The translations under genes were made by a program, and so were the position numbers. Below the pieces are notes generated by a model, which saw nothing but the letters and a program-made list of their open reading frames with translations, was not told the origin of the DNA and ran no database searches. A stretch of 64,000 bases of DNA from contig NZ_CP072596.1 of NCBI RefSeq assembly GCF_017815535.1, positions 868,001-932,000 of the forward strand. The letters run 5' to 3'. Of this stretch, positions 1 through 64,000 are shown piece after piece. Position 1 is the first letter of the stretch; each line of letters begins with the position of its first letter. This DNA comes from Tessaracoccus sp. MC1865. GTDB lineage: Bacteria > Actinomycetota > Actinomycetes > Propionibacteriales > Propionibacteriaceae.

Positions 1-104
1 CGGAATAGGGGTCCCGGCGGTTCTCGGATGCGTCAGAGGGTGCGATCATGGCCGCCACTTTACGCTGCTGGCGCAGACCCACAGCAGGCGATCCTGGGGA
101 ACCG

Positions 105-1037
105 CTAGACCTTGCGGATGCGGATGGCCTCGATCGTGTGGTCACGGTCCTTGACCAGGATGGCCGTGGCGCGCTCCCGCGTGGGCGTGATGTTCTGCCG
201 GAGGTTCGGGCCGTTGATGGTGTCCCAGATCTGGCCGGCGAGCTCGACCGATTCGGCGTCGGACAGGTCCATGAAACGGCGGAAGAAGCTGCGCTGGTCC
301 TGGAAGGCGGTCTCCCGGAGGGTGAGGAAGCGGTCCAGGAACCATTCCTTGATGTGCTCCTCCTTGGCGTCCACGTAGACCGTGAAGTCGAAGAAGTCGC
401 TCACCGCCAGGCCCGGGTGGCCGTCTGCCTCGATGCGGGCGGGCTGCAGCACGTTGAGACCTTCGACGATGAGGATGTCGGGGCTCTCCACCACGATGTG
501 CTCGCCCTCCACGATGTCGTAGACGAGGTGCGAATAGACCGGGGCGAGCACCCGGGGTTCGCCGGACTTCACGCCCATCACGAACTGCAGGAGCGCCCGG
601 CGGTTGTAGGACTCGGGGAAGCCTTTGCGGTCCAGCAGCCCGCGACGCTGAAGCTCCGCGTTGGGATAGAGGAAGCCGTCGGTGGTGATGAGATCCACCT
701 TGGGGGTGCCGGGGGCGCGGCGCAGGAGTTCCTGCAGCAGGCGCGCCACCGTCGATTTCCCCACAGCCACGGAGCCCGCCACGCCGATCACGAACGGCGT
801 GCGCTGCACATCGAGGCCCAGGAAGTCGTTGGACTGGGCGTAGAGCCGCCCGGTGTTGACCATGTGGAGGTGCAGCAACTGCGTGAGCGGCCGGTAGACC
901 TCCGCGATGTCCAGTTGGCTCGTCGGGTCGCCGAGGCCCCTCAGCCTGGTCAGTGTTTCTTCGTCGAGATTGATCTGGGTGGCGTTCGACTTCTCGGCCC
1001 ACGCGCGGCGTTGCAGCGTGACGTACGGTTCGGGCAC
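105..1037 (-). CDS. coaA: Pantothenate kinase, type I
   Basis: Phosphorylates pantothenate with ATP, the first and usually rate-limiting step of coenzyme A synthesis, in the cytoplasm. The 310-residue product has the type I (prokaryotic CoaA, PRK-like fold) P-loop GVAGSVAVGKST at about residues 86-97 and the family segments TTDGFLYPN, GFPESYN and DIVEGLN-like VEGLNVLQ. I start it at the GTG giving VPEPYVTLQRRAW, because a GAGGAG ribosome site lies 4 nt upstream and homologues begin here; a longer in-frame start 42 codons upstream has no such support. It is divergent from glmS. A small inverted repeat (TTGCTGG/CCAGCAA, 1050-1071) lies just upstream of its ribosome site. Confidence 0.95.
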   Translation of the reverse strand: MPEPYVTLQRRAWAEKSNATQINLDEETLTRLRGLGDPTSQLDIAEVYRPLTQLLHLHMVNTGRLYAQSNDFLGLDVQRTPFVIGVAGSVAVGKSTVARLLQELLRRAPGTPKVDLITTDGFLYPNAELQRRGLLDRKGFPESYNRRALLQFVMGVKSGEPRVLAPVYSHLVYDIVEGEHIVVESPDILIVEGLNVLQPARIEADGHPGLAVSDFFDFTVYVDAKEEHIKEWFLDRFLTLRETAFQDQRSFFRRFMDLSDAESVELAGQIWDTINGPNLRQNITPTRERATAILVKDRDHTIEAIRIRKV

Positions 1038-1195
1038 AGCGCTCCTCGGTTGCTGGGTGTGCAGCCAGCAAGCATACGCCCGGCGTGTCTCCGTGGCAGG
1101 CGCGCCCCGCGGAAGCGCCCACCACGGGCGGCGGTAGTCAGCACCTCGAAGTGTCAATGTCAAGAAGTGGGCAAGGGTGCTGTACGGTTTTCGAC

Positions 1196-3028
1196 GTGTG
1201 TGGAATCGTTGGATACCTCGGAACCCGTGACGGACTCGACGTTGTACTGAGCGGTCTGCGCCGCCTCGAGTACCGCGGCTATGACTCGGCCGGCATCGCC
1301 ATGCCGCATGACGGGCAGATCGCCTGGCGCAAGCGCGCCGGCAAGATCGCCAACCTGTCAGCGGCCATCGATGAGGACCCCCTGCCCCGCAGCGCCGTCG
1401 CGATCGGCCACACGCGGTGGGCCACCCACGGCGCGCCCAACGATGCCAACTCGCACCCCCACGTCGCCGAGCGCATCGCCATCGTGCACAACGGCATCAT
1501 CGAGAACCACGACAAGCTGCGCGCAGAACTCCACGGTGCCACGTTCACCTCGGAGACCGATTCCGAGGTCGCCGCGCATCTGCTGAACAAGGAAGTGCAC
1601 GGGGGAGCCAGCCTCGTGGAGGCCATGCGCACCGTGGCGGCCAAGCTCGAAGGGGCCTTCACCCTCGTCGCCGTCGACGCGCAGGACCCTGACCGCATCG
1701 TGGCGGCCCGTCGGAACTCTCCGCTCGTGGTGGGCAAGGGTGACGGCGAGTACTTCCTCGCCTCGGACGTCGCCGCGTTCATCGCGCACACCCGCGACGC
1801 CGTCGAGCTCGGCCAGGACCAGATCGTCGAGATCACCCCTGATGGCGTCAACGTCACCACGTTCGACGGCGGCCCCGCCGAGACGAAGGACTTCCACGTC
1901 GACTGGGACCTGGAGGCCGCGCAGAAGCAGGGCTTCGACTGGTTCATGCGCAAGGAGATCTTCGAGCAGCCCAAGGCGGTCGCCGATACGCTCCTCGGCC
2001 GCCTCAACGAGCGCGGCGAGCTCGTCCTCGACGAACTGCGGATCAGCCCCGAGACCCTGCGCCGGATCAACAAGATCGTGATCGTGGCCGCGGGCACCTC
2101 CTTCTACGCCGGCCTGGTGGCCAAGTACGCCATCGAGCACTGGACCCGCATCCCCTGCGAGGTGGAGCTGGCCTCCGAGTTCCGCTACCGCGACCCCATC
2201 GTCGACCCCATGACGCTGGTGGTCACCATCTCCCAGTCCGGCGAGACCGCAGACACCCTGATGGCCATCCGCCACGCCCGCGAACAGCACGCCAAGGTGG
2301 TGGCCATCTGCAACACCAACGGCTCCACCATCCCGCGTGAATCCGACGCCGTGATCTACACCCACGCGGGGCCGGAGATCGGCGTCGCGTCCACGAAGGG
2401 CTTCACCACGCAGCTGGTGGCCTGCTACCTGCTCGGGCTGTACCTGGCCCAGGTCCGGGGCATGAAGTACGGCGACGAGATCGCCGCGCTGCTGGCAGAG
2501 CTGGAGCGGATGCCTGCCGCCATCCAGCAGGTGCTGGACAACAAGCAGCCCGTGCTGGACCTCGCCGCCGAACTCGTCGACGCCACGTCGGTGTTGTTCC
2601 TGGGACGGCACGCCGGGTACCCCGTCGCGCTGGAGGGCGCCCTGAAGCTCAAGGAACTGGCCTACATCCACGCCGAGGGCTTCGCCGCCGGAGAGCTGAA
2701 GCACGGCCCCATCGCGCTCGTCTCCGAGGGCCTGCCGATGTTCGTGATCGTCCCGCCCCGCGGCCGCGACCAGTTGCGCGACAAGGTCATCTCCAACATC
2801 GCCGAGGTGCGTGCCCGCGGCGCCCGCACGATCGTCCTGGCCGACGCCGACGACGAGGAGGCGCGCGCCGTCGCGTCGAACTTCATCGAACTGCCCAAGG
2901 TGTCGACGCTGCTGCAGCCCCTGGTCGCCGTCATCCCGCTGCAGCTGTTCGCCTGCGAACTGGCGACGGTGAAGGGTCACGATGTCGACCAGCCGCGCAA
3001 CCTGGCGAAGTCCGTCACCGTCGAGTAG
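1196..3028 (+). CDS. glmS: Glutamine--fructose-6-phosphate aminotransferase (isomerizing)
   Basis: Makes glucosamine-6-phosphate from fructose-6-phosphate and glutamine, the entry to UDP-GlcNAc and peptidoglycan synthesis. The 610-residue protein begins VCGIVGY; the Cys after the initiator is the N-terminal nucleophile of the class II glutaminase domain (about 1-225), so the GTG at 1196 must be the start. Two SIS sugar-isomerase domains follow (about 290-600), and it ends in the family signature DQPRNLAKSVTVE. No Shine-Dalgarno sequence precedes the GTG; a TACGGT -10-like hexamer at 1183-1188 is 7 nt away, consistent with a leaderless message. No glmS ribozyme-like region is apparent in the short upstream gap. 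Confidence 0.96.
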   Translation: MCGIVGYLGTRDGLDVVLSGLRRLEYRGYDSAGIAMPHDGQIAWRKRAGKIANLSAAIDEDPLPRSAVAIGHTRWATHGAPNDANSHPHVAERIAIVHNGIIENHDKLRAELHGATFTSETDSEVAAHLLNKEVHGGASLVEAMRTVAAKLEGAFTLVAVDAQDPDRIVAARRNSPLVVGKGDGEYFLASDVAAFIAHTRDAVELGQDQIVEITPDGVNVTTFDGGPAETKDFHVDWDLEAAQKQGFDWFMRKEIFEQPKAVADTLLGRLNERGELVLDELRISPETLRRINKIVIVAAGTSFYAGLVAKYAIEHWTRIPCEVELASEFRYRDPIVDPMTLVVTISQSGETADTLMAIRHAREQHAKVVAICNTNGSTIPRESDAVIYTHAGPEIGVASTKGFTTQLVACYLLGLYLAQVRGMKYGDEIAALLAELERMPAAIQQVLDNKQPVLDLAAELVDATSVLFLGRHAGYPVALEGALKLKELAYIHAEGFAAGELKHGPIALVSEGLPMFVIVPPRGRDQLRDKVISNIAEVRARGARTIVLADADDEEARAVASNFIELPKVSTLLQPLVAVIPLQLFACELATVKGHDVDQPRNLAKSVTVE

Positions 3029-3100
3029 GGGGGCGGTCCGACACGGCTACGGCCCTCGTGCCTCGGACGCGTCCGGCTCAACCAGCGTTAGGGTGCTTCC

Positions 3101-3451
3101 ATGATCGTGGGCATCGGGACGGACCTAGTGGTCATCGAGCGTTTCAAGCGGATGCTCGAGGAAAGGCCCAAACTCGGCGAGCGCCTCCTCACCGACGGCG
3201 AGCGCAAGCTCTCCGTCGAATCCCAGGCCGCGCGTTTCTCGGCCAAGGAGGCCCTGGCCAAGGCGCTCGGGTCGCCGGGCGGCATGCGGTGGCTCGACTG
3301 CGAGGTGGTCCGCTCCGACGAGGGCGTCCCGTCGTTCGCGACGACGGGCTCGGTCGCCGCCCGGATAGAGGCGCTGGGTGTGAGGCGCATCCATTTGTCC
3401 ATCAGCCATGACGGTGGCTTCGCAACGACCATGGTGGTGTGCGAAGCATGA
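3101..3451 (+). CDS. acpS: Holo-[acyl-carrier-protein] synthase
   Basis: Transfers 4'-phosphopantetheine from CoA to acyl carrier protein. The 116-residue protein has the AcpS start MIVGIGTDLVVIERF (the Asp is a Mg2+ ligand), the conserved RFSAKEALAKALG segment, and the C-terminal HLSISHDGGFA. The length is normal for the family. It overlaps the next gene by ATGA, so the two are probably translationally coupled. A TAGGGT hexamer 6 nt upstream of the ATG, with no Shine-Dalgarno, suggests a leaderless promoter. Coenzyme A (coaA) and carrier-protein activation are thus neighbours. Confidence 0.95.
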   Translation: MIVGIGTDLVVIERFKRMLEERPKLGERLLTDGERKLSVESQAARFSAKEALAKALGSPGGMRWLDCEVVRSDEGVPSFATTGSVAARIEALGVRRIHLSISHDGGFATTMVVCEA

Positions 3452-4881
3452 AGCAGGTCATCAGCGCGCAACAGATGCGCGACGCCGAGCAGCGTGTCTT
3501 CGACGCCGAACCCGACGTCGACCTCATGGGCCGGGCGGCCCTCGCGGTCGCTCAACTGGCTGAGGCGATTGCACCCCACGGCCCCGTTCTCGTGGCCGTC
3601 GGCCCCGGCAACAACGGGGGAGACGGGCTGTTCGCCGCCGCCCACCTGGCGGACCACCGGCCCGTCACCGTTTGGCCGGCGATGGGGAAATGCCATGAAG
3701 CCGGCCTGGCCGCCGCCCGTGGGGCAGGGTGCCACGTGGTCGACGCCGTGGGCGCCGCCGCCGCCCTGGCTGATGCGGCCCTGGTGATCGACGCGGTGAC
3801 GGGCCTCGGTTCACGCCCGCACCTGCCCACCACCACCGCGACCTTCGCGGAGGCGTGCGACGCCGCGGCCGTCCCCGTGCTCTCCGTGGACCTCCCCAGC
3901 GGCCTCGACGCCGATTCCGGGCACCCGCACAACAGCTTCCGCGCCGAACACACCATCACCTTCGCCGCGTTGAAGGCCTGCCACGTGCAGGAGCCCGCGG
4001 CGTCGCGCTGTGGCGAGGTGCACGTCGCGGACATCGGGGTCGCACTCCCTGAGGGTGCCCCGAGGGACGGGCAGCGGGGCGCGTCGAAGGGTGCGGGCCT
4101 CGAGGAGGTGCGACAGGCGGAGGAGGCCGACGTGGCCCTCTGGTGGCCGGTTCCCGATGCCACCTCCGACAAGTACTCGCGCGGCGTGGTGATGGTGGAC
4201 ACCGGGTCCGAGCACTACCAGGGAGCGGCCCTCCTCAGCATCGCGGGAGCTGTCAACGCGGGCGCCGGCATGGTGCGCTACACGGGCCGCGTGCACTCCG
4301 GCCTGGTGCTCACCCGGTTCCCGAGCGTGGTGATGGGCGAGGGCAGGGCTCAGGCGATGGTGTTGGGGTCGGGCTGGGGCGACACCGACGGCGCCGAAGG
4401 GCGAGTCGCCAACGCCAAACTGCACGGCCTGCCCGCAGTCGTGGACGCCAACGCCCTGTACGCGCTGCCGCAGGGGCGGCTCGACGGCTGGTTGTTGACT
4501 CCGCACGCCGGTGAACTGTCCCGGATCCTCGGTTGCTCGCGGTCGCACGTGGAGAACGAGCCGGTCAGTTGCGCGCGGGAGGTGGCCCGCAGCACTGGGG
4601 CGGCCGTTCTCCTCAAGGGAGCCACGCAGTACGTGGCTGAGCCGTCGGGGCGCGTGACGATCGCGGTCCCCGGGCCCAGTTGGACGGCCCAGGCCGGTTC
4701 GGGTGACGTGCTCGCCGGCATCTGCGGCACGTTGCTGGCGGCAGGTCTGCCGGCGTGGAAGGCCGGTGTGCTGGGGGCGAGCATCCAGGCGATGACCGCC
4801 TGGCGCCATCCCGGGCCCTACCCGCCGGACGTGCTTGCCGGGCGGCTGCCCGAGGTGATCGCCTCGATCACTCCCCGGTGA
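3448..4881 (+). CDS. nnr: Bifunctional NAD(P)HX epimerase / ADP-dependent (S)-NAD(P)HX dehydratase
   Basis: Repairs hydrated NADH and NADPH: the N-terminal YjeF_N domain epimerises the R form and the C-terminal ribokinase-like domain dehydrates the S form using ADP. Residues about 1-205 carry VGPGNNGGDGL, the YjeF_N nucleotide-binding loop; about 225-475 carry LTPHAGELSRIL and the GSGDVLAG signature of the dehydratase. I choose the ATG at 3448 (MKQVISAQQMRD) because it overlaps the acpS stop as ATGA and matches homologue starts; an in-frame ATG lies three codons upstream. The 3' end overlaps the convergent peroxidase gene by 14 bp. Confidence 0.93.
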   Translation: MKQVISAQQMRDAEQRVFDAEPDVDLMGRAALAVAQLAEAIAPHGPVLVAVGPGNNGGDGLFAAAHLADHRPVTVWPAMGKCHEAGLAAARGAGCHVVDAVGAAAALADAALVIDAVTGLGSRPHLPTTTATFAEACDAAAVPVLSVDLPSGLDADSGHPHNSFRAEHTITFAALKACHVQEPAASRCGEVHVADIGVALPEGAPRDGQRGASKGAGLEEVRQAEEADVALWWPVPDATSDKYSRGVVMVDTGSEHYQGAALLSIAGAVNAGAGMVRYTGRVHSGLVLTRFPSVVMGEGRAQAMVLGSGWGDTDGAEGRVANAKLHGLPAVVDANALYALPQGRLDGWLLTPHAGELSRILGCSRSHVENEPVSCAREVARSTGAAVLLKGATQYVAEPSGRVTIAVPGPSWTAQAGSGDVLAGICGTLLAAGLPAWKAGVLGASIQAMTAWRHPGPYPPDVLAGRLPEVIASITPR

Positions 4882-6070
4882 AGAGTCCTTCGCCGATCCA
4901 GCCGCCCTCCTGGAAGCCCGGCGGGATCACGAACACGGCCGAGCCGATGGCCGTGGTCCACTCGTTGAGCGCGTCGCCCTGATCCAGCATCCGCTGCACG
5001 GGGATGAACTGGTCGGCGATGTCCGCCTGGAAGGCGCAGAAGATCAGGCCCGACGTCTCGACCGCCGTGCCGTCGACCCAGTCGTCGTGGGTGTAGTTGA
5101 GGCCGCGCCGCAGCATCCGGCGGCCGTTGTTCTGCGACGGATGGCTCCGCCGGGAGTGGGCGTCGAGCGCGATGACCGGCGCCCCGTCCTGCGTGGCCCC
5201 GAGGTCGACGTCGTCGCGTTCCCCACCCCCGGTGAGCGGCGCGCCGGTGTCGAGCCGACGACCCACCGACGCCTCCTGCCGGTCCCGCACGGCTTCGTCC
5301 CACCCCACGAGATCCATCTCGATGCGCCGCACCACCAGTTGGGTGCCGCCGGTGAGCCACTCGTCGGTGGATACGACGGCGGCGCTGAGGGTGTCGCCGG
5401 TGGGGTTCGCCGAGCCGTCCACCTGGCCGAAGAGGTTGCGCCCGGTGACCGCGGCACCCGTGGCGTCGACGGAGCGCCAGGAGCCGCGCTGGGCCCATCG
5501 TCGGGTGGCGAACGGGGCGGCGTCGGTCACGAACCGGCGCACGGCGTGGGCGACGCTGGTGGCGTCGTCGGCGGACACCCAGACGAGGAGGTCGCCGCCC
5601 GTCCAGCGCTGGTCGAGCGCGTCGTGCTGCATGGGCGGGATCTCCTGGAACCCGGCCGGGCGCTTCGCCTGCAAGCCGTCCAGTTCGAAGACGCGGGGGC
5701 CGAGGCCCACCAGCGCGGTCAGTGAGACGCCGGGTTGGGCCATGTGAGGCGCGAAGTCGCCCGCGGCGGGGCGGCCCTCCGTGAGCGCCACCACATCGCC
5801 CGTCCAGGCCCGGAGCAGCCGGCCGAGCGCAGCCTTGTCGGTCTGGGGGAGCAGGTCGAAGGCGACGAGCTCGCTCACCTGGGTCTTCGGTGTGAAGATG
5901 CCGGCCTGGTGCGCGCCGTAGGGGGAGTAGGTCTGTCCGACGACGCCGCCGTCGGTTCCCTGGTCTGGAGCGGGTGAAGCGGTGGCGCGCCCGGCCACCA
6001 CTCCGGCAGCGCCGGCGATGCCGGCGGCACCGGCGTAACCGAACACCCCTCGACGGCTGACCTTGGACAT
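4868..6070 (-). CDS. Dyp-type peroxidase, Tat-exported (EfeB/DyP family)
   Basis: A haem peroxidase of the dye-decolourising family, probably acting outside the membrane. The 400-residue protein starts MSKVSRRGVFGYAGAAG, a twin-arginine signal with a hydrophobic stretch and an ATA cleavage-like site near residue 31. The DyP motif GxxDG is present as GQVDGSAN (catalytic Asp) and the proximal haem His is probably in DAHSRRSHP; a conserved C-terminal block GLIFCAFQAD...QRML follows. The start is supported by a TACACT hexamer 7 nt upstream (leaderless type). It is divergent from the copper-chaperone lipoprotein, with a GC-rich palindrome between them. EfeB-type iron acquisition is possible, but no efeU/efeO is here. 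Confidence 0.88.
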   Translation of the reverse strand: MSKVSRRGVFGYAGAAGIAGAAGVVAGRATASPAPDQGTDGGVVGQTYSPYGAHQAGIFTPKTQVSELVAFDLLPQTDKAALGRLLRAWTGDVVALTEGRPAAGDFAPHMAQPGVSLTALVGLGPRVFELDGLQAKRPAGFQEIPPMQHDALDQRWTGGDLLVWVSADDATSVAHAVRRFVTDAAPFATRRWAQRGSWRSVDATGAAVTGRNLFGQVDGSANPTGDTLSAAVVSTDEWLTGGTQLVVRRIEMDLVGWDEAVRDRQEASVGRRLDTGAPLTGGGERDDVDLGATQDGAPVIALDAHSRRSHPSQNNGRRMLRRGLNYTHDDWVDGTAVETSGLIFCAFQADIADQFIPVQRMLDQGDALNEWTTAIGSAVFVIPPGFQEGGWIGEGLFTGE

Positions 6071-6118
6071 GGCGCTCAGTGTACGTGTCTTCCGGCCCCT
6101 CATCGCCCGCGAGACGAT

Positions 6119-6132
6119 TACCCCACGGGGTA
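6119..6132. promoter_or_regulatory. Perfect inverted repeat TACCCC-AC-GGGGTA, possible metal-responsive operator
   Basis: A 6-bp inverted repeat with a 2-bp centre lies between the divergent DyP peroxidase and PCuAC genes. For the PCuAC gene, with a -10-like TAGTCT at 6142-6147, it falls on the -35/spacer. The TACCCC/GGGGTA pattern resembles published operators of the copper sensor CsoR. The regulator itself is not in the window, so this is an inference from pattern and neighbours. Confidence 0.45.
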
Positions 6133-6154
6133 TTGTCTGTGTAGTCTGGCGGCC

Positions 6155-6670
6155 ATGACGCCGCGTGCCCTCGCTCTTGCCGTTTCCGCCCTCCTCATCG
6201 CCGGCTGCACGTCGGCGCAGCCCGCCGCGCCGGGCGTCCTCGCCGCAGACCCGTGGGCCCGCACCACCGACGGCGCTGAGCGTCCGGACATGACCGCCGT
6301 CTTCGTCAACCTCACCAACCCATCGGACGAGGACCGGGTACTGGTCGAGGCCGACTGTGGCGACGTCGCCGAGAAGACCGAGCTCCACGTCATGGAGAAC
6401 CAGGACGGGAAGATGGTGATGGTCAAGGCCGAGGGCGGCATGACCGTCCCGGCAGGCAAGCACTGGCACCTGGCGCCCGGCGGTCCGCACATCATGCTGA
6501 TGGGGCTCACCCGCGAACTTCCGGCCGGCTCGGAGGAACTCACCTGCACCCTCACGTTCGACGACGGGCAGAGAATCGAGATCCTCGCACCCGTCAAGCA
6601 GTTCACCGAGGAGCAGGACTCCTACCACGAGCATGCCGAGGACGGCACAGAGGTCACCCCGGCCGGATGA
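6155..6670 (+). CDS. PCuAC-type copper chaperone lipoprotein (DUF461)
   Basis: Predicted extracytoplasmic Cu(I) carrier, a family that supplies copper to cytochrome oxidase or to copper homeostasis. The 171-residue protein has a lipoprotein signal with lipobox LIAGC (Cys18). The mature part carries the PCuAC ligand pattern: [10 protein letters not shown], then GGM, then [11 protein letters not shown], giving the His/Met set of the H-M-x-M motif. The C-terminus is acidic and His-containing (YHEHAED). No ribosome site is seen; TAGTCT 7 nt before the ATG suggests a leaderless message. It is divergent from the DyP peroxidase, separated by a CsoR-like palindrome. Confidence 0.88.
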
Positions 6671-6752
6671 CCACCGCCGGGTTTCATCCAGCGTTCACCT
6701 CGTGTTCCCCCGGCTACCGGGAGTGGTTCACCCTCGTGAGTATTGTGGAACT

Positions 6753-7889
6753 GTGAGAGTCGCGATCGTCGCAGAATCTTTTCTTCCCAATGTCAACGGG
6801 GTGACCAACTCCGTGCTCCGCGTGCTCGAACACCTCAAGGCCCACGGCCACGAGGCGATGGTCATCGCCCCGTCCGACGGTGGCAAGACCCCCAAGCACT
6901 ACCTGGGCTTCCCCATCGTGCCGGTCAACTCGATCGGCCTGCCGGGCTACGACGTGGTGCGCGTGGTGACCACCACCAGCTTCAACATCGAGCGCATCCT
7001 GACCAACTTCCGCCCTGACGTGGTGCACCTGGCCGCGCCGTTCATCGTCGGCTACAAGGCGGCCTCGGTGGCCGCCAAGCTGGGCATCCCCATGGTGGGC
7101 ATCTATCAGACGGAGATCCCCACCTACGCTGCCCGCTACGGCGTGCCGTCGCTGGAGCCCGTCTTCTGGCACCACCTGCGTCAGGTGCACTCGCTCGCCT
7201 CGCTGAACTTCGCTCCGTCCACCTTCGCCCGCGACCAGCTGATCGAGCAGGGCGTTCCCCGCGTCGGCGTCTGGGGCAGGGGCGTGGATTCCGTGCGTTT
7301 CGACCCCGCCAAGCGCAGCGACGCCTTCCGCGCGCGCTTCGCCCCCAACGGGGAGCGGCTCATCGGTTTCATGGGGCGGTTGGCCTCGGAGAAGCGCGTG
7401 GAGGACCTGGCGGCCGTCGCAGCAGTGCCCAATACCCGCATCGTCATCATCGGCGACGGCCCGTTGCGCGGCCAGCTCGAAGCAACGCTGCCCAACGCCG
7501 TGTTCACCGGCCTGCTCACGGGCGAGGACCTGCCCACCGCGTTGGCCAGCCTGGACCTGTTCGTCCACACCGGAGACCTCGAGACGTTCTGCCAGGCCAT
7601 CCAGGAGGCCAAGTCCTCCGGCCTGCCCATCGTCGCGCCCCACCGCGGCGGCCCCATCGACCTGGTGGACCAGTCGCGCACCGGATGGCTGTACCGCCCC
7701 GGGGACCTGGAGGCCATGCGCGGTCACGTCGTGGACCTGATCGGTGACGATGCGAAGCGCCAGGCGTTCGGCGCGGCCGCCCGCGAGTCCGTGTTGGGGC
7801 GCACGTGGGAGAAGGTGTGTGCCGAATTGATGGGGCATTACACCAAGGCCATCCGCATGTCGGTGCGCGGCGGCCACCTCGTCGGCTGA
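6753..7889 (+). CDS. mgtA: GT4 glycosyltransferase, probable GDP-mannose-dependent alpha-mannosyltransferase (MgtA-like)
   Basis: Likely adds mannose to a membrane glycolipid in lipomannan-type glycolipid synthesis. The 378-residue GT-B protein begins [21 protein letters not shown], the family N-terminus, and carries the donor-site regions [26 protein letters not shown] and the EX7E-like block [23 protein letters not shown]. The start is the GTG at 6753, which matches homologue N-termini; TATTGT lies 6 nt upstream with no Shine-Dalgarno. It stands alone between the chaperone gene and the helicase. The acceptor is inferred from family resemblance only. Confidence 0.85.
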
Positions 7890-7920
7890 GGGTGATCCCC
7901 GCTCCCGGCGGGTGCCGAAA

Positions 7921-8037
7921 GAGGGGGCACAGACCCCTCAAATAGGGGATGCGGCCAATCTGGTGTAAGCTCGACAGGCCCGATGCGGCGCCCAATCGCG
8001 CCAACTTGACGCCCAAGCGTCAAATTTCCTATTTGAG
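7921..8037 (+). promoter_or_regulatory. Mutually exclusive hairpins upstream of the DEAD-box helicase
   Basis: The 212-nt gap before the helicase contains several perfect inverted repeats that cannot all form at once: GAGGGG/CCCCTC (7921-7926/7934-7939), CCCCT/AGGGG (7934-7938/7944-7948), TTGACGC/GCGTCAA (8006-8012/8017-8023) and TCAAAT/ATTTGA (8020-8025/8031-8036). In addition CTCAAATAGG (7937-7946) is fully complementary to CCTATTTGAG (8028-8037). The first hairpins could be the end of the upstream transcript; the rest may be a switching leader of the helicase mRNA. The promoter is not located. Confidence 0.45.
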
Positions 8038-8101
8038 CGGGCAGTCCAGTCTCAGGTGGACCTATTCCCTGAGCGCATACCCCTCGAAGGGCAACAACAC
8101 A

Positions 8102-10201
8102 ATGACTTCACCGATCCGTAAGGCTCGGTGGTCCGCTGACAAGCGCGCCACCAAGGGCCTCAATCCTCAGCGTCGTGGCGTCGGCCGCACCGACCGTCGC
8201 GATGATTCCGCACCTCTGAACCGCAAGCAGCGCCGCGCGCTCCAGTTCGCAGACCGCGAACCGGGTTCCGAGAACCGCGAGAGCCAGGGCAACGACGAGA
8301 CCCGTCGCGACACCCGTCCCAGCACCTCGCGTCCCGCCGGCAACTGGGGCGACCGTCCCCGTCGCGATGACCGTGACGACCGTCGCCCCCGTTTCGACCG
8401 CGACGACCGTCGTCGCGACGACCGTTCTGAGCGCGACGATCGCCGTCCCTCATTCCAGCGTGATGACCGTCCCCGTCGCGACGACCGTGACGACCGCGGC
8501 CCCCGCTTTGACCGTGACGACCGTCGCCCCCGCTTCGAGCGCGACGATCGCCGTCCGTCGTTCCAGCGCGATGACCGTCCCCGTCGTGACGATCGCGACG
8601 ACCGCGGCCGCAATGACCGCTTCGACCGCGACGACCGTCGCCCCCGCTTCGACCGTGACGACCGCAACGGTGCCGGCCCCGAGCGCCGCGAACGCCGCAG
8701 CGACTCGTGGGGCGAGCGTCCGGCCCGCAAGCCGTTCGAGCAGCGCCACACGCACGAGCCGCGCGGTCACGAGGATCGTCGCCGTCCGTTCGACCGCGAT
8801 CGCCGCAACGGTTTCGACCGTCCGGAGCGCCCCAGCCTTGAAGAGTTCGAGGCCGAGGCGGATCAGATGAGCTGGGAGGCCACCACAGCCGAGGGTGTGC
8901 AGGGCGAGATCTCGTCCGGCTTCCTCGAGTTGGGTGTGCACGAGCAGCTCGTCCGCGTGCTGGCCGCGCAGGGCATCACCGAGCCGTTCCCGATCCAGCA
9001 GGCGACCATCGCCGACGCGATCGCGGGCCGCGACGTGCTCGGCCGTGGCCGTACCGGCTCCGGCAAGACGCTCGCCTTCGGACTGCCGATGCTGAGCCGC
9101 CTCGCCGCCGGTACCCCCGTCGGATCCCCGCGCGCCATCATCCTGACGCCCACCCGTGAACTCGCGCTGCAGATCGCCGACGTCCTGTCGCCCCTGGCCT
9201 CCAAGGTCGGCATCGACCTCACGCTGATCACCGGTGGCATGAGCTACGCGCCGCAGCTGAAGGCCTTCGCCCGCGGCGTCGACGTCGTCGTGGCCACCCC
9301 CGGCCGCCTCATCGACCTCATCGAGCAGGGCGCCGCAGACCTCAGCCAGGTCCAGGTCACCGTCCTCGACGAGGCAGACCACATGGCGGACATGGGCTTC
9401 CTCACCGAAGTTCGCACCATCCTCGACGCCACCCCGGAAGGCGGCCAGCGTCTGCTGTTCTCCGCCACCCTGGACAACGCCGTCGGTTCGCTGGTGCGCA
9501 AGTACCTGTCCAACCCGGTCACCCACGAGGTGGACTCCGAGAAGGCGTCGGTCAGCACCATGGTGCACCGCCCCATGCTGGTTCGCCCGCACCACAAGAA
9601 CCAGGTCACCGCGGAGATCGCCAACCGTGACGGCCGCACCGTGCTGTTCGCCCGTACGCAGATGGGCACGGACCGTATCGCCGCCCAGCTCCGCGACGCG
9701 GGTGTCATGGCCGGCTCGCTGCACGGCGGTCTCACCCAGGGCGCCCGCGCCCGCATCCTGGCGGCGTTCCGGGAAGGCCTCGTGCCGGTCCTGGTCGCCA
9801 CCGATGTCGCGGCCCGTGGCATCCACGTCGACGATGTGTCGCTCGTGCTGCAGGTGGATCCGCCGCACGACTCGAAGGACTACCTCCACCGCGCCGGGCG
9901 TACCGCCCGCGCCGGTAACGAGGGCGTCGTCGCGACGATCGTGCTGCCCCACCAGCGCAAGGTGGCCCAGCGTCTGCTGAGCCAGGCCGGCGTGCAGGCC
10001 GAGGGTCTCACCGTGGAGCCGGGTTCGCCCGAACTCCGCGAGGCCACCGGCGCCCGCCCCGTCAGCGGTGTGGCGATCCAGGAATCCGATTACCTGGCGC
10101 TCATCGCACCGAAGCAGCAGCCGCGTCGTCGTCCCGACGGCCCGCGTGGCGGTGGCCGCGGTGGATACCGCAGCGGAGGCCGTAGCCGCAACCGTTGGTG
10201 A
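8102..10201 (+). CDS. DEAD-box RNA helicase with an Arg/Asp-repeat N-terminal tail
   Basis: ATP-dependent RNA helicase, probably for ribosome assembly, RNA decay or cold adaptation. The 699-residue protein has a long disordered N-terminus; residues about 85-200 are built of repeated RDDR, RPRFDRDD and RPSFQRDD units. The core follows from about 280: GRTGSGKT (motif I, about 317), PTRELAL (Ia), DEAD (about 423-426), SAT (III), and GRTARAG (VI), then a basic tail ending in Gly/Arg (RGGGRGGYRSGG). I start it at the ATG at 8102 (MTSPIRKARWSAD). The leader has conflicting hairpins. Homology of the core to DeaD/RhlE-type proteins is clear; the tail is the unusual part. Confidence 0.93.
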   Translation: MTSPIRKARWSADKRATKGLNPQRRGVGRTDRRDDSAPLNRKQRRALQFADREPGSENRESQGNDETRRDTRPSTSRPAGNWGDRPRRDDRDDRRPRFDRDDRRRDDRSERDDRRPSFQRDDRPRRDDRDDRGPRFDRDDRRPRFERDDRRPSFQRDDRPRRDDRDDRGRNDRFDRDDRRPRFDRDDRNGAGPERRERRSDSWGERPARKPFEQRHTHEPRGHEDRRRPFDRDRRNGFDRPERPSLEEFEAEADQMSWEATTAEGVQGEISSGFLELGVHEQLVRVLAAQGITEPFPIQQATIADAIAGRDVLGRGRTGSGKTLAFGLPMLSRLAAGTPVGSPRAIILTPTRELALQIADVLSPLASKVGIDLTLITGGMSYAPQLKAFARGVDVVVATPGRLIDLIEQGAADLSQVQVTVLDEADHMADMGFLTEVRTILDATPEGGQRLLFSATLDNAVGSLVRKYLSNPVTHEVDSEKASVSTMVHRPMLVRPHHKNQVTAEIANRDGRTVLFARTQMGTDRIAAQLRDAGVMAGSLHGGLTQGARARILAAFREGLVPVLVATDVAARGIHVDDVSLVLQVDPPHDSKDYLHRAGRTARAGNEGVVATIVLPHQRKVAQRLLSQAGVQAEGLTVEPGSPELREATGARPVSGVAIQESDYLALIAPKQQPRRRPDGPRGGGRGGYRSGGRSRNRW

Positions 10202-10220
10202 GGCGTACTATTTCCCCGCT

Positions 10221-11138
10221 ATGACATCTGATCTCGAAGTGCGGGTGGCCGAACCGGCCGACGCCGCCGAACTGCTGCAGGTCATCCGCGCAGCATTCTC
10301 GGCCCGCCGCCCGGTGGACCCACCCGCAGAGGCCCTCACAGACGCCGTAGCCGACATCGAGCATGCGCTCACCGTCGGCTCCGGCGTCGTGCTGGTCAAT
10401 GACGGTCACCTCGTCGCCGGCCTGCTCATCGAGCTCGACGGCGACGTGGCGACGTTGCGCCGGGTCTCCGTGCTGCCCGCATGGGCCGGCAAGGGGCTGG
10501 CGCGCATGCTGGTGCAGAGCGCCCTGACGCTCGCCGTCGACCTGGGCGCCCGTCGCGTCGAACTGGTGGCGCGCCAGGAGTTCCCGGAGATCGTCCAGTG
10601 GTGGCGGGACCATGGCTTCGAGGTGCTGGGCGGCGTGCCCAACGGCCACACGATGGGCCGCGACCTGCCGGTGATCATCGACGTGCCCACGGCAGAAGAC
10701 ATGCGCTCGCTCGGCCGCAGGCTGGCGGGGCTGCTGCGCAAGGGCGACGTCATCGTCGCCACCGGCGACCTCGGCGCCGGCAAGACGACGCTCACGCAGG
10801 GCATCGGAGAGGGCCTGGGCGTCACCGGCCCGATCATCTCTCCCACTTTCGTGATCTCGCGCGTCCATCCGCATCCGGGTGAGGGCCCGGCCCTGGTGCA
10901 TGTCGATGCGTACCGGCTGGGGGGTTCCGCCGAGTTCGCCGACATCGACCTCGACGCGTCGCTCTCCGAGGCCGTCACCATCGTCGAATGGGGCTCGGGC
11001 CTGGCCGAATGGCTGGCCGATTCCCGCCTCGAGATCGACATCGAGCGCGGTCTCAACTCGGACCAGCGCACCGTCCACCTCACCGGCATCGGCCCGCGCT
11101 GGGCCGGGGCCCTGGAACCGCTCAGGGAGCAGCTATGA
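10221..11138 (+). CDS. tsaE: GNAT acetyltransferase - TsaE fusion (t6A biosynthesis ATPase)
   Basis: Two domains in one 305-residue chain. Residues about 5-150 are a GNAT acetyltransferase (LRRVSVLPAWAGKGLARML is the acetyl-CoA loop). Residues about 155-305 are TsaE, the ATPase that activates the TsaB-TsaD complex in threonylcarbamoyl-adenosine (t6A37) tRNA modification: Walker A TGDLGAGKTTL near 181-190, then SPTFVISR, HVDAYRL and EWG. It overlaps tsaB by ATGA, heading the operon tsaE-tsaB-rimI-tsaD. A TACTAT hexamer is 9 nt before the ATG. The acetyltransferase substrate is unknown; RimI is encoded separately downstream. Confidence 0.92.
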   Translation: MTSDLEVRVAEPADAAELLQVIRAAFSARRPVDPPAEALTDAVADIEHALTVGSGVVLVNDGHLVAGLLIELDGDVATLRRVSVLPAWAGKGLARMLVQSALTLAVDLGARRVELVARQEFPEIVQWWRDHGFEVLGGVPNGHTMGRDLPVIIDVPTAEDMRSLGRRLAGLLRKGDVIVATGDLGAGKTTLTQGIGEGLGVTGPIISPTFVISRVHPHPGEGPALVHVDAYRLGGSAEFADIDLDASLSEAVTIVEWGSGLAEWLADSRLEIDIERGLNSDQRTVHLTGIGPRWAGALEPLREQL

Positions 11139-11809
11139 CCTGGACCGTGGGAATCGACACGAGCCACGTGGTGGCCGTGGGCATCGCCCGCGACGGTGCA
11201 CCCGTCGCGAGGGTGATCGTCGACGACACCCGCGCGCATGCCGAGGCCCTCATGCCGTCGGTACTGGAGGTCTGTGCGCAGGCCGGCATCGCGCTGACCG
11301 ACGTGGACGAGTTCGCCGTCGGGATGGGCCCCGGGCCCTTCACGGGGCTCCGGGTGGGCATCGCCACCGCCTGGACCCTGGCCCTGGCCGGCAACAAGCC
11401 GGTGCACGGGGTGTGTTCGCTCGATGTCGTCGCACGTCAGTGGGTTGAAACCGCGGACCGCTCGCCGGCCGTTGACGGCCGCCTCGGGGGAGGCTTCATC
11501 GTCGCCGCCGACGCCCGGCGCAAGGAGTTGTACTGGGCCACCTACGACGCGGACGGCAATCGCACCGGCGAGCCTCAGGTGAGCGCCCCCACGGAACTTC
11601 CCGCACTGCCGGTGGCGGGCGCGGTCCCCGTGGAGTACCACGAGTTCCTCGACATCCAGGGCCCGCAGGCGCTGGACCCGGCTGTCCTCGCGGCGCGCTG
11701 GGCCACCCTTGCCCCTGCCGGGGACGAGCCCTACTACCTGCGCCCGGCCGACGCGACGGTGCCGGGCAAGCCCAAGTCTGCGCTTCCGCGCCTGCGAGCG
11801 CGCCGATGA
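11135..11809 (+). CDS. tsaB: tRNA threonylcarbamoyladenosine biosynthesis protein TsaB
   Basis: Scaffold partner of TsaD in the t6A37 modification of ANN-decoding tRNAs. The 224-residue ASKHA-fold protein starts MTWTVGIDTSHVVAVGI and has the TsaB block GMGPGPFTGLRVGIATAWTLA. It overlaps tsaE by ATGA and rimI by ATGA, so the operon is tightly coupled. Length and gene order are normal for Actinobacteria. Confidence 0.93.
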   Translation: MTWTVGIDTSHVVAVGIARDGAPVARVIVDDTRAHAEALMPSVLEVCAQAGIALTDVDEFAVGMGPGPFTGLRVGIATAWTLALAGNKPVHGVCSLDVVARQWVETADRSPAVDGRLGGGFIVAADARRKELYWATYDADGNRTGEPQVSAPTELPALPVAGAVPVEYHEFLDIQGPQALDPAVLAARWATLAPAGDEPYYLRPADATVPGKPKSALPRLRARR

Positions 11810-12294
11810 ACGTCGACATCGCCACGCTCGACGACCTCCCCGCGATCCTCGGGCTCGAAGACCACTTCGAACGACGCGTCTGGTCAGAACAGTCCTGGCA
11901 CGACGAACTCGTCGGCCTCGGCCGGCTCGTGCTGATCGCCCGGAAGACGGCGGGCAACGTCATCGGGGTCGCCTGTTTCCAGCACGTGGACGAGGTGGTC
12001 GACCTGCACCGCATCGTGGTGGCACCGGAAGAGCGGCGGCTCGGCTTCGCCCGCGTCATGCTCGTCGCCGGCCTGCAGTGGGCCATCGCCCAGGGCGCCA
12101 GCCGCATGCTGCTGGAGGTCGACCACACCAACGTGCCGGCCATCGCCCTGTACCGCGGCTACGGGTTCCGGCAGGTGGCCGTCCGCCGCGGATACTACGC
12201 GCCGGACCGCGACGCGCTCGTCCTGGAGCGGCAACTGGAAGGCGTCGACGCGGATTCCGTCGGCATGTGGGACATGGAGGCACTCGATGACTGA
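11806..12294 (+). CDS. rimI: Ribosomal protein S18 alanine N-acetyltransferase-like GNAT protein
   Basis: Predicted protein N-terminal acetyltransferase of 162 residues. The GNAT core includes [20 protein letters not shown] (acetyl-CoA binding) and [19 protein letters not shown], followed by [16 protein letters not shown], the RimI C-terminal hallmark (YY). It overlaps tsaB by ATGA and tsaD by 8 nt. The t6A operon neighbourhood is the usual place of rimI; its real substrate outside E. coli is often not RpsR, so the target is an inference. Confidence 0.9.
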
Positions 12295-13351
12295 ACCCCT
12301 CGACGACGCTCAGGGCCCGCTGGTGCTTGGCCTCGAGTCGTCCTGTGACGAGACCGGCGTCGGCATCGTCCGCGGCCGCACGCTGCTTGCCAACGAGGTC
12401 GCCAGTTCGGTGGACCTGCACGTCCGCTTCGGCGGCGTCGTCCCCGAGGTCGCGAGCCGCGCGCACCTGTCGGCGCTGATCCCCACCATCGAGCGCGCCG
12501 CCGAGAAGGCGGGGATCAAGCTCGCCGACGTCGACGCGATCGCCGTCACCGCGGGGCCGGGCCTGATGGGCGCCCTGGTCGTCGGGCTGGCGTCCGCCAA
12601 GGCGCTCGCCGCCTACCTCGGCAAGCCGCTCTACGGCGTCAACCACCTCGTCGGCCACGTCGCCGTCGACCTCTTGGACCACGGCCAGCTGCCCACACCC
12701 GCCGTCGCGCTGCTGGTCTCCGGCGGCCACACGTCGCTGCTGCATGTCGAGGACATCGCCACGAAGATCACGGAGATCGGCGCCACCATCGACGACGCGG
12801 CCGGTGAGGCCTACGACAAGGTGGCCCGCATCCTCGGCCTGTCCTATCCGGGCGGCCCGGTCATCGACAAACTCGCGCAGGAGGGTGACCCCAAGGCCAT
12901 CCGCTTCCCGCGCGGCCTCACGGCGCGGCACGACCTGGAGAAGCACCGCTACGACTTCTCGTTCTCTGGCCTCAAGACCGCAGTGGCCCGCTGGGTGGAG
13001 CAGCGGCGCCTCGACGGTGAGGAGATGCCCGTCGCAGACGTCGCCGCCTCGTTCCAGGAAGCGGTGTGCGACGTGCTCACGGCCAAGGCGGTCGCCGCGG
13101 CGCAGGAGTACGGCGTGGACACGATCCTGCTGGGCGGGGGAGTGGCGGCTAACTCGCGCCTGCGCACGCTGCTCGAAGAGCGCGCCAACGCCGTCGGCAT
13201 CGAACTGCGTCGGCCCCGGCCGGCCCTCTGCACCGACAACGGCGCGATGATCGCGGCCGTGGCCAGCGAGGTCATCCGGGCGGGCGTCGCACCGTCGGGT
13301 CTGGACATCTCTGCACACTCCGGCCTCCCCGTCGGGACCATCTCCGTCTGA
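12287..13351 (+). CDS. tsaD: tRNA N6-adenosine threonylcarbamoyltransferase TsaD
   Basis: Transfers the threonylcarbamoyl group from threonylcarbamoyl-AMP to A37 of tRNA. The 354-residue Kae1/Gcp protein shows [15 protein letters not shown] at the N-terminus, the metal-binding HLVGH (about residues 120-124), VSGGHTSLL, and [12 protein letters not shown] near the C-terminus. It ends the operon and overlaps rimI by 8 nt. In many Actinobacteria groES-groEL follow directly; here they are 28 kb away, past transport genes and insertion sequences. Confidence 0.95.
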
Positions 13352-13462
13352 GGATCGGATGTGTTCGTTCAAATGGTGCGGGAGTAGCACGGCGGGGTCA
13401 AAGACGCAACAAGGTAACGATCTGGTGTCAAAGAACCTGTGATTCTTCCACGACGCACTTAA

Positions 13463-13511
13463 TTGTCGATAAGGTCGCCAACACTAAGTTGGGCCCACTG
13501 CGTGGGGCCCA
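13463..13511 (+). promoter_or_regulatory. Promoter and 5' hairpin of the peptide-transporter genes
   Basis: TTGTCG (13463-13468) and TAAGTT (13485-13490) with 16-bp spacing look like a vegetative promoter. They are followed by a GC-only inverted repeat TGGGCCC/GGGCCCA (13490-13496/13505-13511) at or just after the predicted start of transcription, which could be a regulator site or a stabilising 5' hairpin. No regulator gene is adjacent. Confidence 0.4.
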
Positions 13512-13540
13512 CGAGTGTCGTCCTACGACAAGGAGAATCA

Positions 13541-15445
13541 ATGAAGTTCAGGCGAACATCCGCCTCGCTGGCAGTGATGCTCAGCGGCGCGCTGCTGCTG
13601 AGCGCTTGCACCAGCCCCGACGAGACCGAAACCCCGCCGGCCGGCGAAACCACCGCGGCCACGGGTTCGGAAAGCCCCGGTACTGAAGACACCGCCAGCG
13701 CCGATCCCTCGGCGTCCACGGACCCCTCGGCGTCCGATGGTGAGAACCCCGCGGCCTGCCTGCAGGACGTCGGCATCACCGAAACCCAGGACGGCGAGGT
13801 CCGCTACACCGCAGGCCCCGGCGACTGGAGCGGTTACAACTCCATCACCTACAAGACGTACTCGACGTACAACTCGGCCGTTGCCGCACACATGTTCTCG
13901 AGCTTCATCTACTTCGGCACCGATGGCACCATCTGTGACAACAAGGACTTCGGCTCGTACGAGGTGCTGTCCGAGGATCCGCTGGAGATCGAGTACACGA
14001 TCAACGATGACGCGGTGTGGTCTGACGGCACCCCGGTCACCATCAACGACTACCTGATGGACTGGGCAGCCCAGAACCCCGAGTTCCTCGTCCCCGGCTA
14101 CGCCAGCGGCGAGAACCCCGACGCCCCGGTCGTGTTCGAGCACGTCTCCAGCTCCTTCGCCCAGTACGTGCCCGAGGGCCCGCAGGGCGAGGTCGGTTCG
14201 AAGACCTTCACGGTCAAGTACACCAACCCCTACCCCGACTACAAGCTGACCGTGGGCTCGGCGCTGCCGGCGCACGTCATCGCTGAGAAGTCCGGCCTCA
14301 CCCCCGAGGCGCTGGCCCAGGCCGTGCTCGACCGCGATGCCGAGACCGTCAAGAAGGCCGCCGAATTCTGGAACACCGGCTGGGCCTACAACCCGGGTGA
14401 ACTCCCGGCAGACCTGGCTGACGTCCCCTCCTCCGGCCCGTACAAGCTGAAGGAAGGCGGCTGGACCGCTGGTCAGTCGCTGACGCTCGAGGCGAACGAA
14501 GAGTACTGGGGTACTCCCGCCGCCACGAAGAACCTCATCTTCCGCTTCATCGACGACGCCCAGCAGGTGCAGTCGCTGCAGAACGGTGACGTTCAGGTCA
14601 TCCAGCCCCAGGGCACCGTCGACCTCGTCGGCCAACTCGACGCCATCGGCGACGCCGTCAAGGTGGACAAGTACTCCTCCCTCACCTGGGAGCACCTCGA
14701 CTTCAACTTCCGCGACACCAGCGCCTTCGCTGATGCCAACGGTGGTCTCGAGCTGCGTCAGGCCTTCGCCTACTGCGTCCCGCGTCAGCAGATCGTCGAC
14801 CAGCTGATCAAGCCGATCAGCCCCGACACTGTTCTCATGAACGCCCGCGAGGTCTTCCCGTTCCAGGACGAGTACCAGGGTGTCGTTGACGCTTCCTACG
14901 GTGGCGAGTACGACACCGTCGACATCGAGAAGTCGAAGGAACTCCTGGCAGCTGCCGGCGTCACCGCTCCGGTGGACGTGCGGATCGGCTACCGCGCCGG
15001 TAACCAGCGTCGTACCGACACGGTTGCCGCGATCAAGGCCTCGTGTGACCAGGCCGGCTTCAACATCATCGACACCAACGCGGCTGACTTCTTCGAGGTC
15101 GCGCTGCCCAACGGTGACTACGAAGTCGCTCTGTTCGCGTGGGCCGGTTCCGGCCAGATCACCTCGGGCGAGAACATCTACGCCACGGGCAAGAGCCAGA
15201 ACTACGGCGAGTACAGCAACGAGGACGTCGACGCCGCATGGGCCGAGCTGACCAAGACGCTGGACCGCGAAGAGCAGCTCGCTGCCATCGAGAAGATCGA
15301 GACGGCTCTCTGGGACACGCTGTACGGCATCCCGCTGTACGCCCACCCCGGCATCGCTGCCTACGACGCAGGGCTGCAGAACGTTCGCGCCACCTCGACG
15401 CAGGACCAGGTTTCCTGGAACGCGCCGCAGTGGCTGAACAGCTGA
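13541..15445 (+). CDS. Peptide-type ABC transporter substrate-binding lipoprotein (family 5)
   Basis: Membrane-anchored receptor that captures peptides or similar solutes for the ABC permease downstream. The 634-residue protein has a lipoprotein signal with lipobox LLSAC (Cys23), a Thr/Ser/Glu/Pro-rich linker (about 24-70), and the SBP_bac_5 fold (DDAVWSDGTPVTINDYL is the family signature region). A good AAGGAG ribosome site sits 8 nt before the ATG. It is first in the set SBP - permease - permease - double ATPase, but a strong terminator follows it, so it is probably expressed in excess. The ligand cannot be read from the sequence. Confidence 0.9.
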   Translation: MKFRRTSASLAVMLSGALLLSACTSPDETETPPAGETTAATGSESPGTEDTASADPSASTDPSASDGENPAACLQDVGITETQDGEVRYTAGPGDWSGYNSITYKTYSTYNSAVAAHMFSSFIYFGTDGTICDNKDFGSYEVLSEDPLEIEYTINDDAVWSDGTPVTINDYLMDWAAQNPEFLVPGYASGENPDAPVVFEHVSSSFAQYVPEGPQGEVGSKTFTVKYTNPYPDYKLTVGSALPAHVIAEKSGLTPEALAQAVLDRDAETVKKAAEFWNTGWAYNPGELPADLADVPSSGPYKLKEGGWTAGQSLTLEANEEYWGTPAATKNLIFRFIDDAQQVQSLQNGDVQVIQPQGTVDLVGQLDAIGDAVKVDKYSSLTWEHLDFNFRDTSAFADANGGLELRQAFAYCVPRQQIVDQLIKPISPDTVLMNAREVFPFQDEYQGVVDASYGGEYDTVDIEKSKELLAAAGVTAPVDVRIGYRAGNQRRTDTVAAIKASCDQAGFNIIDTNAADFFEVALPNGDYEVALFAWAGSGQITSGENIYATGKSQNYGEYSNEDVDAAWAELTKTLDREEQLAAIEKIETALWDTLYGIPLYAHPGIAAYDAGLQNVRATSTQDQVSWNAPQWLNS

Positions 15446-15482
15446 CCTCCTGAGGTCAGTGCCTAGCCGCTGAAACCGAATA

Positions 15483-15516
15483 GGGGGCAGGTGACTTCCC
15501 GAAGTCACCTGCCCCC
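15483..15516 (+). terminator. Strong intrinsic terminator or attenuator after the binding-protein gene
   Basis: A perfect 16-bp inverted repeat (GGGGGCAGGTGACTTC with its complement, 2-nt gap) is followed by CTTT. It sits between the binding-protein gene and the permease genes; partial read-through would give the usual excess of binding protein over membrane components. Confidence 0.8.
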
Positions 15517-15614
15517 CTTTCGTTGCCAACCATGCCAAGTGGCGTAGACTCAGCCAGCGCCAGAGTTGGACAAGCGCGGGTTCAGCTCGAGAAACCTGTA
15601 AGGAACGCATACCT

Positions 15615-17135
15615 GTGATCAGATACATCGCCAAGCGCTTGGGGATCTCCGTCCTCGTTCTGCTGCTCGGCTCGCTGTTGCTGTTCGTGTTGACGATCAA
15701 CTCCGGCGACCCGCTCGAAGACCTACGTGAATCCAACGCCCCCAACCGCGCCAACCTCATCGCGCAGCGCATCAACTACATGGGGTTGAACCAACCCTGG
15801 TACGAGCGCTACTGGGACTGGCTGTCGGGAGCGTCCAAGTGTCTCGTGGGCCAGTGTGATCTCGGGCTGGACCGCAAGGGCCAGTCGGTCAATGCCATGG
15901 TCGTCACGGCGGCAGGCTCGACGCTGCGCCTCGTCGTCTTCGCCACCATCCTCGCCATCATCATCGGTGTGACGCTGGGTATCGTGACCGCCATCCGGCA
16001 GTACTCGGGCTTCGACTACGCCGTCACCTTCATGGCCTTTGTGTTCTTCTCGCTGCCGGTCTTCTGGTTCGCCGTGCTGCTCAAGCATTACGCCGCAATC
16101 GAGTTCAACAACTGGATAAAAGAGGCCAGCTTCAGTCCACAGTCAATAGTGATCATCGCGGCGTTACTGGCATTCGTTCTGATGGCCGCCATCGGCGGTG
16201 AATGGAAGCGTCGGCTCATCAACTTCGCTGTCGCCTTTGTCGTCTTCGCCGGCGCACTGTTCTATTTCGACGCCGTCACCTGGTTCCGCCGGCCCTCGAT
16301 CGGCCTGCCCATCTTCGCCATCGTCGCGCTGGCGCTGGCCGCCCTGATCGTCGGCATGACCTCCGGTTTCGCGAACAAGAACGTCCGCAACGCCGTGGCC
16401 ACCACCGCAGTGGCGGGGATCATCGGCTACGCGCTGATGCGCGGCACCCTCATGACCAACCCCTCCTGGCTGCTGTTGGCGCTGTGCTTCCTCGGTGCTG
16501 TGGCCATCGCACTGATCAGCGGCTGGTTCTGGGGAGGCTTCTCCCGCAAGCAGGCGATGATCTCCTCCTTCATCTGGTCCCTGATCGCCACGCTGGTGGC
16601 GGCCGGAGACCTGTTGCTGAGCAACTGGTCAAAGTACCTCAAGGAGATCCCGCGGCCCGTGCCCACCATCGGCTCGGAGACCCCCAACTACGATTCGACG
16701 TTCTGGAACCACGCCATCGACTCTCTGACGCACATCGCGCTGCCGACGGTGGTGCTGACGCTGATCTCGATCGCGGCCTACACCCGGTACACCCGCGCGT
16801 CGATGCTGGACGTGCTCAACCAGGACTACATCCGCACCGCCCGTTCCAAGGGCATCTCGGAGCGCAAGGTGATCACCCGCCACGCGTTCCGCAACTCGCT
16901 GATCCCGCTCGCCACCATCGTCGCGTTCGACTTCGCCGGCCTGATCGGCGGCGCGGTCATCACGGAGACGGTGTTCGGCTGGCAGGGCATGGGCCAGTTG
17001 TTCAACGTCGGTCTCAACCAGGTTGACCCGGCACCCGTCATGGCCTTCTTCCTGGTCACCGGCACGGCAGCCGTGCTGATGAACATGCTGGCGGACATTG
17101 CCTATGCCTTCCTCGACCCGCGGATCGCGCGCTAA
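15615..17135 (+). CDS. Peptide-type ABC transporter permease (DppB-like), with a large internal insertion
   Basis: Inner-membrane permease of the DppB/OppB family. The 506-residue protein is well above the usual 310-340: the N-terminal part (about 1-155) and the C-terminal part (about 340-506) align with the family, including the EAA-type loop DYIRTARSKGISERKVITRHAFRNS split over the coupling region near residue 430. Between them lies about 180 residues with several extra hydrophobic segments. The start is GTG at 15615 (MIRYIAKRLGIS); AAGGAA lies upstream at a rather long distance. It works with the next permease and the double ATPase. Confidence 0.88.
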   Translation: MIRYIAKRLGISVLVLLLGSLLLFVLTINSGDPLEDLRESNAPNRANLIAQRINYMGLNQPWYERYWDWLSGASKCLVGQCDLGLDRKGQSVNAMVVTAAGSTLRLVVFATILAIIIGVTLGIVTAIRQYSGFDYAVTFMAFVFFSLPVFWFAVLLKHYAAIEFNNWIKEASFSPQSIVIIAALLAFVLMAAIGGEWKRRLINFAVAFVVFAGALFYFDAVTWFRRPSIGLPIFAIVALALAALIVGMTSGFANKNVRNAVATTAVAGIIGYALMRGTLMTNPSWLLLALCFLGAVAIALISGWFWGGFSRKQAMISSFIWSLIATLVAAGDLLLSNWSKYLKEIPRPVPTIGSETPNYDSTFWNHAIDSLTHIALPTVVLTLISIAAYTRYTRASMLDVLNQDYIRTARSKGISERKVITRHAFRNSLIPLATIVAFDFAGLIGGAVITETVFGWQGMGQLFNVGLNQVDPAPVMAFFLVTGTAAVLMNMLADIAYAFLDPRIAR

Positions 17136-17150
17136 GGAGATTGACGAATC

Positions 17151-18125
17151 ATGACTCAGGATCCGAACCGCACCCCTCTGCAAATAGAGGGCGACGCCTT
17201 CTCCATCGAGGACGACGTCGAAACCAGCAACACGAAGTCGTACTCGCAGGGCCAGCTGGTCCGCAGGCGCTTCTTCAGGCACAAGGGCGCCATGGTCGCC
17301 CTGACCGTCCTGATCCTCCTCATCCTGTTGGCGTTCTCGTCCATCGGCGTGGGGCCCCTGCCCGGATGGTGGGACAAGGACTTCATCAACGCCTACCCGC
17401 CGGTCAACAGCGGCCAGCCGACGCTGCAGTTGTGGCCCTTCCAGATCGGTGAGCACCCGTTCGGGCAGAACACCATCGGCAAGGACTACTTCGCGCTGGT
17501 CATGAAGGGCGCCCAGCAGTCGCTGTTCATCGCCTTCATGGTGGGCCTGCTGGCCACCTTCATCGGCACCAGCATCGGCGCCATCGCCGGCTACTACCGC
17601 GGCTTCGCCGAAAGCCTGCTCATGCGCGTCACCGACCTGTTCATCATCATCCCCACCCTGGTGCTCGCCGCGGTGCTGGGCCGGATGGCCGGATCGAGCA
17701 TCCCCCTGCTGGCACTGGTGCTGGGACTGGTCTCCTGGACCGGCCTCGCGCGCCTCGTGCGCGGTGAGGTGCTGTCGCTGCGCGAGCGCGAGTTCGTGGC
17801 GGCCGCCCGCGCCGTCGGCACGTCTGCGCCGCGCATCATCGTGCGCCACATCCTCCCCAACGCGCTGGGCACCATCGTCGTCAACGCAACCCTGCTCATC
17901 TCGTCGGCGATCCTGCTGGAGACGGCGCTGTCGTTCCTCGGGTTCGGCGTCAAGGCGCCCAACACCTCGCTCGGTCTGCTGGTCAGCGAGTTCCAGAATG
18001 CCCTGACCACGCGGCCGTGGCTCTTCTGGTGGCCCGGCATCTTCATCCTCATCATCGCCCTGTGCGTCAACTTCATCGGTGACGGCCTGCGCGATGCCTT
18101 CGATCCCCGCCAGCAGATGGACTGA
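17151..18125 (+). CDS. Peptide-type ABC transporter permease (DppC-like)
   Basis: Second permease of the importer, 324 residues. After a cytosolic N-terminus it has an N-terminal transmembrane segment and the family core; the coupling loop EFVAAARAVGTSAPRIIVRHILPN holds the EAA-like motif, and the C-terminus ends in GDGLRDAFDPR, as in DppC/OppC. A ribosome site AGGAG lies 11 nt before the ATG. It starts 16 nt after the DppB-like gene and ends 2 nt before the ATPase gene, so the three are one operon. Confidence 0.92.
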   Translation: MTQDPNRTPLQIEGDAFSIEDDVETSNTKSYSQGQLVRRRFFRHKGAMVALTVLILLILLAFSSIGVGPLPGWWDKDFINAYPPVNSGQPTLQLWPFQIGEHPFGQNTIGKDYFALVMKGAQQSLFIAFMVGLLATFIGTSIGAIAGYYRGFAESLLMRVTDLFIIIPTLVLAAVLGRMAGSSIPLLALVLGLVSWTGLARLVRGEVLSLREREFVAAARAVGTSAPRIIVRHILPNALGTIVVNATLLISSAILLETALSFLGFGVKAPNTSLGLLVSEFQNALTTRPWLFWWPGIFILIIALCVNFIGDGLRDAFDPRQQMD

Positions 18126-18127
18126 TC

Positions 18128-19876
18128 ATGACGACAACTGACAACCAGTACACCGGCCCGCGGTTCACCGGGGAGAACCCGGTGCTGAAGTTCGACGAAC
18201 TCGACGTGCGGTTCCGCACCGAGTTCGGCACCGTCCACGCCGTCAAGGGCCTCACCCTCTCGGTGGAGCCCGGCGAAGTGATGGCGCTGGTCGGCGAGTC
18301 CGGCTCCGGCAAGTCCGTGTCCGCCACGACTGCGCTCGGCCTGCTTCCGAAGACCGCCCGCATCCAGGGCGAGACCCGCGTCGGCGACAAGACCATCAAC
18401 CACCTCAGCCCCCGCGAGTTGCGCAAGGTGCGCGGCAAGAGCGTCGCGATGGTGTTCCAGGAGCCCATGACGGCGCTCAACCCCGTCATCAAGATCGGTG
18501 ACCAGCTCATCGAGTCGATGGAGGTGCACGGTGTCGCCTACGGGCGCCAGGCGTGGAACCGGGCCATCGACCTGCTCAAGGCCGTCGGCATCCCCGGCGC
18601 CGAGCGGCGCGTGAACCAGTTCCCCCACGAACTTTCAGGCGGTATGCGCCAGCGCGTCGTGATCGCCATGGCGCTGGCCTGTGACCCCGAGGTCATCGTC
18701 GCCGACGAACCCACCACAGCCCTCGACGTGACCGTGCAGGCCGAGATCCTCGACCTGCTGCGCTCGTTGAAGGACAAGCTCAACACCGGCATCCTGCTCA
18801 TCACGCACAACATGGGCGTCGTGGCGGACATGGCCGACAACGTGGCCGTGATGTTCAAGGGCAACATCGTGGAGCGGGGCCCCGTCGAGCAGGTGCTCCT
18901 CAACCCGCAACACCCGTACACCAAGAGGCTGCTGGCGGCCGTGCCGCACCTGGGCGACGGCCCCGGCCAGTTCGGCGAGGCGCCCAACCCGGTCGCGGAG
19001 GAGGCTGAGGCGGCCCTCGACGTGCGCAACCTCGTCGTCGAGTACCACCGCGCGGGCAAGAAGCCGTTCCGCGCCGTCGACGACGTGTCGTTCGACGTGC
19101 GCCGCGGCGAGATCGTCGGGCTGGTGGGCGAATCCGGCTCCGGTAAGTCGACGATCGGCCGGGCGCTGCTGGGGCTCATCCCGTCCCATTCGGGCGAGGT
19201 GCAGGTGCTGGGCGAGGACCTCCTCTCCATGCGCGGCAAGGAACTGCGCCGGCTCCGCAAGCGGATCGGCGTCATCTTCCAGGACCCGGCCGCTTCCCTC
19301 AACCCCCGGTTCCCCGTCGGCGATGTGATCTCCGAGCCGCTCGAGGTGCACAAGGTGGGCGACCGCAAGTCGCGCGAGAACCGCGTGCACGAGCTGCTGG
19401 AGGCCGTCCAGCTGCCGCGCTCCGCGTTCAACCGCTACCCGCACGAGCTCTCCGGCGGTCAGCGCCAACGCGTGTCCATCGCCCGCGCCCTGGCTCTGAA
19501 CCCGGACCTCCTGATCGCGGACGAGCCCACCTCGGCGCTCGACGTGTCGGTGCAGGCCTCGGTGCTGGCGATGTTCACCACGCTGCAGAAGGAATTCGGC
19601 TTCGCGTGTCTGTTCATCTCGCACGACCTCGCCGTCATCGACTCGCTGGCGCACCGCGTCGTCGTGATGCAGTACGGCAAGATCGTCGAGGCCGGGAGCC
19701 GCGAGCAGGTGCTGCTGAACCCGCGGGAGGAGTACACCAAGCGACTCCTCGCCGCCGCGCCCGTTCCGGACCCCATCGAACAGCGCGAGCGTCGCGCCGC
19801 CCGCCACGCGTTGCTGAAGGAACTCGGCGACGAGATCGTGGAGTTCGACGCCCGGGAACTCGACTTCGAGAAGTGA
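18128..19876 (+). CDS. Fused double ATPase of a peptide-type ABC transporter (DppD-DppF)
   Basis: Energises import; both nucleotide-binding domains are in one 582-residue chain. Domain 1 (about 15-290): Walker A GESGSGKS, signature LSGGMRQRV, Walker B VIVADEPTTALD. Domain 2 (about 300-560): GESGSGKSTIGRALLG, LSGGQRQRVSIARAL, LLIADEPTSALD. Each domain ends in the oligopeptide-transporter tail HPYTKRLLAA or EYTKRLLAA. Its stop overlaps the following methyltransferase start as GTGA. Confidence 0.94.
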   Translation: MTTTDNQYTGPRFTGENPVLKFDELDVRFRTEFGTVHAVKGLTLSVEPGEVMALVGESGSGKSVSATTALGLLPKTARIQGETRVGDKTINHLSPRELRKVRGKSVAMVFQEPMTALNPVIKIGDQLIESMEVHGVAYGRQAWNRAIDLLKAVGIPGAERRVNQFPHELSGGMRQRVVIAMALACDPEVIVADEPTTALDVTVQAEILDLLRSLKDKLNTGILLITHNMGVVADMADNVAVMFKGNIVERGPVEQVLLNPQHPYTKRLLAAVPHLGDGPGQFGEAPNPVAEEAEAALDVRNLVVEYHRAGKKPFRAVDDVSFDVRRGEIVGLVGESGSGKSTIGRALLGLIPSHSGEVQVLGEDLLSMRGKELRRLRKRIGVIFQDPAASLNPRFPVGDVISEPLEVHKVGDRKSRENRVHELLEAVQLPRSAFNRYPHELSGGQRQRVSIARALALNPDLLIADEPTSALDVSVQASVLAMFTTLQKEFGFACLFISHDLAVIDSLAHRVVVMQYGKIVEAGSREQVLLNPREEYTKRLLAAAPVPDPIEQRERRAARHALLKELGDEIVEFDARELDFEK

Positions 19877-21027
19877 CGCGCACGGCCGCACTTGAGGCGG
19901 CGATGCTCGAAGCGGATCCCTCCTCCCTGAAGGCGGGGGAGCGGCTTCGGGCGCGCTTCACGGCCGACGAGGTCGCCTGGGCGCTCACCCAGGCGGCGCT
20001 CCGGCGCAAGGGAGTGGCGAAGTTCACCCGCGCGTCGGAGATGTTGTTCACTCCGGCCGGGCTGGAGCAGGCCTCCCGCGAACCAGTCGCGCGCTGGAGG
20101 GCCCAGCGGTTCCTGGCCGCCGGCGTCACGGAGGTCTGGGACCTGGGCTGCGGCATCGGTGCGGACGCCATGGCGTTCGCGGCCGCAGGCCTGCGCGTCG
20201 TCGCCGTGGAGCTGGACCCCGAGACCGCGGCCGTGGCCCGGGACAACCTCGATCTGGTGGGCGGCGGCGAGGTCATCGTCGCAGCCGCTGAGGACGTCGA
20301 CGTGCCTGCGGAGGCCGCAGTGTTCCTCGACCCGGCCCGGCGAACCGCGCGGGGCCGAACCTGGAATGTCGCCGATTTCGCGCCGTCGTGGGAGTTCGTG
20401 CTCGCGCACCTGGCGGGGGAGCGGTTCGCCTGCGTGAAGCTCGGCCCGGGAGTGCCCAAGGAACTGATCCCGGGCGACGTCCAGGCGTGCTTCGTGAGCC
20501 ACCACGGGGACGTCGTGGAGGCCTCGCTGTGGAGCGGACTGCCCGAGGGGCCGCAGGCGGTGGTGTTGGCGTCGGCGCAGGACGAACTGGGCCCGGCCGG
20601 GCGCCGTCCGCTGGACGTGCGGCCCGTGGGCCGCTACCTGATCGAGCCCGACGGCGCGGTGATCCGGGCGGGCCTGCTGGATGCGATCGAGCCGGAGCGC
20701 GACCGGTGGCTGCTCGATGCGCACATCGCCTACCTGTCGTCCGATGAGCCCGTCTCCTCGCCGTTCGCCACGGATTTCGAGGTGCTAGAGGACCTGCCCT
20801 ATGACCTCAAGGGTTTGCGCGCATGGGTGCGCGACAACTCCGTCGGGACCCTGGAGATCAAGAAGCGCGGGCTGGAGATCGATCCGGCCGCACTCCGCCG
20901 GCAGTTGAAGCCCAAGGGGCCCAACGCCGCGACGATCGTGTTGGCCCGCACGGTGCGGGGTACGCGGGCCCTCATCTGCCGCCGCGCCCTTGGTACCGTC
21001 AAGCCATGCCCTTCGCGCCCGAACTGA
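19873..21027 (+). CDS. Class I SAM-dependent methyltransferase with THUMP-like C-terminus
   Basis: Unnamed actinobacterial family, 384 residues. The Rossmann part carries the SAM loop VWDLGCGIGADAMAFAAAG and VVAVELDP, and a DPARR segment replaces the usual catalytic motif IV. The C-terminal 90 residues (LRAWVRDNSVGTLEIKKRGLEIDPAALRRQLK) form the THUMP-like domain seen in this family. The likely target is RNA, by analogy with THUMP proteins. The GTG start overlaps the transporter ATPase stop as GTGA; its end overlaps the next gene by 22 nt. The substrate is not known to me. Confidence 0.78.
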   Translation: MTRTAALEAAMLEADPSSLKAGERLRARFTADEVAWALTQAALRRKGVAKFTRASEMLFTPAGLEQASREPVARWRAQRFLAAGVTEVWDLGCGIGADAMAFAAAGLRVVAVELDPETAAVARDNLDLVGGGEVIVAAAEDVDVPAEAAVFLDPARRTARGRTWNVADFAPSWEFVLAHLAGERFACVKLGPGVPKELIPGDVQACFVSHHGDVVEASLWSGLPEGPQAVVLASAQDELGPAGRRPLDVRPVGRYLIEPDGAVIRAGLLDAIEPERDRWLLDAHIAYLSSDEPVSSPFATDFEVLEDLPYDLKGLRAWVRDNSVGTLEIKKRGLEIDPAALRRQLKPKGPNAATIVLARTVRGTRALICRRALGTVKPCPSRPN

Positions 21028-21491
21028 CCACCCTCGGCTACATCACGTCGCCAGACCGCACGCGGGTGCTGCTCTGCCACCGGGTGGCCCGCTCGCACGA
21101 CGAGCAACTGGGCAAGTACAACGGCCTGGGCGGCAAGGTGGAGCGCGGCGAGGACGTCGCTGAGGCGATGCGCCGCGAGTTGCGGGAAGAGGCCAACATC
21201 GAGGTCACGGAGATGGAACTGCGCGGCACGGTGGCGTGGCCGGGCTTCAACGGCCGCGACGTGTTCGGCTTCGTCTTCCTCATCACCGGTTTCACCGGAA
21301 GCATCCCGGACAGCAACGTCGAGGGCGACCTGGGCTGGCACGACGTGGCCACCATGATGGAGCTGCCCATGTGGGACGGCGACCGCCATTTCCTCCCCCT
21401 GGTCTTCGACGACGGGCCCCAGTTCCACGGCGTCATCCCCTACGACGGTGGGCACAGCGTCGGCTGGAAGGTGTCGCGCGGCGCCGGATGA
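21006..21491 (+). CDS. Nudix hydrolase, 8-oxo-(d)GTPase-like (MTH1-type)
   Basis: Predicted nucleoside-triphosphate pyrophosphohydrolase of 161 residues. The Nudix box is complete: GGKVERGEDVAEAMRRELRE followed by EAN, with the expected Gly, Glu and REL..EE residues. The segment LGKYNGLGGKVE before it is typical of the MTH1-like and actinobacterial oxidised-nucleotide branch. The ATG start lies inside the end of the preceding methyltransferase gene (22-nt overlap), so the two are probably co-transcribed. Confidence 0.85.
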   Translation: MPFAPELTTLGYITSPDRTRVLLCHRVARSHDEQLGKYNGLGGKVERGEDVAEAMRRELREEANIEVTEMELRGTVAWPGFNGRDVFGFVFLITGFTGSIPDSNVEGDLGWHDVATMMELPMWDGDRHFLPLVFDDGPQFHGVIPYDGGHSVGWKVSRGAG

Positions 21492-21509
21492 GCGCCTAAG
21501 CTCACCGCC

Positions 21510-22388
21510 ATGGGCAAACTCGGCGACCAGCAGGTGACGGACGACGACGTCCGCGAGGCCAACCGCGCGAACTGGGACGAGCGGGCCACGCTCCACGAGG
21601 CCGGCTCCTACGAGGTGTCTCGCTACGCCGAAGACCCCGAACAGATCTCCAGCGTGGTGACCGACGACCGCGCACCCCTGGCGCGGGCCCTCGGCCGTGA
21701 CCCGCTGGCTGCCAGGCCGCTCGAGGGTCTCGACCTGCTGCACCTCCAGTGCCACATCGGCACGGACACCCTGTCACTGGCCCGGCTGGGCGCGCGCGTC
21801 ACGGGCGCGGACTTCTCACCGGCCAGCCTCGAGGCGGCACGTCGGCTCTTCGCCGCCTCCGGCGCTCCTGGCACCTTCATCGAGACCGACGTGCAGCACG
21901 CCGGCGACAACGTGCCGGGCAGCTTCGACGTCATCTACACCTCCATCGGCACCGTGACGTGGTTCCGCGACCTCGACGCCTGGGCGGCCGGCATAGCCAA
22001 GCTCCTGCGGCCCGGCGGCACGTTCTACATCCGCGACGGGCACCCCGTCATGTTCTCCCTGGACGACGAACGCACCGACGGCGAACTCGTCGTCCGGTAC
22101 CGCGGCATGGCCGACGGCACCTCCGAGGTGTGGGACGACGAGGACACCTATGGCAGCGACGACAAGCTCACCAACGTGCGCACCTATGACTGGCCGCATT
22201 CCCTCTCGGAGATCGTCAGCGCCCTCATCGGGGCCGGGCTGACCATCACGGGGATGGACGAGGGACGGACCCTCCCGTGGGACGCGTTGCCGCAGATGAC
22301 GCTGACCGCGGACGGTGGCTCGTACGAGCTGCCCGAACACCAGCGGTTCCTGGTGCCGTTGACGTACACCATCACGGCGCGTAGGTAG
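21510..22388 (+). CDS. Class I SAM-dependent methyltransferase (methyltransferase_11 type)
   Basis: Small-molecule-type methyltransferase, 292 residues, substrate unknown. It shows the N-terminal NRANWDERA segment, SAM loop LLHLQCHIGTDTLSLARLG, acidic motif II VTGADFSP and motif IV FDVIYTSIG, followed by LLRPGGTFYIRDGHPVMF. A TAAGCT hexamer 7 nt before the ATG and no Shine-Dalgarno suggest a leaderless transcript separate from the Nudix gene. It converges with the MFS gene with only 8 nt between the stops. Confidence 0.85.
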   Translation: MGKLGDQQVTDDDVREANRANWDERATLHEAGSYEVSRYAEDPEQISSVVTDDRAPLARALGRDPLAARPLEGLDLLHLQCHIGTDTLSLARLGARVTGADFSPASLEAARRLFAASGAPGTFIETDVQHAGDNVPGSFDVIYTSIGTVTWFRDLDAWAAGIAKLLRPGGTFYIRDGHPVMFSLDDERTDGELVVRYRGMADGTSEVWDDEDTYGSDDKLTNVRTYDWPHSLSEIVSALIGAGLTITGMDEGRTLPWDALPQMTLTADGGSYELPEHQRFLVPLTYTITARR

Positions 22389-22396
22389 CCCGGGGG

Positions 22397-23596
22397 TCAG
22401 CGCGCGAGCTTGCGCCCCTGCAGCACCGCTGACAGGAACACCACGAAGATGCCTGCCACCGGGACGATCAGGAGGCCCATCCGCAGCGAGACGTTGTCCG
22501 CCACCGCGCCCACGATGGGCGGCGACACCAGGAAGCCCACGCGAAGCAGCCACGAGACGATCGTGAGCCCCGTGCCGGCCCGCAGTCCCGGCAGGTTGTC
22601 TCCGGCGTGCATGGCGGCGGGCACGAAGGTGGCGCAGCCGAAGCCGGCCGCGGCGAAGCCCAGCACCGTGCCGGGCACGCTCGGCCAGGCGAGGGCGAGG
22701 CCCATGCCCACGGCGATCAGCACGCCGCCGAAGCGGGCGACGGCGCGCTCACCCCAGTGGTCGACCATGCGATCGCCCAGGATCCGGCCCACGAACTGGG
22801 CGCCCACGAGCGACACGAAACCGAAGGCGGCGAGAGCGGCCGGGGCGCCCAGCGTCTGGAGGTACAGGGTGGCCCACGAGTTGCCGAGGTCTTCGACGAC
22901 GCTGCCGGAGATCGAGATCAGCGACAGGGCGGCCAGCAGCGCCATGATGCGCGGGCTGATGCCGCGTCGGACCTTGTCGGCGACCTCATGGGGGTTGGCG
23001 ACGGCGCGCTCGTCGCCGTCGTGACCGGGCAGGGCGTTGCGCTGCGCCACGACAGCCACGACGGTGAAGAGCACCGCTGAGATGCTCAGGTGCACCCCGA
23101 GCGGGAGCTGCAGCGCGATCGCGGCTGCGGCCATCAGCCCGCCCGCCACGGCGCCCATGGACCAGAAGGCGTGGAACGAGTTGATGATCGACGAGCCGTA
23201 GCGCCGCTGCACGCGCAGCCCGTGTGCGTTCTGGGCCACGTCGATGATGGCGTCAGCTGCGCCGACGGCGAACAGCGCCCCGGCGAACAGCGCCAGCGAC
23301 GGCGACAGCCCGGCCGCCAGCACGAAGAGGCTCGCGAGCATGGTGCCGTAGGTCGCCACGCGGGCGGAGGTGAACCGTCGGATGAACCAAGCAGCCGTCA
23401 GGCCGGCCACGATGGCTCCCACCGGCATGGCGGCCACCGCGAAGCCGTAGACAGTGTTGCCCAGGCCCAGCGCCGCCTTGATCTCGGGGTAGCGGGGCAG
23501 CACGTTGGCCACGATCGCGCCGTTGGTGAAGAACATGGCGTTGACCGCGAAGCGTGCTTTGCGGTCCACGAGGGGAATCGTCCGGACGGTTGTCAT
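22397..23596 (-). CDS. MFS transporter
   Basis: Twelve-helix major facilitator protein of 399 residues, probably an exporter. Hydrophobic segments alternate over the whole length with a central cytosolic loop rich in Asp/Glu/Arg (about residues 200-225: GHDGDERAVANPHEV). The loop 2-3 motif is degenerate (WFIRRFTSARV). I start it at the ATG giving MTTVRTIPLVDRKARFAVNA, where TACCAT lies 7 nt upstream; the in-frame extension further upstream is low-complexity Arg/Asp and unlikely to be translated. No regulator is adjacent; the substrate is unknown. Confidence 0.85.
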   Translation of the reverse strand: MTTVRTIPLVDRKARFAVNAMFFTNGAIVANVLPRYPEIKAALGLGNTVYGFAVAAMPVGAIVAGLTAAWFIRRFTSARVATYGTMLASLFVLAAGLSPSLALFAGALFAVGAADAIIDVAQNAHGLRVQRRYGSSIINSFHAFWSMGAVAGGLMAAAAIALQLPLGVHLSISAVLFTVVAVVAQRNALPGHDGDERAVANPHEVADKVRRGISPRIMALLAALSLISISGSVVEDLGNSWATLYLQTLGAPAALAAFGFVSLVGAQFVGRILGDRMVDHWGERAVARFGGVLIAVGMGLALAWPSVPGTVLGFAAAGFGCATFVPAAMHAGDNLPGLRAGTGLTIVSWLLRVGFLVSPPIVGAVADNVSLRMGLLIVPVAGIFVVFLSAVLQGRKLAR

Positions 23597-23720
23597 GCGC
23601 CCGATGGTAGCGAGCACTCGGAGTGCGCGGTTGCTCGGGCGTCCGTCCCGACGGCGGTCAGCGTCTCCGCCTGACCCGTCCTTGAGGACGCCCAGGTGGG
23701 CGCACACCTCGAGGCCTGTC

Positions 23721-23741
23721 GTGAGCAATTGGATAGGGTCA
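23721..23741 (+). repeat. Outer repeat, left of IS30 copy 1 (type alpha)
   Basis: GTGAGCAATTGGATAGGGTC lies 27 bp outside the left end of the first IS30-family copy. Its near-identical partner (one mismatch, then TCA) is on the other strand at the right side of the second copy (40959-40979). Confidence 0.75.
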
Positions 23742-23775
23742 CGGTCTGTTTGAGGCCTTCTGTCGGCGGGCGGAT

Positions 23776-24985
23776 TCAATCGGTGGGTGCAACACCAACT
23801 AGTTTGGCCAGTTTCTCAGCAGGGGTCTCGTAATCCAAGCCCTTCCGGGGGCGGGTGTTGAGTTCGTACTCGGCCGCGGCGACTTCTGCGTCGGTGACAC
23901 GGGTGAAGTCGGTGCCCTTGGGGAAGTACTGACGCTTGAGTCCGTTGCTGTTTTCGTTGGTGGGACGCTGCCACGGGGAGTGGGGATCACAGAAGTACAC
24001 CTTGCAGGAGGTCTCGTCGGTGAATCGGTGATGGGCGGCCATCTCTACGCCCTGGTCCCAGGTCAACGAGCGCCACAGCGAAGCGGGTAACTCTCGGGCC
24101 ATGATCGTGAGGATGTCGGTGACGGTGAAGGTGTCATGGACACAGACCCGCCGCATCATCGTGTACTTCGTGTGACGCTCATCGAGGGTGACCAGCGCGG
24201 AGCGTAGATCCGACCCGATGATCAGGTCACCTTCCCAGTGGCCTGGCACCCGCTTGTCGTCAGCCTCCTCGGGACGTTTCGCCAGGACCGCGTCCTCCCC
24301 GATCCAGCCCCGGGGTTTAGCAGGCAGCTTCGATCTCGGTCGACGTTTGCTGCGGCCCTGACGTAACGCCTTGTCAACCGTCAATTCGTGACGCAGTGAC
24401 CCGGCGGTCTGGATGTAGAGCGCCTGGTAGATCGTCTCGTGACTCACCCACATGTCCTCCCGGTCAGGGAATTCGAGTTTCAACCGGCCCGAGATCTGCT
24501 CGGGAGAAATCACGCCGCTTCAACCGCTCGACCACCTCAGCACGCACCGCGCTACCAGGGGCCAGTTTCCCAGGCTTCGGCCGTTTCCGGGCCTGGTCGG
24601 CACGTGTCTGCGCGGGACGCCACCGGTACTTACCCTCAACGGATCCGCGTTGACGCTCCCGCCACACCGTCGAACGGGCCACCCCCAACTCGGCAGCGAT
24701 CCACGTGTCACCACGTCCCTCGCTCAGCCGGATCGCGATCACCATCCGACCCGCCTGAGTCAGCCTGCCATTGCAATCGACCCAGTCCCCCTCGGGCACC
24801 CGACGCGGCTCCCGCGCCGCCCGCGGCCGCAGCTCGGGCACACCCCCGAGCCGCCCATGCTGCAACTTCACACCCTCGAGTTTGGCCCACCTCCACACCA
24901 TCCCAGGCGAGATACCCAACCCCCGTGCGACTTCTCGCGCACTGAGCCCCTCAGCCAACCCGGCAAGGGCAACCCCACGCTTCTC
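23776..24985 (-). pseudogene. IS30-family transposase, 5' end cut off by IS3 insertion and reading frame shifted
   Basis: The N-terminal part carries helix-turn-helix segments (LSAREVARGLGISPGMVWRWA and IAAELGVARSTVWRER); the C-terminal part holds the DDE catalytic core (PGHWEGDLIIG, TWDQGVEMAAH, CDPHSPWQRPTNENSNGLKRQ with the last Glu). The two parts lie in different frames overlapping at 24464-24513; a +1 shift at TTTCTCCCGAG would join them. The gene is cut in codon 5 by the IS3 element, so this copy is presumably dead. Confidence 0.85.
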
Positions 24986-25028
24986 TGAATCGCCCCGGGT
25001 CTGGTGGAGGGTCTGAAATCCCGAGAGG

Positions 25029-25364
25029 ATGATGACCATGCCAGCACCGAGGAAGTACCCGCCGGAGCTTCGTGAGCGTGCGATGCGGCTTGTTGCCGAG
25101 GCCAGGAGAGAGGATCCGGAGTTGTCGTTGAACGCGGCGGTGATCCGGGTCGGGCAGCGCGTCGGGGTCAATCCCGACACGCTGCGAGGCTGGTGCAAAC
25201 AGGCCGCGATCGACGCGGGCGAACGTCCCGGAACCACGACGAGCGAGGCGCAGCGCATCAAGGCGCTCGAGGCCGAAGTGCGGGAGCTGAAGCGTGCCAA
25301 TGAGATTTTGTTGGCGGCGTCCTCGTTCTTCGCGCGGGAGCTCGACCCGCGACTGCCGTGGTAG
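25029..25364 (+). CDS. IS3-family transposase OrfA
   Basis: DNA-binding subunit of 111 residues. It begins with the IS3 OrfA pattern PRKYPPELRERAMRLV, has a helix-turn-helix (VGVNPDTLRGWCKQ), and a C-terminal leucine-zipper-like coiled coil (IKALEAEVRELKRANEILLAA). In-frame ATG codons at 25029, 25032 and 25038 are all possible; a GAGAGG ribosome site precedes them. It overlaps orfB, which is in the -1 frame, as needed for the OrfAB fusion transposase. Confidence 0.92.
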   Translation: MMTMPAPRKYPPELRERAMRLVAEARREDPELSLNAAVIRVGQRVGVNPDTLRGWCKQAAIDAGERPGTTTSEAQRIKALEAEVRELKRANEILLAASSFFARELDPRLPW

Positions 25365-26302
25365 TTCAATTCATCGACGATCATCGTGACCGGTTCGGGG
25401 TCGAGCCGATCTGCCGGGTGCTCACCGAGCATGCCGTGCCGATCGCCTCATCCGGTTACTACGCCTTCAAGAAGCGGCCGGCCTCTGCCCGCAGCATCTC
25501 GGACGCGGAACTGGTCGTGCAGATCGAGCGGGTGTTCTGGGACCGGAGGCTCGGTCGTGGGGTCAGTGGCGTCAGGAAAGTGTGGCGGCTGCTGCGCCGC
25601 GAGGGCATTGTCGTCGCGAGGTGCACGGTGGAGCGTCTCATGCGGCAGCAGGGGCTCCGCGGCATCCGTCGGGGCAAGCAGTTCATCACCACCAAGCGTG
25701 ATGACGCTGCGAATCGCCCACCGGACCACGTGCAACGCTGCTTCCGCGCCGACCGCCCGAACGAGCTTTGGGTCGTCGACTTCACCTATGTTCCGACATG
25801 GTCGGGGATGGCGTTCACCGCGTTCGTCACGGACGTGTTCTCCCGGCGGATCGTCGGGTGGCGCACGATGAACCAGATGCCCACCGACCTGCCCCTGGAC
25901 GCGCTCGAGATGGCGATCTGGGTCCGCGACCGCGCCGGGGAAGACGTCACCGGCGTCATTCAACATTCGGACGCCGGAGCGCAGTACACCGCGCTGCGCT
26001 ACACCGAACGGCTCGCGGACGCCGGGGCCGTGGCCTCCATCGGGACCGTCGGGGACAGCTACGACAACGCCCTCGCTGAGAGCGTCGTGGGGCTCTACAA
26101 GACCGAGTGCGTGAAGATCGACGGCCCGTTCCGCACCGTTGACGAGCTGGAGTTGGCGACGCTGTCATGGGTGCACTGGTTCAACGAGGATCGTCTCCAC
26201 TCATCGATCGACTACATGACACCAGCGGAGAAAGAAAACCAGTACTACCGTGAGATGAACCCCCAGCCGCTGCCGCGACTGGGAGAACTCGCCCTCCACT
26301 AA
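25358..26302 (+). CDS. IS3-family transposase OrfB (DDE integrase)
   Basis: Catalytic part of 314 residues. It has the HTH_21 segment (GVSGVRKVWRLLRREG), then the retroviral-integrase-like core with D in WVVDFTYVPT, D in IQHSDAGAQY, and E in NALAESVVGLYKTE, and the C-terminal WVHWFNEDRLHSSI. It starts GTG at 25358, seven nucleotides inside orfA in the -1 frame. The element looks intact and potentially active. Confidence 0.93.
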   Translation: MVVQFIDDHRDRFGVEPICRVLTEHAVPIASSGYYAFKKRPASARSISDAELVVQIERVFWDRRLGRGVSGVRKVWRLLRREGIVVARCTVERLMRQQGLRGIRRGKQFITTKRDDAANRPPDHVQRCFRADRPNELWVVDFTYVPTWSGMAFTAFVTDVFSRRIVGWRTMNQMPTDLPLDALEMAIWVRDRAGEDVTGVIQHSDAGAQYTALRYTERLADAGAVASIGTVGDSYDNALAESVVGLYKTECVKIDGPFRTVDELELATLSWVHWFNEDRLHSSIDYMTPAEKENQYYREMNPQPLPRLGELALH

Positions 26303-26392
26303 ACCCGGGGCGATTCACTCCGCGACCGACACAACACATCCCCTTCAGATCTGTTGCACTCACCCCCTGAACTCGCGGTGTTTTGTTTCGTC

Positions 26393-26412
26393 GACCCATC
26401 TCATTTGCTCAA
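26393..26412 (-). repeat. Outer repeat, right of IS30 copy 1 (type beta)
   Basis: On the minus strand this reads TTGAGCAAATGAGATGGGTC, identical over all 20 bases to the repeat at the left side of the second IS30 copy (39623-39642). With the type-alpha repeat at 23721 it forms an imperfect inverted pair around copy 1. Confidence 0.8.
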
Positions 26413-26437
26413 ATCCCTGGGGCCGAGCACAAAAGGC

Positions 26438-26559
26438 TTGACGCCGGGCACTGCAGTGGGTTATTGTGGGACCGCTCCCACGCAGTGAAGCCCGAATGTT
26501 GAGTCTGTCGATGCCCTGACAGGCGAAGATTCTGGGGAGTCAGCGTAGGAGCGGTCCCA
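26438..26559 (+). promoter_or_regulatory. Sugar-operon promoter with two CebR/CelR-like operators
   Basis: TTGACG (26438-26443) and TATTGT (26462-26467), 18 bp apart, form a good promoter. Operator 1, TGGGACCGCTCCCA (26467-26480), covers the expected transcription start; operator 2, TAGGAGCGGTCCCA (26546-26559), lies 79 bp downstream in the leader. Both differ little from the CebR/CelR box TGGGAGCGCTCCCA of LacI-family cellulose/cellobiose regulators. A separate palindrome CACTGCAGTG is in the spacer (26449-26458). The LacI regulator encoded at 32665 is the likely ligand-responsive repressor. Confidence 0.8.
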
Positions 26560-26586
26560 TACTCGTCTCCAGCAAAGGAACGGACA

Positions 26587-27861
26587 ATGTCGTCACCATT
26601 CAGGCTCTCCCGCAGGCAGCTCCTCGTCGCAGGCGGACTTACCCTCGGCACCAGCGCCCTCGCCGCATGCGGCGGTGGATCCTCCTCGTCGGGGGAGGCC
26701 TCGTCGATCGTCAAGGTCGGCTCCTACCAGTCCGACGAAATCCCCAAGAAGGCATTCGCCGACATGATGGCGGCGTTCGATGGCGGAGACGTCGAGATCA
26801 ACACCATCCAGCACGAGACCTTCAAGGAGGGCATCAACAACTACCTCCAGGGAAACCCCGACGACGTCTTCACGTGGTTCGCCGGCTACCGGGCCCGCTA
26901 CTTCGCGGAGCGTGGCCTGGTGGGCGACCTCAGCGACGTCTGGGCCAACATCGACGGGATGCCCGAGTCGATGAAGGTGGCCTCCACCAGCGGCGACGGC
27001 AAGCAGGTCTTCATCCCCAGTACCTACTACCCGTGGGCCGTGTTCTACCGCCCCAGCCTCTTCCAGGAGCGCGGCTACACCGAGCCCACGACGATCGACG
27101 AGTGGATCACGCTCAACGAGCGGATGCTGGCCGACGGCCTCACCCCCATCGGCTTCGCCGACAAGGACGGCTGGGAGGCGATGGGCACCTTCGACATGCT
27201 GAACCTGCGCGTCAACGGCTACGACTACCACGTCTCGCTCATGGCGGGCGAGGAGGCCTGGGACGGTGACAAGGTCAAGAACGTCTTCAAGCTGTGGAGC
27301 GACCTCATGCCTTACCACGAGGCCGACTCGCTCGGCCGCACCTGGCAGGAAGCCGCTCAGGGACTCATCCAGAACCGCACCGGCGTCTACGTCATGGGCA
27401 TGTTCGTCCAGCAGCAGTTCGCAGCCGCTGGCCTCGAGGATGACCTCGACTTCTTCATCTTCCCCGAGGCGGATCCCGCGATCGGTGCGAAGGTGGTCGA
27501 GGCCCCCGTCGATGGCTTCATGATGGCCGCGGACCCGAAGAACCCGGAGCTCGCCAAGGAGCTGTTGGCCTACCTCGCCACGCCCGAGGCGGTCGCCTAC
27601 ACCGTCAAGGCCGATCCGTCGGTCATCGCGGCCAACTCCAAGGCCGACCAGTCGAGCTACAACGCGCTGCAGAAGAAGGCCGTCAAGGTCATCGAGGAGG
27701 CGGAGGCCATCTCGCAGTTCCTCGACCGTGACTCCCGCCCCGACTTCGCCAACACCGTCGTCGGCCCCGCGTTGCAGTCCTTCATCCAGGACCCGAGCCA
27801 GATCGATTCGATCCTCAGCAACGTCGAGGAACAGAAGAAGTCGATCTTCGCGAGCGAGTGA
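26587..27861 (+). CDS. Sugar ABC transporter substrate-binding lipoprotein (family 1)
   Basis: Captures an oligosaccharide for import. The 424-residue protein has a Tat-like lipoprotein signal (LSRRQLLVAGG, lipobox LAAC, Cys28), then a Ser/Gly linker and the SBP_bac_1 fold (GNPDDVFTWFAGYRARYFAERG; STYYPWAVFYRPSLFQERG). A ribosome site AAAGGAA is 7 nt before the ATG. It heads an operon with two permeases, a beta-galactosidase and a LacI regulator. No ATPase gene is in the operon, so a shared MsiK-type ATPase elsewhere is expected. Confidence 0.92.
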   Translation: MSSPFRLSRRQLLVAGGLTLGTSALAACGGGSSSSGEASSIVKVGSYQSDEIPKKAFADMMAAFDGGDVEINTIQHETFKEGINNYLQGNPDDVFTWFAGYRARYFAERGLVGDLSDVWANIDGMPESMKVASTSGDGKQVFIPSTYYPWAVFYRPSLFQERGYTEPTTIDEWITLNERMLADGLTPIGFADKDGWEAMGTFDMLNLRVNGYDYHVSLMAGEEAWDGDKVKNVFKLWSDLMPYHEADSLGRTWQEAAQGLIQNRTGVYVMGMFVQQQFAAAGLEDDLDFFIFPEADPAIGAKVVEAPVDGFMMAADPKNPELAKELLAYLATPEAVAYTVKADPSVIAANSKADQSSYNALQKKAVKVIEEAEAISQFLDRDSRPDFANTVVGPALQSFIQDPSQIDSILSNVEEQKKSIFASE

Positions 27862-27869
27862 GCTGACAT

Positions 27870-28778
27870 ATGAGTACCACGACGGTCACCCCACCGAAGC
27901 GGCGCAGCGGCGTCCGCACCTCGCGTTCTGACCGGATCGTCTTGACCCTGATGCTCGCGGTGCCACTGCTGATCGTGCTGGGCCTCATCTGGGGCCCGGC
28001 ACTGATCACGGTAGCGCTGTCGTTCACCACCTGGGACGGGATCGGTTCGCTCGACACCATCAAGTTCGTCGGAGTCCAGAACTACGTCGATCTGGCCACC
28101 ATCTACCCGCCCTTCTGGCCGGCGCTGTGGCACAACGTGTTGTGGCTGATCGTGCTGTTCGCAGTGTTCACCCCGCTCGGCATGTTCCTGGCGATCCTGC
28201 TCGACAAGGAACTGCGCGGCACCAAGTTCTATCAGACGGCCCTCTACCTACCCGTGGTGCTGTCGGCTGCGCTGGTCGGCTTCATCTGGCAGCTCATGTA
28301 CAGCCGGGATCAGGGCCTGATCAACGCCATGCTGGGCACGACCATCGACTGGTACGGCGATCCGTCGATCAACCTCTGGGCGGCCATGGTCGCCAACGGC
28401 TGGCGGCACACCGGCTACATCATGCTGCTCTACCTATCGGGCCTCAAGGGCGTCGACCCGGCGCTGCGCGAAGCGGCCCAGATCGACGGCGCCAACCAGC
28501 GGCAGACGTATCTCCGCATCATCTTCCCCGTCATGAGACCGATCAACATCATCGTGCTGACGATCACCGTCATCGAAGGCCTGCGGGCGTTCGACCTGGC
28601 GTGGATCATCAACCGCGGCAGGAACGGCCTCGAGCTCATCTCCACGTTGGTCACCACCAACGTCATCGGAGAGGCGAGCCGAATAGGCTTCGGCTCCGCG
28701 CTGGCCACCATCATGCTGCTGATCAGCTCGGTCTTCATCGTCATCCAACTCAGGGTCGTCATGAAGGGAGACCACTGA
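27870..28778 (+). CDS. Sugar ABC transporter permease (MalF/UgpA-type)
   Basis: Membrane component of 302 residues with about six hydrophobic segments. The coupling loop LREAAQIDGANQRQTYLRIIFP contains the EAA...G motif of carbohydrate uptake family 1. It starts 8 nt after the binding protein and overlaps the next permease by one nucleotide (TGATG). Confidence 0.94.
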   Translation: MSTTTVTPPKRRSGVRTSRSDRIVLTLMLAVPLLIVLGLIWGPALITVALSFTTWDGIGSLDTIKFVGVQNYVDLATIYPPFWPALWHNVLWLIVLFAVFTPLGMFLAILLDKELRGTKFYQTALYLPVVLSAALVGFIWQLMYSRDQGLINAMLGTTIDWYGDPSINLWAAMVANGWRHTGYIMLLYLSGLKGVDPALREAAQIDGANQRQTYLRIIFPVMRPINIIVLTITVIEGLRAFDLAWIINRGRNGLELISTLVTTNVIGEASRIGFGSALATIMLLISSVFIVIQLRVVMKGDH

Positions 28779-29665
28779 TGAGCGCCACCACTGAGGCTTC
28801 CACCCGCAAACGTTCGACCCCACCGGCCCGGATCGCGCTACAGATTGGCCTCGTCATCATCTCGCTCGTGTGGCTGTTCCCGCTGTTGTGGGCACTGTTC
28901 AACTCGTTCCGTGACTACAGCTACACGGTGCAGAACGGCTACCTCTCGTTCGGCGGCTTCACGTTCGACAACTACATCAACGCCTGGAACCGGGGCGGCT
29001 TCACCAACAGCTTCCTGAACTCGGCGATCATCACGATCACCGCGGTCGTCCTGACGCTGGCGCTCTCCTCCTGCGCGGCGTTCGTCCTGGCCCGGTACAG
29101 CTTCAAGTTCAACCTCGCGATGCTCGCGGTGTTCGTCTCGGCGAACCTACTGCCACCACAGTCGCTGCTCATCCCCGTCTACCGGATGTTCCGGACGATC
29201 GAGGTGCCGCTGTGGCTGTCGGAGTCCGGGAGCCTCCTCGACTCGCACCTGGGCGTCATCCTCATCAACGTGGCCTTCCAGACCGGCTTCACCACCTTCG
29301 TGCTCAGCAACTACATGAAGACGTTCCCGAAGGAGATCTACGAGTCGGCGTCGCTGGACGGGGCCACGGCCTGGCGCCAGTTCTACGGCCTGACCCTTCC
29401 GCTGCTGCGCCCGCCGATGGCAGCGCTCGGCACCCTCCAGACCGCCTGGATCTACAACGAGTTCTTCTGGGCCACGGTGCTGATGCAGAGCGGCGACAAG
29501 TTCCCGGTGACGAGCTCGCTCAACAACCTCAAGGGATCCTTCTTCACTGACTACAACCTGCTCTCGGCGGGCTCGATCATCGCGGCTCTGCCCGTGCTGG
29601 TGGTCTTCTTCGTCCTCCAGAAGCAATTCATCGCCGGCCTCACACTCGGTGCCACCAAGGGCTGA
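28778..29665 (+). CDS. Sugar ABC transporter permease (MalG/UgpE-type)
   Basis: Second membrane component, 295 residues, about six transmembrane segments after a basic N-terminus. The coupling loop is IYESASLDGATAWRQFYGLTLP (EAA motif in the form ESA). The ATG shares its A with the stop of the preceding gene. It pairs with the MalF-type permease and needs an ATPase from another locus. Confidence 0.94.
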   Translation: MSATTEASTRKRSTPPARIALQIGLVIISLVWLFPLLWALFNSFRDYSYTVQNGYLSFGGFTFDNYINAWNRGGFTNSFLNSAIITITAVVLTLALSSCAAFVLARYSFKFNLAMLAVFVSANLLPPQSLLIPVYRMFRTIEVPLWLSESGSLLDSHLGVILINVAFQTGFTTFVLSNYMKTFPKEIYESASLDGATAWRQFYGLTLPLLRPPMAALGTLQTAWIYNEFFWATVLMQSGDKFPVTSSLNNLKGSFFTDYNLLSAGSIIAALPVLVVFFVLQKQFIAGLTLGATKG

Positions 29666-29683
29666 CGGATAGGAACTCCTGCA

Positions 29684-32668
29684 ATGTCTCTCCATGACCT
29701 CACAGTCCAGTCACTCGTCGACGTCGCACCCGGCGACGGTGTCAGGCCGCGCGCCTGGCGCCGTCGGGAGCAGTGGCGGCTCGACCTCACCGGCACCTGG
29801 CGCTTCCATTACGCCACGGGTCTCGCCGAGGCGCCTGATGGGTGCGATGCCGCGGACTTCGACGACGACGGGTGGGACACGCAGGAGGTCCCCGGGCACT
29901 GGGTGCTCGGTGGCGACGGCCGCTACGGGCGGCCCATCTACACCAACATCCAGCTGCCCATCCCCATGGCGCCCCCGATGGTGCCTGACGACAACGGCAT
30001 CGGCGACTACCGCAGGGACTTCGAGCTCCCCTCCGAATGGTCAGAGCTCGGCAGCATCTGGCTGCGCTTCGACGGCGTCGAATCGATCGGCATCGTCGCA
30101 GTCAACGGTCACCACGTCGGGGTGGTGCGCGGCTCCCGGCTGGCGACGGAGCTCGACGTCACCGACGTCGTGCGGCCGGGCCGGAACGTCGTCCACGTCC
30201 GCGTGGCGCAGTGGTCAGCCCAGACCTACGTGGAGGATCAAGACCAGTGGTGGCTCCCGGGCATCTTCCGCGAGGTGACGCTCGTCGGCCGTCCGGCCGC
30301 AGGCATCGAGGACTACCACCTGCTGGCGGACTTCGACCACACCTCGGGACGGGGAGTGCTGACCGTCCAGCTCCGGGATGCCACGTTCCCCGTCACCGTG
30401 GAGATCCCGGAACTGGGCATCAAGCAGAGCTGGGGAGCGGCCGACGATGTCGCACCCATCCCGCTCGACGCCGTGACACCGTGGAGCCCAGAGCGACCCC
30501 GGCTCTACCAGGTGCGCCTGAGCAACGACGCCGAGGCGATCGAGTCGCGCATCGGGTTCCGCACGGTCCGGATCGACGGACACCGGTGGTTGGTCAACGG
30601 CCACCAGGTGCGCATCGCCGGCGTCAACCGGCACGAGTACGACCCCGACCGAGGCCGCGTCTTCGATGAGGACGCGGCGCGCGAGGGCCTGCTGCTCATG
30701 AAGCGCCACAACATCAACGCCATCCGCACCAGCCACTACCCTCCGCACCCACGGCTGCTCGAGCTCACCGACGAGCTGGGCTTCTGGGTGATGGACGAGT
30801 GCGACCTCGAGACCCACGCCTTCGAGCTACACGGCTGGGAGAACAACCCGTCCGACGACCCGGCCTGGCGGACTTCGCTGGTCGACCGGATGCGCCGCAC
30901 CATCGAGCGCGACAAGAACCACCCGTCGGTCATCTGCTGGAGCCTCGGCAACGAATCCGGCACCGGTGCGAACCTCGCCGCGATGGCGGAGGAGGCGCGG
31001 ACGCTCGATCCGTCACGCCCGGTGCACTACGAGGGCGACTACGAGGCGTCCTACTCCGACCTCGTCTCGCGGATGTACGCCCCGATACCCGAGCTCGGCG
31101 ATATGTCGGCCGGAATCTCGTCCGCGCTGTCGCCGCGCCCGGCGCAGTCGTCGCGGTTCCGCGACAAGCCGAAGGTGCTGTGCGAGTACGCCCATGCCAT
31201 GGGCAACGGCCCGGGCGCCCTGGCCGACTACGCCGCGGAGTTCGACCGCTTCGAGGACTGGCACGGCGGGTTCATCTGGGAGTGGCGCGACCACGGAATC
31301 CGCACCACCACCCCCGACGGGACCGAGTTCTTCGCCTACGGCGGCGACTTCGGCGAGGTGGCCCACGACGGCAGCTTCGTCATGGACGGGCTCGTCCACT
31401 CCGACGGGCGCCCGTCGCCCGCCCTGGCCGAGGTCAAGCAGGTCTTCTCGCCCGTGACCGTCACCGCGATGCGCGACGGCATCGTCCTGCGCAACAGGCG
31501 GCACGATACGGACACGTCGGATTACCGGTTCACGTGGGTCTGGGAGGTTGACGGCGAGCGCCGCTCCGACGGGGACCTCGACGTCCCCACCATCGACGCC
31601 GGAGGCGAGGTGACGATCCCGCTGCCGCAGCTTCCCGCCGAAGCGGAGACCGTGCGCGACTCCTGGCTCACGGTCACCGTCCGCGAGAGCGCCGATCGGC
31701 CTTGGTGCAGCGAGGGTCACGAAGTCGTCGTGGCGCAGGCCCGGCTCGATCGGAACGCCGCGCCGCTTCTCCCAGCACCGACGGGCAGCGTCAGCGCTGG
31801 CCAGATCGTGGAGGTGGGGCCGGTCACGCTCTCGGCGTCCGGCCGCGTCCTGTCGATCGGGGGCGTCGAGGTGGGGGAGTCCGGCGTCGAGCTCTGGCGC
31901 GCCCCCACCGAGAACGACTCGCTGGGAGACTTCGGCTCCTACGAGATCGGCGACTACACCGCGACCCGGGGCTACGGCCTGCCCGGACCCAGCTCCGCGG
32001 CGCGCTGGCGCGCCCAGGGCCTCGACCGACTGATGCGCCAGACGGTGAGCGCCGGGGCGGAGGGTGACGAGTTCGTAGTCGTCGAACGACTCCTGCCCGC
32101 GCAGGGTCGTCACGGTGCCGAGGTGACCTACCGCTGGCGTCGGATCGGTGACGCGGCGGGCTGCCAGGTGCTGGTCTCTCCGATCAGACCGAGGACCGAC
32201 GTCACCTGGCCCCGGGTGGGGTTCCATCTGCTGCTCCCCGGCGAGTTCGAGCGCGCGGAGTGGTTTGGCGGTGGCCCGGGGGAGGCGTACCCCGATTCGC
32301 GGTCGGCGTCGATGGTGGGGCGCCACGCGTCGGCGATCGACGAGCTCGCCTTCCCGTACGCCGTCCCGCAGGAAACCGGCCACCGCGAGTCGCTCCGGCG
32401 ACTCGACATCAGCGGTGAGGCGACCTCGATCCGCCTCCGGGCATTCGGCCCCGACGTGCCCGGGTTCTCTCTACTGCGCCACGACGCCAGCGAGCTGACT
32501 GCGGCGCGGCACCAGCACGAGCTACCCGAGAGCCGCGGGGTGCATCTCTACCTCGACGCGTTCCAGCACGGTCTCGGCAGCCGGTCCTGCGGCCCCGATG
32601 TGCTGCCGCAGTACCAGCTGTGGCCGAGAGCGGTGAGCTTCGGATTCACCCTAGAATTGGCCCCGTGA
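29684..32668 (+). CDS. lacZ: Glycoside hydrolase family 2 beta-galactosidase
   Basis: Hydrolyses beta-galactosides in the cytoplasm after import. The 994-residue protein has the LacZ domain order: sugar-binding jelly roll (about 50-215), Ig-like domain (about 220-315), TIM barrel (about 315-610), and the small-chain domain (about 715-990). The acid/base Glu424 is in SLGNESGTG and the nucleophile Glu501 in LCEYAHAMGNGPG; NRHEYDPDRGRVFDEDAA and IRTSHYPPHP are also LacZ signatures. There is no signal peptide. Its stop overlaps the LacI regulator start, and its last codons contain that gene's putative -10. The CebR-like operators leave open a cellulose- or plant-derived galactoside as inducer. 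Confidence 0.94.
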   Translation: MSLHDLTVQSLVDVAPGDGVRPRAWRRREQWRLDLTGTWRFHYATGLAEAPDGCDAADFDDDGWDTQEVPGHWVLGGDGRYGRPIYTNIQLPIPMAPPMVPDDNGIGDYRRDFELPSEWSELGSIWLRFDGVESIGIVAVNGHHVGVVRGSRLATELDVTDVVRPGRNVVHVRVAQWSAQTYVEDQDQWWLPGIFREVTLVGRPAAGIEDYHLLADFDHTSGRGVLTVQLRDATFPVTVEIPELGIKQSWGAADDVAPIPLDAVTPWSPERPRLYQVRLSNDAEAIESRIGFRTVRIDGHRWLVNGHQVRIAGVNRHEYDPDRGRVFDEDAAREGLLLMKRHNINAIRTSHYPPHPRLLELTDELGFWVMDECDLETHAFELHGWENNPSDDPAWRTSLVDRMRRTIERDKNHPSVICWSLGNESGTGANLAAMAEEARTLDPSRPVHYEGDYEASYSDLVSRMYAPIPELGDMSAGISSALSPRPAQSSRFRDKPKVLCEYAHAMGNGPGALADYAAEFDRFEDWHGGFIWEWRDHGIRTTTPDGTEFFAYGGDFGEVAHDGSFVMDGLVHSDGRPSPALAEVKQVFSPVTVTAMRDGIVLRNRRHDTDTSDYRFTWVWEVDGERRSDGDLDVPTIDAGGEVTIPLPQLPAEAETVRDSWLTVTVRESADRPWCSEGHEVVVAQARLDRNAAPLLPAPTGSVSAGQIVEVGPVTLSASGRVLSIGGVEVGESGVELWRAPTENDSLGDFGSYEIGDYTATRGYGLPGPSSAARWRAQGLDRLMRQTVSAGAEGDEFVVVERLLPAQGRHGAEVTYRWRRIGDAAGCQVLVSPIRPRTDVTWPRVGFHLLLPGEFERAEWFGGGPGEAYPDSRSASMVGRHASAIDELAFPYAVPQETGHRESLRRLDISGEATSIRLRAFGPDVPGFSLLRHDASELTAARHQHELPESRGVHLYLDAFQHGLGSRSCGPDVLPQYQLWPRAVSFGFTLELAP

Positions 32669-33675
32669 GCTGCACGATCGAAGACGTCGCGAAGCTGGCG
32701 GGGGTCTCGAAGAGCACCGTCAGCCGCGTGCTGACGGGCTCACCGAAGGTGTCGCCCGCGGCTCGGCAGGCCATCGAGCGCGCGATCGCCGAGACCGGCT
32801 TTCGCTTGAACGCCCATGCGCGGTCCCTGGCGTCGGGGCGCAGCGACGCCATCGCGGTGCTGATGACCCAGCCGACCGAGGAGCTGTTCGACGATCCGAC
32901 GATCCGAGGTTTGTTCCGCGGAGTCAACGAGGGGCTCGGCGACCGTGAGGAGGCGCTCCTGGTGCTGCTCGCCGGCAGCCCCCGCGAACAGCGCCGGGCG
33001 GTCCGCTTCCTCGACAAGCAGCGGATCGACGGTGTCGTTCACCTCACGCCGCACCATGCGGACCCGATCCTGCCGGTGGTTTTGGCGGCGAAGCTGCCGA
33101 TGGTGGTGTGCGGCACGCTCCCGGGCGTCAACCTGGGGCCGCAGATCCGCACCGTGACCATCACTGACAGGGAGGGCGCGGCCAGCGCGGTGCGTTACCT
33201 GCGCGAATGCGGTGCGAAGCGGATAGCAACCATCACCGGACCCAAGGACGCGCCCGGCAGCAGCGAGCGATTGATGGGGTACCGCGACGCTCTCGGTGAT
33301 GCCTACGATCCGGCTCTGGTGGCCCACGGCGACTACACCCTCCCGTCCGGTCGCGATGCGATGCGCAGCCTGCTGGACTCTGGTGTGGGGTTCGACGCTG
33401 TCTTCTGCGCCTCAGACCGGATGGCGGCGGGCGTGTACCAGGTGGCACAGGAGCGGGGCCTGTTCATCCCCGGTGACCTTCAGGTGGTTGGCTTCGACGG
33501 CCACCCCCTGGGCGAGCAACTGGTGCCCACGTTGACGACGGTTGCGCAGCCGATCGAGTACATCGGCCGCCAGACGGTGGAGATGCTGAACGAGATGATC
33601 ACCGGCGGCGATCCCGGGCACCGAGTATTCCCGACCGAGCTGGTGGTGCGCGCTTCGACGAGGAATCCAGACTGA
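32665..33675 (+). CDS. LacI-family transcriptional regulator (CebR/CelR-like)
   Basis: Probable repressor of the sugar operon. The 336-residue protein begins with the LacI helix-turn-helix CTIEDVAKLAGVSKSTVSRVLTG, hinge helix NAHARSLASGRSDAIAV, and the periplasmic-binding-like effector domain (CASDRMAAGVYQVAQERGL; VVGFDGHPLGEQL). The GTG at 32665 overlaps the lacZ stop (GTGA). A TAGAAT hexamer 7 nt upstream, inside lacZ, could give a separate leaderless transcript and so steady low-level repressor. Two matching operators lie in the operon promoter. Confidence 0.92.
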   Translation: MSCTIEDVAKLAGVSKSTVSRVLTGSPKVSPAARQAIERAIAETGFRLNAHARSLASGRSDAIAVLMTQPTEELFDDPTIRGLFRGVNEGLGDREEALLVLLAGSPREQRRAVRFLDKQRIDGVVHLTPHHADPILPVVLAAKLPMVVCGTLPGVNLGPQIRTVTITDREGAASAVRYLRECGAKRIATITGPKDAPGSSERLMGYRDALGDAYDPALVAHGDYTLPSGRDAMRSLLDSGVGFDAVFCASDRMAAGVYQVAQERGLFIPGDLQVVGFDGHPLGEQLVPTLTTVAQPIEYIGRQTVEMLNEMITGGDPGHRVFPTELVVRASTRNPD

Positions 33676-33714
33676 CGTCTCCGGGTTCCGGGGACCGCGG
33701 TGTAGCTTGTCTGC

Positions 33715-35013
33715 ATGAGAGCCGGGAGCGTTGCCGCCGCGCTGATGTGTGCGGTACTGGCGGCCTGCTCCACGCCTACTGAGGCGCCCTCCACCCCGGC
33801 CCCTGCGACGACTGAGACCACGGCCGCCGGTCCAACCCCGTGGGCGACGGACCGCTGCCGCGAGCTCGCCGACGGCGTCGGCGCGGCGCTGCAGGCGGTC
33901 GTCGACTCGTACGAGCAGCCAGCGCCGAGCCCGGCTCCGGGGTCCGACGGCGACGACCTGGAGGGGTCACTTGCCACCGTTCAGGAGTCGGTCGAGGAGG
34001 GCCACTGCGCACCGCAATCCATGCAGGGCTGGGTGGAGGCAAGCGTCGACGCGGTGGAGGCCGAGGGAACCATCGCCGAGGCCGTCCGTGCCAGGCTCGT
34101 CGCCGGGCTAGACGGCAGGATCCCCACCGAACTGGTGCACGTGCCGGTGGCGCCGGGCGAGGACCTGGCCACTGAGGTGTCGGAGGCGCCGTCGGGAGCG
34201 ACGCTTCAGTTGGCGGCCGGCACGTTCGACCTGGCCGAGCCGCTGGTGCTTCTCGGCGGCATCACGATCGCCGGAGCAGGTCAGGATGAGACGGTGCTCC
34301 GATCCTCTGCGGAAGACACGGCGGTGCTCATCGCGACATCTGAGACGGTGTCGCTCGAGGGGCTCACGATCGAGCGCGACGACACGGTGGCCGGATCGGG
34401 GATCGTCGCAGGAGGCGCGGCCTCTCTCGTGTTGGAGGCGGTGACGGTGTCGGGCGCCGTGGCAGGTGATACCGGGGGAGGCGCTGCTGTGATGCTGATG
34501 GGCACGCAGGAGGGCGCCGAGAGAAAGACGACGGCGGAGATCACCGACTCGACCCTGAGCGGCAACGATTGGGCGGGGCTCGCCGTCAGCGGGACGCACC
34601 GGGTGAGCGTCAAGTCGTCGACCTTCGCGGACAACGGCGAATGTGGCGTTTGTTTCCTGGGGGAGTCCGACGGCTCGGTCGCGGACTCCTGGATGGACGC
34701 AAACCCCGTTGGCGTGGCAGTGGCGGAGCAGTCCACCCCCACGCTGATCGGCAACGCGATCACCGGCGGCGAGGTGGGCCTCCAGGTGCAGGACGACGCC
34801 GCGCCCATCGCCGAGAAGAACATCATCACCAATCCGGACCGGGCCGCCGTCATCGTGAGCGGCAAGGCCGCGGGCGCCTTCGCGGAGAACGTCTGCGCCG
34901 ACGTCGAGTTCGGCATAGTCGTCACCGACACGGCCGCCCCGACGCTGACCCACAACGAGTGCGCACTGGCCCGCGGTCAGACCGAATCCGCCTCCCCCTC
35001 CCCGTCGCCCTGA
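33715..35013 (+). CDS. Right-handed beta-helix lipoprotein
   Basis: Surface lipoprotein of 432 residues, function unknown. Signal with lipobox LAAC (Cys18), a Thr/Pro linker, an alpha-helical part (about 45-135), then a right-handed parallel beta-helix (about 145-415) of NosD/pectate-lyase-like coils: VSLEGLTIERDD, ITDSTLSGNDWAGLAVSG, VKSSTFADNGECGVCF, PTLIGNAITGGEVGLQV and PIAEKNIITNPDRAAVIV. It ends in a Ser/Pro tail. Such helices often bind or cleave polysaccharides, but I see no clear catalytic set. TAGCTT 6 nt before the ATG suggests a leaderless transcript. Confidence 0.8.
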   Translation: MRAGSVAAALMCAVLAACSTPTEAPSTPAPATTETTAAGPTPWATDRCRELADGVGAALQAVVDSYEQPAPSPAPGSDGDDLEGSLATVQESVEEGHCAPQSMQGWVEASVDAVEAEGTIAEAVRARLVAGLDGRIPTELVHVPVAPGEDLATEVSEAPSGATLQLAAGTFDLAEPLVLLGGITIAGAGQDETVLRSSAEDTAVLIATSETVSLEGLTIERDDTVAGSGIVAGGAASLVLEAVTVSGAVAGDTGGGAAVMLMGTQEGAERKTTAEITDSTLSGNDWAGLAVSGTHRVSVKSSTFADNGECGVCFLGESDGSVADSWMDANPVGVAVAEQSTPTLIGNAITGGEVGLQVQDDAAPIAEKNIITNPDRAAVIVSGKAAGAFAENVCADVEFGIVVTDTAAPTLTHNECALARGQTESASPSPSP

Positions 35014-35023
35014 GCGCTCGAGC

Positions 35024-35400
35024 CGTTCCCCTAAGTAGCGGGGGCCTTGCCGTTTCCCTGAGTAGCGGCCGCGCTCGAAGGGCTCGTGACGGGTCCGCGT
35101 GGCTCGGCCTGACGCCGTCGCACTGGGGCGGGGGCGGGAGAGGTTGCGGCCGTTACCCTTCGACAGGCTCAGGGAGCGGGGTCTTGCCGTTTTCCTGAGT
35201 AGCGGCCGCGAGGTACGAGGTGCGTGGGTCTTGCCGTTTCCCTGAGTAGCGGCCGCGAGGTACGAGTGGCCGTGTATCGAAGGGCTGGTGACGGGTCCGC
35301 GTGGCCTGGCCTGACGCCGTCGCACTGGGGCGGGGGCGGCGGGAGAGGTTGCGGCCGTTACCCTTCGACAAGCTCAGGGATCGAATGCGACAAGCTCAGG
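35024..35400. repeat. Intergenic repeat island (REP-like)
   Basis: The 619-bp gap between the beta-helix gene and the YdhR-like gene is mostly repeats. A 28-bp unit beginning CTTGCCGTTTCCCTGAGTAG occurs at 35046-35073, 35183-35210 and 35230-35257, with a diverged part copy at 35024-35044. A 100-bp direct repeat occurs at 35076-35175 and 35278-35380, ending in CCCTTCGACARGCTCAGGGA, an imperfect palindrome of a kind dispersed in many actinobacterial genomes. No gene of normal size is seen here. Confidence 0.85.
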
Positions 35401-35454
35401 GAGCGAACATTCGCTCAGGAGTCGCGCGGCCCGTACACGCGCAGCGCGTCGTCG

Positions 35455-35508
35455 TCAGGCGACCAGCAGCCCGGCTGCACCGATGAGGACGAGGATCGGC
35501 GTGAACAT
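35455..35508 (-). CDS. Possible 17-residue membrane peptide
   Basis: An ATG with the ribosome site AAGGGG 5 nt upstream opens a frame for MFTPILVLIGAAGLLVA, nearly all hydrophobic and long enough for one membrane span. It sits alone between the repeat island and the YdhR-like gene on the opposite strand. Only the ribosome site and hydrophobicity support it. Confidence 0.25.
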   Translation of the reverse strand: MFTPILVLIGAAGLLVA

Positions 35509-35631
35509 GGCAACCCCTTCGCAACCACGGTACTCCGGCGGGCCGGGGCCGTCGACAGGTTCTCGTGCATCCCCTACCGGGACGTTCTTACGGTGGGAGA
35601 ATGGAGGTCTGGTCCGACGGAAGGAACCTCC

Positions 35632-35937
35632 ATGGCAACGCTGCTGCAGATCGATTTCCCCAGTGACGGCCCGTTCGGGGCGGAGATGTCCGACGCGTAC
35701 GCGGACCTCGCCACGAGCATCAGCCAGGAACCGGGGCTCCAGTGGAAGATCTGGACCGAGAACGCCACCGACCGCGCCGCGGGAGGCATCTACCTCTTCA
35801 ACGACGAAGACTCGGCCCGCGCCTACTGCGACATGCACACCAAGCGCTTGGAGAGCTTCGGCGTCACGGGCATCCGGGCGCGGTTCTTCGACGTCAATCC
35901 GGATCTCACCGAGATCACCCGCGGGCCCGTTGACTGA
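35632..35937 (+). CDS. YdhR-like putative monooxygenase (dimeric alpha/beta-barrel fold)
   Basis: Small protein of 101 residues that resembles the YdhR family. Typical blocks are LLQIDFP, QEPGLQWKIWTENATDRAAGGIYLFNDEDSARAYCDMHTKRLESFG and a C-terminal FFDVN. Members are suspected to act on aromatic compounds without cofactor, which is not well proven. A ribosome site GAAGGAA is 5 nt before the ATG. It has its own promoter region after the repeats and converges with the DUF427 gene. Confidence 0.85.
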   Translation: MATLLQIDFPSDGPFGAEMSDAYADLATSISQEPGLQWKIWTENATDRAAGGIYLFNDEDSARAYCDMHTKRLESFGVTGIRARFFDVNPDLTEITRGPVD

Positions 35938-36020
35938 CCTTCAATGACCGCTCGGGGGCTTCGAGTGGCGGATCTGATGGCGTAGTCGCCACCACATCCG
36001 CCGGTCGACGAGGCCGCGCC

Positions 36021-36542
36021 TCACCAGCCCATCGAGCCGGGGGTGCCCTTGAAGGGTCCGGCCACCGACGAGGTAATCCAGCCGCCATAGAAGCCGCCGG
36101 GCTGCGGAATGACGCGCTCGCCGTCGACGAAGACGCGCTCGCCGTCGACGAAGCAGGCGTCCATCGCTCCGGGATAGAGCGCGACGTGGTCGGCGAGCGC
36201 CGCGAATCCAGCGGTGGGTGTCGGATAGTACCAGGCGGCCGCCGACGCAGTCGTCTCTCCGCCGCGGACGTCGAGGTACTTGGCCGCGCCCTTCCACTCG
36301 CAGAACGAGCCCCCGGGTGCCGGCGTTAGGGCGCCCGGCACGAAGCCGGAGCGCGGCAGGTAGTGCGTCGGGGGATGGCTGGTTTCCAGCACCTGGAGTG
36401 ACTCGTTCCCGCGGAACACGATCTCTCCGCCGAGGATCACCTCGATCGGCAGCGAGCAGCGGCGCAGGGCGGGCGGCCGGGGGTAGTCCCACACGGACTC
36501 CTGGCCGAGGCCGACGGGGTCAGGTTTCGGGCGGTGCACCAT
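36021..36542 (-). CDS. DUF427 domain protein
   Basis: Conserved protein of 173 residues, function unknown. The DUF427 core is clear: VWDYPRPP, VILGGEIVFRGNESLQVLETSHPPTHYLP, FCEWKGAAKYLDV and AAWYYPTPTAGF. In the C-terminal part a 21-bp perfect tandem duplication (36111-36131 and 36132-36152) gives FVDGERV twice, adding seven residues to the usual ACFVDGERV. TACCGT is 6 nt before the ATG (leaderless type). It is divergent from the response regulator. Confidence 0.88.
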   Translation of the reverse strand: MVHRPKPDPVGLGQESVWDYPRPPALRRCSLPIEVILGGEIVFRGNESLQVLETSHPPTHYLPRSGFVPGALTPAPGGSFCEWKGAAKYLDVRGGETTASAAAWYYPTPTAGFAALADHVALYPGAMDACFVDGERVFVDGERVIPQPGGFYGGWITSSVAGPFKGTPGSMGW

Positions 36543-36593
36543 GGACCAACGGTACTGCCCCGCGGAAGCGGGCTGCCCCGGGTTCAGCGGTCC

Positions 36594-37262
36594 TTGCGCC
36601 CGAGCACGATCCTGATCATCGAGGACGAGGCACGCATCGCCTCGTTCGTCGCCAAGGGCCTCAAGGCCGCCGGCTTCACCACCCACACCACCGCCTCGGG
36701 AGTGGAGGGCGCGTCGCTGGCCATCCACGGCAACTTCGACCTGGTGATCCTCGACGTCGGCCTGCCGGACATCGACGGCTTCGAAGTCCTGGAACGGGTC
36801 CGCGGCCAGGGTGTGACCGTTCCCGTCATCATGCTCACCGCCCGAGCCTCGGTGACGGACCGCGTCACCGGCCTCGAGGGTGGCGCTGACGACTACATGC
36901 CCAAGCCGTTCAGCTTCGAGGAACTCCTGGCCCGCATCCGCCTCCGGCTCCGCAAGGAGTCCCTCGCCGACGCGTCGGCCACCGAGCTCTCGCACAACGG
37001 CCTGAAGTTGGACCTGCGCACCCGCCAGGCCGAGGTGGACGGCCGGTCCGTGGACCTCTCGGCCCGTGAGTTCACGCTCGCCTCCACCTTCCTGCAGAAC
37101 GCCGGACAGGTGTTGAGCCGCGAGCAGTTGCTGAGCAACGTCTGGGGCTACGACTTCGACCCGGGTTCCAACGTCGTCGACGTCTACGTCCGGTACCTGC
37201 GCACGAAGCTGGGCAAGGAACGCTTCGAGACGGTCCGCGGGATGGGCTACCGCCTGGTCTGA
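36594..37262 (+). CDS. OmpR-family response regulator
   Basis: Two-component DNA-binding regulator, about 222 residues. Receiver: acidic pair IIEDEA, phospho-acceptor Asp54 in VILDVGLPD, MLTARAS, and Lys in MPKPFSF. The C-terminal winged helix has REFTLASTFLQNAGQVLSREQLLSNVWGYDFDPGSNVVDVYVRYLRTK. The start is uncertain: TTG at 36594 (LRPSTILIIED) fits homologue length, while an in-frame GTG at 36534 would add 20 unusual residues. Its cognate kinase is probably the one at 38061, now about 800 bp away beyond repeats and a gene fragment. Confidence 0.88.
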   Translation: MRPSTILIIEDEARIASFVAKGLKAAGFTTHTTASGVEGASLAIHGNFDLVILDVGLPDIDGFEVLERVRGQGVTVPVIMLTARASVTDRVTGLEGGADDYMPKPFSFEELLARIRLRLRKESLADASATELSHNGLKLDLRTRQAEVDGRSVDLSAREFTLASTFLQNAGQVLSREQLLSNVWGYDFDPGSNVVDVYVRYLRTKLGKERFETVRGMGYRLV

Positions 37263-37316
37263 GGGTCGCGCGGCTGGCTAGACCAGCCACCACCGACCAG
37301 CCCACTGAGCGGGGAA

Positions 37317-37357
37317 CGAGCCTCGAAGGGCCCTGACGGGACGCCCTTCGAGGCTCG
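37317..37357 (+). terminator. Long inverted repeat after the response regulator
   Basis: A perfect 15-bp inverted repeat (CGAGCCTCGAAGGGC, 11-nt loop) lies 55 bp downstream of the response regulator. There is no T run, so it may be a rho-independent-like terminator or a repeat element hairpin. Confidence 0.5.
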
Positions 37358-37366
37358 CTCGTGCTT

Positions 37367-37496
37367 GGGGAACCGTGCGCCTGGCAGACGGAGCCCCCGG
37401 TCCCTGCAACGACGGCGCCCGCCCGGGGAACCGTGCGCCTGGCAGACCGAGCCCCCGGTTCCTCTAACGACGGCGCCCGCCCGGGGAACCGTGCGC
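37367..37496. repeat. Tandem 58-bp repeat, 2.2 copies
   Basis: The unit starts GGGGAACCGTGCGCCTGGCA and occurs at 37367-37424 and 37425-37482 (a few differences), with a 14-bp partial third copy at 37483-37496. The partial copy runs straight into the ABC exporter fragment, so the repeat marks a junction. Confidence 0.85.
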
Positions 37497-37775
37497 GAGG
37501 CGACGTCGTCGCTGGACACCAAGGCCGAGCGGCAGGTGCAGGCCGGCCTGGAGGAACTGATGACCGGGCGGACCACCCTGATCATCGCGCACCGCCTGTC
37601 CACCATCGCCGGCGTGGACCGCATCGTCACCATCCGCGACGGCGCCATCGACGAGATCGGCTCCCCCGCCGAACTGGCCACCACCGGCGGCATCTACGCC
37701 GAACTCCTGGCGCTGCAGGGCTCCACGTCGAAGGCGGACCGCGCCAAGTTGCTGAACTGGGACATCACCCGCTGA
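37497..37775 (+). pseudogene. 3' fragment of an ABC exporter ATPase gene
   Basis: About 92 codons of the end of an ABC exporter (MsbA/multidrug type) remain: EATSSLDTKAERQV (from the Walker B/D-loop LDEATSSLD), GRTTLIIAHRLSTIAGVDRIV (H-loop), and a normal C-terminus ending NWDITR. Everything upstream, including Walker A, the signature and all membrane helices, is missing, and the break falls exactly at the 58-bp tandem repeat. It cannot make a working transporter. Confidence 0.88.
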
Positions 37776-37806
37776 AGCTGACTCGGGCGGTCCGGGAGAA
37801 CTGGAC

Positions 37807-37844
37807 AAGTGGTTCGGGGCCCGTTGTGGGGGCCAAAACCACTT
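37807..37844 (+). terminator. Hairpin after the ABC exporter fragment
   Basis: AAGTGGTT and AACCACTT (37807-37814/37837-37844) pair around an inner GGGGCCC/GGGCC stem, followed by CTTG. It lies 31 bp after the fragment's stop and was probably the exporter's own terminator. Confidence 0.5.
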
Positions 37845-37956
37845 CTTGATGCGTTTCACCCGGGACGGGAGCCCAGCGACGGGGCCTTTGGCCTGATTAG
37901 GGCGCTCTCATCCAGGTCTCACGACGGGCTCAGCGGGGCCGGGTTGAATCGGACGC

Positions 37957-38061
37957 ATGTACATCCGGTTGCCCCGCGGCTGCGCCCGTCCCCGTGCGCG
38001 CTGCCCCCACGCCGCTGAAATCCTCGACGTCGGTCCCGCCCGGGCCATGACGGGACTCTGA
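37957..38061 (+). CDS. Possible 34-residue leader peptide of the histidine kinase
   Basis: An ATG 7 nt after TTGAAT opens a short Arg/Cys-rich frame (MYIRLPRGCARPRARCPHAA...) whose TGA overlaps the kinase ATG as TGATG. It may be an upstream frame coupled to the kinase or simply part of its leader; composition alone does not support a protein. Confidence 0.25.
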   Translation: MYIRLPRGCARPRARCPHAAEILDVGPARAMTGL

Positions 38062-39626
38062 TGGGCAACAATGGGGCCGTGACCACCAGCGAGACGACGG
38101 CGAAGCCGCGCCGCGCGACGACGATCCGCCAACGGATCTCACTCGCGCTGGTGCTGCTGGTCATGTTTGCGCTCGCGGTGACCGGAACGCTCGTCTACTT
38201 CCTCGAGTCCAACGCCATCGAACGGCGCGTCGTCACGGAACTCGACGGCAACCAGGGTGAGTTCGCGGTCCTGGCCACGGAGGGGGTGGATCCGGACACC
38301 GGGCAGCCGTTCGCCGGTCCGTCACGCCTGCTGGAGGTCTACCTCACCCGTTCGGTCCTCAACGCAAACGAGGGCGAGGTCGGCTTCATCGACGGCCGCC
38401 TCCACTGGCAGTCCGCGGACAACGCCACCTTCGTCCCCGAGAGCGACGAGGAGCTGATGGCACACATCGCACCGCTGACCACGCTCGACGTCGTCTCCAG
38501 CGGGGCCATCACCACCTCCATGCACGAGTACCGGTACATGGTCACCCCGGTGCACTTCCCCACCGCCAGCGGTGCCCTGGTCCAGGTGCATGACTACGAC
38601 GGCGCCCGCGAGGAACTCCACCAGACCATTTTCGCGTTCATCCTCGTTGCCATCGGAGCGACGCTGGCCGTGGCCGCAGTGTCCTGGCTGCTCGTCAGCA
38701 GGCTCCTCAGACCCGTCGAGGAACTCCGTGAGGCCGCCGAGAGCATCGGTGAGAACGACCTCACCACGCGCGTCCCGGAACGCGGCAACGACGATCTGAC
38801 AAGGCTTTCGGTCAGCATCAACCACATGCTGGACCGGCTCGAGACCTCCGTCGAGGGCCAGCGCCGACTGCTCGACGACGTCGGCCACGAGCTGCGCACC
38901 CCCCTCACCATCGTGCGCGGCCACTTGGAGCTGATGGACATCGACGATCCCTACGACATCCAAGAGACCCGCGAACTGGCACTGGACGAACTCGACCGGA
39001 TGGGTGGCCTGGTGGGTGACCTCCTGACGCTGGCAAAGTCCCAGCAGAGCGATTTCGTGAAGCCGGAGTGGTTCTCGCTGGCCACGCTAACGGACCAGGT
39101 GCTCGAGCGTTCCCGCGGCCTGGGGGATCGCAGTTGGCGGCTGCGCAGCATCGAGTCCGCCGACGCCTGGCTCGATCCCGACCGGATCACGCAGGCCTGG
39201 CTGCAGTTGGTGGCCAACGCCGTCAAGTACTCCGAACCCGAATCCGCCATCACCCTGGCCTCCGAGCTGGTGCGCGGGGAGGTCCACCTCAGCGTCGAGG
39301 ACCGCGGCATCGGGATCCACGAAGCCGATATCGAGAAGATCCGCACCCGCTTCGGCCGCGGTCGTGGGGTCTCGGAGAAGGCCGGCGCAGGTCTGGGCCT
39401 GTCCATTGTCGAAAGCATCGTCGAGGCGCACAAGGGACGCCTTAGCCGGAGCCGGAGCCGGAGCCGGAGCCCGAGCCTGCGCCCGAGCCCGAGCCCGAGC
39501 CGACACCGGCACCCTGGGTGCCCCCGGGTCGCAACAAGAAGAAGTAGCGACGCGCCTCAGGGCGCACCCCGCCCGTCCGTATCCCCACCCTCCGGCAGCC
39601 TGGTCGGGTGGGGGTGGATGAGTTGA
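38061..39626 (+). CDS. Sensor histidine kinase with foreign, repeat-derived C-terminus
   Basis: Membrane sensor, 521 residues as read. Transmembrane segments at about 25-47 and 190-212 enclose an extracytoplasmic sensor; HAMP follows (LLRPVEELREAAESI). The phospho-acceptor His276 is in LDDVGHELRTPLTIV, N box is LQLVANAVKYSEP, G1 EDRGIGI and G2 GAGLGLSIVESIVEAHKG. Right after HKGRLS the family sequence stops: a CGGAGC-type hexanucleotide repeat gives about 60 Arg/Ser/Pro-rich residues with no homology to kinases. The final strand of the ATPase domain is therefore missing. Starts at GTG 38079 or ATG 38061 are both possible. Partner of the response regulator at 36594. Confidence 0.82.
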   Translation: MGNNGAVTTSETTAKPRRATTIRQRISLALVLLVMFALAVTGTLVYFLESNAIERRVVTELDGNQGEFAVLATEGVDPDTGQPFAGPSRLLEVYLTRSVLNANEGEVGFIDGRLHWQSADNATFVPESDEELMAHIAPLTTLDVVSSGAITTSMHEYRYMVTPVHFPTASGALVQVHDYDGAREELHQTIFAFILVAIGATLAVAAVSWLLVSRLLRPVEELREAAESIGENDLTTRVPERGNDDLTRLSVSINHMLDRLETSVEGQRRLLDDVGHELRTPLTIVRGHLELMDIDDPYDIQETRELALDELDRMGGLVGDLLTLAKSQQSDFVKPEWFSLATLTDQVLERSRGLGDRSWRLRSIESADAWLDPDRITQAWLQLVANAVKYSEPESAITLASELVRGEVHLSVEDRGIGIHEADIEKIRTRFGRGRGVSEKAGAGLGLSIVESIVEAHKGRLSRSRSRSRSPSLRPSPSPSRHRHPGCPRVATRRSSDAPQGAPRPSVSPPSGSLVGWGWMS

Positions 39627-39642
39627 GCAAATGAGATGGGTC
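39623..39642 (+). repeat. Outer repeat, left of IS30 copy 2 (type beta)
   Basis: TTGAGCAAATGAGATGGGTC, identical to the complement of 26393-26412. It overlaps the last two codons and the stop of the shifted kinase frame. After it, a CGACACGCCG segment pairs with CGGCGTGTCG on the right side of copy 2 (40944-40953). Confidence 0.8.
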
Positions 39643-39669
39643 AACGCCACGACACGCCGGTGTAACAGT

Positions 39670-40945
39670 GGGCGGATTCAATCGGTGGGTGCAACACCAA
39701 CTAGTTTGGCCAGTTTCTCAGCAGGGGTCTCGTAATCCAAGCCCTTCCGGGGGCGGGTGTTGAGTTCGTACTCGGCCGCGGCGACTTCTGCGTCGGTGAC
39801 ACGGGTGAAGTCGGTGCCCTTGGGGAAGTACTGACGCTTGAGTCCGTTGCTGTTTTCGTTGGTGGGACGCTGCCACGGGGAGTGGGGATCACAGAAGTAC
39901 ACCTTGCAGGAGGTCTCGTCGGTGAATCGGTGATGGGCGGCCATCTCTACGCCCTGGTCCCAGGTCAACGAGCGCCACAGCGAAGCGGGTAACTCTCGGG
40001 CCATGATCGTGAGGATGTCGGTGACGGTGAAGGTGTCATGGACACAGACCCGCCGCATCATCGTGTACTTCGTGTGACGCTCATCGAGGGTGACCAGCGC
40101 GGAGCGTAGATCCGACCCGATGATCAGGTCACCTTCCCAGTGGCCTGGCACCCGCTTGTCGTCAGCCTCCTCGGGACGTTTCGCCAGGACCGCGTCCTCC
40201 CCGATCCAGCCCCGGGGTTTAGCAGGCAGCTTCGATCTCGGTCGACGTTTGCTGCGGCCCTGACGTAACGCCTTGTCAACCGTCAATTCGTGACGCAGTG
40301 ACCCGGCGGTCTGGATGTAGAGCGCCTGGTAGATCGTCTCGTGACTCACCCACATGTCCTCCCGGTCAGGGAATTCGAGTTTCAACCGGCCCGAGATCTG
40401 CTCGGGAGAAATCACGCCGCTTCAACCGCTCGACCACCTCAGCACGCACCGCGCTACCAGGGGCCAGTTTCCCAGGCTTCGGCCGTTTCCGGGCCTGGTC
40501 GGCACGTGTCTGCGCGGGACGCCACCGGTACTTACCCTCAACGGATCCGCGTTGACGCTCCCGCCACACCGTCGAACGGGCCACCCCCAACTCGGCAGCG
40601 ATCCACGTGTCACCACGTCCCTCGCTCAGCCGGATCGCGATCACCATCCGACCCGCCTGAGTCAGCCTGCCATTGCAATCGACCCAGTCCCCCTCGGGCA
40701 CCCGACGCGGCTCCCGCGCCGCCCGCGGCCGCAGCTCGGGCACACCCCCGAGCCGCCCATGCTGCAACTTCACACCCTCGAGTTTGGCCCACCTCCACAC
40801 CATCCCAGGCGAGATACCCAACCCCCGTGCGACTTCTCGCGCACTGAGCCCCTCAGCCAACCCGGCAAGGGCAACCCCACGCTTCTCCGCGACCGACACA
40901 ACACATCCCCTTCAGCTCTGTTGCACTCACCCCCTGAACTCGCGG
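39670..40945 (-). mobile_element. IS30-family insertion sequence, copy 2, uninterrupted
   Basis: A 1,276-bp copy in the same orientation as copy 1 and nearly identical to it over the shared length. Inverted repeats at its ends are as in copy 1. It shows the undisturbed target site (CTTCTCCGCG) used by the IS3 element in copy 1. It separates the broken histidine kinase from groES. Confidence 0.9.
39678..40899 (-). CDS. IS30-family transposase in two overlapping frames
   Basis: The N-terminal frame (GTG at 40899 to 40366, 177 residues, MSVAEKRGVALAGLAEGLSA) holds the helix-turn-helix parts; the C-terminal frame (40415 to 39678) holds the DDE core (HWEGDLIIG, TWDQGVEM, PTNENSNGLKRQ). Family members normally have one continuous gene. 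Joining RRDF(S) to PEQISGRLKLEFP needs a +1 shift at TTTCTCCCGAG. The same shift is in copy 1, so it is either an old mutation that was copied or a real frameshift site. Confidence 0.85.
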
Positions 40946-40958
40946 CGTGTCGCGGCCA

Positions 40959-40979
40959 TGACCCCATCCAATTGCTCAC
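40959..40979 (-). repeat. Outer repeat, right of IS30 copy 2 (type alpha)
   Basis: On the minus strand it reads GTGAGCAATTGGATGGGGTC, one mismatch from the repeat at 23721-23740. It pairs imperfectly with the beta repeat at 39623 to bracket copy 2. Confidence 0.75.
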
Positions 40980-41046
40980 GGGGGCCCCAAGCTCAGGCGG
41001 AGTCCGCGCCGAGGTTCCGCGAGGGGGTGTGCCGGGCACATCGGTC

Positions 41047-41119
41047 TTGGCACTCGGCTTGATTGAGTGCTAAAGCCGCGATAGTTTGGGGACTGGCACT
41101 CGACACCCTCGGGTGCTAA
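41047..41119 (+). promoter_or_regulatory. groES-groEL promoter with two CIRCE (HrcA) operators
   Basis: CIRCE 1 is TTGGCACTC-N9-GAGTGCTAA (41047-41073) and CIRCE 2 is CTGGCACTC-N9-GGGTGCTAA (41093-41119), each close to the consensus TTAGCACTC-N9-GAGTGCTAA. A promoter TTGATT (41059-41064), 17 bp, TAGTTT (41082-41087) is embedded, so HrcA on site 1 would block the -35 and on site 2 the transcription start. hrcA is not in the window. Confidence 0.92.
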
Positions 41120-41211
41120 CTGCCTAGGCGGCACCGCGACGACGCCCGGGTCCAACAGAAGAAGACATCTCAGCCGGTTTCGGCCGGAAGACACAAAGGA
41201 AGGTGTTTGAC

Positions 41212-41508
41212 GTGGCAACCACGATCAAGCCTCTCGAGGACCGCATTCTGATCCAGCCCCTCGAGGCCACCCAGCAGACCCAGTCGGGCCTCTTCATCCC
41301 CGACACCGCCAAGGAAAAGCCCCAGGAGGGCAAGGTCATCGCCACCGGCCCCGGCCGCATCGACGACAAGGGCAACCGCATCCCCCTCGATGTCGCTGAG
41401 GGCGACGTCGTCATCTTCTCGAAGTACGGCGGCACCGAGGTCAAGTACGACGGCAACGAATACCTCCTGCTCAACGCGCGGGACATCCTCGCCGTCGTCT
41501 CCAAGTAA
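41212..41508 (+). CDS. groS: Co-chaperonin GroES
   Basis: Ten-kilodalton lid of the GroEL chaperonin, 98 residues, normal length. It starts [26 protein letters not shown] and carries the mobile loop, [10 protein letters not shown], and [16 protein letters not shown] near the end. I take the GTG at 41212, with AAAGGAAGG 9 nt upstream; an alternative three codons earlier is less like homologues. A long leader (about 115 nt) carries the second CIRCE. It is followed 15 nt later by groEL. Confidence 0.96.
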
Positions 41509-43110
<1,602 letters not shown>

Positions 43111-43128
43111 TCTGACATCAGTCGCTGC

Positions 43129-43161
43129 AAGGCCCCGCCCGGTTCGCCCGGGCGGGGCCTT
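43129..43161 (+). terminator. Intrinsic terminator after groEL
   Basis: Perfect 14-bp stem AAGGCCCCGCCCGG with its complement around a 5-nt loop TTCGC, followed by CTGC; starts 18 nt after the groEL stop. Confidence 0.85.
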
Positions 43162-43238
43162 CTGCATTGCGCGGGCGTTGAGCTGGCCAGCTGCCGGCGC
43201 CGGCGATAGCCTGGTCCCCGACCTGGGAGGGCGGCGAA

Positions 43239-43643
43239 GTGGGCAAGCGGATCACTGTGGTTGGCGCGGTTTCGGTGCGGGACGGACGCATTCTGGCGGC
43301 CCGCCGGAGCGACTCCATGTCACTGCCCGGGCTCTGGGAGTTCCCCGGTGGGAAGATCGAGCCCGGCGAGACGCCGCAGGAGACGCTGCGCCGCGAGATC
43401 GACGAGGAGCTGGGCTGCACCGTCGAGGTGGGCGACTTCCTCACCCGCACCGAATACCACTACACGTTCGGGCTCGTGGACCTGAGCACCTACTGGTGCC
43501 GGATCGTCGACGGTGAACCTGCGCCGACTGAGCACTCCGAGCTGCGCTGGGTGGACGCCCATGAGCTGACGGAGCTGGAGTGGGCACCGGCTGACGTCCC
43601 GGCCGTCGAACTGATCTTCGCGGCCCGCGGGCAATGGAGCTGA
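43239..43643 (+). CDS. MutT-type Nudix hydrolase
   Basis: Probable 8-oxo-dGTP pyrophosphohydrolase of 134 residues. The Nudix box follows LWEFPGGKIEPGETPQETLR and REIDEELG, all key residues present; the N-terminus ITVVGAVSVRDGRILAARR and the C-terminal ELRWVDAHELTELEWAPADVP are MutT-like. Start GTG at 43239 with GGGAGG upstream and a TAGCCT hexamer at 43207. The end overlaps the helicase gene by 10 nt, so translation of the two is likely coupled. Confidence 0.9.
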   Translation: MGKRITVVGAVSVRDGRILAARRSDSMSLPGLWEFPGGKIEPGETPQETLRREIDEELGCTVEVGDFLTRTEYHYTFGLVDLSTYWCRIVDGEPAPTEHSELRWVDAHELTELEWAPADVPAVELIFAARGQWS

Positions 43644-46597
43644 CAGCGGGCTTTGGCCGCGACCTGACGTTCGGTTTCGTCGACCGCACGCAGACATCAC
43701 CCCGCCTCCACCAGCCCCGGCTGATCGTGAACGAAGGCCGAGACACCATGCTGCGGACGATCCGCCACGAGCTGCGCCGCGCCGAGAGCTTCGTGTTCTC
43801 CGTCGCTTTCGTCACGCCGGGCGCGATCGCCGCGCTGAGACAGGCGCTGCTCGACTTCCCGGGCGCGGGCACCATCGTCACCTCGACGTACCTGGGCTTC
43901 AACTCGCCGGCCGCCTTCGACGAACTGCTCAACCTGCCGCGCATCGAAGTGTTGCTGCTGGACGGCGCCTCGGAGGGATTCCACGCGAAGGGCTATGTGT
44001 TCCGTCAGGAGCACAGCTCGACGGCCATCGTGGGCAGCTCGAACCTCACCGAGTCAGCCCTGCTGCGCAACCACGAGTGGAACCTGCGCTTCTCAGCGTT
44101 GGCGGACGGTGACATCGTGCACCAGCTCGAAGCCGCCGTCGACAGGCAGCGTGCCCGGGCGGTGCCCCTCACCCGCGCCTGGGTGGAGGCCTACCGCAAG
44201 TCCTGGCGACCGCCGGCCGCTCCGAGCGCCCCGCACCAGAGCCCGGAGGCGGGGGCCGGCGCGGCCGGCATGGTCGTCGCCAACTCCATGCAGGTGGAGG
44301 CGTTGGCCGAGATCGACCTGGTGCGGGCCCGGGGGGAGAAGCGCGGCCTCGTCGTGTCCGCCACCGGCACCGGCAAGACCATCCTCGCGGCCCTCGACGT
44401 GCGAACGGCTCAACCGCAACGCATGCTGTTCGTGGTGCACCGGGAACAGATCCTGGACAAGGCCATCGCTGAGTTCCGCCGGGTCCTCGGGGCCCCCGCC
44501 AGAGACTTCGGCAAGTTGGCGGGTGGCCGCCGCGAGGTGGATCGCCGCTACGTGTTCGCCACCGTCCAGTCGCTGTCCAACGCCCTGGGCGACATCGCAC
44601 CGGACGCCTTCGACTACGTCCTCATCGACGAGGTGCACCGGGCCGGAGCCGAGAGTTACCGCCGCATCATCGAGCATCTCAGCCCGGCCTTCCTCCTGGG
44701 CATGACCGCCACCCCGGAGCGCACCGACGGGTTCAACATCTTCGAGCTGTTCCACTACAACGTGGCCTACGAGATCCGGCTGCAGAAGGCGCTGGAGGCC
44801 GACATGCTGGCCCCCTTCCACTACTACGGGGTCACCGACTATGTCACCGGCGACGGTGAGGTCATCGACGACACGACGAGCCTCGCCCGCCTGGTGGACC
44901 GTGAACGCGTCGACCATGTGCTCGCCGCGGTGGAGCGCTACGGGCAGGCGGGGATCCCGGTACGCGGCCTCATCTTCTGCTCCCGCAACGAGGAGGCCAG
45001 ACAGCTGTCCCAGGTCCTCAACGGGCGCACCCTGCGAGGCCGCAGACTGCGCACGATGTCCCTGTCCGGCACGGACTCGGTGCGGGCCAGAGAGGACGCG
45101 GTCGCACGGTTGGAACGGGGCGAACTCGACTACCTCCTCACCGTCGACATCTTCAACGAGGGCGTCGACATCCCTGCCATCAATCAGGTGGTGATGCTGC
45201 GCCAGACCCAGTCGGCCATCGTGTTCACCCAGCAACTTGGTCGTGGCCTGCGCAAGGCCGCCGGCAAGGACTACCTCGTCGTAATCGATCTCATCGGCAA
45301 TTACGCCAACAACTACCTGGTACCGGTGGCGTTGTTCGGCGACTCCAGCCTGTCGAAGGATTCGGTGCGGCAGAATCTCATCGAGGCCGAGGAGGCCGGC
45401 TCGATCGCCGGGCTGTCCAGCGTCAACTTCGACGCCATCGCCCGCGACCATGTCTTCAAGGCCATCGCCCAGGTCAAGCTTGATTCGATGGTGGCGCTGA
45501 AGAAGGCCTACACAGAGATGCGCAACAGGGTCGGGGGAGAGCCGAAGCTCCTGGACTTCGCGCGGTTCGACACTGCGGATCCGGTGGTGCTGGGCACCAA
45601 GGAGAAGAACTACTGGCAGCTGTCGGCCAAGTTCGCCAACGTGCAAGGCCCCACGCCCCGCCAGACCAGACTGCTCAATCTGCTCACGGTGGAGCTGCTC
45701 AATGGGAAGCGGCCGCACGAACTCGTGGTGCTCCGGGCGCTGCTGGAGGAGGGCCGGCTCACCGGGGCCGACATCGTCGAGCGCTTGCGCGCACGAGACT
45801 GCACCAGCACGCCCGAGGTGGTGCGGAGCGCCGTCAGCCTGTTGACTCTCGGGTTCTTCCCGGCGAAGACGAAGCCCAGCTACCATCCGCTCGCGGTCGA
45901 GAGCGACGGCGGACTGGAACTGAGCCCCGAATTCCGCGACGAATGGGCCAACACCGATTTCCGGGCGCAGGCCACCGACGTCATCGACACCGGCCTCTTC
46001 CTCGCCCGTCACCGGCACGGCTGGGCGCAGACGCTGCGCCCTGGCGGGCGCTACTCGCGCAAGGACGCCTGCCGGCTGCTCAACTTCCGCGGCGACGAGA
46101 CGGCCACGCTCTACGGCTACAAGGTGGACGAGTTCTCCCGCACCTGCCCCATCTTCGTGACCTACCACAAGGGCGCCGAGGTGGAGTCCTCAGTGGCCTA
46201 CGGCGACGAGTTCCTCGACGAATCCACGATGCGGTGGTTCACCCGCAGCAGGCTGCATCTCGGCAGCCGGGAGGTGCGTCGCATCGTCGAGCACAGCGTG
46301 GACCTGCACCTGTTCGTCAAGCGTGACGACGCCGAGGGTCGCGACTTCGTGTATCTCGGCACCGTGAGCCCGCACAACGCGCGGCAGGAGACGATGCCCA
46401 CGGACGACCGGTTGTCCGTCGTCACGATGCACCTGCGTCTCGACGAGCCGGTGGAACGCGGACTCTACGACTACCTCACGGCCGGCCCGGCCCCCGCCCA
46501 GGCGACAGTGGCAGATCTGGGTTGGCGGGAGGCAGCGCTTGACCTGCCGCTATTCGCTCATCCTGGAACCGCGCAAACGGACAAGGTAGTGCCATAA
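43634..46597 (+). CDS. PLD-like nuclease domain - SF2 helicase - DUF3427 protein
   Basis: Large nucleic-acid enzyme of 987 residues. Residues about 30-190 are a phospholipase-D-type domain with one HKD-like site (HAKGYVFRQEHSSTAIVGSSNLTESA). Residues about 220-600 are a superfamily 2 helicase of the restriction-enzyme R-subunit type: Walker A ATGTGKT (about 243), DEVH box (about 332), GMTATPER, and motif VI QQLGRGLRKAAGKDYLVV. Residues about 800-970 match DUF3427 (RRIVEHSVDLHLFVKRDDAEGRDFVYLG). Stand-alone members are widespread and poorly studied; a role in DNA repair or in restriction of foreign DNA is plausible. Coupled to a MutT gene. Confidence 0.88.
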   Translation: MELTAGFGRDLTFGFVDRTQTSPRLHQPRLIVNEGRDTMLRTIRHELRRAESFVFSVAFVTPGAIAALRQALLDFPGAGTIVTSTYLGFNSPAAFDELLNLPRIEVLLLDGASEGFHAKGYVFRQEHSSTAIVGSSNLTESALLRNHEWNLRFSALADGDIVHQLEAAVDRQRARAVPLTRAWVEAYRKSWRPPAAPSAPHQSPEAGAGAAGMVVANSMQVEALAEIDLVRARGEKRGLVVSATGTGKTILAALDVRTAQPQRMLFVVHREQILDKAIAEFRRVLGAPARDFGKLAGGRREVDRRYVFATVQSLSNALGDIAPDAFDYVLIDEVHRAGAESYRRIIEHLSPAFLLGMTATPERTDGFNIFELFHYNVAYEIRLQKALEADMLAPFHYYGVTDYVTGDGEVIDDTTSLARLVDRERVDHVLAAVERYGQAGIPVRGLIFCSRNEEARQLSQVLNGRTLRGRRLRTMSLSGTDSVRAREDAVARLERGELDYLLTVDIFNEGVDIPAINQVVMLRQTQSAIVFTQQLGRGLRKAAGKDYLVVIDLIGNYANNYLVPVALFGDSSLSKDSVRQNLIEAEEAGSIAGLSSVNFDAIARDHVFKAIAQVKLDSMVALKKAYTEMRNRVGGEPKLLDFARFDTADPVVLGTKEKNYWQLSAKFANVQGPTPRQTRLLNLLTVELLNGKRPHELVVLRALLEEGRLTGADIVERLRARDCTSTPEVVRSAVSLLTLGFFPAKTKPSYHPLAVESDGGLELSPEFRDEWANTDFRAQATDVIDTGLFLARHRHGWAQTLRPGGRYSRKDACRLLNFRGDETATLYGYKVDEFSRTCPIFVTYHKGAEVESSVAYGDEFLDESTMRWFTRSRLHLGSREVRRIVEHSVDLHLFVKRDDAEGRDFVYLGTVSPHNARQETMPTDDRLSVVTMHLRLDEPVERGLYDYLTAGPAPAQATVADLGWREAALDLPLFAHPGTAQTDKVVP

Positions 46598-46604
46598 TCG
46601 AGCG

Positions 46605-47276
46605 ATGACCACCACGCGCGACGACAATCTCGGCCAGACGCAACGCTCCCTGGCCGAGCGTGCGCGCGACGTCATCCGCGACCGCATCACCACCGGCGCC
46701 TACCAGCCCGGGTACCGGATCAAGGAGCGCGACCTCTCCGAGGAGCTGGGCATTTCGCGCATCCCGGTGCGCGAGGCGCTGGCCGGGCTGTCGACGGAGG
46801 GCTTCATCACCCTGCAGCCCCGCCGCGGCGCGGTGGTCACCGAACTGGTCCCGGAGGACCTGCGGGAGATCTTCGAGCTGCGCGAGGCCCTCGAGGTGCA
46901 GGAGGTCGAGCTCGCACTCAAGCACGGCAGCGAAGCGGAACGCGCCCGGCTGCTGCGCGTCGTCGAGAAGGAACAGTCCGCCCTGAAATCTGGAAACCGC
47001 GACCTGGTGCGCCGGTACAACGCGGAGTTCCACGAGGTGCTGGTCCAGATGACGCACAACTCGCTCATGGCGTCGATGCTGGAACCGCTGCGCAACCGGT
47101 TGAACTGGTTGTTCAAGCAGAATGACGACCCGGCCGCCATCTGCGGCGAGCACTTCGAGATCGCCCAGGCCATCGTGTCGGGGGACAGGGCCAAGGCGCG
47201 GGCGCTCGCCGAAGTGCATGTGGGGACCTCACTGCGGCTCGCCCACACGCTCCTCTTCGGCGACACAGAAGCCTGA
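46605..47276 (+). CDS. GntR-family regulator, FCD subfamily
   Basis: DNA-binding regulator of 223 residues: winged helix at about 15-80 (YRIKERDLSEELGISRIPVREALAGLSTEGFI) and the all-helical FCD effector domain after it (LREIFELREALEVQEVELAL; FHEVLVQMTHN; EHFEIAQAIVSGD), with conserved Asp/His for a metal. CATAAT lies 6 nt before the ATG and overlaps the helicase stop, so it has its own leaderless promoter. It converges with the carbamate kinase gene and probably regulates the carbamoyl cluster through the palindrome at 48218-48233. Confidence 0.9.
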   Translation: MTTTRDDNLGQTQRSLAERARDVIRDRITTGAYQPGYRIKERDLSEELGISRIPVREALAGLSTEGFITLQPRRGAVVTELVPEDLREIFELREALEVQEVELALKHGSEAERARLLRVVEKEQSALKSGNRDLVRRYNAEFHEVLVQMTHNSLMASMLEPLRNRLNWLFKQNDDPAAICGEHFEIAQAIVSGDRAKARALAEVHVGTSLRLAHTLLFGDTEA

Positions 47277-47282
47277 CGCGGG

Positions 47283-48215
47283 TCAGGAGCGGAGGACGGT
47301 TCCGGCCTTGCCCTCGAGGGCAGCGCCGATCTTGTCCAGCGCGGTGATGACGCCCATGGGCCCACCCTGTTCGACGAAGCGGCGGATCGCCGCGACCTTC
47401 GGGCCCATGGAACCGGCGCCGAACTGCCCCTCGGCCTCGTGGCGGCGGATCTCCTCCAGGCTCACCTCACCGAGCGGGGCCGCGTTGTCCTTGCCCCAGT
47501 TGACCCATGCGTTGTCCACGTTGGTGGCCAGCACGAGGGCATCGGCGCCCAGCCGGCGGGCCAGCAGCACGCTGGCCAGGTCCTTGTCGATGACGGCCTC
47601 AACGCCGTGCAGCACGCCTTCGGCGTCGCGTGTGACGGGGATTCCGCCACCGCCGCCGGCCACGACGAGCAGGCCGGCCTTCAGCAGCGCGTCGATCGCC
47701 GGGGCGTCGAGGATCTCGATCGGTTCGGGGCTGGGCACGAGCCGGCGCCAGCGTCCGGGCTCGATCTCGCTGAGCATCTGGCCGAAGTGGCTCAGGCGCT
47801 CTGCCGTCGCTTCGTCCACGTAACGCCCGACGGGCTTGGTGGGCTTGTCGAACGCCGGGTCATCCGCAGCGACGAGCGCACGGGTGACGACGACGGCGGG
47901 CAACATGTCGATCTGACGGTGCGCCAGTGCACGGTCCAGGGCGTTGAGCAGGATGAAGCCGATCGAGCCCTGCGTATTGGCGACACACCAGTCCAGGGGG
48001 ACCGGAGTCAGCACGTAGGCGGCCAGGTCGTTCTTGGCCAGGATGTTGCCCACCTGCGGGCCGTTTCCGTGGGAGATCAGCACCTGGTGGCCGTCGTGGG
48101 CCAGAGCTGCGATCTGTTCCGCCGCCGCCTCGACGGCAGCGATCTGGTGATCGGCCCGGACCGATTCTCCGGGGCCGGTCATTGCGTTGCCCCCCAGGGC
48201 TACCAAGATCCTCAT
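47283..48215 (-). CDS. arcC: Carbamate kinase
   Basis: Converts carbamoyl phosphate and ADP to ATP, ammonia and CO2 in catabolism. The 310-residue protein has the family start MRILVALGGNAMTGPGE, HGNGPQVGNIL, VVVTRALV, VVAGGGGGIPV, AVIDKDLASVLLA and GSMGPKVAA. In E. coli the comparable gene next to fdrA (ybcF, allK) serves allantoin fermentation. It is transcribed away from the ankyrin-DUF2877-FdrA-DUF1116 genes, with a perfect palindrome 2 bp upstream of its ATG. That position would let a bound regulator block both directions. Confidence 0.94.
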   Translation of the reverse strand: MRILVALGGNAMTGPGESVRADHQIAAVEAAAEQIAALAHDGHQVLISHGNGPQVGNILAKNDLAAYVLTPVPLDWCVANTQGSIGFILLNALDRALAHRQIDMLPAVVVTRALVAADDPAFDKPTKPVGRYVDEATAERLSHFGQMLSEIEPGRWRRLVPSPEPIEILDAPAIDALLKAGLLVVAGGGGGIPVTRDAEGVLHGVEAVIDKDLASVLLARRLGADALVLATNVDNAWVNWGKDNAAPLGEVSLEEIRRHEAEGQFGAGSMGPKVAAIRRFVEQGGPMGVITALDKIGAALEGKAGTVLRS

Positions 48216-48217
48216 GT

Positions 48218-48233
48218 ATATGGTATACCATAT
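48218..48233. promoter_or_regulatory. Perfect 16-bp palindrome, probable GntR operator
   Basis: ATATGGTATACCATAT contains TGGTATACCA, the form of operator (TGGT-N2-ACCA) bound by several FCD-type GntR regulators. It lies between carbamate kinase and the ankyrin-headed operon and overlaps TATACC-type -10 sequences on both strands. The GntR gene at 46605 is the natural candidate. Confidence 0.75.
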
Positions 48234-48281
48234 GCCAGAGGGTTTAAGAAGGCAGAGACGCCCGGAGAACAGGCAGGAAAG

Positions 48282-48884
48282 ATGACTCACACCGCATGGC
48301 CGGACATGGTGGCCGGTGCCGCCGCCGACGAGGTTCGCGCACAGCTCGCAGGCGGGGCTGACCCCAACGCGACGGCGACCGGAGCGCAGGCCCGTTCCTC
48401 CGCGGTGTTGATCGCGGCGAGCGCAGGCAACACCGAGGCGCTCGAGGTGCTGATCGAGGCCGGGGCCGATATCAACGCCCAGAACCGCATCTCCCTCAAC
48501 CCGTTTCTGTGGGCCTGCATCAACAACGACCTGACCTTGGCGCGCCGGATGGTGGAGGCCGGCACCGACCTCGAGCTGGTCACCCGGTTCGGGGGAGTGG
48601 GCATCCACCCCTGCGCGGAGAAGGGGTTCGTGGAACTCACACGCTTCCTGGCCGAGGAGACCGACGTCAACGTCAACCACACCAACATCTGTGGCTGGAC
48701 ACCGCTCCTCGAGGCGATCATTCTCCGCGACGGGGGTCCCGCGCAGCAGGAGATCGTGAAGATCCTCCTCGACGCCGACGCGGACCCGAAGATGGTCGAC
48801 CAGTGGGGCGTCACCCCGCTGCAGCACGCCGAGAAGATGGGCTTCACCGAGATCGCCGAGCTCCTCGTAGCAGCAGGCGCCTGA
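48282..48884 (+). CDS. Ankyrin-repeat protein
   Basis: Cytoplasmic 200-residue protein made almost entirely of about five ankyrin repeats, e.g. SAVLIAASAGNTEALEVLIE with AGADINAQ, GVGIHPCAEKGFVELTRFLA, GWTPLLEAIILRDGGPAQQE and GVTPLQHAEKMGFTEIAELL. There is no signal peptide or catalytic motif. AGGAAAG precedes the ATG. It is first in the operon with DUF2877, FdrA and DUF1116 genes, so it probably binds or assembles one of those proteins; this is inference from position only. Confidence 0.85.
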   Translation: MTHTAWPDMVAGAAADEVRAQLAGGADPNATATGAQARSSAVLIAASAGNTEALEVLIEAGADINAQNRISLNPFLWACINNDLTLARRMVEAGTDLELVTRFGGVGIHPCAEKGFVELTRFLAEETDVNVNHTNICGWTPLLEAIILRDGGPAQQEIVKILLDADADPKMVDQWGVTPLQHAEKMGFTEIAELLVAAGA

Positions 48885-48885
48885 C

Positions 48886-49683
48886 ATGACCGTGATGAGG
48901 GCGCTCGTGGCTGACCGGGAGTTCACCTCCTGGGCCGCCAACCGCCCGCGTGCGCGAGTCCACTCGGTCTTCGCGCGCACCGTCAACATGATCGACGCCT
49001 CCGGCCTCTGGACCCTCGCAGCCGCGACGGTGCCGGTGGGGCCGCGCACCGCTGTACTGGACATGCCGTCGGCAGCAACACTCAAGCTCGCCGTCGGAGA
49101 TGAGGTGGATCTCGCCTCCGTCGACCTCAGGAACGCCACCACCTGGAATCCCGCCCGCTGGCCGTTGCGGATCACGCGCAGCGCGGTCGAGGTGGTGCGG
49201 GCGCACCTGCCCGTCACCAACGCGACGGACCCGTTCGAGCGCGCGGCAGAGGGGCGGATCGCCACGCACGCGGTGCGACTCCAGACCGCGGTGAGCGGCG
49301 GCGACTTCACCACCACCAAGATCGCCGCAGGGGGCCTCATCGGCCTCGGCCCCGGTCTCACCCCGGCCGGTGACGACCTCCTCGCGGGCTTCATCATCGG
49401 CTGCCACGTCACGGGTCGCGACGCAGCCCTGCGATGGCTGCGCTCCGCCGTCGCGGAGCACGCCGCGGCCACCAACGACATCAGCCTCACGATGCTGACG
49501 GCGGCCCTCGACGGCCGCGCGACCAGCGTCCTCCACCACCTCGTCGATGCGCTCGGCGCAGGCGACACCGACCGCCTCGTCGCGGCCACCAACCAATGCC
49601 TCGCGGTCGGGCACACCTCAGGACTGCACATTGTGGGCGGACTCGTCGCCGCCCTGGAACTCACTGAAAGAGGTCATCGATGA
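48886..49683 (+). CDS. DUF2877 protein (AllH/YlbF-like)
   Basis: Protein of 265 residues with the DUF2877 signature GLIGLGPGLTPAGDDLLAGFIIG and C-terminal GHTSGLHIVGGL. The E. coli homologue YlbF (AllH) is reported as one of three subunits of oxamate carbamoyltransferase together with FdrA (AllF) and YlbE (AllG). It starts 1 nt after the ankyrin stop and overlaps fdrA by ATGA, which agrees with one complex. The enzymatic role of this subunit is not clear. Confidence 0.87.
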   Translation: MTVMRALVADREFTSWAANRPRARVHSVFARTVNMIDASGLWTLAAATVPVGPRTAVLDMPSAATLKLAVGDEVDLASVDLRNATTWNPARWPLRITRSAVEVVRAHLPVTNATDPFERAAEGRIATHAVRLQTAVSGGDFTTTKIAAGGLIGLGPGLTPAGDDLLAGFIIGCHVTGRDAALRWLRSAVAEHAAATNDISLTMLTAALDGRATSVLHHLVDALGAGDTDRLVAATNQCLAVGHTSGLHIVGGLVAALELTERGHR

Positions 49684-51236
49684 CGACAACAACGACGCTC
49701 ATCAAGAAGAACACCTACATCGACTCGGTCTCACTCATGTCGGTCTCGACGAAGGCCAACGCGCTGCCGGGTGTGCAGCAGGCCTTCACCGCCATGGGCA
49801 CCCCCATGAACAAGGAGGTGCTGGAGGGTCTCGGCCTGCTGAGCGGGGAGGTCGCCGAAGCCACTCCCGGTGACCTCATCCTCATCGCCATCACCGACGA
49901 CGGCGTCGACACCGATGAGGTCATGGGCCAGGTCCAGGAACTCCTCGTCCGCAAACCCCGCGGCGACGAGGAATCCGAGATCACCTACCGCACCCTCAAG
50001 GGCGCCGCCGGTGGCCGCAAGGACGCTAATCTCGCAGTGATCTCCGTGAACGGCGCGTTCGCCGCGAACCAGGCGCACGCGGCGCTCGACGCCGGGCTCA
50101 GCGTGCTGATGTTCTCCGACAACGTCTCCATCGAGGACGAACTGTCCCTCAAGCGCAAGGCGCACGACAGGGGCCTGCTCATGATGGGACCGGACTGTGG
50201 CACCGCCATCCTCGGCGGCGTCGGTCTCTGCTTCGCCAACGAGGTACGTCGCGGGCACATCGGCATCGTCGGTGCCTCCGGCACCGGCAGCCAGGAGATG
50301 AGCGTGCGCCTGCACGCCTTCGGCGGCGGCATCAGCCACCTCATCGGCACCGGCGGCCGCGACCTCTCCGAGGAGATCGGCGGCATCATGATGCTCGACG
50401 GCATCGCCGCGCTGGACGCGGACCCGGGCACCGACGTGCTCGTCGTCGTGTCCAAGCCGCCGGCACACTCCGTGGCGAGCAAGGTCATCGACGCGCTCGC
50501 CGCCTCGAAGAAGCCCGCCGTCGTGTGCTTCCTCGGCGCCCCACAGGAACTCCTGGACGAGGCCGAGGACAAGGGCGTCAAGGCGTTCAACCGCACCAAG
50601 CCCGCCGTCATCGCCGCCCTCGAGGCCAGCGGCGTCGACACCAGCACCATGAACCTCCACCCCCTCAACTGGCCCCTCATCGAGGAGGTCCGCGGCAAGC
50701 TCGCTCCCGAGCAGCGCTACATCCGCGGCATCTTCGCCGGGGGCACGCTCTGCGACGAGGCCATGTTCCTCGCTCTGGAGGACTTCGACGACGTCTACTC
50801 CAACCTGCGCTCCGGTGAGTTCCACCTCGGGGCCGGCGACACGTCGAAGGGCCACACCTTCCTCGACTTCGGCTCGGACGAGTTCACCAACGGCAAGCCG
50901 CACCCCATGATCGATCCGTCCAACCGTATCCAGCGCTTCCTGGAGGAGGCCGCTGACCCGGAGACCGGCGTCATCGTGCTCGACTTCGTCCTGGGCTACG
51001 GCGCCAACCCCGACCCCGTCGGCGTGATGCTGCCCGCCATCAAGCAGGCCAAGCAGCAGGCTGCCGCTGAAGGGCGCCACCTCGAGGTCCTCGCCTTCGT
51101 GCTCGGCACCGAGGGCGACCCACAGGACTTCGACTCGCAGGTCAACCAGCTCACGGACGCGGGCGTCACGTGGGCATCGTCTTCCACCAACACCGGGCTC
51201 CTCGCCCGCGAATTCGTCAAGAAGGGCAACAACTGA
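49680..51236 (+). CDS. fdrA: FdrA (AllF-like) acyl-CoA-synthetase-fold protein
   Basis: 518-residue protein related to succinyl-CoA synthetase alpha. It shows the N-terminal block IDSVSLMSVSTKANALPGVQQ of the family, GPDCGTAILGGVGLCFAN, GIVGASGTGSQEMSV and a C-terminal domain with VIVLDFVLGYGANPDP. In E. coli it is needed, with YlbE and YlbF, for carbamoyl transfer from oxalurate to phosphate. It overlaps the DUF2877 gene (ATGA) and the DUF1116 gene (TGATG), so the three should be made in fixed proportion. Confidence 0.92.
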   Translation: MTTTTTLIKKNTYIDSVSLMSVSTKANALPGVQQAFTAMGTPMNKEVLEGLGLLSGEVAEATPGDLILIAITDDGVDTDEVMGQVQELLVRKPRGDEESEITYRTLKGAAGGRKDANLAVISVNGAFAANQAHAALDAGLSVLMFSDNVSIEDELSLKRKAHDRGLLMMGPDCGTAILGGVGLCFANEVRRGHIGIVGASGTGSQEMSVRLHAFGGGISHLIGTGGRDLSEEIGGIMMLDGIAALDADPGTDVLVVVSKPPAHSVASKVIDALAASKKPAVVCFLGAPQELLDEAEDKGVKAFNRTKPAVIAALEASGVDTSTMNLHPLNWPLIEEVRGKLAPEQRYIRGIFAGGTLCDEAMFLALEDFDDVYSNLRSGEFHLGAGDTSKGHTFLDFGSDEFTNGKPHPMIDPSNRIQRFLEEAADPETGVIVLDFVLGYGANPDPVGVMLPAIKQAKQQAAAEGRHLEVLAFVLGTEGDPQDFDSQVNQLTDAGVTWASSSTNTGLLAREFVKKGNN

Positions 51237-52654
51237 TGAGCATCGCAGACCTCCTGACCAACCCGCTGTCGGTCGTCAACGTCGGGGCCGAGATGTTCGC
51301 CGACGACATCGCCACCCAGGGCGCCCGCGTCACGCACCTCGACTGGACCCCGCCCGGTGGCGGCCGGCCCGACGTGATCGCCGCGCTGACCAAGCTGGCT
51401 GATCCCGCCAACGCCGAGCGCATCGAGGCCGCCAACGCCATCGCGCTGGAACGCATCGTCACCTCCCAGCCCATGCTGGTGGGCTTCGGTCAGGCCCTCG
51501 ACGTGGTGCCCGGCATGACGAAGAAGACCATCCTGCACGCCGGCCCGCCCATCGAGTTCCAGCGCATGGCCGGCGCCATGAAGGGCGCCGTCACCGGCGC
51601 GCTGGTGTTCGAGGGCCTCGCCAAGGACCTCGACGAGGCCTATGAGTTGGCGCTCTCGGGAGAGATCGACTTCAGCCCCTGCCACGAGCACAACGCGGTG
51701 GGTTCCATGGCCGGCGTAACCTCCGCATCGATGTTCATGCACGTGGTGGAGAACCGCCCCTACGGCAACTACGCCTACACCAACCTGTCCGAGCAGCTCG
51801 CCAAGATCCTTCGGATGGGCGCCAACGACCAGAGCGTCATCGACCGCCTCAACTGGATGCGTGACGTGTTCGGCCCGATCCTCCGCGACGCCATGGTGTC
51901 GGCCAAGGAGATCGACCTGCGCATGATGCTGGCCCAGGCCATCCACATGGGCGACGAGGCCCACAACCGCAACAACGCCGGGACCGCGCTGCTCATCCAG
52001 GCCCTGACGCCGCACATCCTCGAGTCGGGCTTCTCGACGAAGGACAAGCAGGACGTCTTCAACTTCGTGCTCAGCTCCGACTACTTCTCGGGCCCCACCT
52101 GGATGGCCACCTCCAAGGCCGCCATGGACGCGGCGCACAACATTCCGGACTCCACCGTCGTGACCACGATGTGCCGCAACGGCGTGGAGTTCGGCATCCG
52201 GGTCTCCGGCATCGGCGGCAACACCTGGTTCACCGGGCCGGCCCAGCGTGTCGTCGGCCCGCTGTTCGCCGGTTACACGGTGGAGGACTCCGGCCTCGAC
52301 ATCGGCGACTCCGCGATCACCGAGACCTACGGCATCGGCGGCTTCGCCATGGCCGCAGCCCCGGCGATCGTCCCCCTGGTGGGCGGCACCGTCTCCGAGG
52401 CCATCGGCTACTCGAAGACCATGATGGACATCACCACCGGGACCAACCCGAACATCACGATCCCGCTGCTGGACTTCCGTGGGATCGCCAGCGCCATCGA
52501 CGTGCGCAAGGTGGAGGACACGGGCATCCTGCCCGTCATCAACACCGCCATCGCGCACAAGGACGCCGGCATCGGCATGATCGGTGCAGGCATCACCTAC
52601 CCGCCGCTCGAGGCGTTCCACACGGCAACTCTCGCACTGGCCGAGAAGTTCTGA
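51236..52654 (+). CDS. DUF1116 protein (AllG/YlbE-like)
   Basis: 472-residue protein with the DUF1116 landmarks NVGAEMFADDIATQGARVTHLDW, LHAGPPIEFQRMAGAMKGA, CHEHNAVGSMAGVTSASMFMHVVENR and RNGVEFGIRVSGIGGNTWFTGPA. E. coli YlbE (AllG) is the matching subunit of the oxamate carbamoyltransferase. The conserved His/Glu/Asn-rich segments suggest it holds the active site, but that is inference. It shares one nucleotide with the fdrA stop. Confidence 0.92.
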   Translation: MSIADLLTNPLSVVNVGAEMFADDIATQGARVTHLDWTPPGGGRPDVIAALTKLADPANAERIEAANAIALERIVTSQPMLVGFGQALDVVPGMTKKTILHAGPPIEFQRMAGAMKGAVTGALVFEGLAKDLDEAYELALSGEIDFSPCHEHNAVGSMAGVTSASMFMHVVENRPYGNYAYTNLSEQLAKILRMGANDQSVIDRLNWMRDVFGPILRDAMVSAKEIDLRMMLAQAIHMGDEAHNRNNAGTALLIQALTPHILESGFSTKDKQDVFNFVLSSDYFSGPTWMATSKAAMDAAHNIPDSTVVTTMCRNGVEFGIRVSGIGGNTWFTGPAQRVVGPLFAGYTVEDSGLDIGDSAITETYGIGGFAMAAAPAIVPLVGGTVSEAIGYSKTMMDITTGTNPNITIPLLDFRGIASAIDVRKVEDTGILPVINTAIAHKDAGIGMIGAGITYPPLEAFHTATLALAEKF

Positions 52655-52713
52655 ACCTCACCACAATCGGTGGGCAGGGTTGCCCACCGTCCACCCTTGA
52701 AAGGGGAAACATC

Positions 52714-54201
52714 ATGTCAACGCTCTCTGTTGACGCTGCTGACGTAGTGGAGATCTCGGACGAGACCTTCGCCGAGTACGCGTCGCGCGGCTACTCGGAG
52801 GAGGTGCTGCCGGTGCGCCGCAAGGACCGCACCTGGGGTATCCGCAACTTCGCGACGGTGTGGATGGGGCCCATCCACAACATCCTCAGCTACTTCACTG
52901 TCGTCGGTTTCTTCGCCTTCGGCCTGTCCGCCTGGCAGGTCATCGGGGCCATCATGACGGCGGCGGTCATCGTGTCGATCGGCTACGTCCTCAACGGCCA
53001 CGCGGCCGCCAAGTACGGTGTGCCGTTCGCGATGCTCATCCGCGACACCTTCGGCGTCAAGGGCGCCGTGTTCCCGGCACTGCTGCGTGGCCTCATCGCC
53101 GGCTTCGTCTTCTTCGGCCTCACCACTGTGTCCTCGGCCCAGGCCCTCGACGTCGTGTTCGAGCGGCTCTTCCCGGGCTTCCTGAACCTCGGTGGGGGAG
53201 CGGACGTGCTCGGCCTCCCCATCCCGACGCTGATCAGCTACGTCGTGATGTGGGTCGTCACCGTGGTGCTCTACCTCGCCGGCCAGAAGTTCATCGGCAA
53301 GTTCTCCGACTGGGCCTCGCCCGCCGTCTGGATCCTGATGGTCGTCGGTGTCATCATCGCGATCAGCAACGCCGGCGGCGTCGGCGACGTGCTCGCGCTC
53401 GACCCGATCACCGAACCGGTCACCGTCGTCGGCTTCGTCACCTGCGTCTCGATGCTCGTGTCCAACTGGGCCGGCCCGATCGTCAACATCGCCGACATCT
53501 CGCGCACCGCCGCCAACCAGCGCGCGCCACGCCTGGGGTTCCCCATCGGCATGATCGTGTCCTACATCCTGTTCGCCATCGTGACGGTGTCGTTCATGGC
53601 CAGCCTGTACGCCGTCAGCGGCGGTGAGATCGACGTCAACAAGCCCACGGTCTTCGTCGACGCCATCAACTCGATCGGCAACCCCTTCATCGTCATCCTG
53701 CTGATCCTGGCCATGAACGTCGGCGCCACCGCCTTCGTCGTGTTCGGCAACATGCTGCCCTCCGGGCTGCAGATGACGGCCCAGCTGCCCAAGTGGTTCA
53801 CCGTGAAGACCGGCGGCCTCCTCGCCGCCGTCGTCGGCACGCTGATCCTGCCCTGGCAGTTCGTGGAGAACACCACGATGCTCTACCTCTTCTACAGCTT
53901 CATCGGCTCGATGTTCGGCCCCATCGCCGGCATCATGCTCGCCAGCTACTACCTCGAGCGCAAGCGCGTCCTTAACCTCGACAACATCTACACCGCCCCC
54001 GGTGCGGACGGCGCGTACCCGGGCGGCGTCAACTGGCGCGCGATCGGCGTGCTGGTCGTCAGCTTCGTCGTGACCATGTCCGGGAAGCTCTTCAGCGGCG
54101 TCGAACTGCTGGCCACCATCAACAACTGGGCCTTCTTCTGCGGCCTCATCATCGGGTTCGTGGGCTACCTGCTCGTCCGTCCCCGCACCACCACCAACTG
54201 A
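52714..54201 (+). CDS. NCS1-family nucleobase/ureide permease
   Basis: Cation symporter of 495 residues with about 12 hydrophobic segments, related to cytosine (CodB), allantoin (PucI) and hydantoin (Mhp1) carriers. Recognisable parts are RTWGIRNFATVWMGPIHNIL before helix 1, GHAAAKYGVPFAMLIRDTFGVKG, SNWAGPIVNIADISRT and the helix-8 region. AAAGGGG lies 7 nt before the ATG. Placed after the FdrA-type genes, it most likely imports the cluster's substrate; a heterocyclic base, hydantoin or ureide is expected. Confidence 0.9.
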   Translation: MSTLSVDAADVVEISDETFAEYASRGYSEEVLPVRRKDRTWGIRNFATVWMGPIHNILSYFTVVGFFAFGLSAWQVIGAIMTAAVIVSIGYVLNGHAAAKYGVPFAMLIRDTFGVKGAVFPALLRGLIAGFVFFGLTTVSSAQALDVVFERLFPGFLNLGGGADVLGLPIPTLISYVVMWVVTVVLYLAGQKFIGKFSDWASPAVWILMVVGVIIAISNAGGVGDVLALDPITEPVTVVGFVTCVSMLVSNWAGPIVNIADISRTAANQRAPRLGFPIGMIVSYILFAIVTVSFMASLYAVSGGEIDVNKPTVFVDAINSIGNPFIVILLILAMNVGATAFVVFGNMLPSGLQMTAQLPKWFTVKTGGLLAAVVGTLILPWQFVENTTMLYLFYSFIGSMFGPIAGIMLASYYLERKRVLNLDNIYTAPGADGAYPGGVNWRAIGVLVVSFVVTMSGKLFSGVELLATINNWAFFCGLIIGFVGYLLVRPRTTTN

Positions 54202-54228
54202 TCGTCCCCACAGACAAAGGAGTTCCTC

Positions 54229-54696
54229 ATGGACGAATACTTCAAGCTCGCCGTCGACGCCACCATGGAAGGCATGCGTGAGGGCACCGGCGGACCGTTC
54301 GGCGCCACCCTCGTCGACAAGAACGGCGAAGTCATCGCCGCCGTCGGCAACACCGTGCTCAAGGAGATGGACCCCTCGGGCCACGCCGAGCTCGTCGCGG
54401 TCCGTGAGGCCTGCGCCACGTTGAACACGCTCGACCTCAGCGGCTCGACCATGTACGCCACGTGCGAGCCCTGCCCCATGTGCGTGGCCGTGATGATGTG
54501 GGCCGGCGTGGAGAAGTGCTATTACGCCTCCACCCGCACCGACGCTGCGGAGGCCGGGTTCTCGGACCAGCACCTGCGCGACTTCCTCGACAAGACCGAC
54601 CCCACCCTCTTCGACCTCGAGCATCTCGAAGAGGGCCGCGAAGACTGTGCTGAGATCTGGACCGAGTTCGGTCGGCTGAAAGCCGAGCGGGCCTGA
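54229..54696 (+). CDS. Nucleoside/guanine deaminase-like enzyme (CDA fold)
   Basis: Zinc hydrolase of 155 residues. The motifs are GPFGATLVDKNGEVI, HAE (zinc ligand and proton shuttle) in SGHAELVAVREAC, and CEPCPMC with the two Cys ligands. The segment YYASTRTDAAEAGFSDQHL resembles guanine deaminase GuaD of Bacillus, rather than the tRNA deaminase TadA. AAAGGAG precedes the ATG. It closes the cluster and ends at a strong terminator. The substrate may be guanine or another amino-heterocycle brought in by the permease. Confidence 0.88.
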   Translation: MDEYFKLAVDATMEGMREGTGGPFGATLVDKNGEVIAAVGNTVLKEMDPSGHAELVAVREACATLNTLDLSGSTMYATCEPCPMCVAVMMWAGVEKCYYASTRTDAAEAGFSDQHLRDFLDKTDPTLFDLEHLEEGREDCAEIWTEFGRLKAERA

Positions 54697-54711
54697 CCCA
54701 CAGCACACTGA

Positions 54712-54747
54712 GAACCCCGCCAGGCGTCCCCCTGTCTGGCGGGGTTC
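54712..54747 (+). terminator. Intrinsic terminator of the carbamoyl cluster
   Basis: A 12-bp perfect stem GAACCCCGCCAG with its complement around a 12-nt loop, followed by GTCATTT, starts 16 nt after the deaminase stop. Confidence 0.85.
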
Positions 54748-54814
54748 GTCATTTCCGGAGCCGTCCGCCGCTCGGCCACCGGTTAGCCCAGCCTCAGGCG
54801 GCGGCGTAGACTGA

Positions 54815-56365
<1,551 letters not shown>

Positions 56366-56390
56366 GAAGAGAACAGGTATAAACAACCAC

Positions 56391-57491
56391 ATGTACGAGC
56401 TTGAGCGTTCCAAGCGCGCCTCCCGCGCCTACAGCTTCGACGACGTCGCCATCGCGCCCACGCGTCGCACCCGCAGCGACGAGGAGGTGGACCTCTCCTG
56501 GAAGATCGACGCCGTCAGCTTCGACGTGCCGATCGTGGCCGCCCCCATGGACTCGGTGATGTCGCCAGCAGCGGCCATCCGCATGGGGCAACTCGGCGGC
56601 CTGGGCGTGCTGAACCTGGAGGGCCTCTGGACCCGCTACGAGGATCCCCAGGCCCAGTATGAACTGATCACCCAGCAGTCGGATCAGGTCACCGCCACCA
56701 AGCGGCTGCAGGAGATCTACGCCGAGCCGGTGAAGGCGGAGCTCATCCGCGATCGCCTGGCCGAGATCCGCGACGCCGGGGTTCCGGTGGCCGGGTCGCT
56801 GTCGCCCGCCCGCACGCAGGAGTTCGCGCCCATCATCGAGAAGGCCGGCATGGACTTCTTCGTGATCCGCGGCACCACCGTCTCTGCGGAGCACGTCGGC
56901 GGCGAGGACACCCTCAATCTCAAGGACTTCATCTACCGCTTCGACACCCCGGTGCTCGTCGGTGGGGTGGCCACCTACCGTGCGGGTCTTCACCTCATGC
57001 GTTCCGGTGCGGCCGGCGTCCTCGTCGGCTTCGGCGGCGGCGCCACGCACACCACCGCGTCGGTGCTGGGCATCCAGGTGCCCATGGCCTCTGCGGTGGC
57101 AGACGTGGCGGAGGCCCGTCGTGACTACCTCGAGGAGTCCGGCGGCCGCTACGTGCACATCATCGCCGACGGCGCCGTCGGGCGTTCCGGCGACATCGCC
57201 AAGGCCATCGCCTGTGGTGCCGACGCCGTGATGGTCGGCTCGCCGCTGGCCCGCGCCACCGAGGCCCCCGGCCGCGGCTGGCACTGGGGTTCCGAGGCCT
57301 GGCACGCCTCGTTGCCGCGTGGCGAGCGCTCCTTCTTCGAGCAGGTCGGCACCCTCGAAGAGGTCGTGCTCGGCCCGTCGCGGGTTCCGGACGGCACGAT
57401 GAACCTGGCTGGCGGTCTCCGCAAGGCCATGGCGCTGACCGGTTACACGGACCTCAAGTCGTTCCAGCGCATCGAACTCATCCTGCTCTGA
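56391..57491 (+). CDS. guaB3: GuaB3 family IMP dehydrogenase-related protein
   Basis: Actinobacterial IMPDH paralogue of 366 residues without CBS modules. It starts MYELERSKRASRAYSFDDVAIAP, the GuaB3 hallmark, and keeps the barrel and phosphate-binding parts ([41 protein letters not shown]). Where IMPDH has its catalytic Cys the sequence reads GFGGGATHTTASVLGI, with no Cys, so ordinary IMPDH chemistry is unlikely. Some GuaB3 members are reported to reduce GMP. TATAAA 7 nt before the ATG suggests a separate leaderless promoter. Confidence 0.93.
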   Translation: MYELERSKRASRAYSFDDVAIAPTRRTRSDEEVDLSWKIDAVSFDVPIVAAPMDSVMSPAAAIRMGQLGGLGVLNLEGLWTRYEDPQAQYELITQQSDQVTATKRLQEIYAEPVKAELIRDRLAEIRDAGVPVAGSLSPARTQEFAPIIEKAGMDFFVIRGTTVSAEHVGGEDTLNLKDFIYRFDTPVLVGGVATYRAGLHLMRSGAAGVLVGFGGGATHTTASVLGIQVPMASAVADVAEARRDYLEESGGRYVHIIADGAVGRSGDIAKAIACGADAVMVGSPLARATEAPGRGWHWGSEAWHASLPRGERSFFEQVGTLEEVVLGPSRVPDGTMNLAGGLRKAMALTGYTDLKSFQRIELILL

Positions 57492-57505
57492 CGATGGGGA
57501 TCCCC

Positions 57506-57802
57506 ATGGACGAAGCCCTCCACGAGCTGAAGCGCCTGCGCGGCAGCATCGACAACATGGACTCCGCCCTCATCCACCTGCTGGCTGAGCGTTTCAAGGT
57601 GACCCAGCGGGTGGGAGAGCTCAAGGCGAGGGCGGGGCTGCCGCCGGCAGACCCGGGCCGCGAGGCCCAACAGATCGCCCGGCTCCGTGCGCTCGCGGAG
57701 AGCGCGGAGCTGGATCCTGAGCTGGCGGAGAAGTTCCTGACGTTCATCGTCAGCGAGGTGGTGCGCCACCACGAGCGGATCGCCGCGGAGCAGGCAGACT
57801 GA
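57506..57802 (+). CDS. Chorismate mutase, AroQ type
   Basis: All-helical enzyme turning chorismate into prephenate for Phe/Tyr synthesis, about 98 residues. The pattern ELKRLRGSIDNMDSALIHLLAERFKVTQRVGELKA contains the AroQ active-site Arg and Lys residues, and the C-terminal helix follows. I prefer the ATG at 57506, with GGGGA upstream; an in-frame ATG at 57494 would add four residues. It runs with guaB3 (gap 14 bp) and converges with the haemoglobin gene. Confidence 0.9.
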   Translation: MDEALHELKRLRGSIDNMDSALIHLLAERFKVTQRVGELKARAGLPPADPGREAQQIARLRALAESAELDPELAEKFLTFIVSEVVRHHERIAAEQAD

Positions 57803-57811
57803 CGCCCTGAG

Positions 57812-57837
57812 CCGGCGGCCTCGGGGGAGGCTGCCGG
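57812..57837. terminator. Bidirectional terminator between converging genes
   Basis: CCGGCGGCCTC and GAGGCTGCCGG form an 11-bp stem with one mismatch and a 4-nt loop, lying exactly between the stops of the chorismate mutase and truncated haemoglobin genes. Confidence 0.65.
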
Positions 57838-57838
57838 G

Positions 57839-58219
57839 TCAGTCGTGGGCGTTGATCATGAACTCCGCCGCCCGCACCAGGTAGTCGCGCAGGGCGGCGT
57901 CGTCCTCCGGGGCGAGATCCAGCGTGTCGCAGGCGTTCATCATGTGGTGCACCCAGCGGTCGCGCTGCAGCGGGGTGACGGCGAACTCCAGGTGCCGCAT
58001 CCGCAGCCTCGGGTGGCCGCGCTGCTCCTGGTAGGTCTTCGGGCCGCCCCAGTACTGCTCGAGGAACATCCTCAACCGGTCCTCCGCCGGGCCCAGGTCC
58101 GCTTCGGGGTAGAGCTCCCGCAGCGGGGCGTCATCGGCGACACCCTTGTAGAACTCGTGCACGAGTTGCTGGAAAGTCCCGTAGCCGCCCACGCGGTCGT
58201 AGAAGCTCTTGTCTGTCAC
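57839..58219 (-). CDS. glbO: Truncated haemoglobin, group II (TrHbO)
   Basis: Small haem protein of 126 residues, probably for oxygen or peroxide handling at the membrane. TrHbO blocks: SFYDRVGGYGTFQQLVHEFYKGV, QYWGGPKTYQEQRGHPRLRMRH (the last His is the proximal F8 ligand) and VTPLQRDRWVHHM. It starts GTG (MTDKSFYD), with CACAAT 6 nt upstream, leaderless type. Conserved in nearly all Actinobacteria. Confidence 0.94.
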   Translation of the reverse strand: MTDKSFYDRVGGYGTFQQLVHEFYKGVADDAPLRELYPEADLGPAEDRLRMFLEQYWGGPKTYQEQRGHPRLRMRHLEFAVTPLQRDRWVHHMMNACDTLDLAPEDDAALRDYLVRAAEFMINAHD

Positions 58220-58322
58220 GGACCCATTGTGTCAGGAGCCGGTGACGCACCCTCTACAGCAACCTGAACGCGGTGTCAGGATTGGCGGCAGCGGCCCACC
58301 CCCAACGACGAGGAGCCCTGCC

Positions 58323-58493
58323 ATGAACGAACTGACCCGGCAGCGGATCCGGACCAACCGCCTCACCCAGAACGTGTGGACGGCAGGTCCGATGGACGGC
58401 ACGCCGCTGCTGCTGGTGCACGGCAACCTCAGCAGCGGCGGCTTCTGGCGGTACGTCGTCGCTGGGCGACGCCTTGTACAAGCGTATAGGTAG
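58323..58493 (+). pseudogene. N-terminal fragment of an alpha/beta hydrolase gene
   Basis: Fifty-six codons remain: MNELTRQRIRTNRLTQNVWT, then MDGTPLLLVHGNLSSGGFWRYV, which is the first strands and oxyanion-hole HG segment of an alpha/beta hydrolase. After FWRYV the match ends, and the frame closes inside the TetR operator. No nucleophile elbow or later part is nearby, so the gene was cut, perhaps when the TetR operon was inserted. Confidence 0.75.
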
Positions 58494-58506
58494 TTATACG
58501 CTTGTA
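58477..58506. promoter_or_regulatory. TetR operator: 12-bp perfect inverted repeat
   Basis: TACAAGCGTATA and TATACGCTTGTA, 6 bp apart, end 2 nt before the GTG of the TetR gene. The right arm contains TACGCT, a possible -10 six nt from the start. Binding of the TetR protein here would shut off its own operon. Confidence 0.88.
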
Positions 58507-58508
58507 TC

Positions 58509-59150
58509 GTGATTGATGACCGGACGACGAGCGCCAAGCTGCGCGACGCGTGTATCGAGATCGTCGCGGAATCGGGGGTGAAGGCCGCGACGGCGCGCGC
58601 CGTCGCCGACCTGGCCGGGGTGTCGCTGGGCCTCATCCGCCATCACTTCGGATCCATGGGGCAGCTCCTGCACGCCTGTGACCAACACGTCGCGGATCTC
58701 GTGCGCAACGGCAAAGAGGACGCCATCGCCCAGGGCGCCGGGTTCGACGCGCTGGCAGCGCTCCGGGCCACCGGCTCCGAGCACGTCATGGGCTACCTCG
58801 CCATGCGCCTCACCGACGATTCCGAGGGCATCAACCACCTCGTCGACGCGATGATCGACGACGCCGAGGACTACCTCGCGGCAGGCGTTCAGGCCGGGCT
58901 GCTCACGCCCACCGACGATGAGCGGTCCCGGGCCGTCCTGCTGACGATGTTCGGGTTGGGCTCGCTCAGCCTGCACAACCACCTGAGCAGGCACTTCGGC
59001 ATCGACCTGCGCAGCGCAGACCCATCCACCCAGCCCGGCTTCGCGCGCTACCTCCGCGTCCACCTGGAGGTCTTCGGCGGCCTCCTGCAACCCGCGGTCC
59101 GTGAGCAGTACCTCGCGGCCATCGATAAACTGTCCGAGGAGGACGCATGA
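58509..59150 (+). CDS. TetR-family regulator of the downstream ABC exporter
   Basis: Repressor of 213 residues. The N-terminal helix-turn-helix is VAESGVKAATARAVADLAGVSLGLIRHHFGSMGQLL; the ligand-binding C-domain follows (about 60-210). It starts GTG directly after a perfect operator and overlaps the ATPase gene by ATGA, so regulator and transporter are one autoregulated operon. The inducer is probably a compound the transporter exports. Confidence 0.92.
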   Translation: MIDDRTTSAKLRDACIEIVAESGVKAATARAVADLAGVSLGLIRHHFGSMGQLLHACDQHVADLVRNGKEDAIAQGAGFDALAALRATGSEHVMGYLAMRLTDDSEGINHLVDAMIDDAEDYLAAGVQAGLLTPTDDERSRAVLLTMFGLGSLSLHNHLSRHFGIDLRSADPSTQPGFARYLRVHLEVFGGLLQPAVREQYLAAIDKLSEEDA

Positions 59151-60031
59151 TCCCCATCCAAACGCGGCAGCTCACCAAGCACTACGGGTCCTTCCCCGCG
59201 CTGGTGGACCTCGATCTCGACGTGCGGCAAGGCGAGGTCTTCGGCTTCCTCGGCCCGAACGGAGCCGGGAAGTCCACCACCATCCGCGTGCTGATGGGCG
59301 AGCTCAACGCGACCTCGGGCTCGGCCACGGTGCTGGGTGCCGCACCGCGCGAGGTGGCCCACCGCAACCGGCTGGGTTATCTCCCGGCGGACCTGGCGCT
59401 GTGGCCGGCGATGACAGGACGGGACACCCTGAAGTTCTTCGCCAATCTCCGCGGGGGAGTCGACTGGCGCTACGTCGACCAACTCGTGGAGCGCCTCAAG
59501 GCGACCCTCGACAAGCGCGTCGGTGAACTCTCCAGCGGCAACCGGCAGAAGATCGGCCTGATCGCCACGTTCATGCACAAGCCCGAACTGCTCCTGCTCG
59601 ACGAACCCAACGCAGGCCTCGACCCCCTCGTGCAGCACGAGTTCTGGGCCATGATGCGCGAGGTCGCCGACGACGGCCGAAGCGTCTTCCTGTCGTCGCA
59701 CACCCTGTCAGAGGTGGAGCGCGTGGCGGACCGGGTGGGCATCATCCGTCACGGTCGCCTCGTCGCCGTGGAGGAGGTCGCTGCGCTCCGCGCCATGCAG
59801 ATGCGCCGTATCGAGCTGGATTTCGACGGCGAACTCGAGGAGGGTTTCCTCCGCCGGATCGACGGCGTGCGCGACGTGGAACTGAGGCCGGGGCGCGCGG
59901 TCGTCGACTTCAACGGTGACATGTCCGCGCTGCTCGGGGCCGTCACCGGCCTCACCACCCTGCGCGACCTCCGCACCAACGATGCCGACCTCGAGGAGAT
60001 CTTCCTGGCCTACTACAAGGACGCGAAGTGA
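59147..60031 (+). CDS. ABC transporter ATP-binding protein (drug/lipid exporter type)
   Basis: ATPase of 294 residues: Walker A GPNGAGKSTTIR, Q-loop region, signature LSSGNRQKIGL (degenerate LSGGQ), Walker B LLLLDEPNAGLD and H-loop SSHTLSEVERVADRVG. The C-terminal 80 residues form the extra domain of DrrA-like exporters. It overlaps tetR (ATGA) and the permease (GTGA). Confidence 0.94.
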   Translation: MIPIQTRQLTKHYGSFPALVDLDLDVRQGEVFGFLGPNGAGKSTTIRVLMGELNATSGSATVLGAAPREVAHRNRLGYLPADLALWPAMTGRDTLKFFANLRGGVDWRYVDQLVERLKATLDKRVGELSSGNRQKIGLIATFMHKPELLLLDEPNAGLDPLVQHEFWAMMREVADDGRSVFLSSHTLSEVERVADRVGIIRHGRLVAVEEVAALRAMQMRRIELDFDGELEEGFLRRIDGVRDVELRPGRAVVDFNGDMSALLGAVTGLTTLRDLRTNDADLEEIFLAYYKDAK

Positions 60032-61659
60032 GCACCGCGGTCCTCCGCAAGGGCCTGGCCGACGGGTGGCGTGGCCTGACGACCGCCGCCGCAGTCGTCG
60101 CCGCGATGCTGGTGTTCGGGCTGATCGTCTACCAGGACATCGACCTGAGCATCTACGAGGCGCTCCCGGAAGCCGTCCGCAGCGTGATGGGTGTCCCCGT
60201 GGAGGCGGACGCGTCCGTGCTCGCCTACAACGAGATGCTCGGGGCCATCGGCGCGATGGCACTGGCAGGCGTCGGCATCGCGATCGGGGCCCAGGCCGTG
60301 GCCGGCGAAGAGGGCAACCGGACGCTGCCCCTGGTGCTGGCCGCGCCCGTGTCGCGCACGGCCTACGCCTTGAGCAGGGCGGTGGCCATGGTGCTGCTCC
60401 TCGTGGCCGCGACGGTCGTGATCTGGGCGGCCGGCGCGCTGGCGCCCCTGGCCCTCGGCATCGACATCGGCCAATCCGATCTCGGTGCCCTCATGACCCA
60501 CCTCGGGGCCAACACCGTGTTCCACGCGGCCGTCGCGTTCGCCGTCGGCGCGCTGACGGGTCGCAAGTCTCTGGCGGCCGCGATCGCAGCCGGTGTCATG
60601 GTGCTGGGGTGGCTCGGCGCGGGGCTGCTGCCCCTGTTGCGTGAGGGCTCGGCGGATTGGGTGCCGTGGACCTGGTTCAACGGTTCGAAGCCGCTGGTCA
60701 ACGGCGTCGACGGCGGACACCTCGCGCTGCTGCTCGGTGGGACCGTGGTTCTGGTGGCGGTGGGGGTCGTCGGGTTCGCACGGCGCGAGATCCGCCTCCA
60801 TGAGGGCGGCGCGTCGCTGAAGGAGCGGCTCCATGCGCTCCCTGTCGTCGGGAAACTGGTTCGCCCCACAGGTCGGGGCCAGTCCCTCCTGGGTCTGCGC
60901 TTCGCCTCCCAGCGCACGCTGCTGATCACGGTGACGTTCATCATGGGCGCGCTGATGGGCCTCTTGATGGGCCCGTTGTACTCGTCGATGGAGGCCGACC
61001 TCAACCAGTTCGCCGCGAGCTTCCCCGAGGCGATGGTGGCGATGTTCGGCGGTGGCAACATGTCCACCCCCGCCGGGTTCCTCCACATCGAAACGATGGG
61101 CATGATGGCCCCCATCGCCGTGATCCTGCTGGCCACCGCAGCCGCGTCGGCCGGCATCGCGGGGGAGGAGCACGCTGGGCGGCTCGCGGGACTGCTCGCC
61201 ACCCCCGTCTCGCGCTCCCGCGTCTACTGGACCACCGCTGCGGTCATGGCCGGCTACGTGCTGGTGGTCAGCGTCGGGCTGTTCCTCGGCCTGTGGGCGG
61301 GCAACGCGCTGGGCGGGCTCGAGGTGGCACTCGCCAACGTCGCGACCGCCTGCTTCCTGATGGCCTGCCTCGGCTGGGCCTTCGGCGGCTTCGCGCTGCT
61401 GTTGTCCGCCGCCACCGGCCGCCCCGGCCTCGTCGTCTGGGGCACCACGGGCGTGGCCATCGCGACGTACTTCGGCTACACGCTGCTCATGGCGGCGGGC
61501 CGGGAGGAGTGGGGATGGTGGTCGCCCTTCCGCGCCTACCTGTACGGCGCCCCCATCGAGGTGGGCATGGCGTGGTGGCAGCCGACGTGGCTCCTGGTCG
61601 CCGCCGTCGCGTTGGTCCTGGCAGGGCTTCCCCTGTTCGCGCGCCGCGACCTCCGCTGA
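60028..61659 (+). CDS. ABC-2 type permease, two fused half-units
   Basis: Membrane protein of 543 residues with about 12 hydrophobic segments. The halves repeat each other: AGEEGNRTLPLVLAAPVSRT in the first and AGEEHAGRLAGLLATPVSRS in the second mark the same position after helix 2-3, showing internal duplication. This form occurs in antibiotic-resistance exporters of Actinobacteria. The GTG start overlaps the ATPase stop. Substrate unknown. Confidence 0.9.
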   Translation: MSTAVLRKGLADGWRGLTTAAAVVAAMLVFGLIVYQDIDLSIYEALPEAVRSVMGVPVEADASVLAYNEMLGAIGAMALAGVGIAIGAQAVAGEEGNRTLPLVLAAPVSRTAYALSRAVAMVLLLVAATVVIWAAGALAPLALGIDIGQSDLGALMTHLGANTVFHAAVAFAVGALTGRKSLAAAIAAGVMVLGWLGAGLLPLLREGSADWVPWTWFNGSKPLVNGVDGGHLALLLGGTVVLVAVGVVGFARREIRLHEGGASLKERLHALPVVGKLVRPTGRGQSLLGLRFASQRTLLITVTFIMGALMGLLMGPLYSSMEADLNQFAASFPEAMVAMFGGGNMSTPAGFLHIETMGMMAPIAVILLATAAASAGIAGEEHAGRLAGLLATPVSRSRVYWTTAAVMAGYVLVVSVGLFLGLWAGNALGGLEVALANVATACFLMACLGWAFGGFALLLSAATGRPGLVVWGTTGVAIATYFGYTLLMAAGREEWGWWSPFRAYLYGAPIEVGMAWWQPTWLLVAAVALVLAGLPLFARRDLR

Positions 61660-61662
61660 GCC

Positions 61663-62367
61663 ATGCTGACCGACGAGATCCGCGCCGCGCTGCGTGCCCA
61701 GGCCTATCCGGCACGCGCCGCCGGCCAGCAGCGGTACATGAAATCGGCGCTGCCGTACTACGGCCTGACGTCACCTGCATTGAGGGCGGCCCTGAAGCCG
61801 GTCCTGTCCCGGTCCCGGCTGGCGTCGGCCGACGGGTGGCGCGCCGCCGTCGTCGACCTCTGGGACCACGCCACCCACCGCGAGGAGTGGTACGCCGCCA
61901 TCGCAGTCCTGCGCCACGGTCGCTACCGGGCCTTCGCCCTCGAGCCCTCACCGGAGAACATCGCCATGCTCCGCCACCTCATCGTGACCGGCGCATGGTG
62001 GGACGTCGTCGACGAGATCTCTGCCCGCACCGTGGGGGAACTCCTCCGCGCCCAGCCCGCCCTCATGACACCGCTCCTGCGCGGCTGGGTGGAGGAGGAG
62101 GACCTCTGGCTGCGGCGCACCACGATCATCTGCCAGCGGTTGTTCCGGCAGGCCACCGATCGTGAGCTGCTGACGCACGCGATCGAGCACAGCATCAGCG
62201 ACGGCGACTTCTTCGCGCGCAAAGCCATCGGCTGGGCGCTGCGCGAATACTCCAAAACCGACGGCCCATGGGTGCGCACCTACATCGCGGCCAATGCGGA
62301 CAGGCTCTCGCCGCTCTCGGTGCGGGAGGGCCTCAAGTGGCTGGGCCGCCCGTCGTCGGCAGGTTGA
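61663..62367 (+). CDS. AlkD-like DNA alkylation repair protein
   Basis: HEAT-like-repeat DNA glycosylase family, 234 residues. Conserved parts are RYMKSALPYYGLTSPALRA, WDHATHREEWYAAIAVL, WWDVVDEIS (Trp/Asp of the AlkD site), WLRRTTIICQ and FFARKAIGWALREYSKTD. It probably excises positively charged alkylated bases without base flipping. It follows the exporter permease by 3 nt, so may be in the same transcript. Confidence 0.9.
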   Translation: MLTDEIRAALRAQAYPARAAGQQRYMKSALPYYGLTSPALRAALKPVLSRSRLASADGWRAAVVDLWDHATHREEWYAAIAVLRHGRYRAFALEPSPENIAMLRHLIVTGAWWDVVDEISARTVGELLRAQPALMTPLLRGWVEEEDLWLRRTTIICQRLFRQATDRELLTHAIEHSISDGDFFARKAIGWALREYSKTDGPWVRTYIAANADRLSPLSVREGLKWLGRPSSAG

Positions 62368-62417
62368 GCCCTCCAGCCGGGCGTGCCTCGCCGCACCGGT
62401 ATCGTCGAGGGGTGGAC

Positions 62418-63383
62418 ATGGTGGAGATCTCCCTCGACAGCCCCGTTTCAGCGCTGGGCCGCCTCCTCCTCGTCGAGACGGAGGCCGGCCGGAGCATCAT
62501 CCGCAGGACCTCCCAGGGCGGCACCCACACGCTCACCGCGTACCTGCCGGACGGCCGCAAGACAGACTTCGAGGGCGTGCGCGGGGAGCGCACCCTGAGG
62601 CAGGCCGTGGCCACCGTGTCGGCCGCCCGCCCGCTCCGGGCCTTCCAGGTGGAGGGCGGCGAGGTCACGGCCAAACTGCGGCCGGCGCAGACCTTCCTGT
62701 CCTACCTGCCGTGGGTGGTGGGGATCGCGCTGGCCGGACTGGGCGGCGTCGGCGACGCCTTCGGCCTCCTCCGCTTCGTGTTCCTCGCGCTCGGCATCAC
62801 CATCATCCTCGTGGCCCAGGACGCCTTCAAGAAGGGCCGCCGGTATCGCGACTGGGCCGTGGAGACCGGCGACGGCGACGTCAGGGCCATCGACTTCCCC
62901 CTGCCGGCGCTGCCCGAGGAGATCGAGGTCGACGACGTCAAGGAGGAGTACGGACGGCTGCTCAGTGACATCGTCTACCGCATCGAGTTCCCCGCACTGT
63001 TCGACCCCCACGAGCCCACGTCGAAGGAGTTCACCCTCGCACTGCTGCAATGGGACAACAACGACGGCGTGGCCGGCGATGACGAGCGGCGCGAGCTCGC
63101 CCGCCGCGTGCGGGCAACCTTCGCCGCCGCACGGGCGAACGCCGAGCGGATCGGGATGGCGCACCTGCCGCAGGCGGCCCAGTTCCGAGCGACCACGGCG
63201 CTCAAGGCCGCCAGGCTCGCCGTCGATGAAGCGGCACCCGCGCCGGAGCGGGAGACAGCGCTGCGCCGAGCCGTCGAGATCCTCGACGACTTGGCGCTCT
63301 ACTACCTGCCCACCGGGACGGAAGCGCGCAGGGCCATCACCGGCAGCACCCCGCCGCAGCTCCCCGGAAGGCGGGCCTCCTGA
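62418..63383 (+). CDS. Membrane protein of unknown function
   Basis: 321 residues, not recognised. An N-terminal beta-rich part (about 1-90) is followed by two hydrophobic segments (about 96-135: FLSYLPWVVGIALAGLGGVG and LLRFVFLALGITIILVA), and a cytosolic, helical C-terminus rich in Ala/Arg/Glu. I start at ATG 62418 (MVEISLDSPV) with AGGGGT upstream; a GTG two codons earlier is possible. Its stop overlaps the next gene as TGATG, suggesting that both work together. Confidence 0.65.
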   Translation: MVEISLDSPVSALGRLLLVETEAGRSIIRRTSQGGTHTLTAYLPDGRKTDFEGVRGERTLRQAVATVSAARPLRAFQVEGGEVTAKLRPAQTFLSYLPWVVGIALAGLGGVGDAFGLLRFVFLALGITIILVAQDAFKKGRRYRDWAVETGDGDVRAIDFPLPALPEEIEVDDVKEEYGRLLSDIVYRIEFPALFDPHEPTSKEFTLALLQWDNNDGVAGDDERRELARRVRATFAAARANAERIGMAHLPQAAQFRATTALKAARLAVDEAAPAPERETALRRAVEILDDLALYYLPTGTEARRAITGSTPPQLPGRRAS

Positions 63384-64000
63384 TGTACGCCACCTGGCAG
63401 CAGGTCCCGCCCGACACCACGTGGGCCGGCTTCGCGCCCGGCGCGGTGCTGCTCTACAACGACGACGAGGCCGTCGTCGTCGACGCGCGGCGGGGACAGA
63501 AGGACAAGATCAAGCTGCGCATCCAGCGGCCCAACGGCGAGCGGTTCGAGCGTGACGTGAAGCCCGGCGAGTCCCTGGGGGCCCAGGCGGCCTCCCTCCT
63601 GGAGGGCCCCGGTGCCCGGGCGATGGTGCTGCCTGCCGTGATCTGGCACGAGGACCAGCTGTTCTCGCCGCGCAACATCGCCGCCCTGCTGGCCAGCGCC
63701 CTCGTGACCACCGTGTTCATGGTCCTGACCAGCCTGAACTCGAACCCGATGTCGTTTCTGTACCTGTCGTTCATGATCGCCGGCGCGGCCGCCATGGGCG
63801 TGCGGCGGCTCTGGAAGGGCGGCCGGCTCACCTTCCTGGCGCCGGACCGTCTGGGCCTGACGACGGGGACGATCCACGCCTATGCGCTGACGCGCGAGGC
63901 GGGCAAGTTGGGGGTTCCGCCGACGCCCGGCTCGGACCGGCGCGGACTCGCCTACCAACGCGTCGACGCGATCCGCGACGCCTACCTGGGCCTGCGCGGC
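63383..64000 (+). CDS. Membrane protein of unknown function, cut by window end
   Basis: 206 residues are visible and the frame is open at the window edge. It begins MYATWQQVPPDTTWAGFAPG, has a beta-rich first part, two hydrophobic segments (about 110-128 and 136-151: NIAALLASALVTTVFMVLTS; FLYLSFMIAGAAAMGV) and a soluble part. The order of parts resembles the preceding protein, which may point to a common origin, but I cannot assign a family. Confidence 0.65.
   Translation, partial: MYATWQQVPPDTTWAGFAPGAVLLYNDDEAVVVDARRGQKDKIKLRIQRPNGERFERDVKPGESLGAQAASLLEGPGARAMVLPAVIWHEDQLFSPRNIAALLASALVTTVFMVLTSLNSNPMSFLYLSFMIAGAAAMGVRRLWKGGRLTFLAPDRLGLTTGTIHAYALTREAGKLGVPPTPGSDRRGLAYQRVDAIRDAYLGLRG

Follow-up and report, generated by a model that had tools for sequence, protein, structure and literature searches.

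The 64,000-nucleotide stretch of Tessaracoccus sp. MC1865 DNA analyzed here (referred to as the window) contains a catabolic operon, and comparison of the encoded proteins identifies the little-known yahDEFGI operon, not the allantoin genes, as its closest relative in E. coli. The operon probably uses phosphate to cleave a urea-like compound formed in the breakdown of an imported base, allowing ATP synthesis. This offers a functional frame for an operon that is carried by E. coli K-12 itself, and brings the question within reach of experiments in a laboratory strain.

Gene content and organization of the cluster

The cluster starts with a gene for a GntR-family (FCD) transcriptional regulator on the plus strand (46605..47276; PF00392 59.6 bits, cut-off 27; PF07729 84.6 bits, cut-off 24), followed on the minus strand by a carbamate kinase gene of the ArcC/YahI/AllK family (47283..48215; PF00696). 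Divergent from the kinase gene lies the gene of a YahD-family ankyrin-repeat protein (48282..48884; PF12796 98.5 bits), which like all genes downstream of it is located on the plus strand. The genes of the AllH/YahE-family subunit (DUF2877; 48886..49683; PF11392 82.9 bits, cut-off 25), the AllF/YahF-family subunit (FdrA, succinyl-CoA-synthetase-alpha-like; 49680..51236; NCBIfam NF004760 475.9 bits, cut-off 433) and the AllG/YahG-family subunit (DUF1116; 51236..52654; PF06545 291 bits, cut-off 27) follow, and the cluster is completed by a predicted NCS1 permease (52714..54201; PF02133 230 bits, cut-off 23.5) and a GuaD-like zinc deaminase of the CDA fold (54229..54696; PF00383 77.9 bits, cut-off 25). 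The ankyrin and AllH genes are 1 bp apart, and the AllH/AllF and AllF/AllG gene pairs overlap by 4 bp and 1 bp, respectively. The last gene stops at 54696, and guaB begins at 54848. For the ankyrin, AllG and NCS1 genes, longer open reading frames were taken as 5' read-throughs, and the starts were set at the likely ATG. All genes listed in an earlier note on this DNA, from the regulator and kinase through the ankyrin protein and the AllH, AllF and AllG families to the NCS1 permease and the deaminase, are present with good Pfam or NCBIfam scores.

The carbamate kinase sequence was scanned from its fourth residue onward and scored above the cut-off of the NCBIfam model PRK12352 (285.6 bits, cut-off 266) and below that of TIGR00746 (339 bits, cut-off 358). 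The gap between the divergent kinase and ankyrin genes holds the perfect palindrome ATGGTATACCAT (48220..48231), which has one match in the window when up to two mismatches are allowed (0.17 expected), and its core TGGTATACCA is intergenic in 9 of 47 distinct ankyrin-bearing loci. The palindrome is probably the operator of the GntR protein, whose sequence cluster covers 25 loci; from this site the regulator would govern both divergent transcripts.

Affiliation with the Yah branch

The earlier note had matched the gene set to E. coli AllFGHK. At the family level this assignment is sound, as FdrA, DUF1116, DUF2877 and carbamate kinase are all encoded and the three subunit families of oxamic transcarbamylase (F, G and H) are thus complete in the window. 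The subfamily is a different one, because both protein identities and phylogeny point to Yah instead of All. The AllG-family subunit shows 72% identity with E. coli YahG versus 46% with AllG, the AllF-family subunit 57% with YahF versus 38% with AllF, and the ankyrin protein 49% with YahD. Orthology with the E. coli All proteins was therefore not found for F and G, while H (29% to AllH and 22% to YahE, a weak similarity to both) and the kinase (40% to YahI and 41% to AllK) give no decision. The H subunit carries the conserved GLGxGLTPxGDD stretch. Sequence searches retrieved solved-structure relatives for the AllF (3dmy) and AllG (3clq) subunits, and none for AllH.

In a tree of the AllG family, the window sequence and YahG share a clade that excludes AllG (SH-aLRT 100) and comprises 73 of the 88 rows, of which 85 differ, the three repeats all falling within the Yah clade. 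A wider tree recovered the Yah clade with the same support (SH-aLRT 100; 32/86 rows). Nine AllG columns are nearly fixed in the Yah clade and differ from the rest of the family, with which E. coli AllG agrees at eight of these nine columns; hence, the activity of the Yah type, and not its substrate alone, may differ. The window thus has a YahG-clade AllG subunit, a YahD-like ankyrin gene adjoining the H-F-G genes and a carbamate kinase in the cluster, the features that we use to delimit the Yah type. The YahJ amidohydrolase is absent from the cluster, its place being taken by the GuaD-like deaminase, and was not regarded as a defining feature because no more than 7 of 57 Yah loci have it nearby.

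Gene neighborhoods of the relatives

Neighborhoods were compared across distinct loci, 57 from the Yah clade and 37 others, with duplicate contigs excluded. An ankyrin gene was found near the AllG-family gene in 43 of the Yah loci, was missing nearby in 14, and occurred in none of the 37 other loci. Since it was also absent from all 43 loci read in a phylum-wide draw, the Yah type appears to be uncommon in the phylum. The ankyrin family has 18 residues that are invariant across 48 members, and the protein may be a dedicated partner of the F-G-H complex. Carbamate kinase genes accompanied 46/57 Yah loci versus 17/37 others, and GDA genes 11/57 versus 0/37. All 11 GDA-bearing Yah loci also had an NCS1 gene, which occurred only once without GDA. 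A CodB-like permease was encoded in 16/57 Yah loci, and neither XDH nor AtzD in any of the 57. GDA and YahJ shared no locus, but as only about 1.4 shared loci would be expected by chance, we do not claim mutual exclusion. None of GDA, YahJ and NCS1 was present near 38 of the 57 Yah genes, and deamination by these enzymes can therefore not be obligatory.

Permease and deaminase

As the earlier note had pointed out, the set occurs here with genes for a nucleobase-type permease and a base deaminase. The permease belongs to the NCS1 family (PF02133) and is 36% identical to AllW, but scored 377 bits against the NCBIfam allantoin permease model (cut-off 620). Trp117 and Gln121 in TM3 of Mhp1, which we take to be the marker pair of NCS1 allantoin/hydantoin permeases, align with Phe133 and Thr137 of the window permease (numbering read from the alignment), whereas AllW keeps both residues. 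The missing pair weakens the case for allantoin or hydantoin as the imported substrate.

The best solved relative of the deaminase is guanine deaminase (1tiy/1wkq, E 2.7e-30), and the protein is closest to the B. subtilis-type enzyme. It keeps the GuaD-type zinc motifs HAE and PCPMC (PCxxC), the TDAAEAGF-D segment and the Asp aligned with residue 114 of 1tiy, the C-terminal part lying outside the alignment. Its description as guanine-deaminase-like is thus borne out at the motif level, and guanine is a candidate substrate. Among solved structures, YahJ is nearest to N-isopropylammelide hydrolases, followed by cytosine deaminase.

Searches for an allantoin route and a ring-opening enzyme

The cluster contains no allantoin genes, as stated before. 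The genome-wide search for an allantoin route covered the families Amidohydro_1, PF20256, PF01968 and PF04199. Amidohydro_1 proteins are encoded in three places, and no allantoinase was found among them: the first is assigned to dihydroorotase by NCBIfam, with 616 bits against a cut-off of 538, and reaches only 230 of the 358 bits required by the allantoinase model, the second is NagA-like (218 bits, just below the cut-off of 226), and the third is above the cut-off of no NCBIfam model. The XDH Mo-binding domain PF20256 (control positive in 6/14), HyuA/Hydantoinase_A (PF01968) and the PF04199 hydrolase had no match in the genome. PF09663 was likewise absent, and as its control was also silent this zero proves nothing alone. 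As to a complete allantoin pathway elsewhere in the genome, the tested marker families were either absent or scored as other enzymes. Isochorismatase-family proteins are encoded in two places, one of which (L141) contains a 187-amino-acid frame that looks nicotinamidase-like by eye.

The earlier note had also advised looking for a conserved ring-opening hydrolase near the same gene set in other genomes. No such recurring gene appeared when neighbors were clustered, an approach directed at genes shared by several loci; isochorismatase-family genes, in 5/57 Yah loci, were the sole recurring hydrolase-type neighbors. No candidate ring opener was found in the cluster, recurring near Yah loci, or in the genome for the control-backed families (XDH domain, Hydantoinase_A, PF04199, Amidohydro_1). 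One neighbor family considered for this role (c62, Trichococcus/Oceanobacillus) was rejected because it reads as a membrane protein and matches no Pfam or NCBIfam model. A triple-RidA protein is encoded in locus L062.

Proposed function and alternative explanations

We favor, with moderate confidence, the interpretation that the cluster is a Yah-type ureide transcarbamylase operon. The NCS1 symporter would import an amino-substituted nucleobase-like compound, from which the GuaD-like deaminase would strip the amino group. The F-G-H complex would then phosphorolyze a derived ureide, releasing carbamoyl phosphate along with an amide or amine; from carbamoyl phosphate and ADP, carbamate kinase would form ATP and carbamate, which would decay to ammonia and CO2. 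Phosphorolysis to carbamoyl phosphate is inferred by analogy with the E. coli oxamic transcarbamylase (OXTCase), which also provides the precedent for FdrA, DUF1116, DUF2877 and carbamate kinase as one functional set (available part of PMC11326118). The energy-yielding route proposed earlier is thus a fair inference as far as its catabolic, ATP-yielding role is concerned; for the ring-opening step that it includes, the searches gave no candidate.

An ordinary OXTCase, which like E. coli AllFGHK would split oxalurate imported as such or as a near precursor and leave the deaminase incidental, is unlikely. Such an enzyme would account for the Pfam families shared with AllF, AllG, AllH and carbamate kinase and for the missing hydrolase, as oxalurate requires no ring opening, and OXTCase is the sole activity of the family that we found demonstrated (PMC11326118, available in part). 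However, the window falls in the Yah clade apart from AllG, at eight AllG columns it differs from most family members, E. coli AllG included, all 11 GDA genes of the Yah clade adjoin an NCS1 gene, and E. coli K-12 retains both operons, which makes redundancy improbable. The annotation of FdrA as an acyl-CoA synthetase, with an operon that would be no transcarbamylase system, agrees with its Ligase_CoA and CoA_binding domains (Pfam) and its NCBIfam name, but is very unlikely given the recurrence of carbamate kinase in 46/57 Yah loci, the OXTCase activity of AllFGH (same source), and the lack of succinyl-CoA synthetase activity of E. coli FdrA reported in the available part of PMC8550087. That the genes are chance neighbors has a negligible probability: although the AllG family occurs in only 4 of 39 genomes of the genus, the genes overlap, and loci of three phyla have a similar gene set and order.

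Two rather unlikely alternatives, which we rate equally, name the base. In one of them, guanine would be imported and deaminated to xanthine, whose ring an unlinked hydrolase would open; the complex would then phosphorolyze the ureido group of 4-ureidoimidazole-5-carboxylate. The similarity of the deaminase to the B. subtilis-type enzyme and the selenomonad relatives, which adjoin XDH-like genes, NCS2 and a PF04199 hydrolase, are compatible with this route. It is opposed by the absence of the XDH Mo domain, PF04199 and Hydantoinase_A from the genome, by the 46/57 Yah loci without GDA, and by the nature of the substrate, which would be an aryl urea and not an acylurea like oxalurate. In the other alternative, cytosine-like bases would be deaminated after import, and the complex would be fed by a ureide formed from uracil, as we propose for operons with barbiturase-like genes in other Actinomycetota. 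These operons use the same complex, L094 of that branch encodes a deaminase, and CodB-like permeases and the N-isopropylammelide hydrolase/cytosine deaminase-like YahJ occur in the Yah clade. Yet this clade lacks XDH and AtzD throughout, and the HAE/PCPMC deaminase of the window is unlike the HGE/SPCWYC enzyme of L094.

The barbiturase-linked operons (L096, L097, L102, L108) combine barbiturase-like, NCS2, carbamate kinase, AllHFG and XDH-like genes, and some related runs (L094, L097, L099 and L101) also include a deaminase. That the complex and its kinase are joined by barbiturase-like and Mo hydroxylase genes suggests that the family handles several acylureas. The recently identified oxamic transcarbamylase may be one member of a broad family that converts several ureides to carbamoyl phosphate and ATP. 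Tentatively, and with less confidence than for the Yah-type operon itself, we propose AllF-AllG-AllH as the prototype of a wide acylurea phosphorylase family making ATP from nucleobase breakdown. Its Yah branch, with E. coli yah and the window, would be a four-part machine with an ankyrin partner and a new, non-oxalurate substrate; the sister branch, with barbiturase and Mo hydroxylase, would convert uracil via ureidomalonate to malonamate and carbamoyl phosphate. If the barbiturase-linked operons work as proposed, they would represent an energy-conserving form of the oxidative pyrimidine pathway, of which we found no report in the literature searched on that topic.

Comparison with known systems

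The yahDEFG(H)IJ block of E. coli K-12 resembles the window in its ankyrin, DUF2877, FdrA, DUF1116 and carbamate kinase genes. It differs in encoding the CodA-like amidohydrolase YahJ, for which a Tat signal is predicted (available part of PMC7549933), in place of the GuaD-like deaminase, in the co-directional yahI (the window kinase is divergent), in the lack of an annotated NCS1 gene in the block, in the nearby LysR-type yahB instead of a GntR gene, and in its H subunit, which is 22% identical. Our literature search found neither a functional study of yahDEFGI nor an assay of a Yah-type complex.

E. coli allFGHK shares the three subunit families and carbamate kinase with the window, but adjoins allantoin genes, and an ankyrin gene is missing from its annotated stretch. 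OXTCase gene candidates were proposed from context in 2012 (PMC3364942), experiments identified the E. coli FdrA/DUF1116/DUF2877 and carbamate kinase families as oxamic transcarbamylase with its kinase (PMC9843812), and AllFGH was experimentally shown to be the enzyme, all three genes being needed for oxamate formation (PMC11326118; all three sources as far as available). The comammox Nitrospira allFGHK genes, found with biuret/triuret genes, resemble the window in lacking upstream allantoin/purine genes, and ureide use has been proposed for them. Unlike the window, they have isochorismatase-type hydrolases and bmpA-nupABC nearby, and the available part of the source mentions no ankyrin gene, and a codB gene for some archaeal biuH contigs (PMC12625717).

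The barbiturase-like operons share the AllHFG complex, carbamate kinase and a nucleobase-type permease with the window, but also encode XDH-like subunits and a ring opener of the AtzD type, have no ankyrin gene and belong to another clade. In the arginine deiminase pathway, deimination is followed by phosphorolysis to carbamoyl phosphate and ATP formation by carbamate kinase. The proposed route would have these three steps in common with it, while the transcarbamylase fold and the substrate are unrelated.

Gene content and layout of the cluster

Pfam and NCBIfam scans recovered every gene that the earlier note had named from the sequence. A GntR regulator gene (46605–47276, plus strand) precedes a carbamate kinase gene on the minus strand (47283–48215), after which a plus-strand series encodes an ankyrin protein of the YahD family (48282–48884), an AllH family (DUF2877) subunit (48886–49683), AllF/FdrA (49680–51236), AllG/DUF1116 (51236–52654), an NCS1 permease (52714–54201) and a GuaD-like deaminase (GDA; 54229–54696). 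The spacings within this series are 1, −4, −1, 59 and 27 bases, and another 151 bases lead to guaB, which starts at 54848 directly after the deaminase gene. The GC content of the cluster is 67.3% vs 68.1% for the window.

The divergent kinase and ankyrin genes are separated by 66 bases containing the perfect palindrome ATGGTATACCAT (48220–48231), whose single match in the window at ≤2 mismatches compares with 0.17 expected. Its core TGGTATACCA was intergenic in 9 of the 47 distinct ankyrin-bearing loci scanned (11/49 including the duplicates L134 and L136), and the exact core was absent from the remaining ones, those of Microbacterium included. The palindrome is thus plausibly a GntR operator in this branch.

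The N-terminal stretch of AllG encoded at 51251–51397 weakly resembles E. coli AllF at residues 507–554 (33% across 49 residues, E 2e-4), which may point to a transfer of the segment from one subunit to another. Upstream of the cluster (43634–46597) lies a gene for a large helicase that combines ResIII, DUF3427 and PLD-like domains. Counting its own, 6 of 39 genus genomes have a match to it at E ≤1e-100; it is an accessory gene, with a role perhaps in defence or repair.

Relationship to the E. coli yah genes

The earlier note had matched the complex to E. coli AllFGH, but this misnames its nearest relative. Window AllG shares 72% identity with YahG (467 residues) vs 46% with E. coli AllG (413 residues), AllF is 57% identical to YahF vs 38% to E. 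coli AllF, and the ankyrin protein shares 49% identity with YahD. The kinase (40% to YahI, 41% to AllK) and AllH (29% to AllH, 22% to YahE) do not decide between the two operons. In E. coli K-12, the yahD-yahE-yahF-yahG-(yahH)-yahI-yahJ block lies apart from the allantoin block with fdrA-ylbE-ylbF-ybcF.

In a quick tree of 88 AllG rows (85 different), calculated without bootstraps and with some long branches flagged, E. coli AllG among them, the window protein and YahG fell into a 73-row clade (SH-aLRT 100) that excluded E. coli AllG. A second tree of the same quick kind, again with flagged long branches, comprised 86 rows, drawn from a selection of the loci in the first tree and from loci of other Actinomycetota, and recovered the same clade (32 rows, support 100). 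Nine alignment columns carry one residue in ≥90% of the Yah branch and another in ≥80% of the rest of the family; E. coli AllG has the rest-of-family residue at eight of them and a third residue at column 281.

Gene neighborhoods of the Yah branch

Relatives of window AllG were collected by searching one genome per species (best 80 of 131 kept) and from a phylum draw, where 49 of 396 genomes carried the family. The draw gave 51 places outside the window's genome, of which 44 were covered by fetched stretches (43 loci), and four loci from the window's genus were added. Genes were called and labelled by custom scripts, with BLAST labels on seeds and some names given by eye. Counted loci had an AllG of 380–560 residues and ≥6 kb on each side, without the short duplicates L001–L005 and the window; those with an AllG ≥60% identical to the window's were defined as Yah loci. 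With L134 and L136, re-fetched stretches of L009 and L072, counted once (59 reduced to 57), this yielded 57 Yah and 37 other loci, which are mutually related, and their neighbor counts are not independent events.

Ankyrin genes were nearby in 43/57 Yah and 0/37 other loci, carbamate kinase in 46/57 and 17/37, and AllH in 49/57 and 24/37. The ankyrin gene thus belongs to the Yah system, and we propose from this gene association that its product is a partner of the AllF–AllG–AllH (F-G-H) complex. The operon type is real and conserved, and the open-licence literature searched showed no functional study of it; yahF is unmentioned in the main text of the papers on E. coli oxamic transcarbamylase, its kinase and FdrA. 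Across 48 ankyrin family members, the window's and YahD among them, 18 positions are invariant, and the stretch with EKG, N, GW, L, E, L and DG departs from the ordinary ankyrin consensus. Twelve sequences from several Pseudomonadota and Bacillota are longer (362–426 residues), with an extra C-terminal part that looks TPR-like by eye.

The remaining neighbors vary. NCS1 genes occurred in 12/57 Yah and 0/37 other loci, GDA in 11/57 and 0/37 (with NCS1 alongside in all 11), YahJ in 7/57 and 2/37, a CodB-like permease in 16/57 and 1/37, and an unnamed permease, NCS2x, in 21/57 and 3/37; GDA, YahJ and NCS1 were all missing nearby in 38 Yah loci. NCS2 (13/37), the large subunit of xanthine-dehydrogenase (XDH)-like Mo hydroxylases (11/37), AtzD-type ring openers (4/37) and PF04199-type hydrolases (4/37) were found in other loci and in none of the 57 Yah loci, and the isochorismatase family in 5/57 Yah and 6/37 other loci. 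YahJ is listed among Tat substrates of unknown function, and its deletion is reported to lower fitness mildly in an infection model (PMC7549933).

An ankyrin gene was absent from all 43 phylum-draw loci, which makes the Yah type uncommon in this sample. Within the genus, the AllG family was present in 4 of 39 genomes and guaB in 36. In two other carriers of the AllG family, G001 and G036, guaB and the Yah cluster are on separate contigs, and the cluster has a different permease and lacks GDA in the stretch read. This patchy carriage and different setting indicate that the cluster is an accessory unit in the genus. G036 carries a Yah cluster (L134) alongside a second complex flanked by XDH-like genes (L133), so the two probably represent different routes.

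Several Yah clusters contain further genes. In L072 (4056–4901), a heliorhodopsin gene (PF18761, Pfam-tested in this locus alone) lies between the GntR and carbamate kinase genes, and L009 has a 281-residue gene at the same place; the two clusters are from Tessaracoccus and Arachnia. A permease-like protein of ~545 residues (L025, 10482–12119, and relatives), matched by no Pfam or NCBIfam model, recurs at the permease position. Neisseriaceae-type clusters (L059, L064, L067) have a DUF1097 membrane protein after the complex (Pfam-tested in L064), and YahC, encoded beside yahD in E. coli (L086), is related to that of L067 (29% identity, E 2e-10). In Trichococcus (L062, 14180–15511), with a similar gene in L060, a protein with three tandem RidA domains is encoded after the Yah cluster; AtzD-type ring openers reportedly arose by the joining of YjgF/RidA units (PMC3758960).

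Sister operons in other Actinomycetota and beyond

In other Actinomycetota, the F-G-H complex is encoded within long co-directional runs. The run of L097 comprises AtzD-type, YahJ-type, NCS2, carbamate kinase, AllH, AllF and AllG genes, followed by three XDH-like subunits, CoxG, a GatA-like amidase, HyuA and HyuB (CoxG, amidase and HyuA by Pfam; HyuB and both small XDH-like subunits by eye). Among 47 loci, AtzD shared a run with AllG in eight, the XDH-like large subunit in nine, and AtzD, XDH and AllF together in five. The full set (AtzD, NCS2, kinase, AllHFG, XDH-like) was seen in L097, L096, L102 and L108, and a partial one in L099, L101, L103, L104 and L132.

These operons possibly encode an energy-conserving oxidative pyrimidine pathway, in which cytosine would be deaminated to uracil, hydroxylated to barbiturate by the Mo enzyme and opened to ureidomalonate by the AtzD-type enzyme; the F-G-H complex would convert ureidomalonate and phosphate to malonamate and carbamoyl phosphate, from which the kinase would form ATP, and the amidase would release malonate. 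Ureidomalonate is an acylurea, like oxalurate. The L097 AtzD-type enzyme, the one compared with solved structures, matched barbiturase best (521 bits vs 318 for the best cyanuric acid hydrolase), yet the four AtzD-type enzymes tested also passed the NCBIfam cyanuric acid hydrolase model. A reading with cyanuric acid and carboxybiuret is a possible alternative. NCBIfam places the XDH-like large subunit of L097 with group 5 "aerobic CO dehydrogenase". For the YahJ-type proteins of L097 and L138, the nearest models are those of cytosine deaminase, with scores below the cut-offs; L094, with no AtzD in the stretch fetched, encodes in their place a small deaminase whose motifs are HGE and SPCWYC. 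No paper combining "barbiturase" and "carbamate kinase" was found in the open-licence literature. Read in this way, the sister operons support ureide phosphorolysis as a general role of the complex but do not identify the window's substrate.

In Selenomonad-type loci (L074–L077, L083) the complex is accompanied by XDH-like genes, a permease of the NCS2 type and a PF04199 "cyclase" hydrolase, the last tested by Pfam in L077; AllF of L074–L077 lacks the PHPM-D motif present in most others. Isochorismatase-family hydrolases adjoin the complex in L078, L071 and L046–L048; that of L078 is close to the solved biuret hydrolase 6xjm (E 3.5e-79), and that of L046 is nearest to RutB, then BiuH, below both NCBIfam cut-offs.

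Deaminase, permease and the search for a ring opener

The best solved match of the deaminase is guanine deaminase (1tiy/1wkq, E 2.7e-30), followed by deoxycytidine and guanosine deaminases and, more weakly, TadA and cytosine deaminases; the HAE, PCPMC and TDAAEAGF-D segments are retained. The permease shares 36% identity with E. coli AllW, but its 377 bits against the NCBIfam model for allantoin permeases fall short of the cut-off of 620. In an alignment with Mhp1, Trp117/Gln121 are replaced by Phe133/Thr137 and Asn314 by Val342, and the Trp220 and Asn318 positions are retained; in AllW, the Trp and Gln of TM3 are conserved. Because of these replacements and the missed cut-off, transport of allantoin or hydantoins appears doubtful.

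The window's genome (one contig, 3.04 Mb, 99.9% complete) was negative for an allantoin pathway elsewhere, which the earlier note had named as counting against its model, with respect to the markers tested (Amidohydro_1, the XDH Mo-binding domain, Hydantoinase_A and PF04199). Its three Amidohydro_1 places are a dihydroorotase (over the cut-off), a NagA-like protein (just below) and one fitting no NCBIfam model above cut-off. The conserved ring-opening hydrolase that had also been suggested did not appear in the genome as an XDH Mo-binding domain (control positive in 6/14), Hydantoinase_A (6/14) or PF04199 (8/14), nor as XDH, AtzD or PF04199 at the Yah loci; the isochorismatase family, seen at a few of those loci, has two places in the genome. 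PF09663 gave no matches, its control being equally silent. The imported compound may already be an open ureide; otherwise the ring opener would be an unlinked enzyme outside the tested families.

Proposed route and comparison with known systems

Beyond the observed genes, their order, branch, palindrome and missing markers, we infer a route in which an amino-heterocycle would be imported and deaminated, giving a ureide downstream whose phosphorolysis would yield ATP. The energy-yielding carbamoyl chemistry of the earlier note is plausible. In E. coli, AllF, AllG and AllH are reported to form oxamic transcarbamylase jointly, all three being required, and the carbamate kinase AllK to act after it (PMC11326118); E. 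coli FdrA is reported to have no succinyl-CoA synthetase activity (PMC8550087). Nitrifier genomes are described with AllFGHK adjoining biuret and triuret genes and without allantoin genes (PMC12625717); an AllFGH set that lacks allantoin genes is therefore not in itself novel. The E. coli yah block and the window have ankyrin, AllH-, AllF- and AllG-family and kinase genes in common, whereas E. coli encodes YahJ in place of the GuaD-like deaminase.
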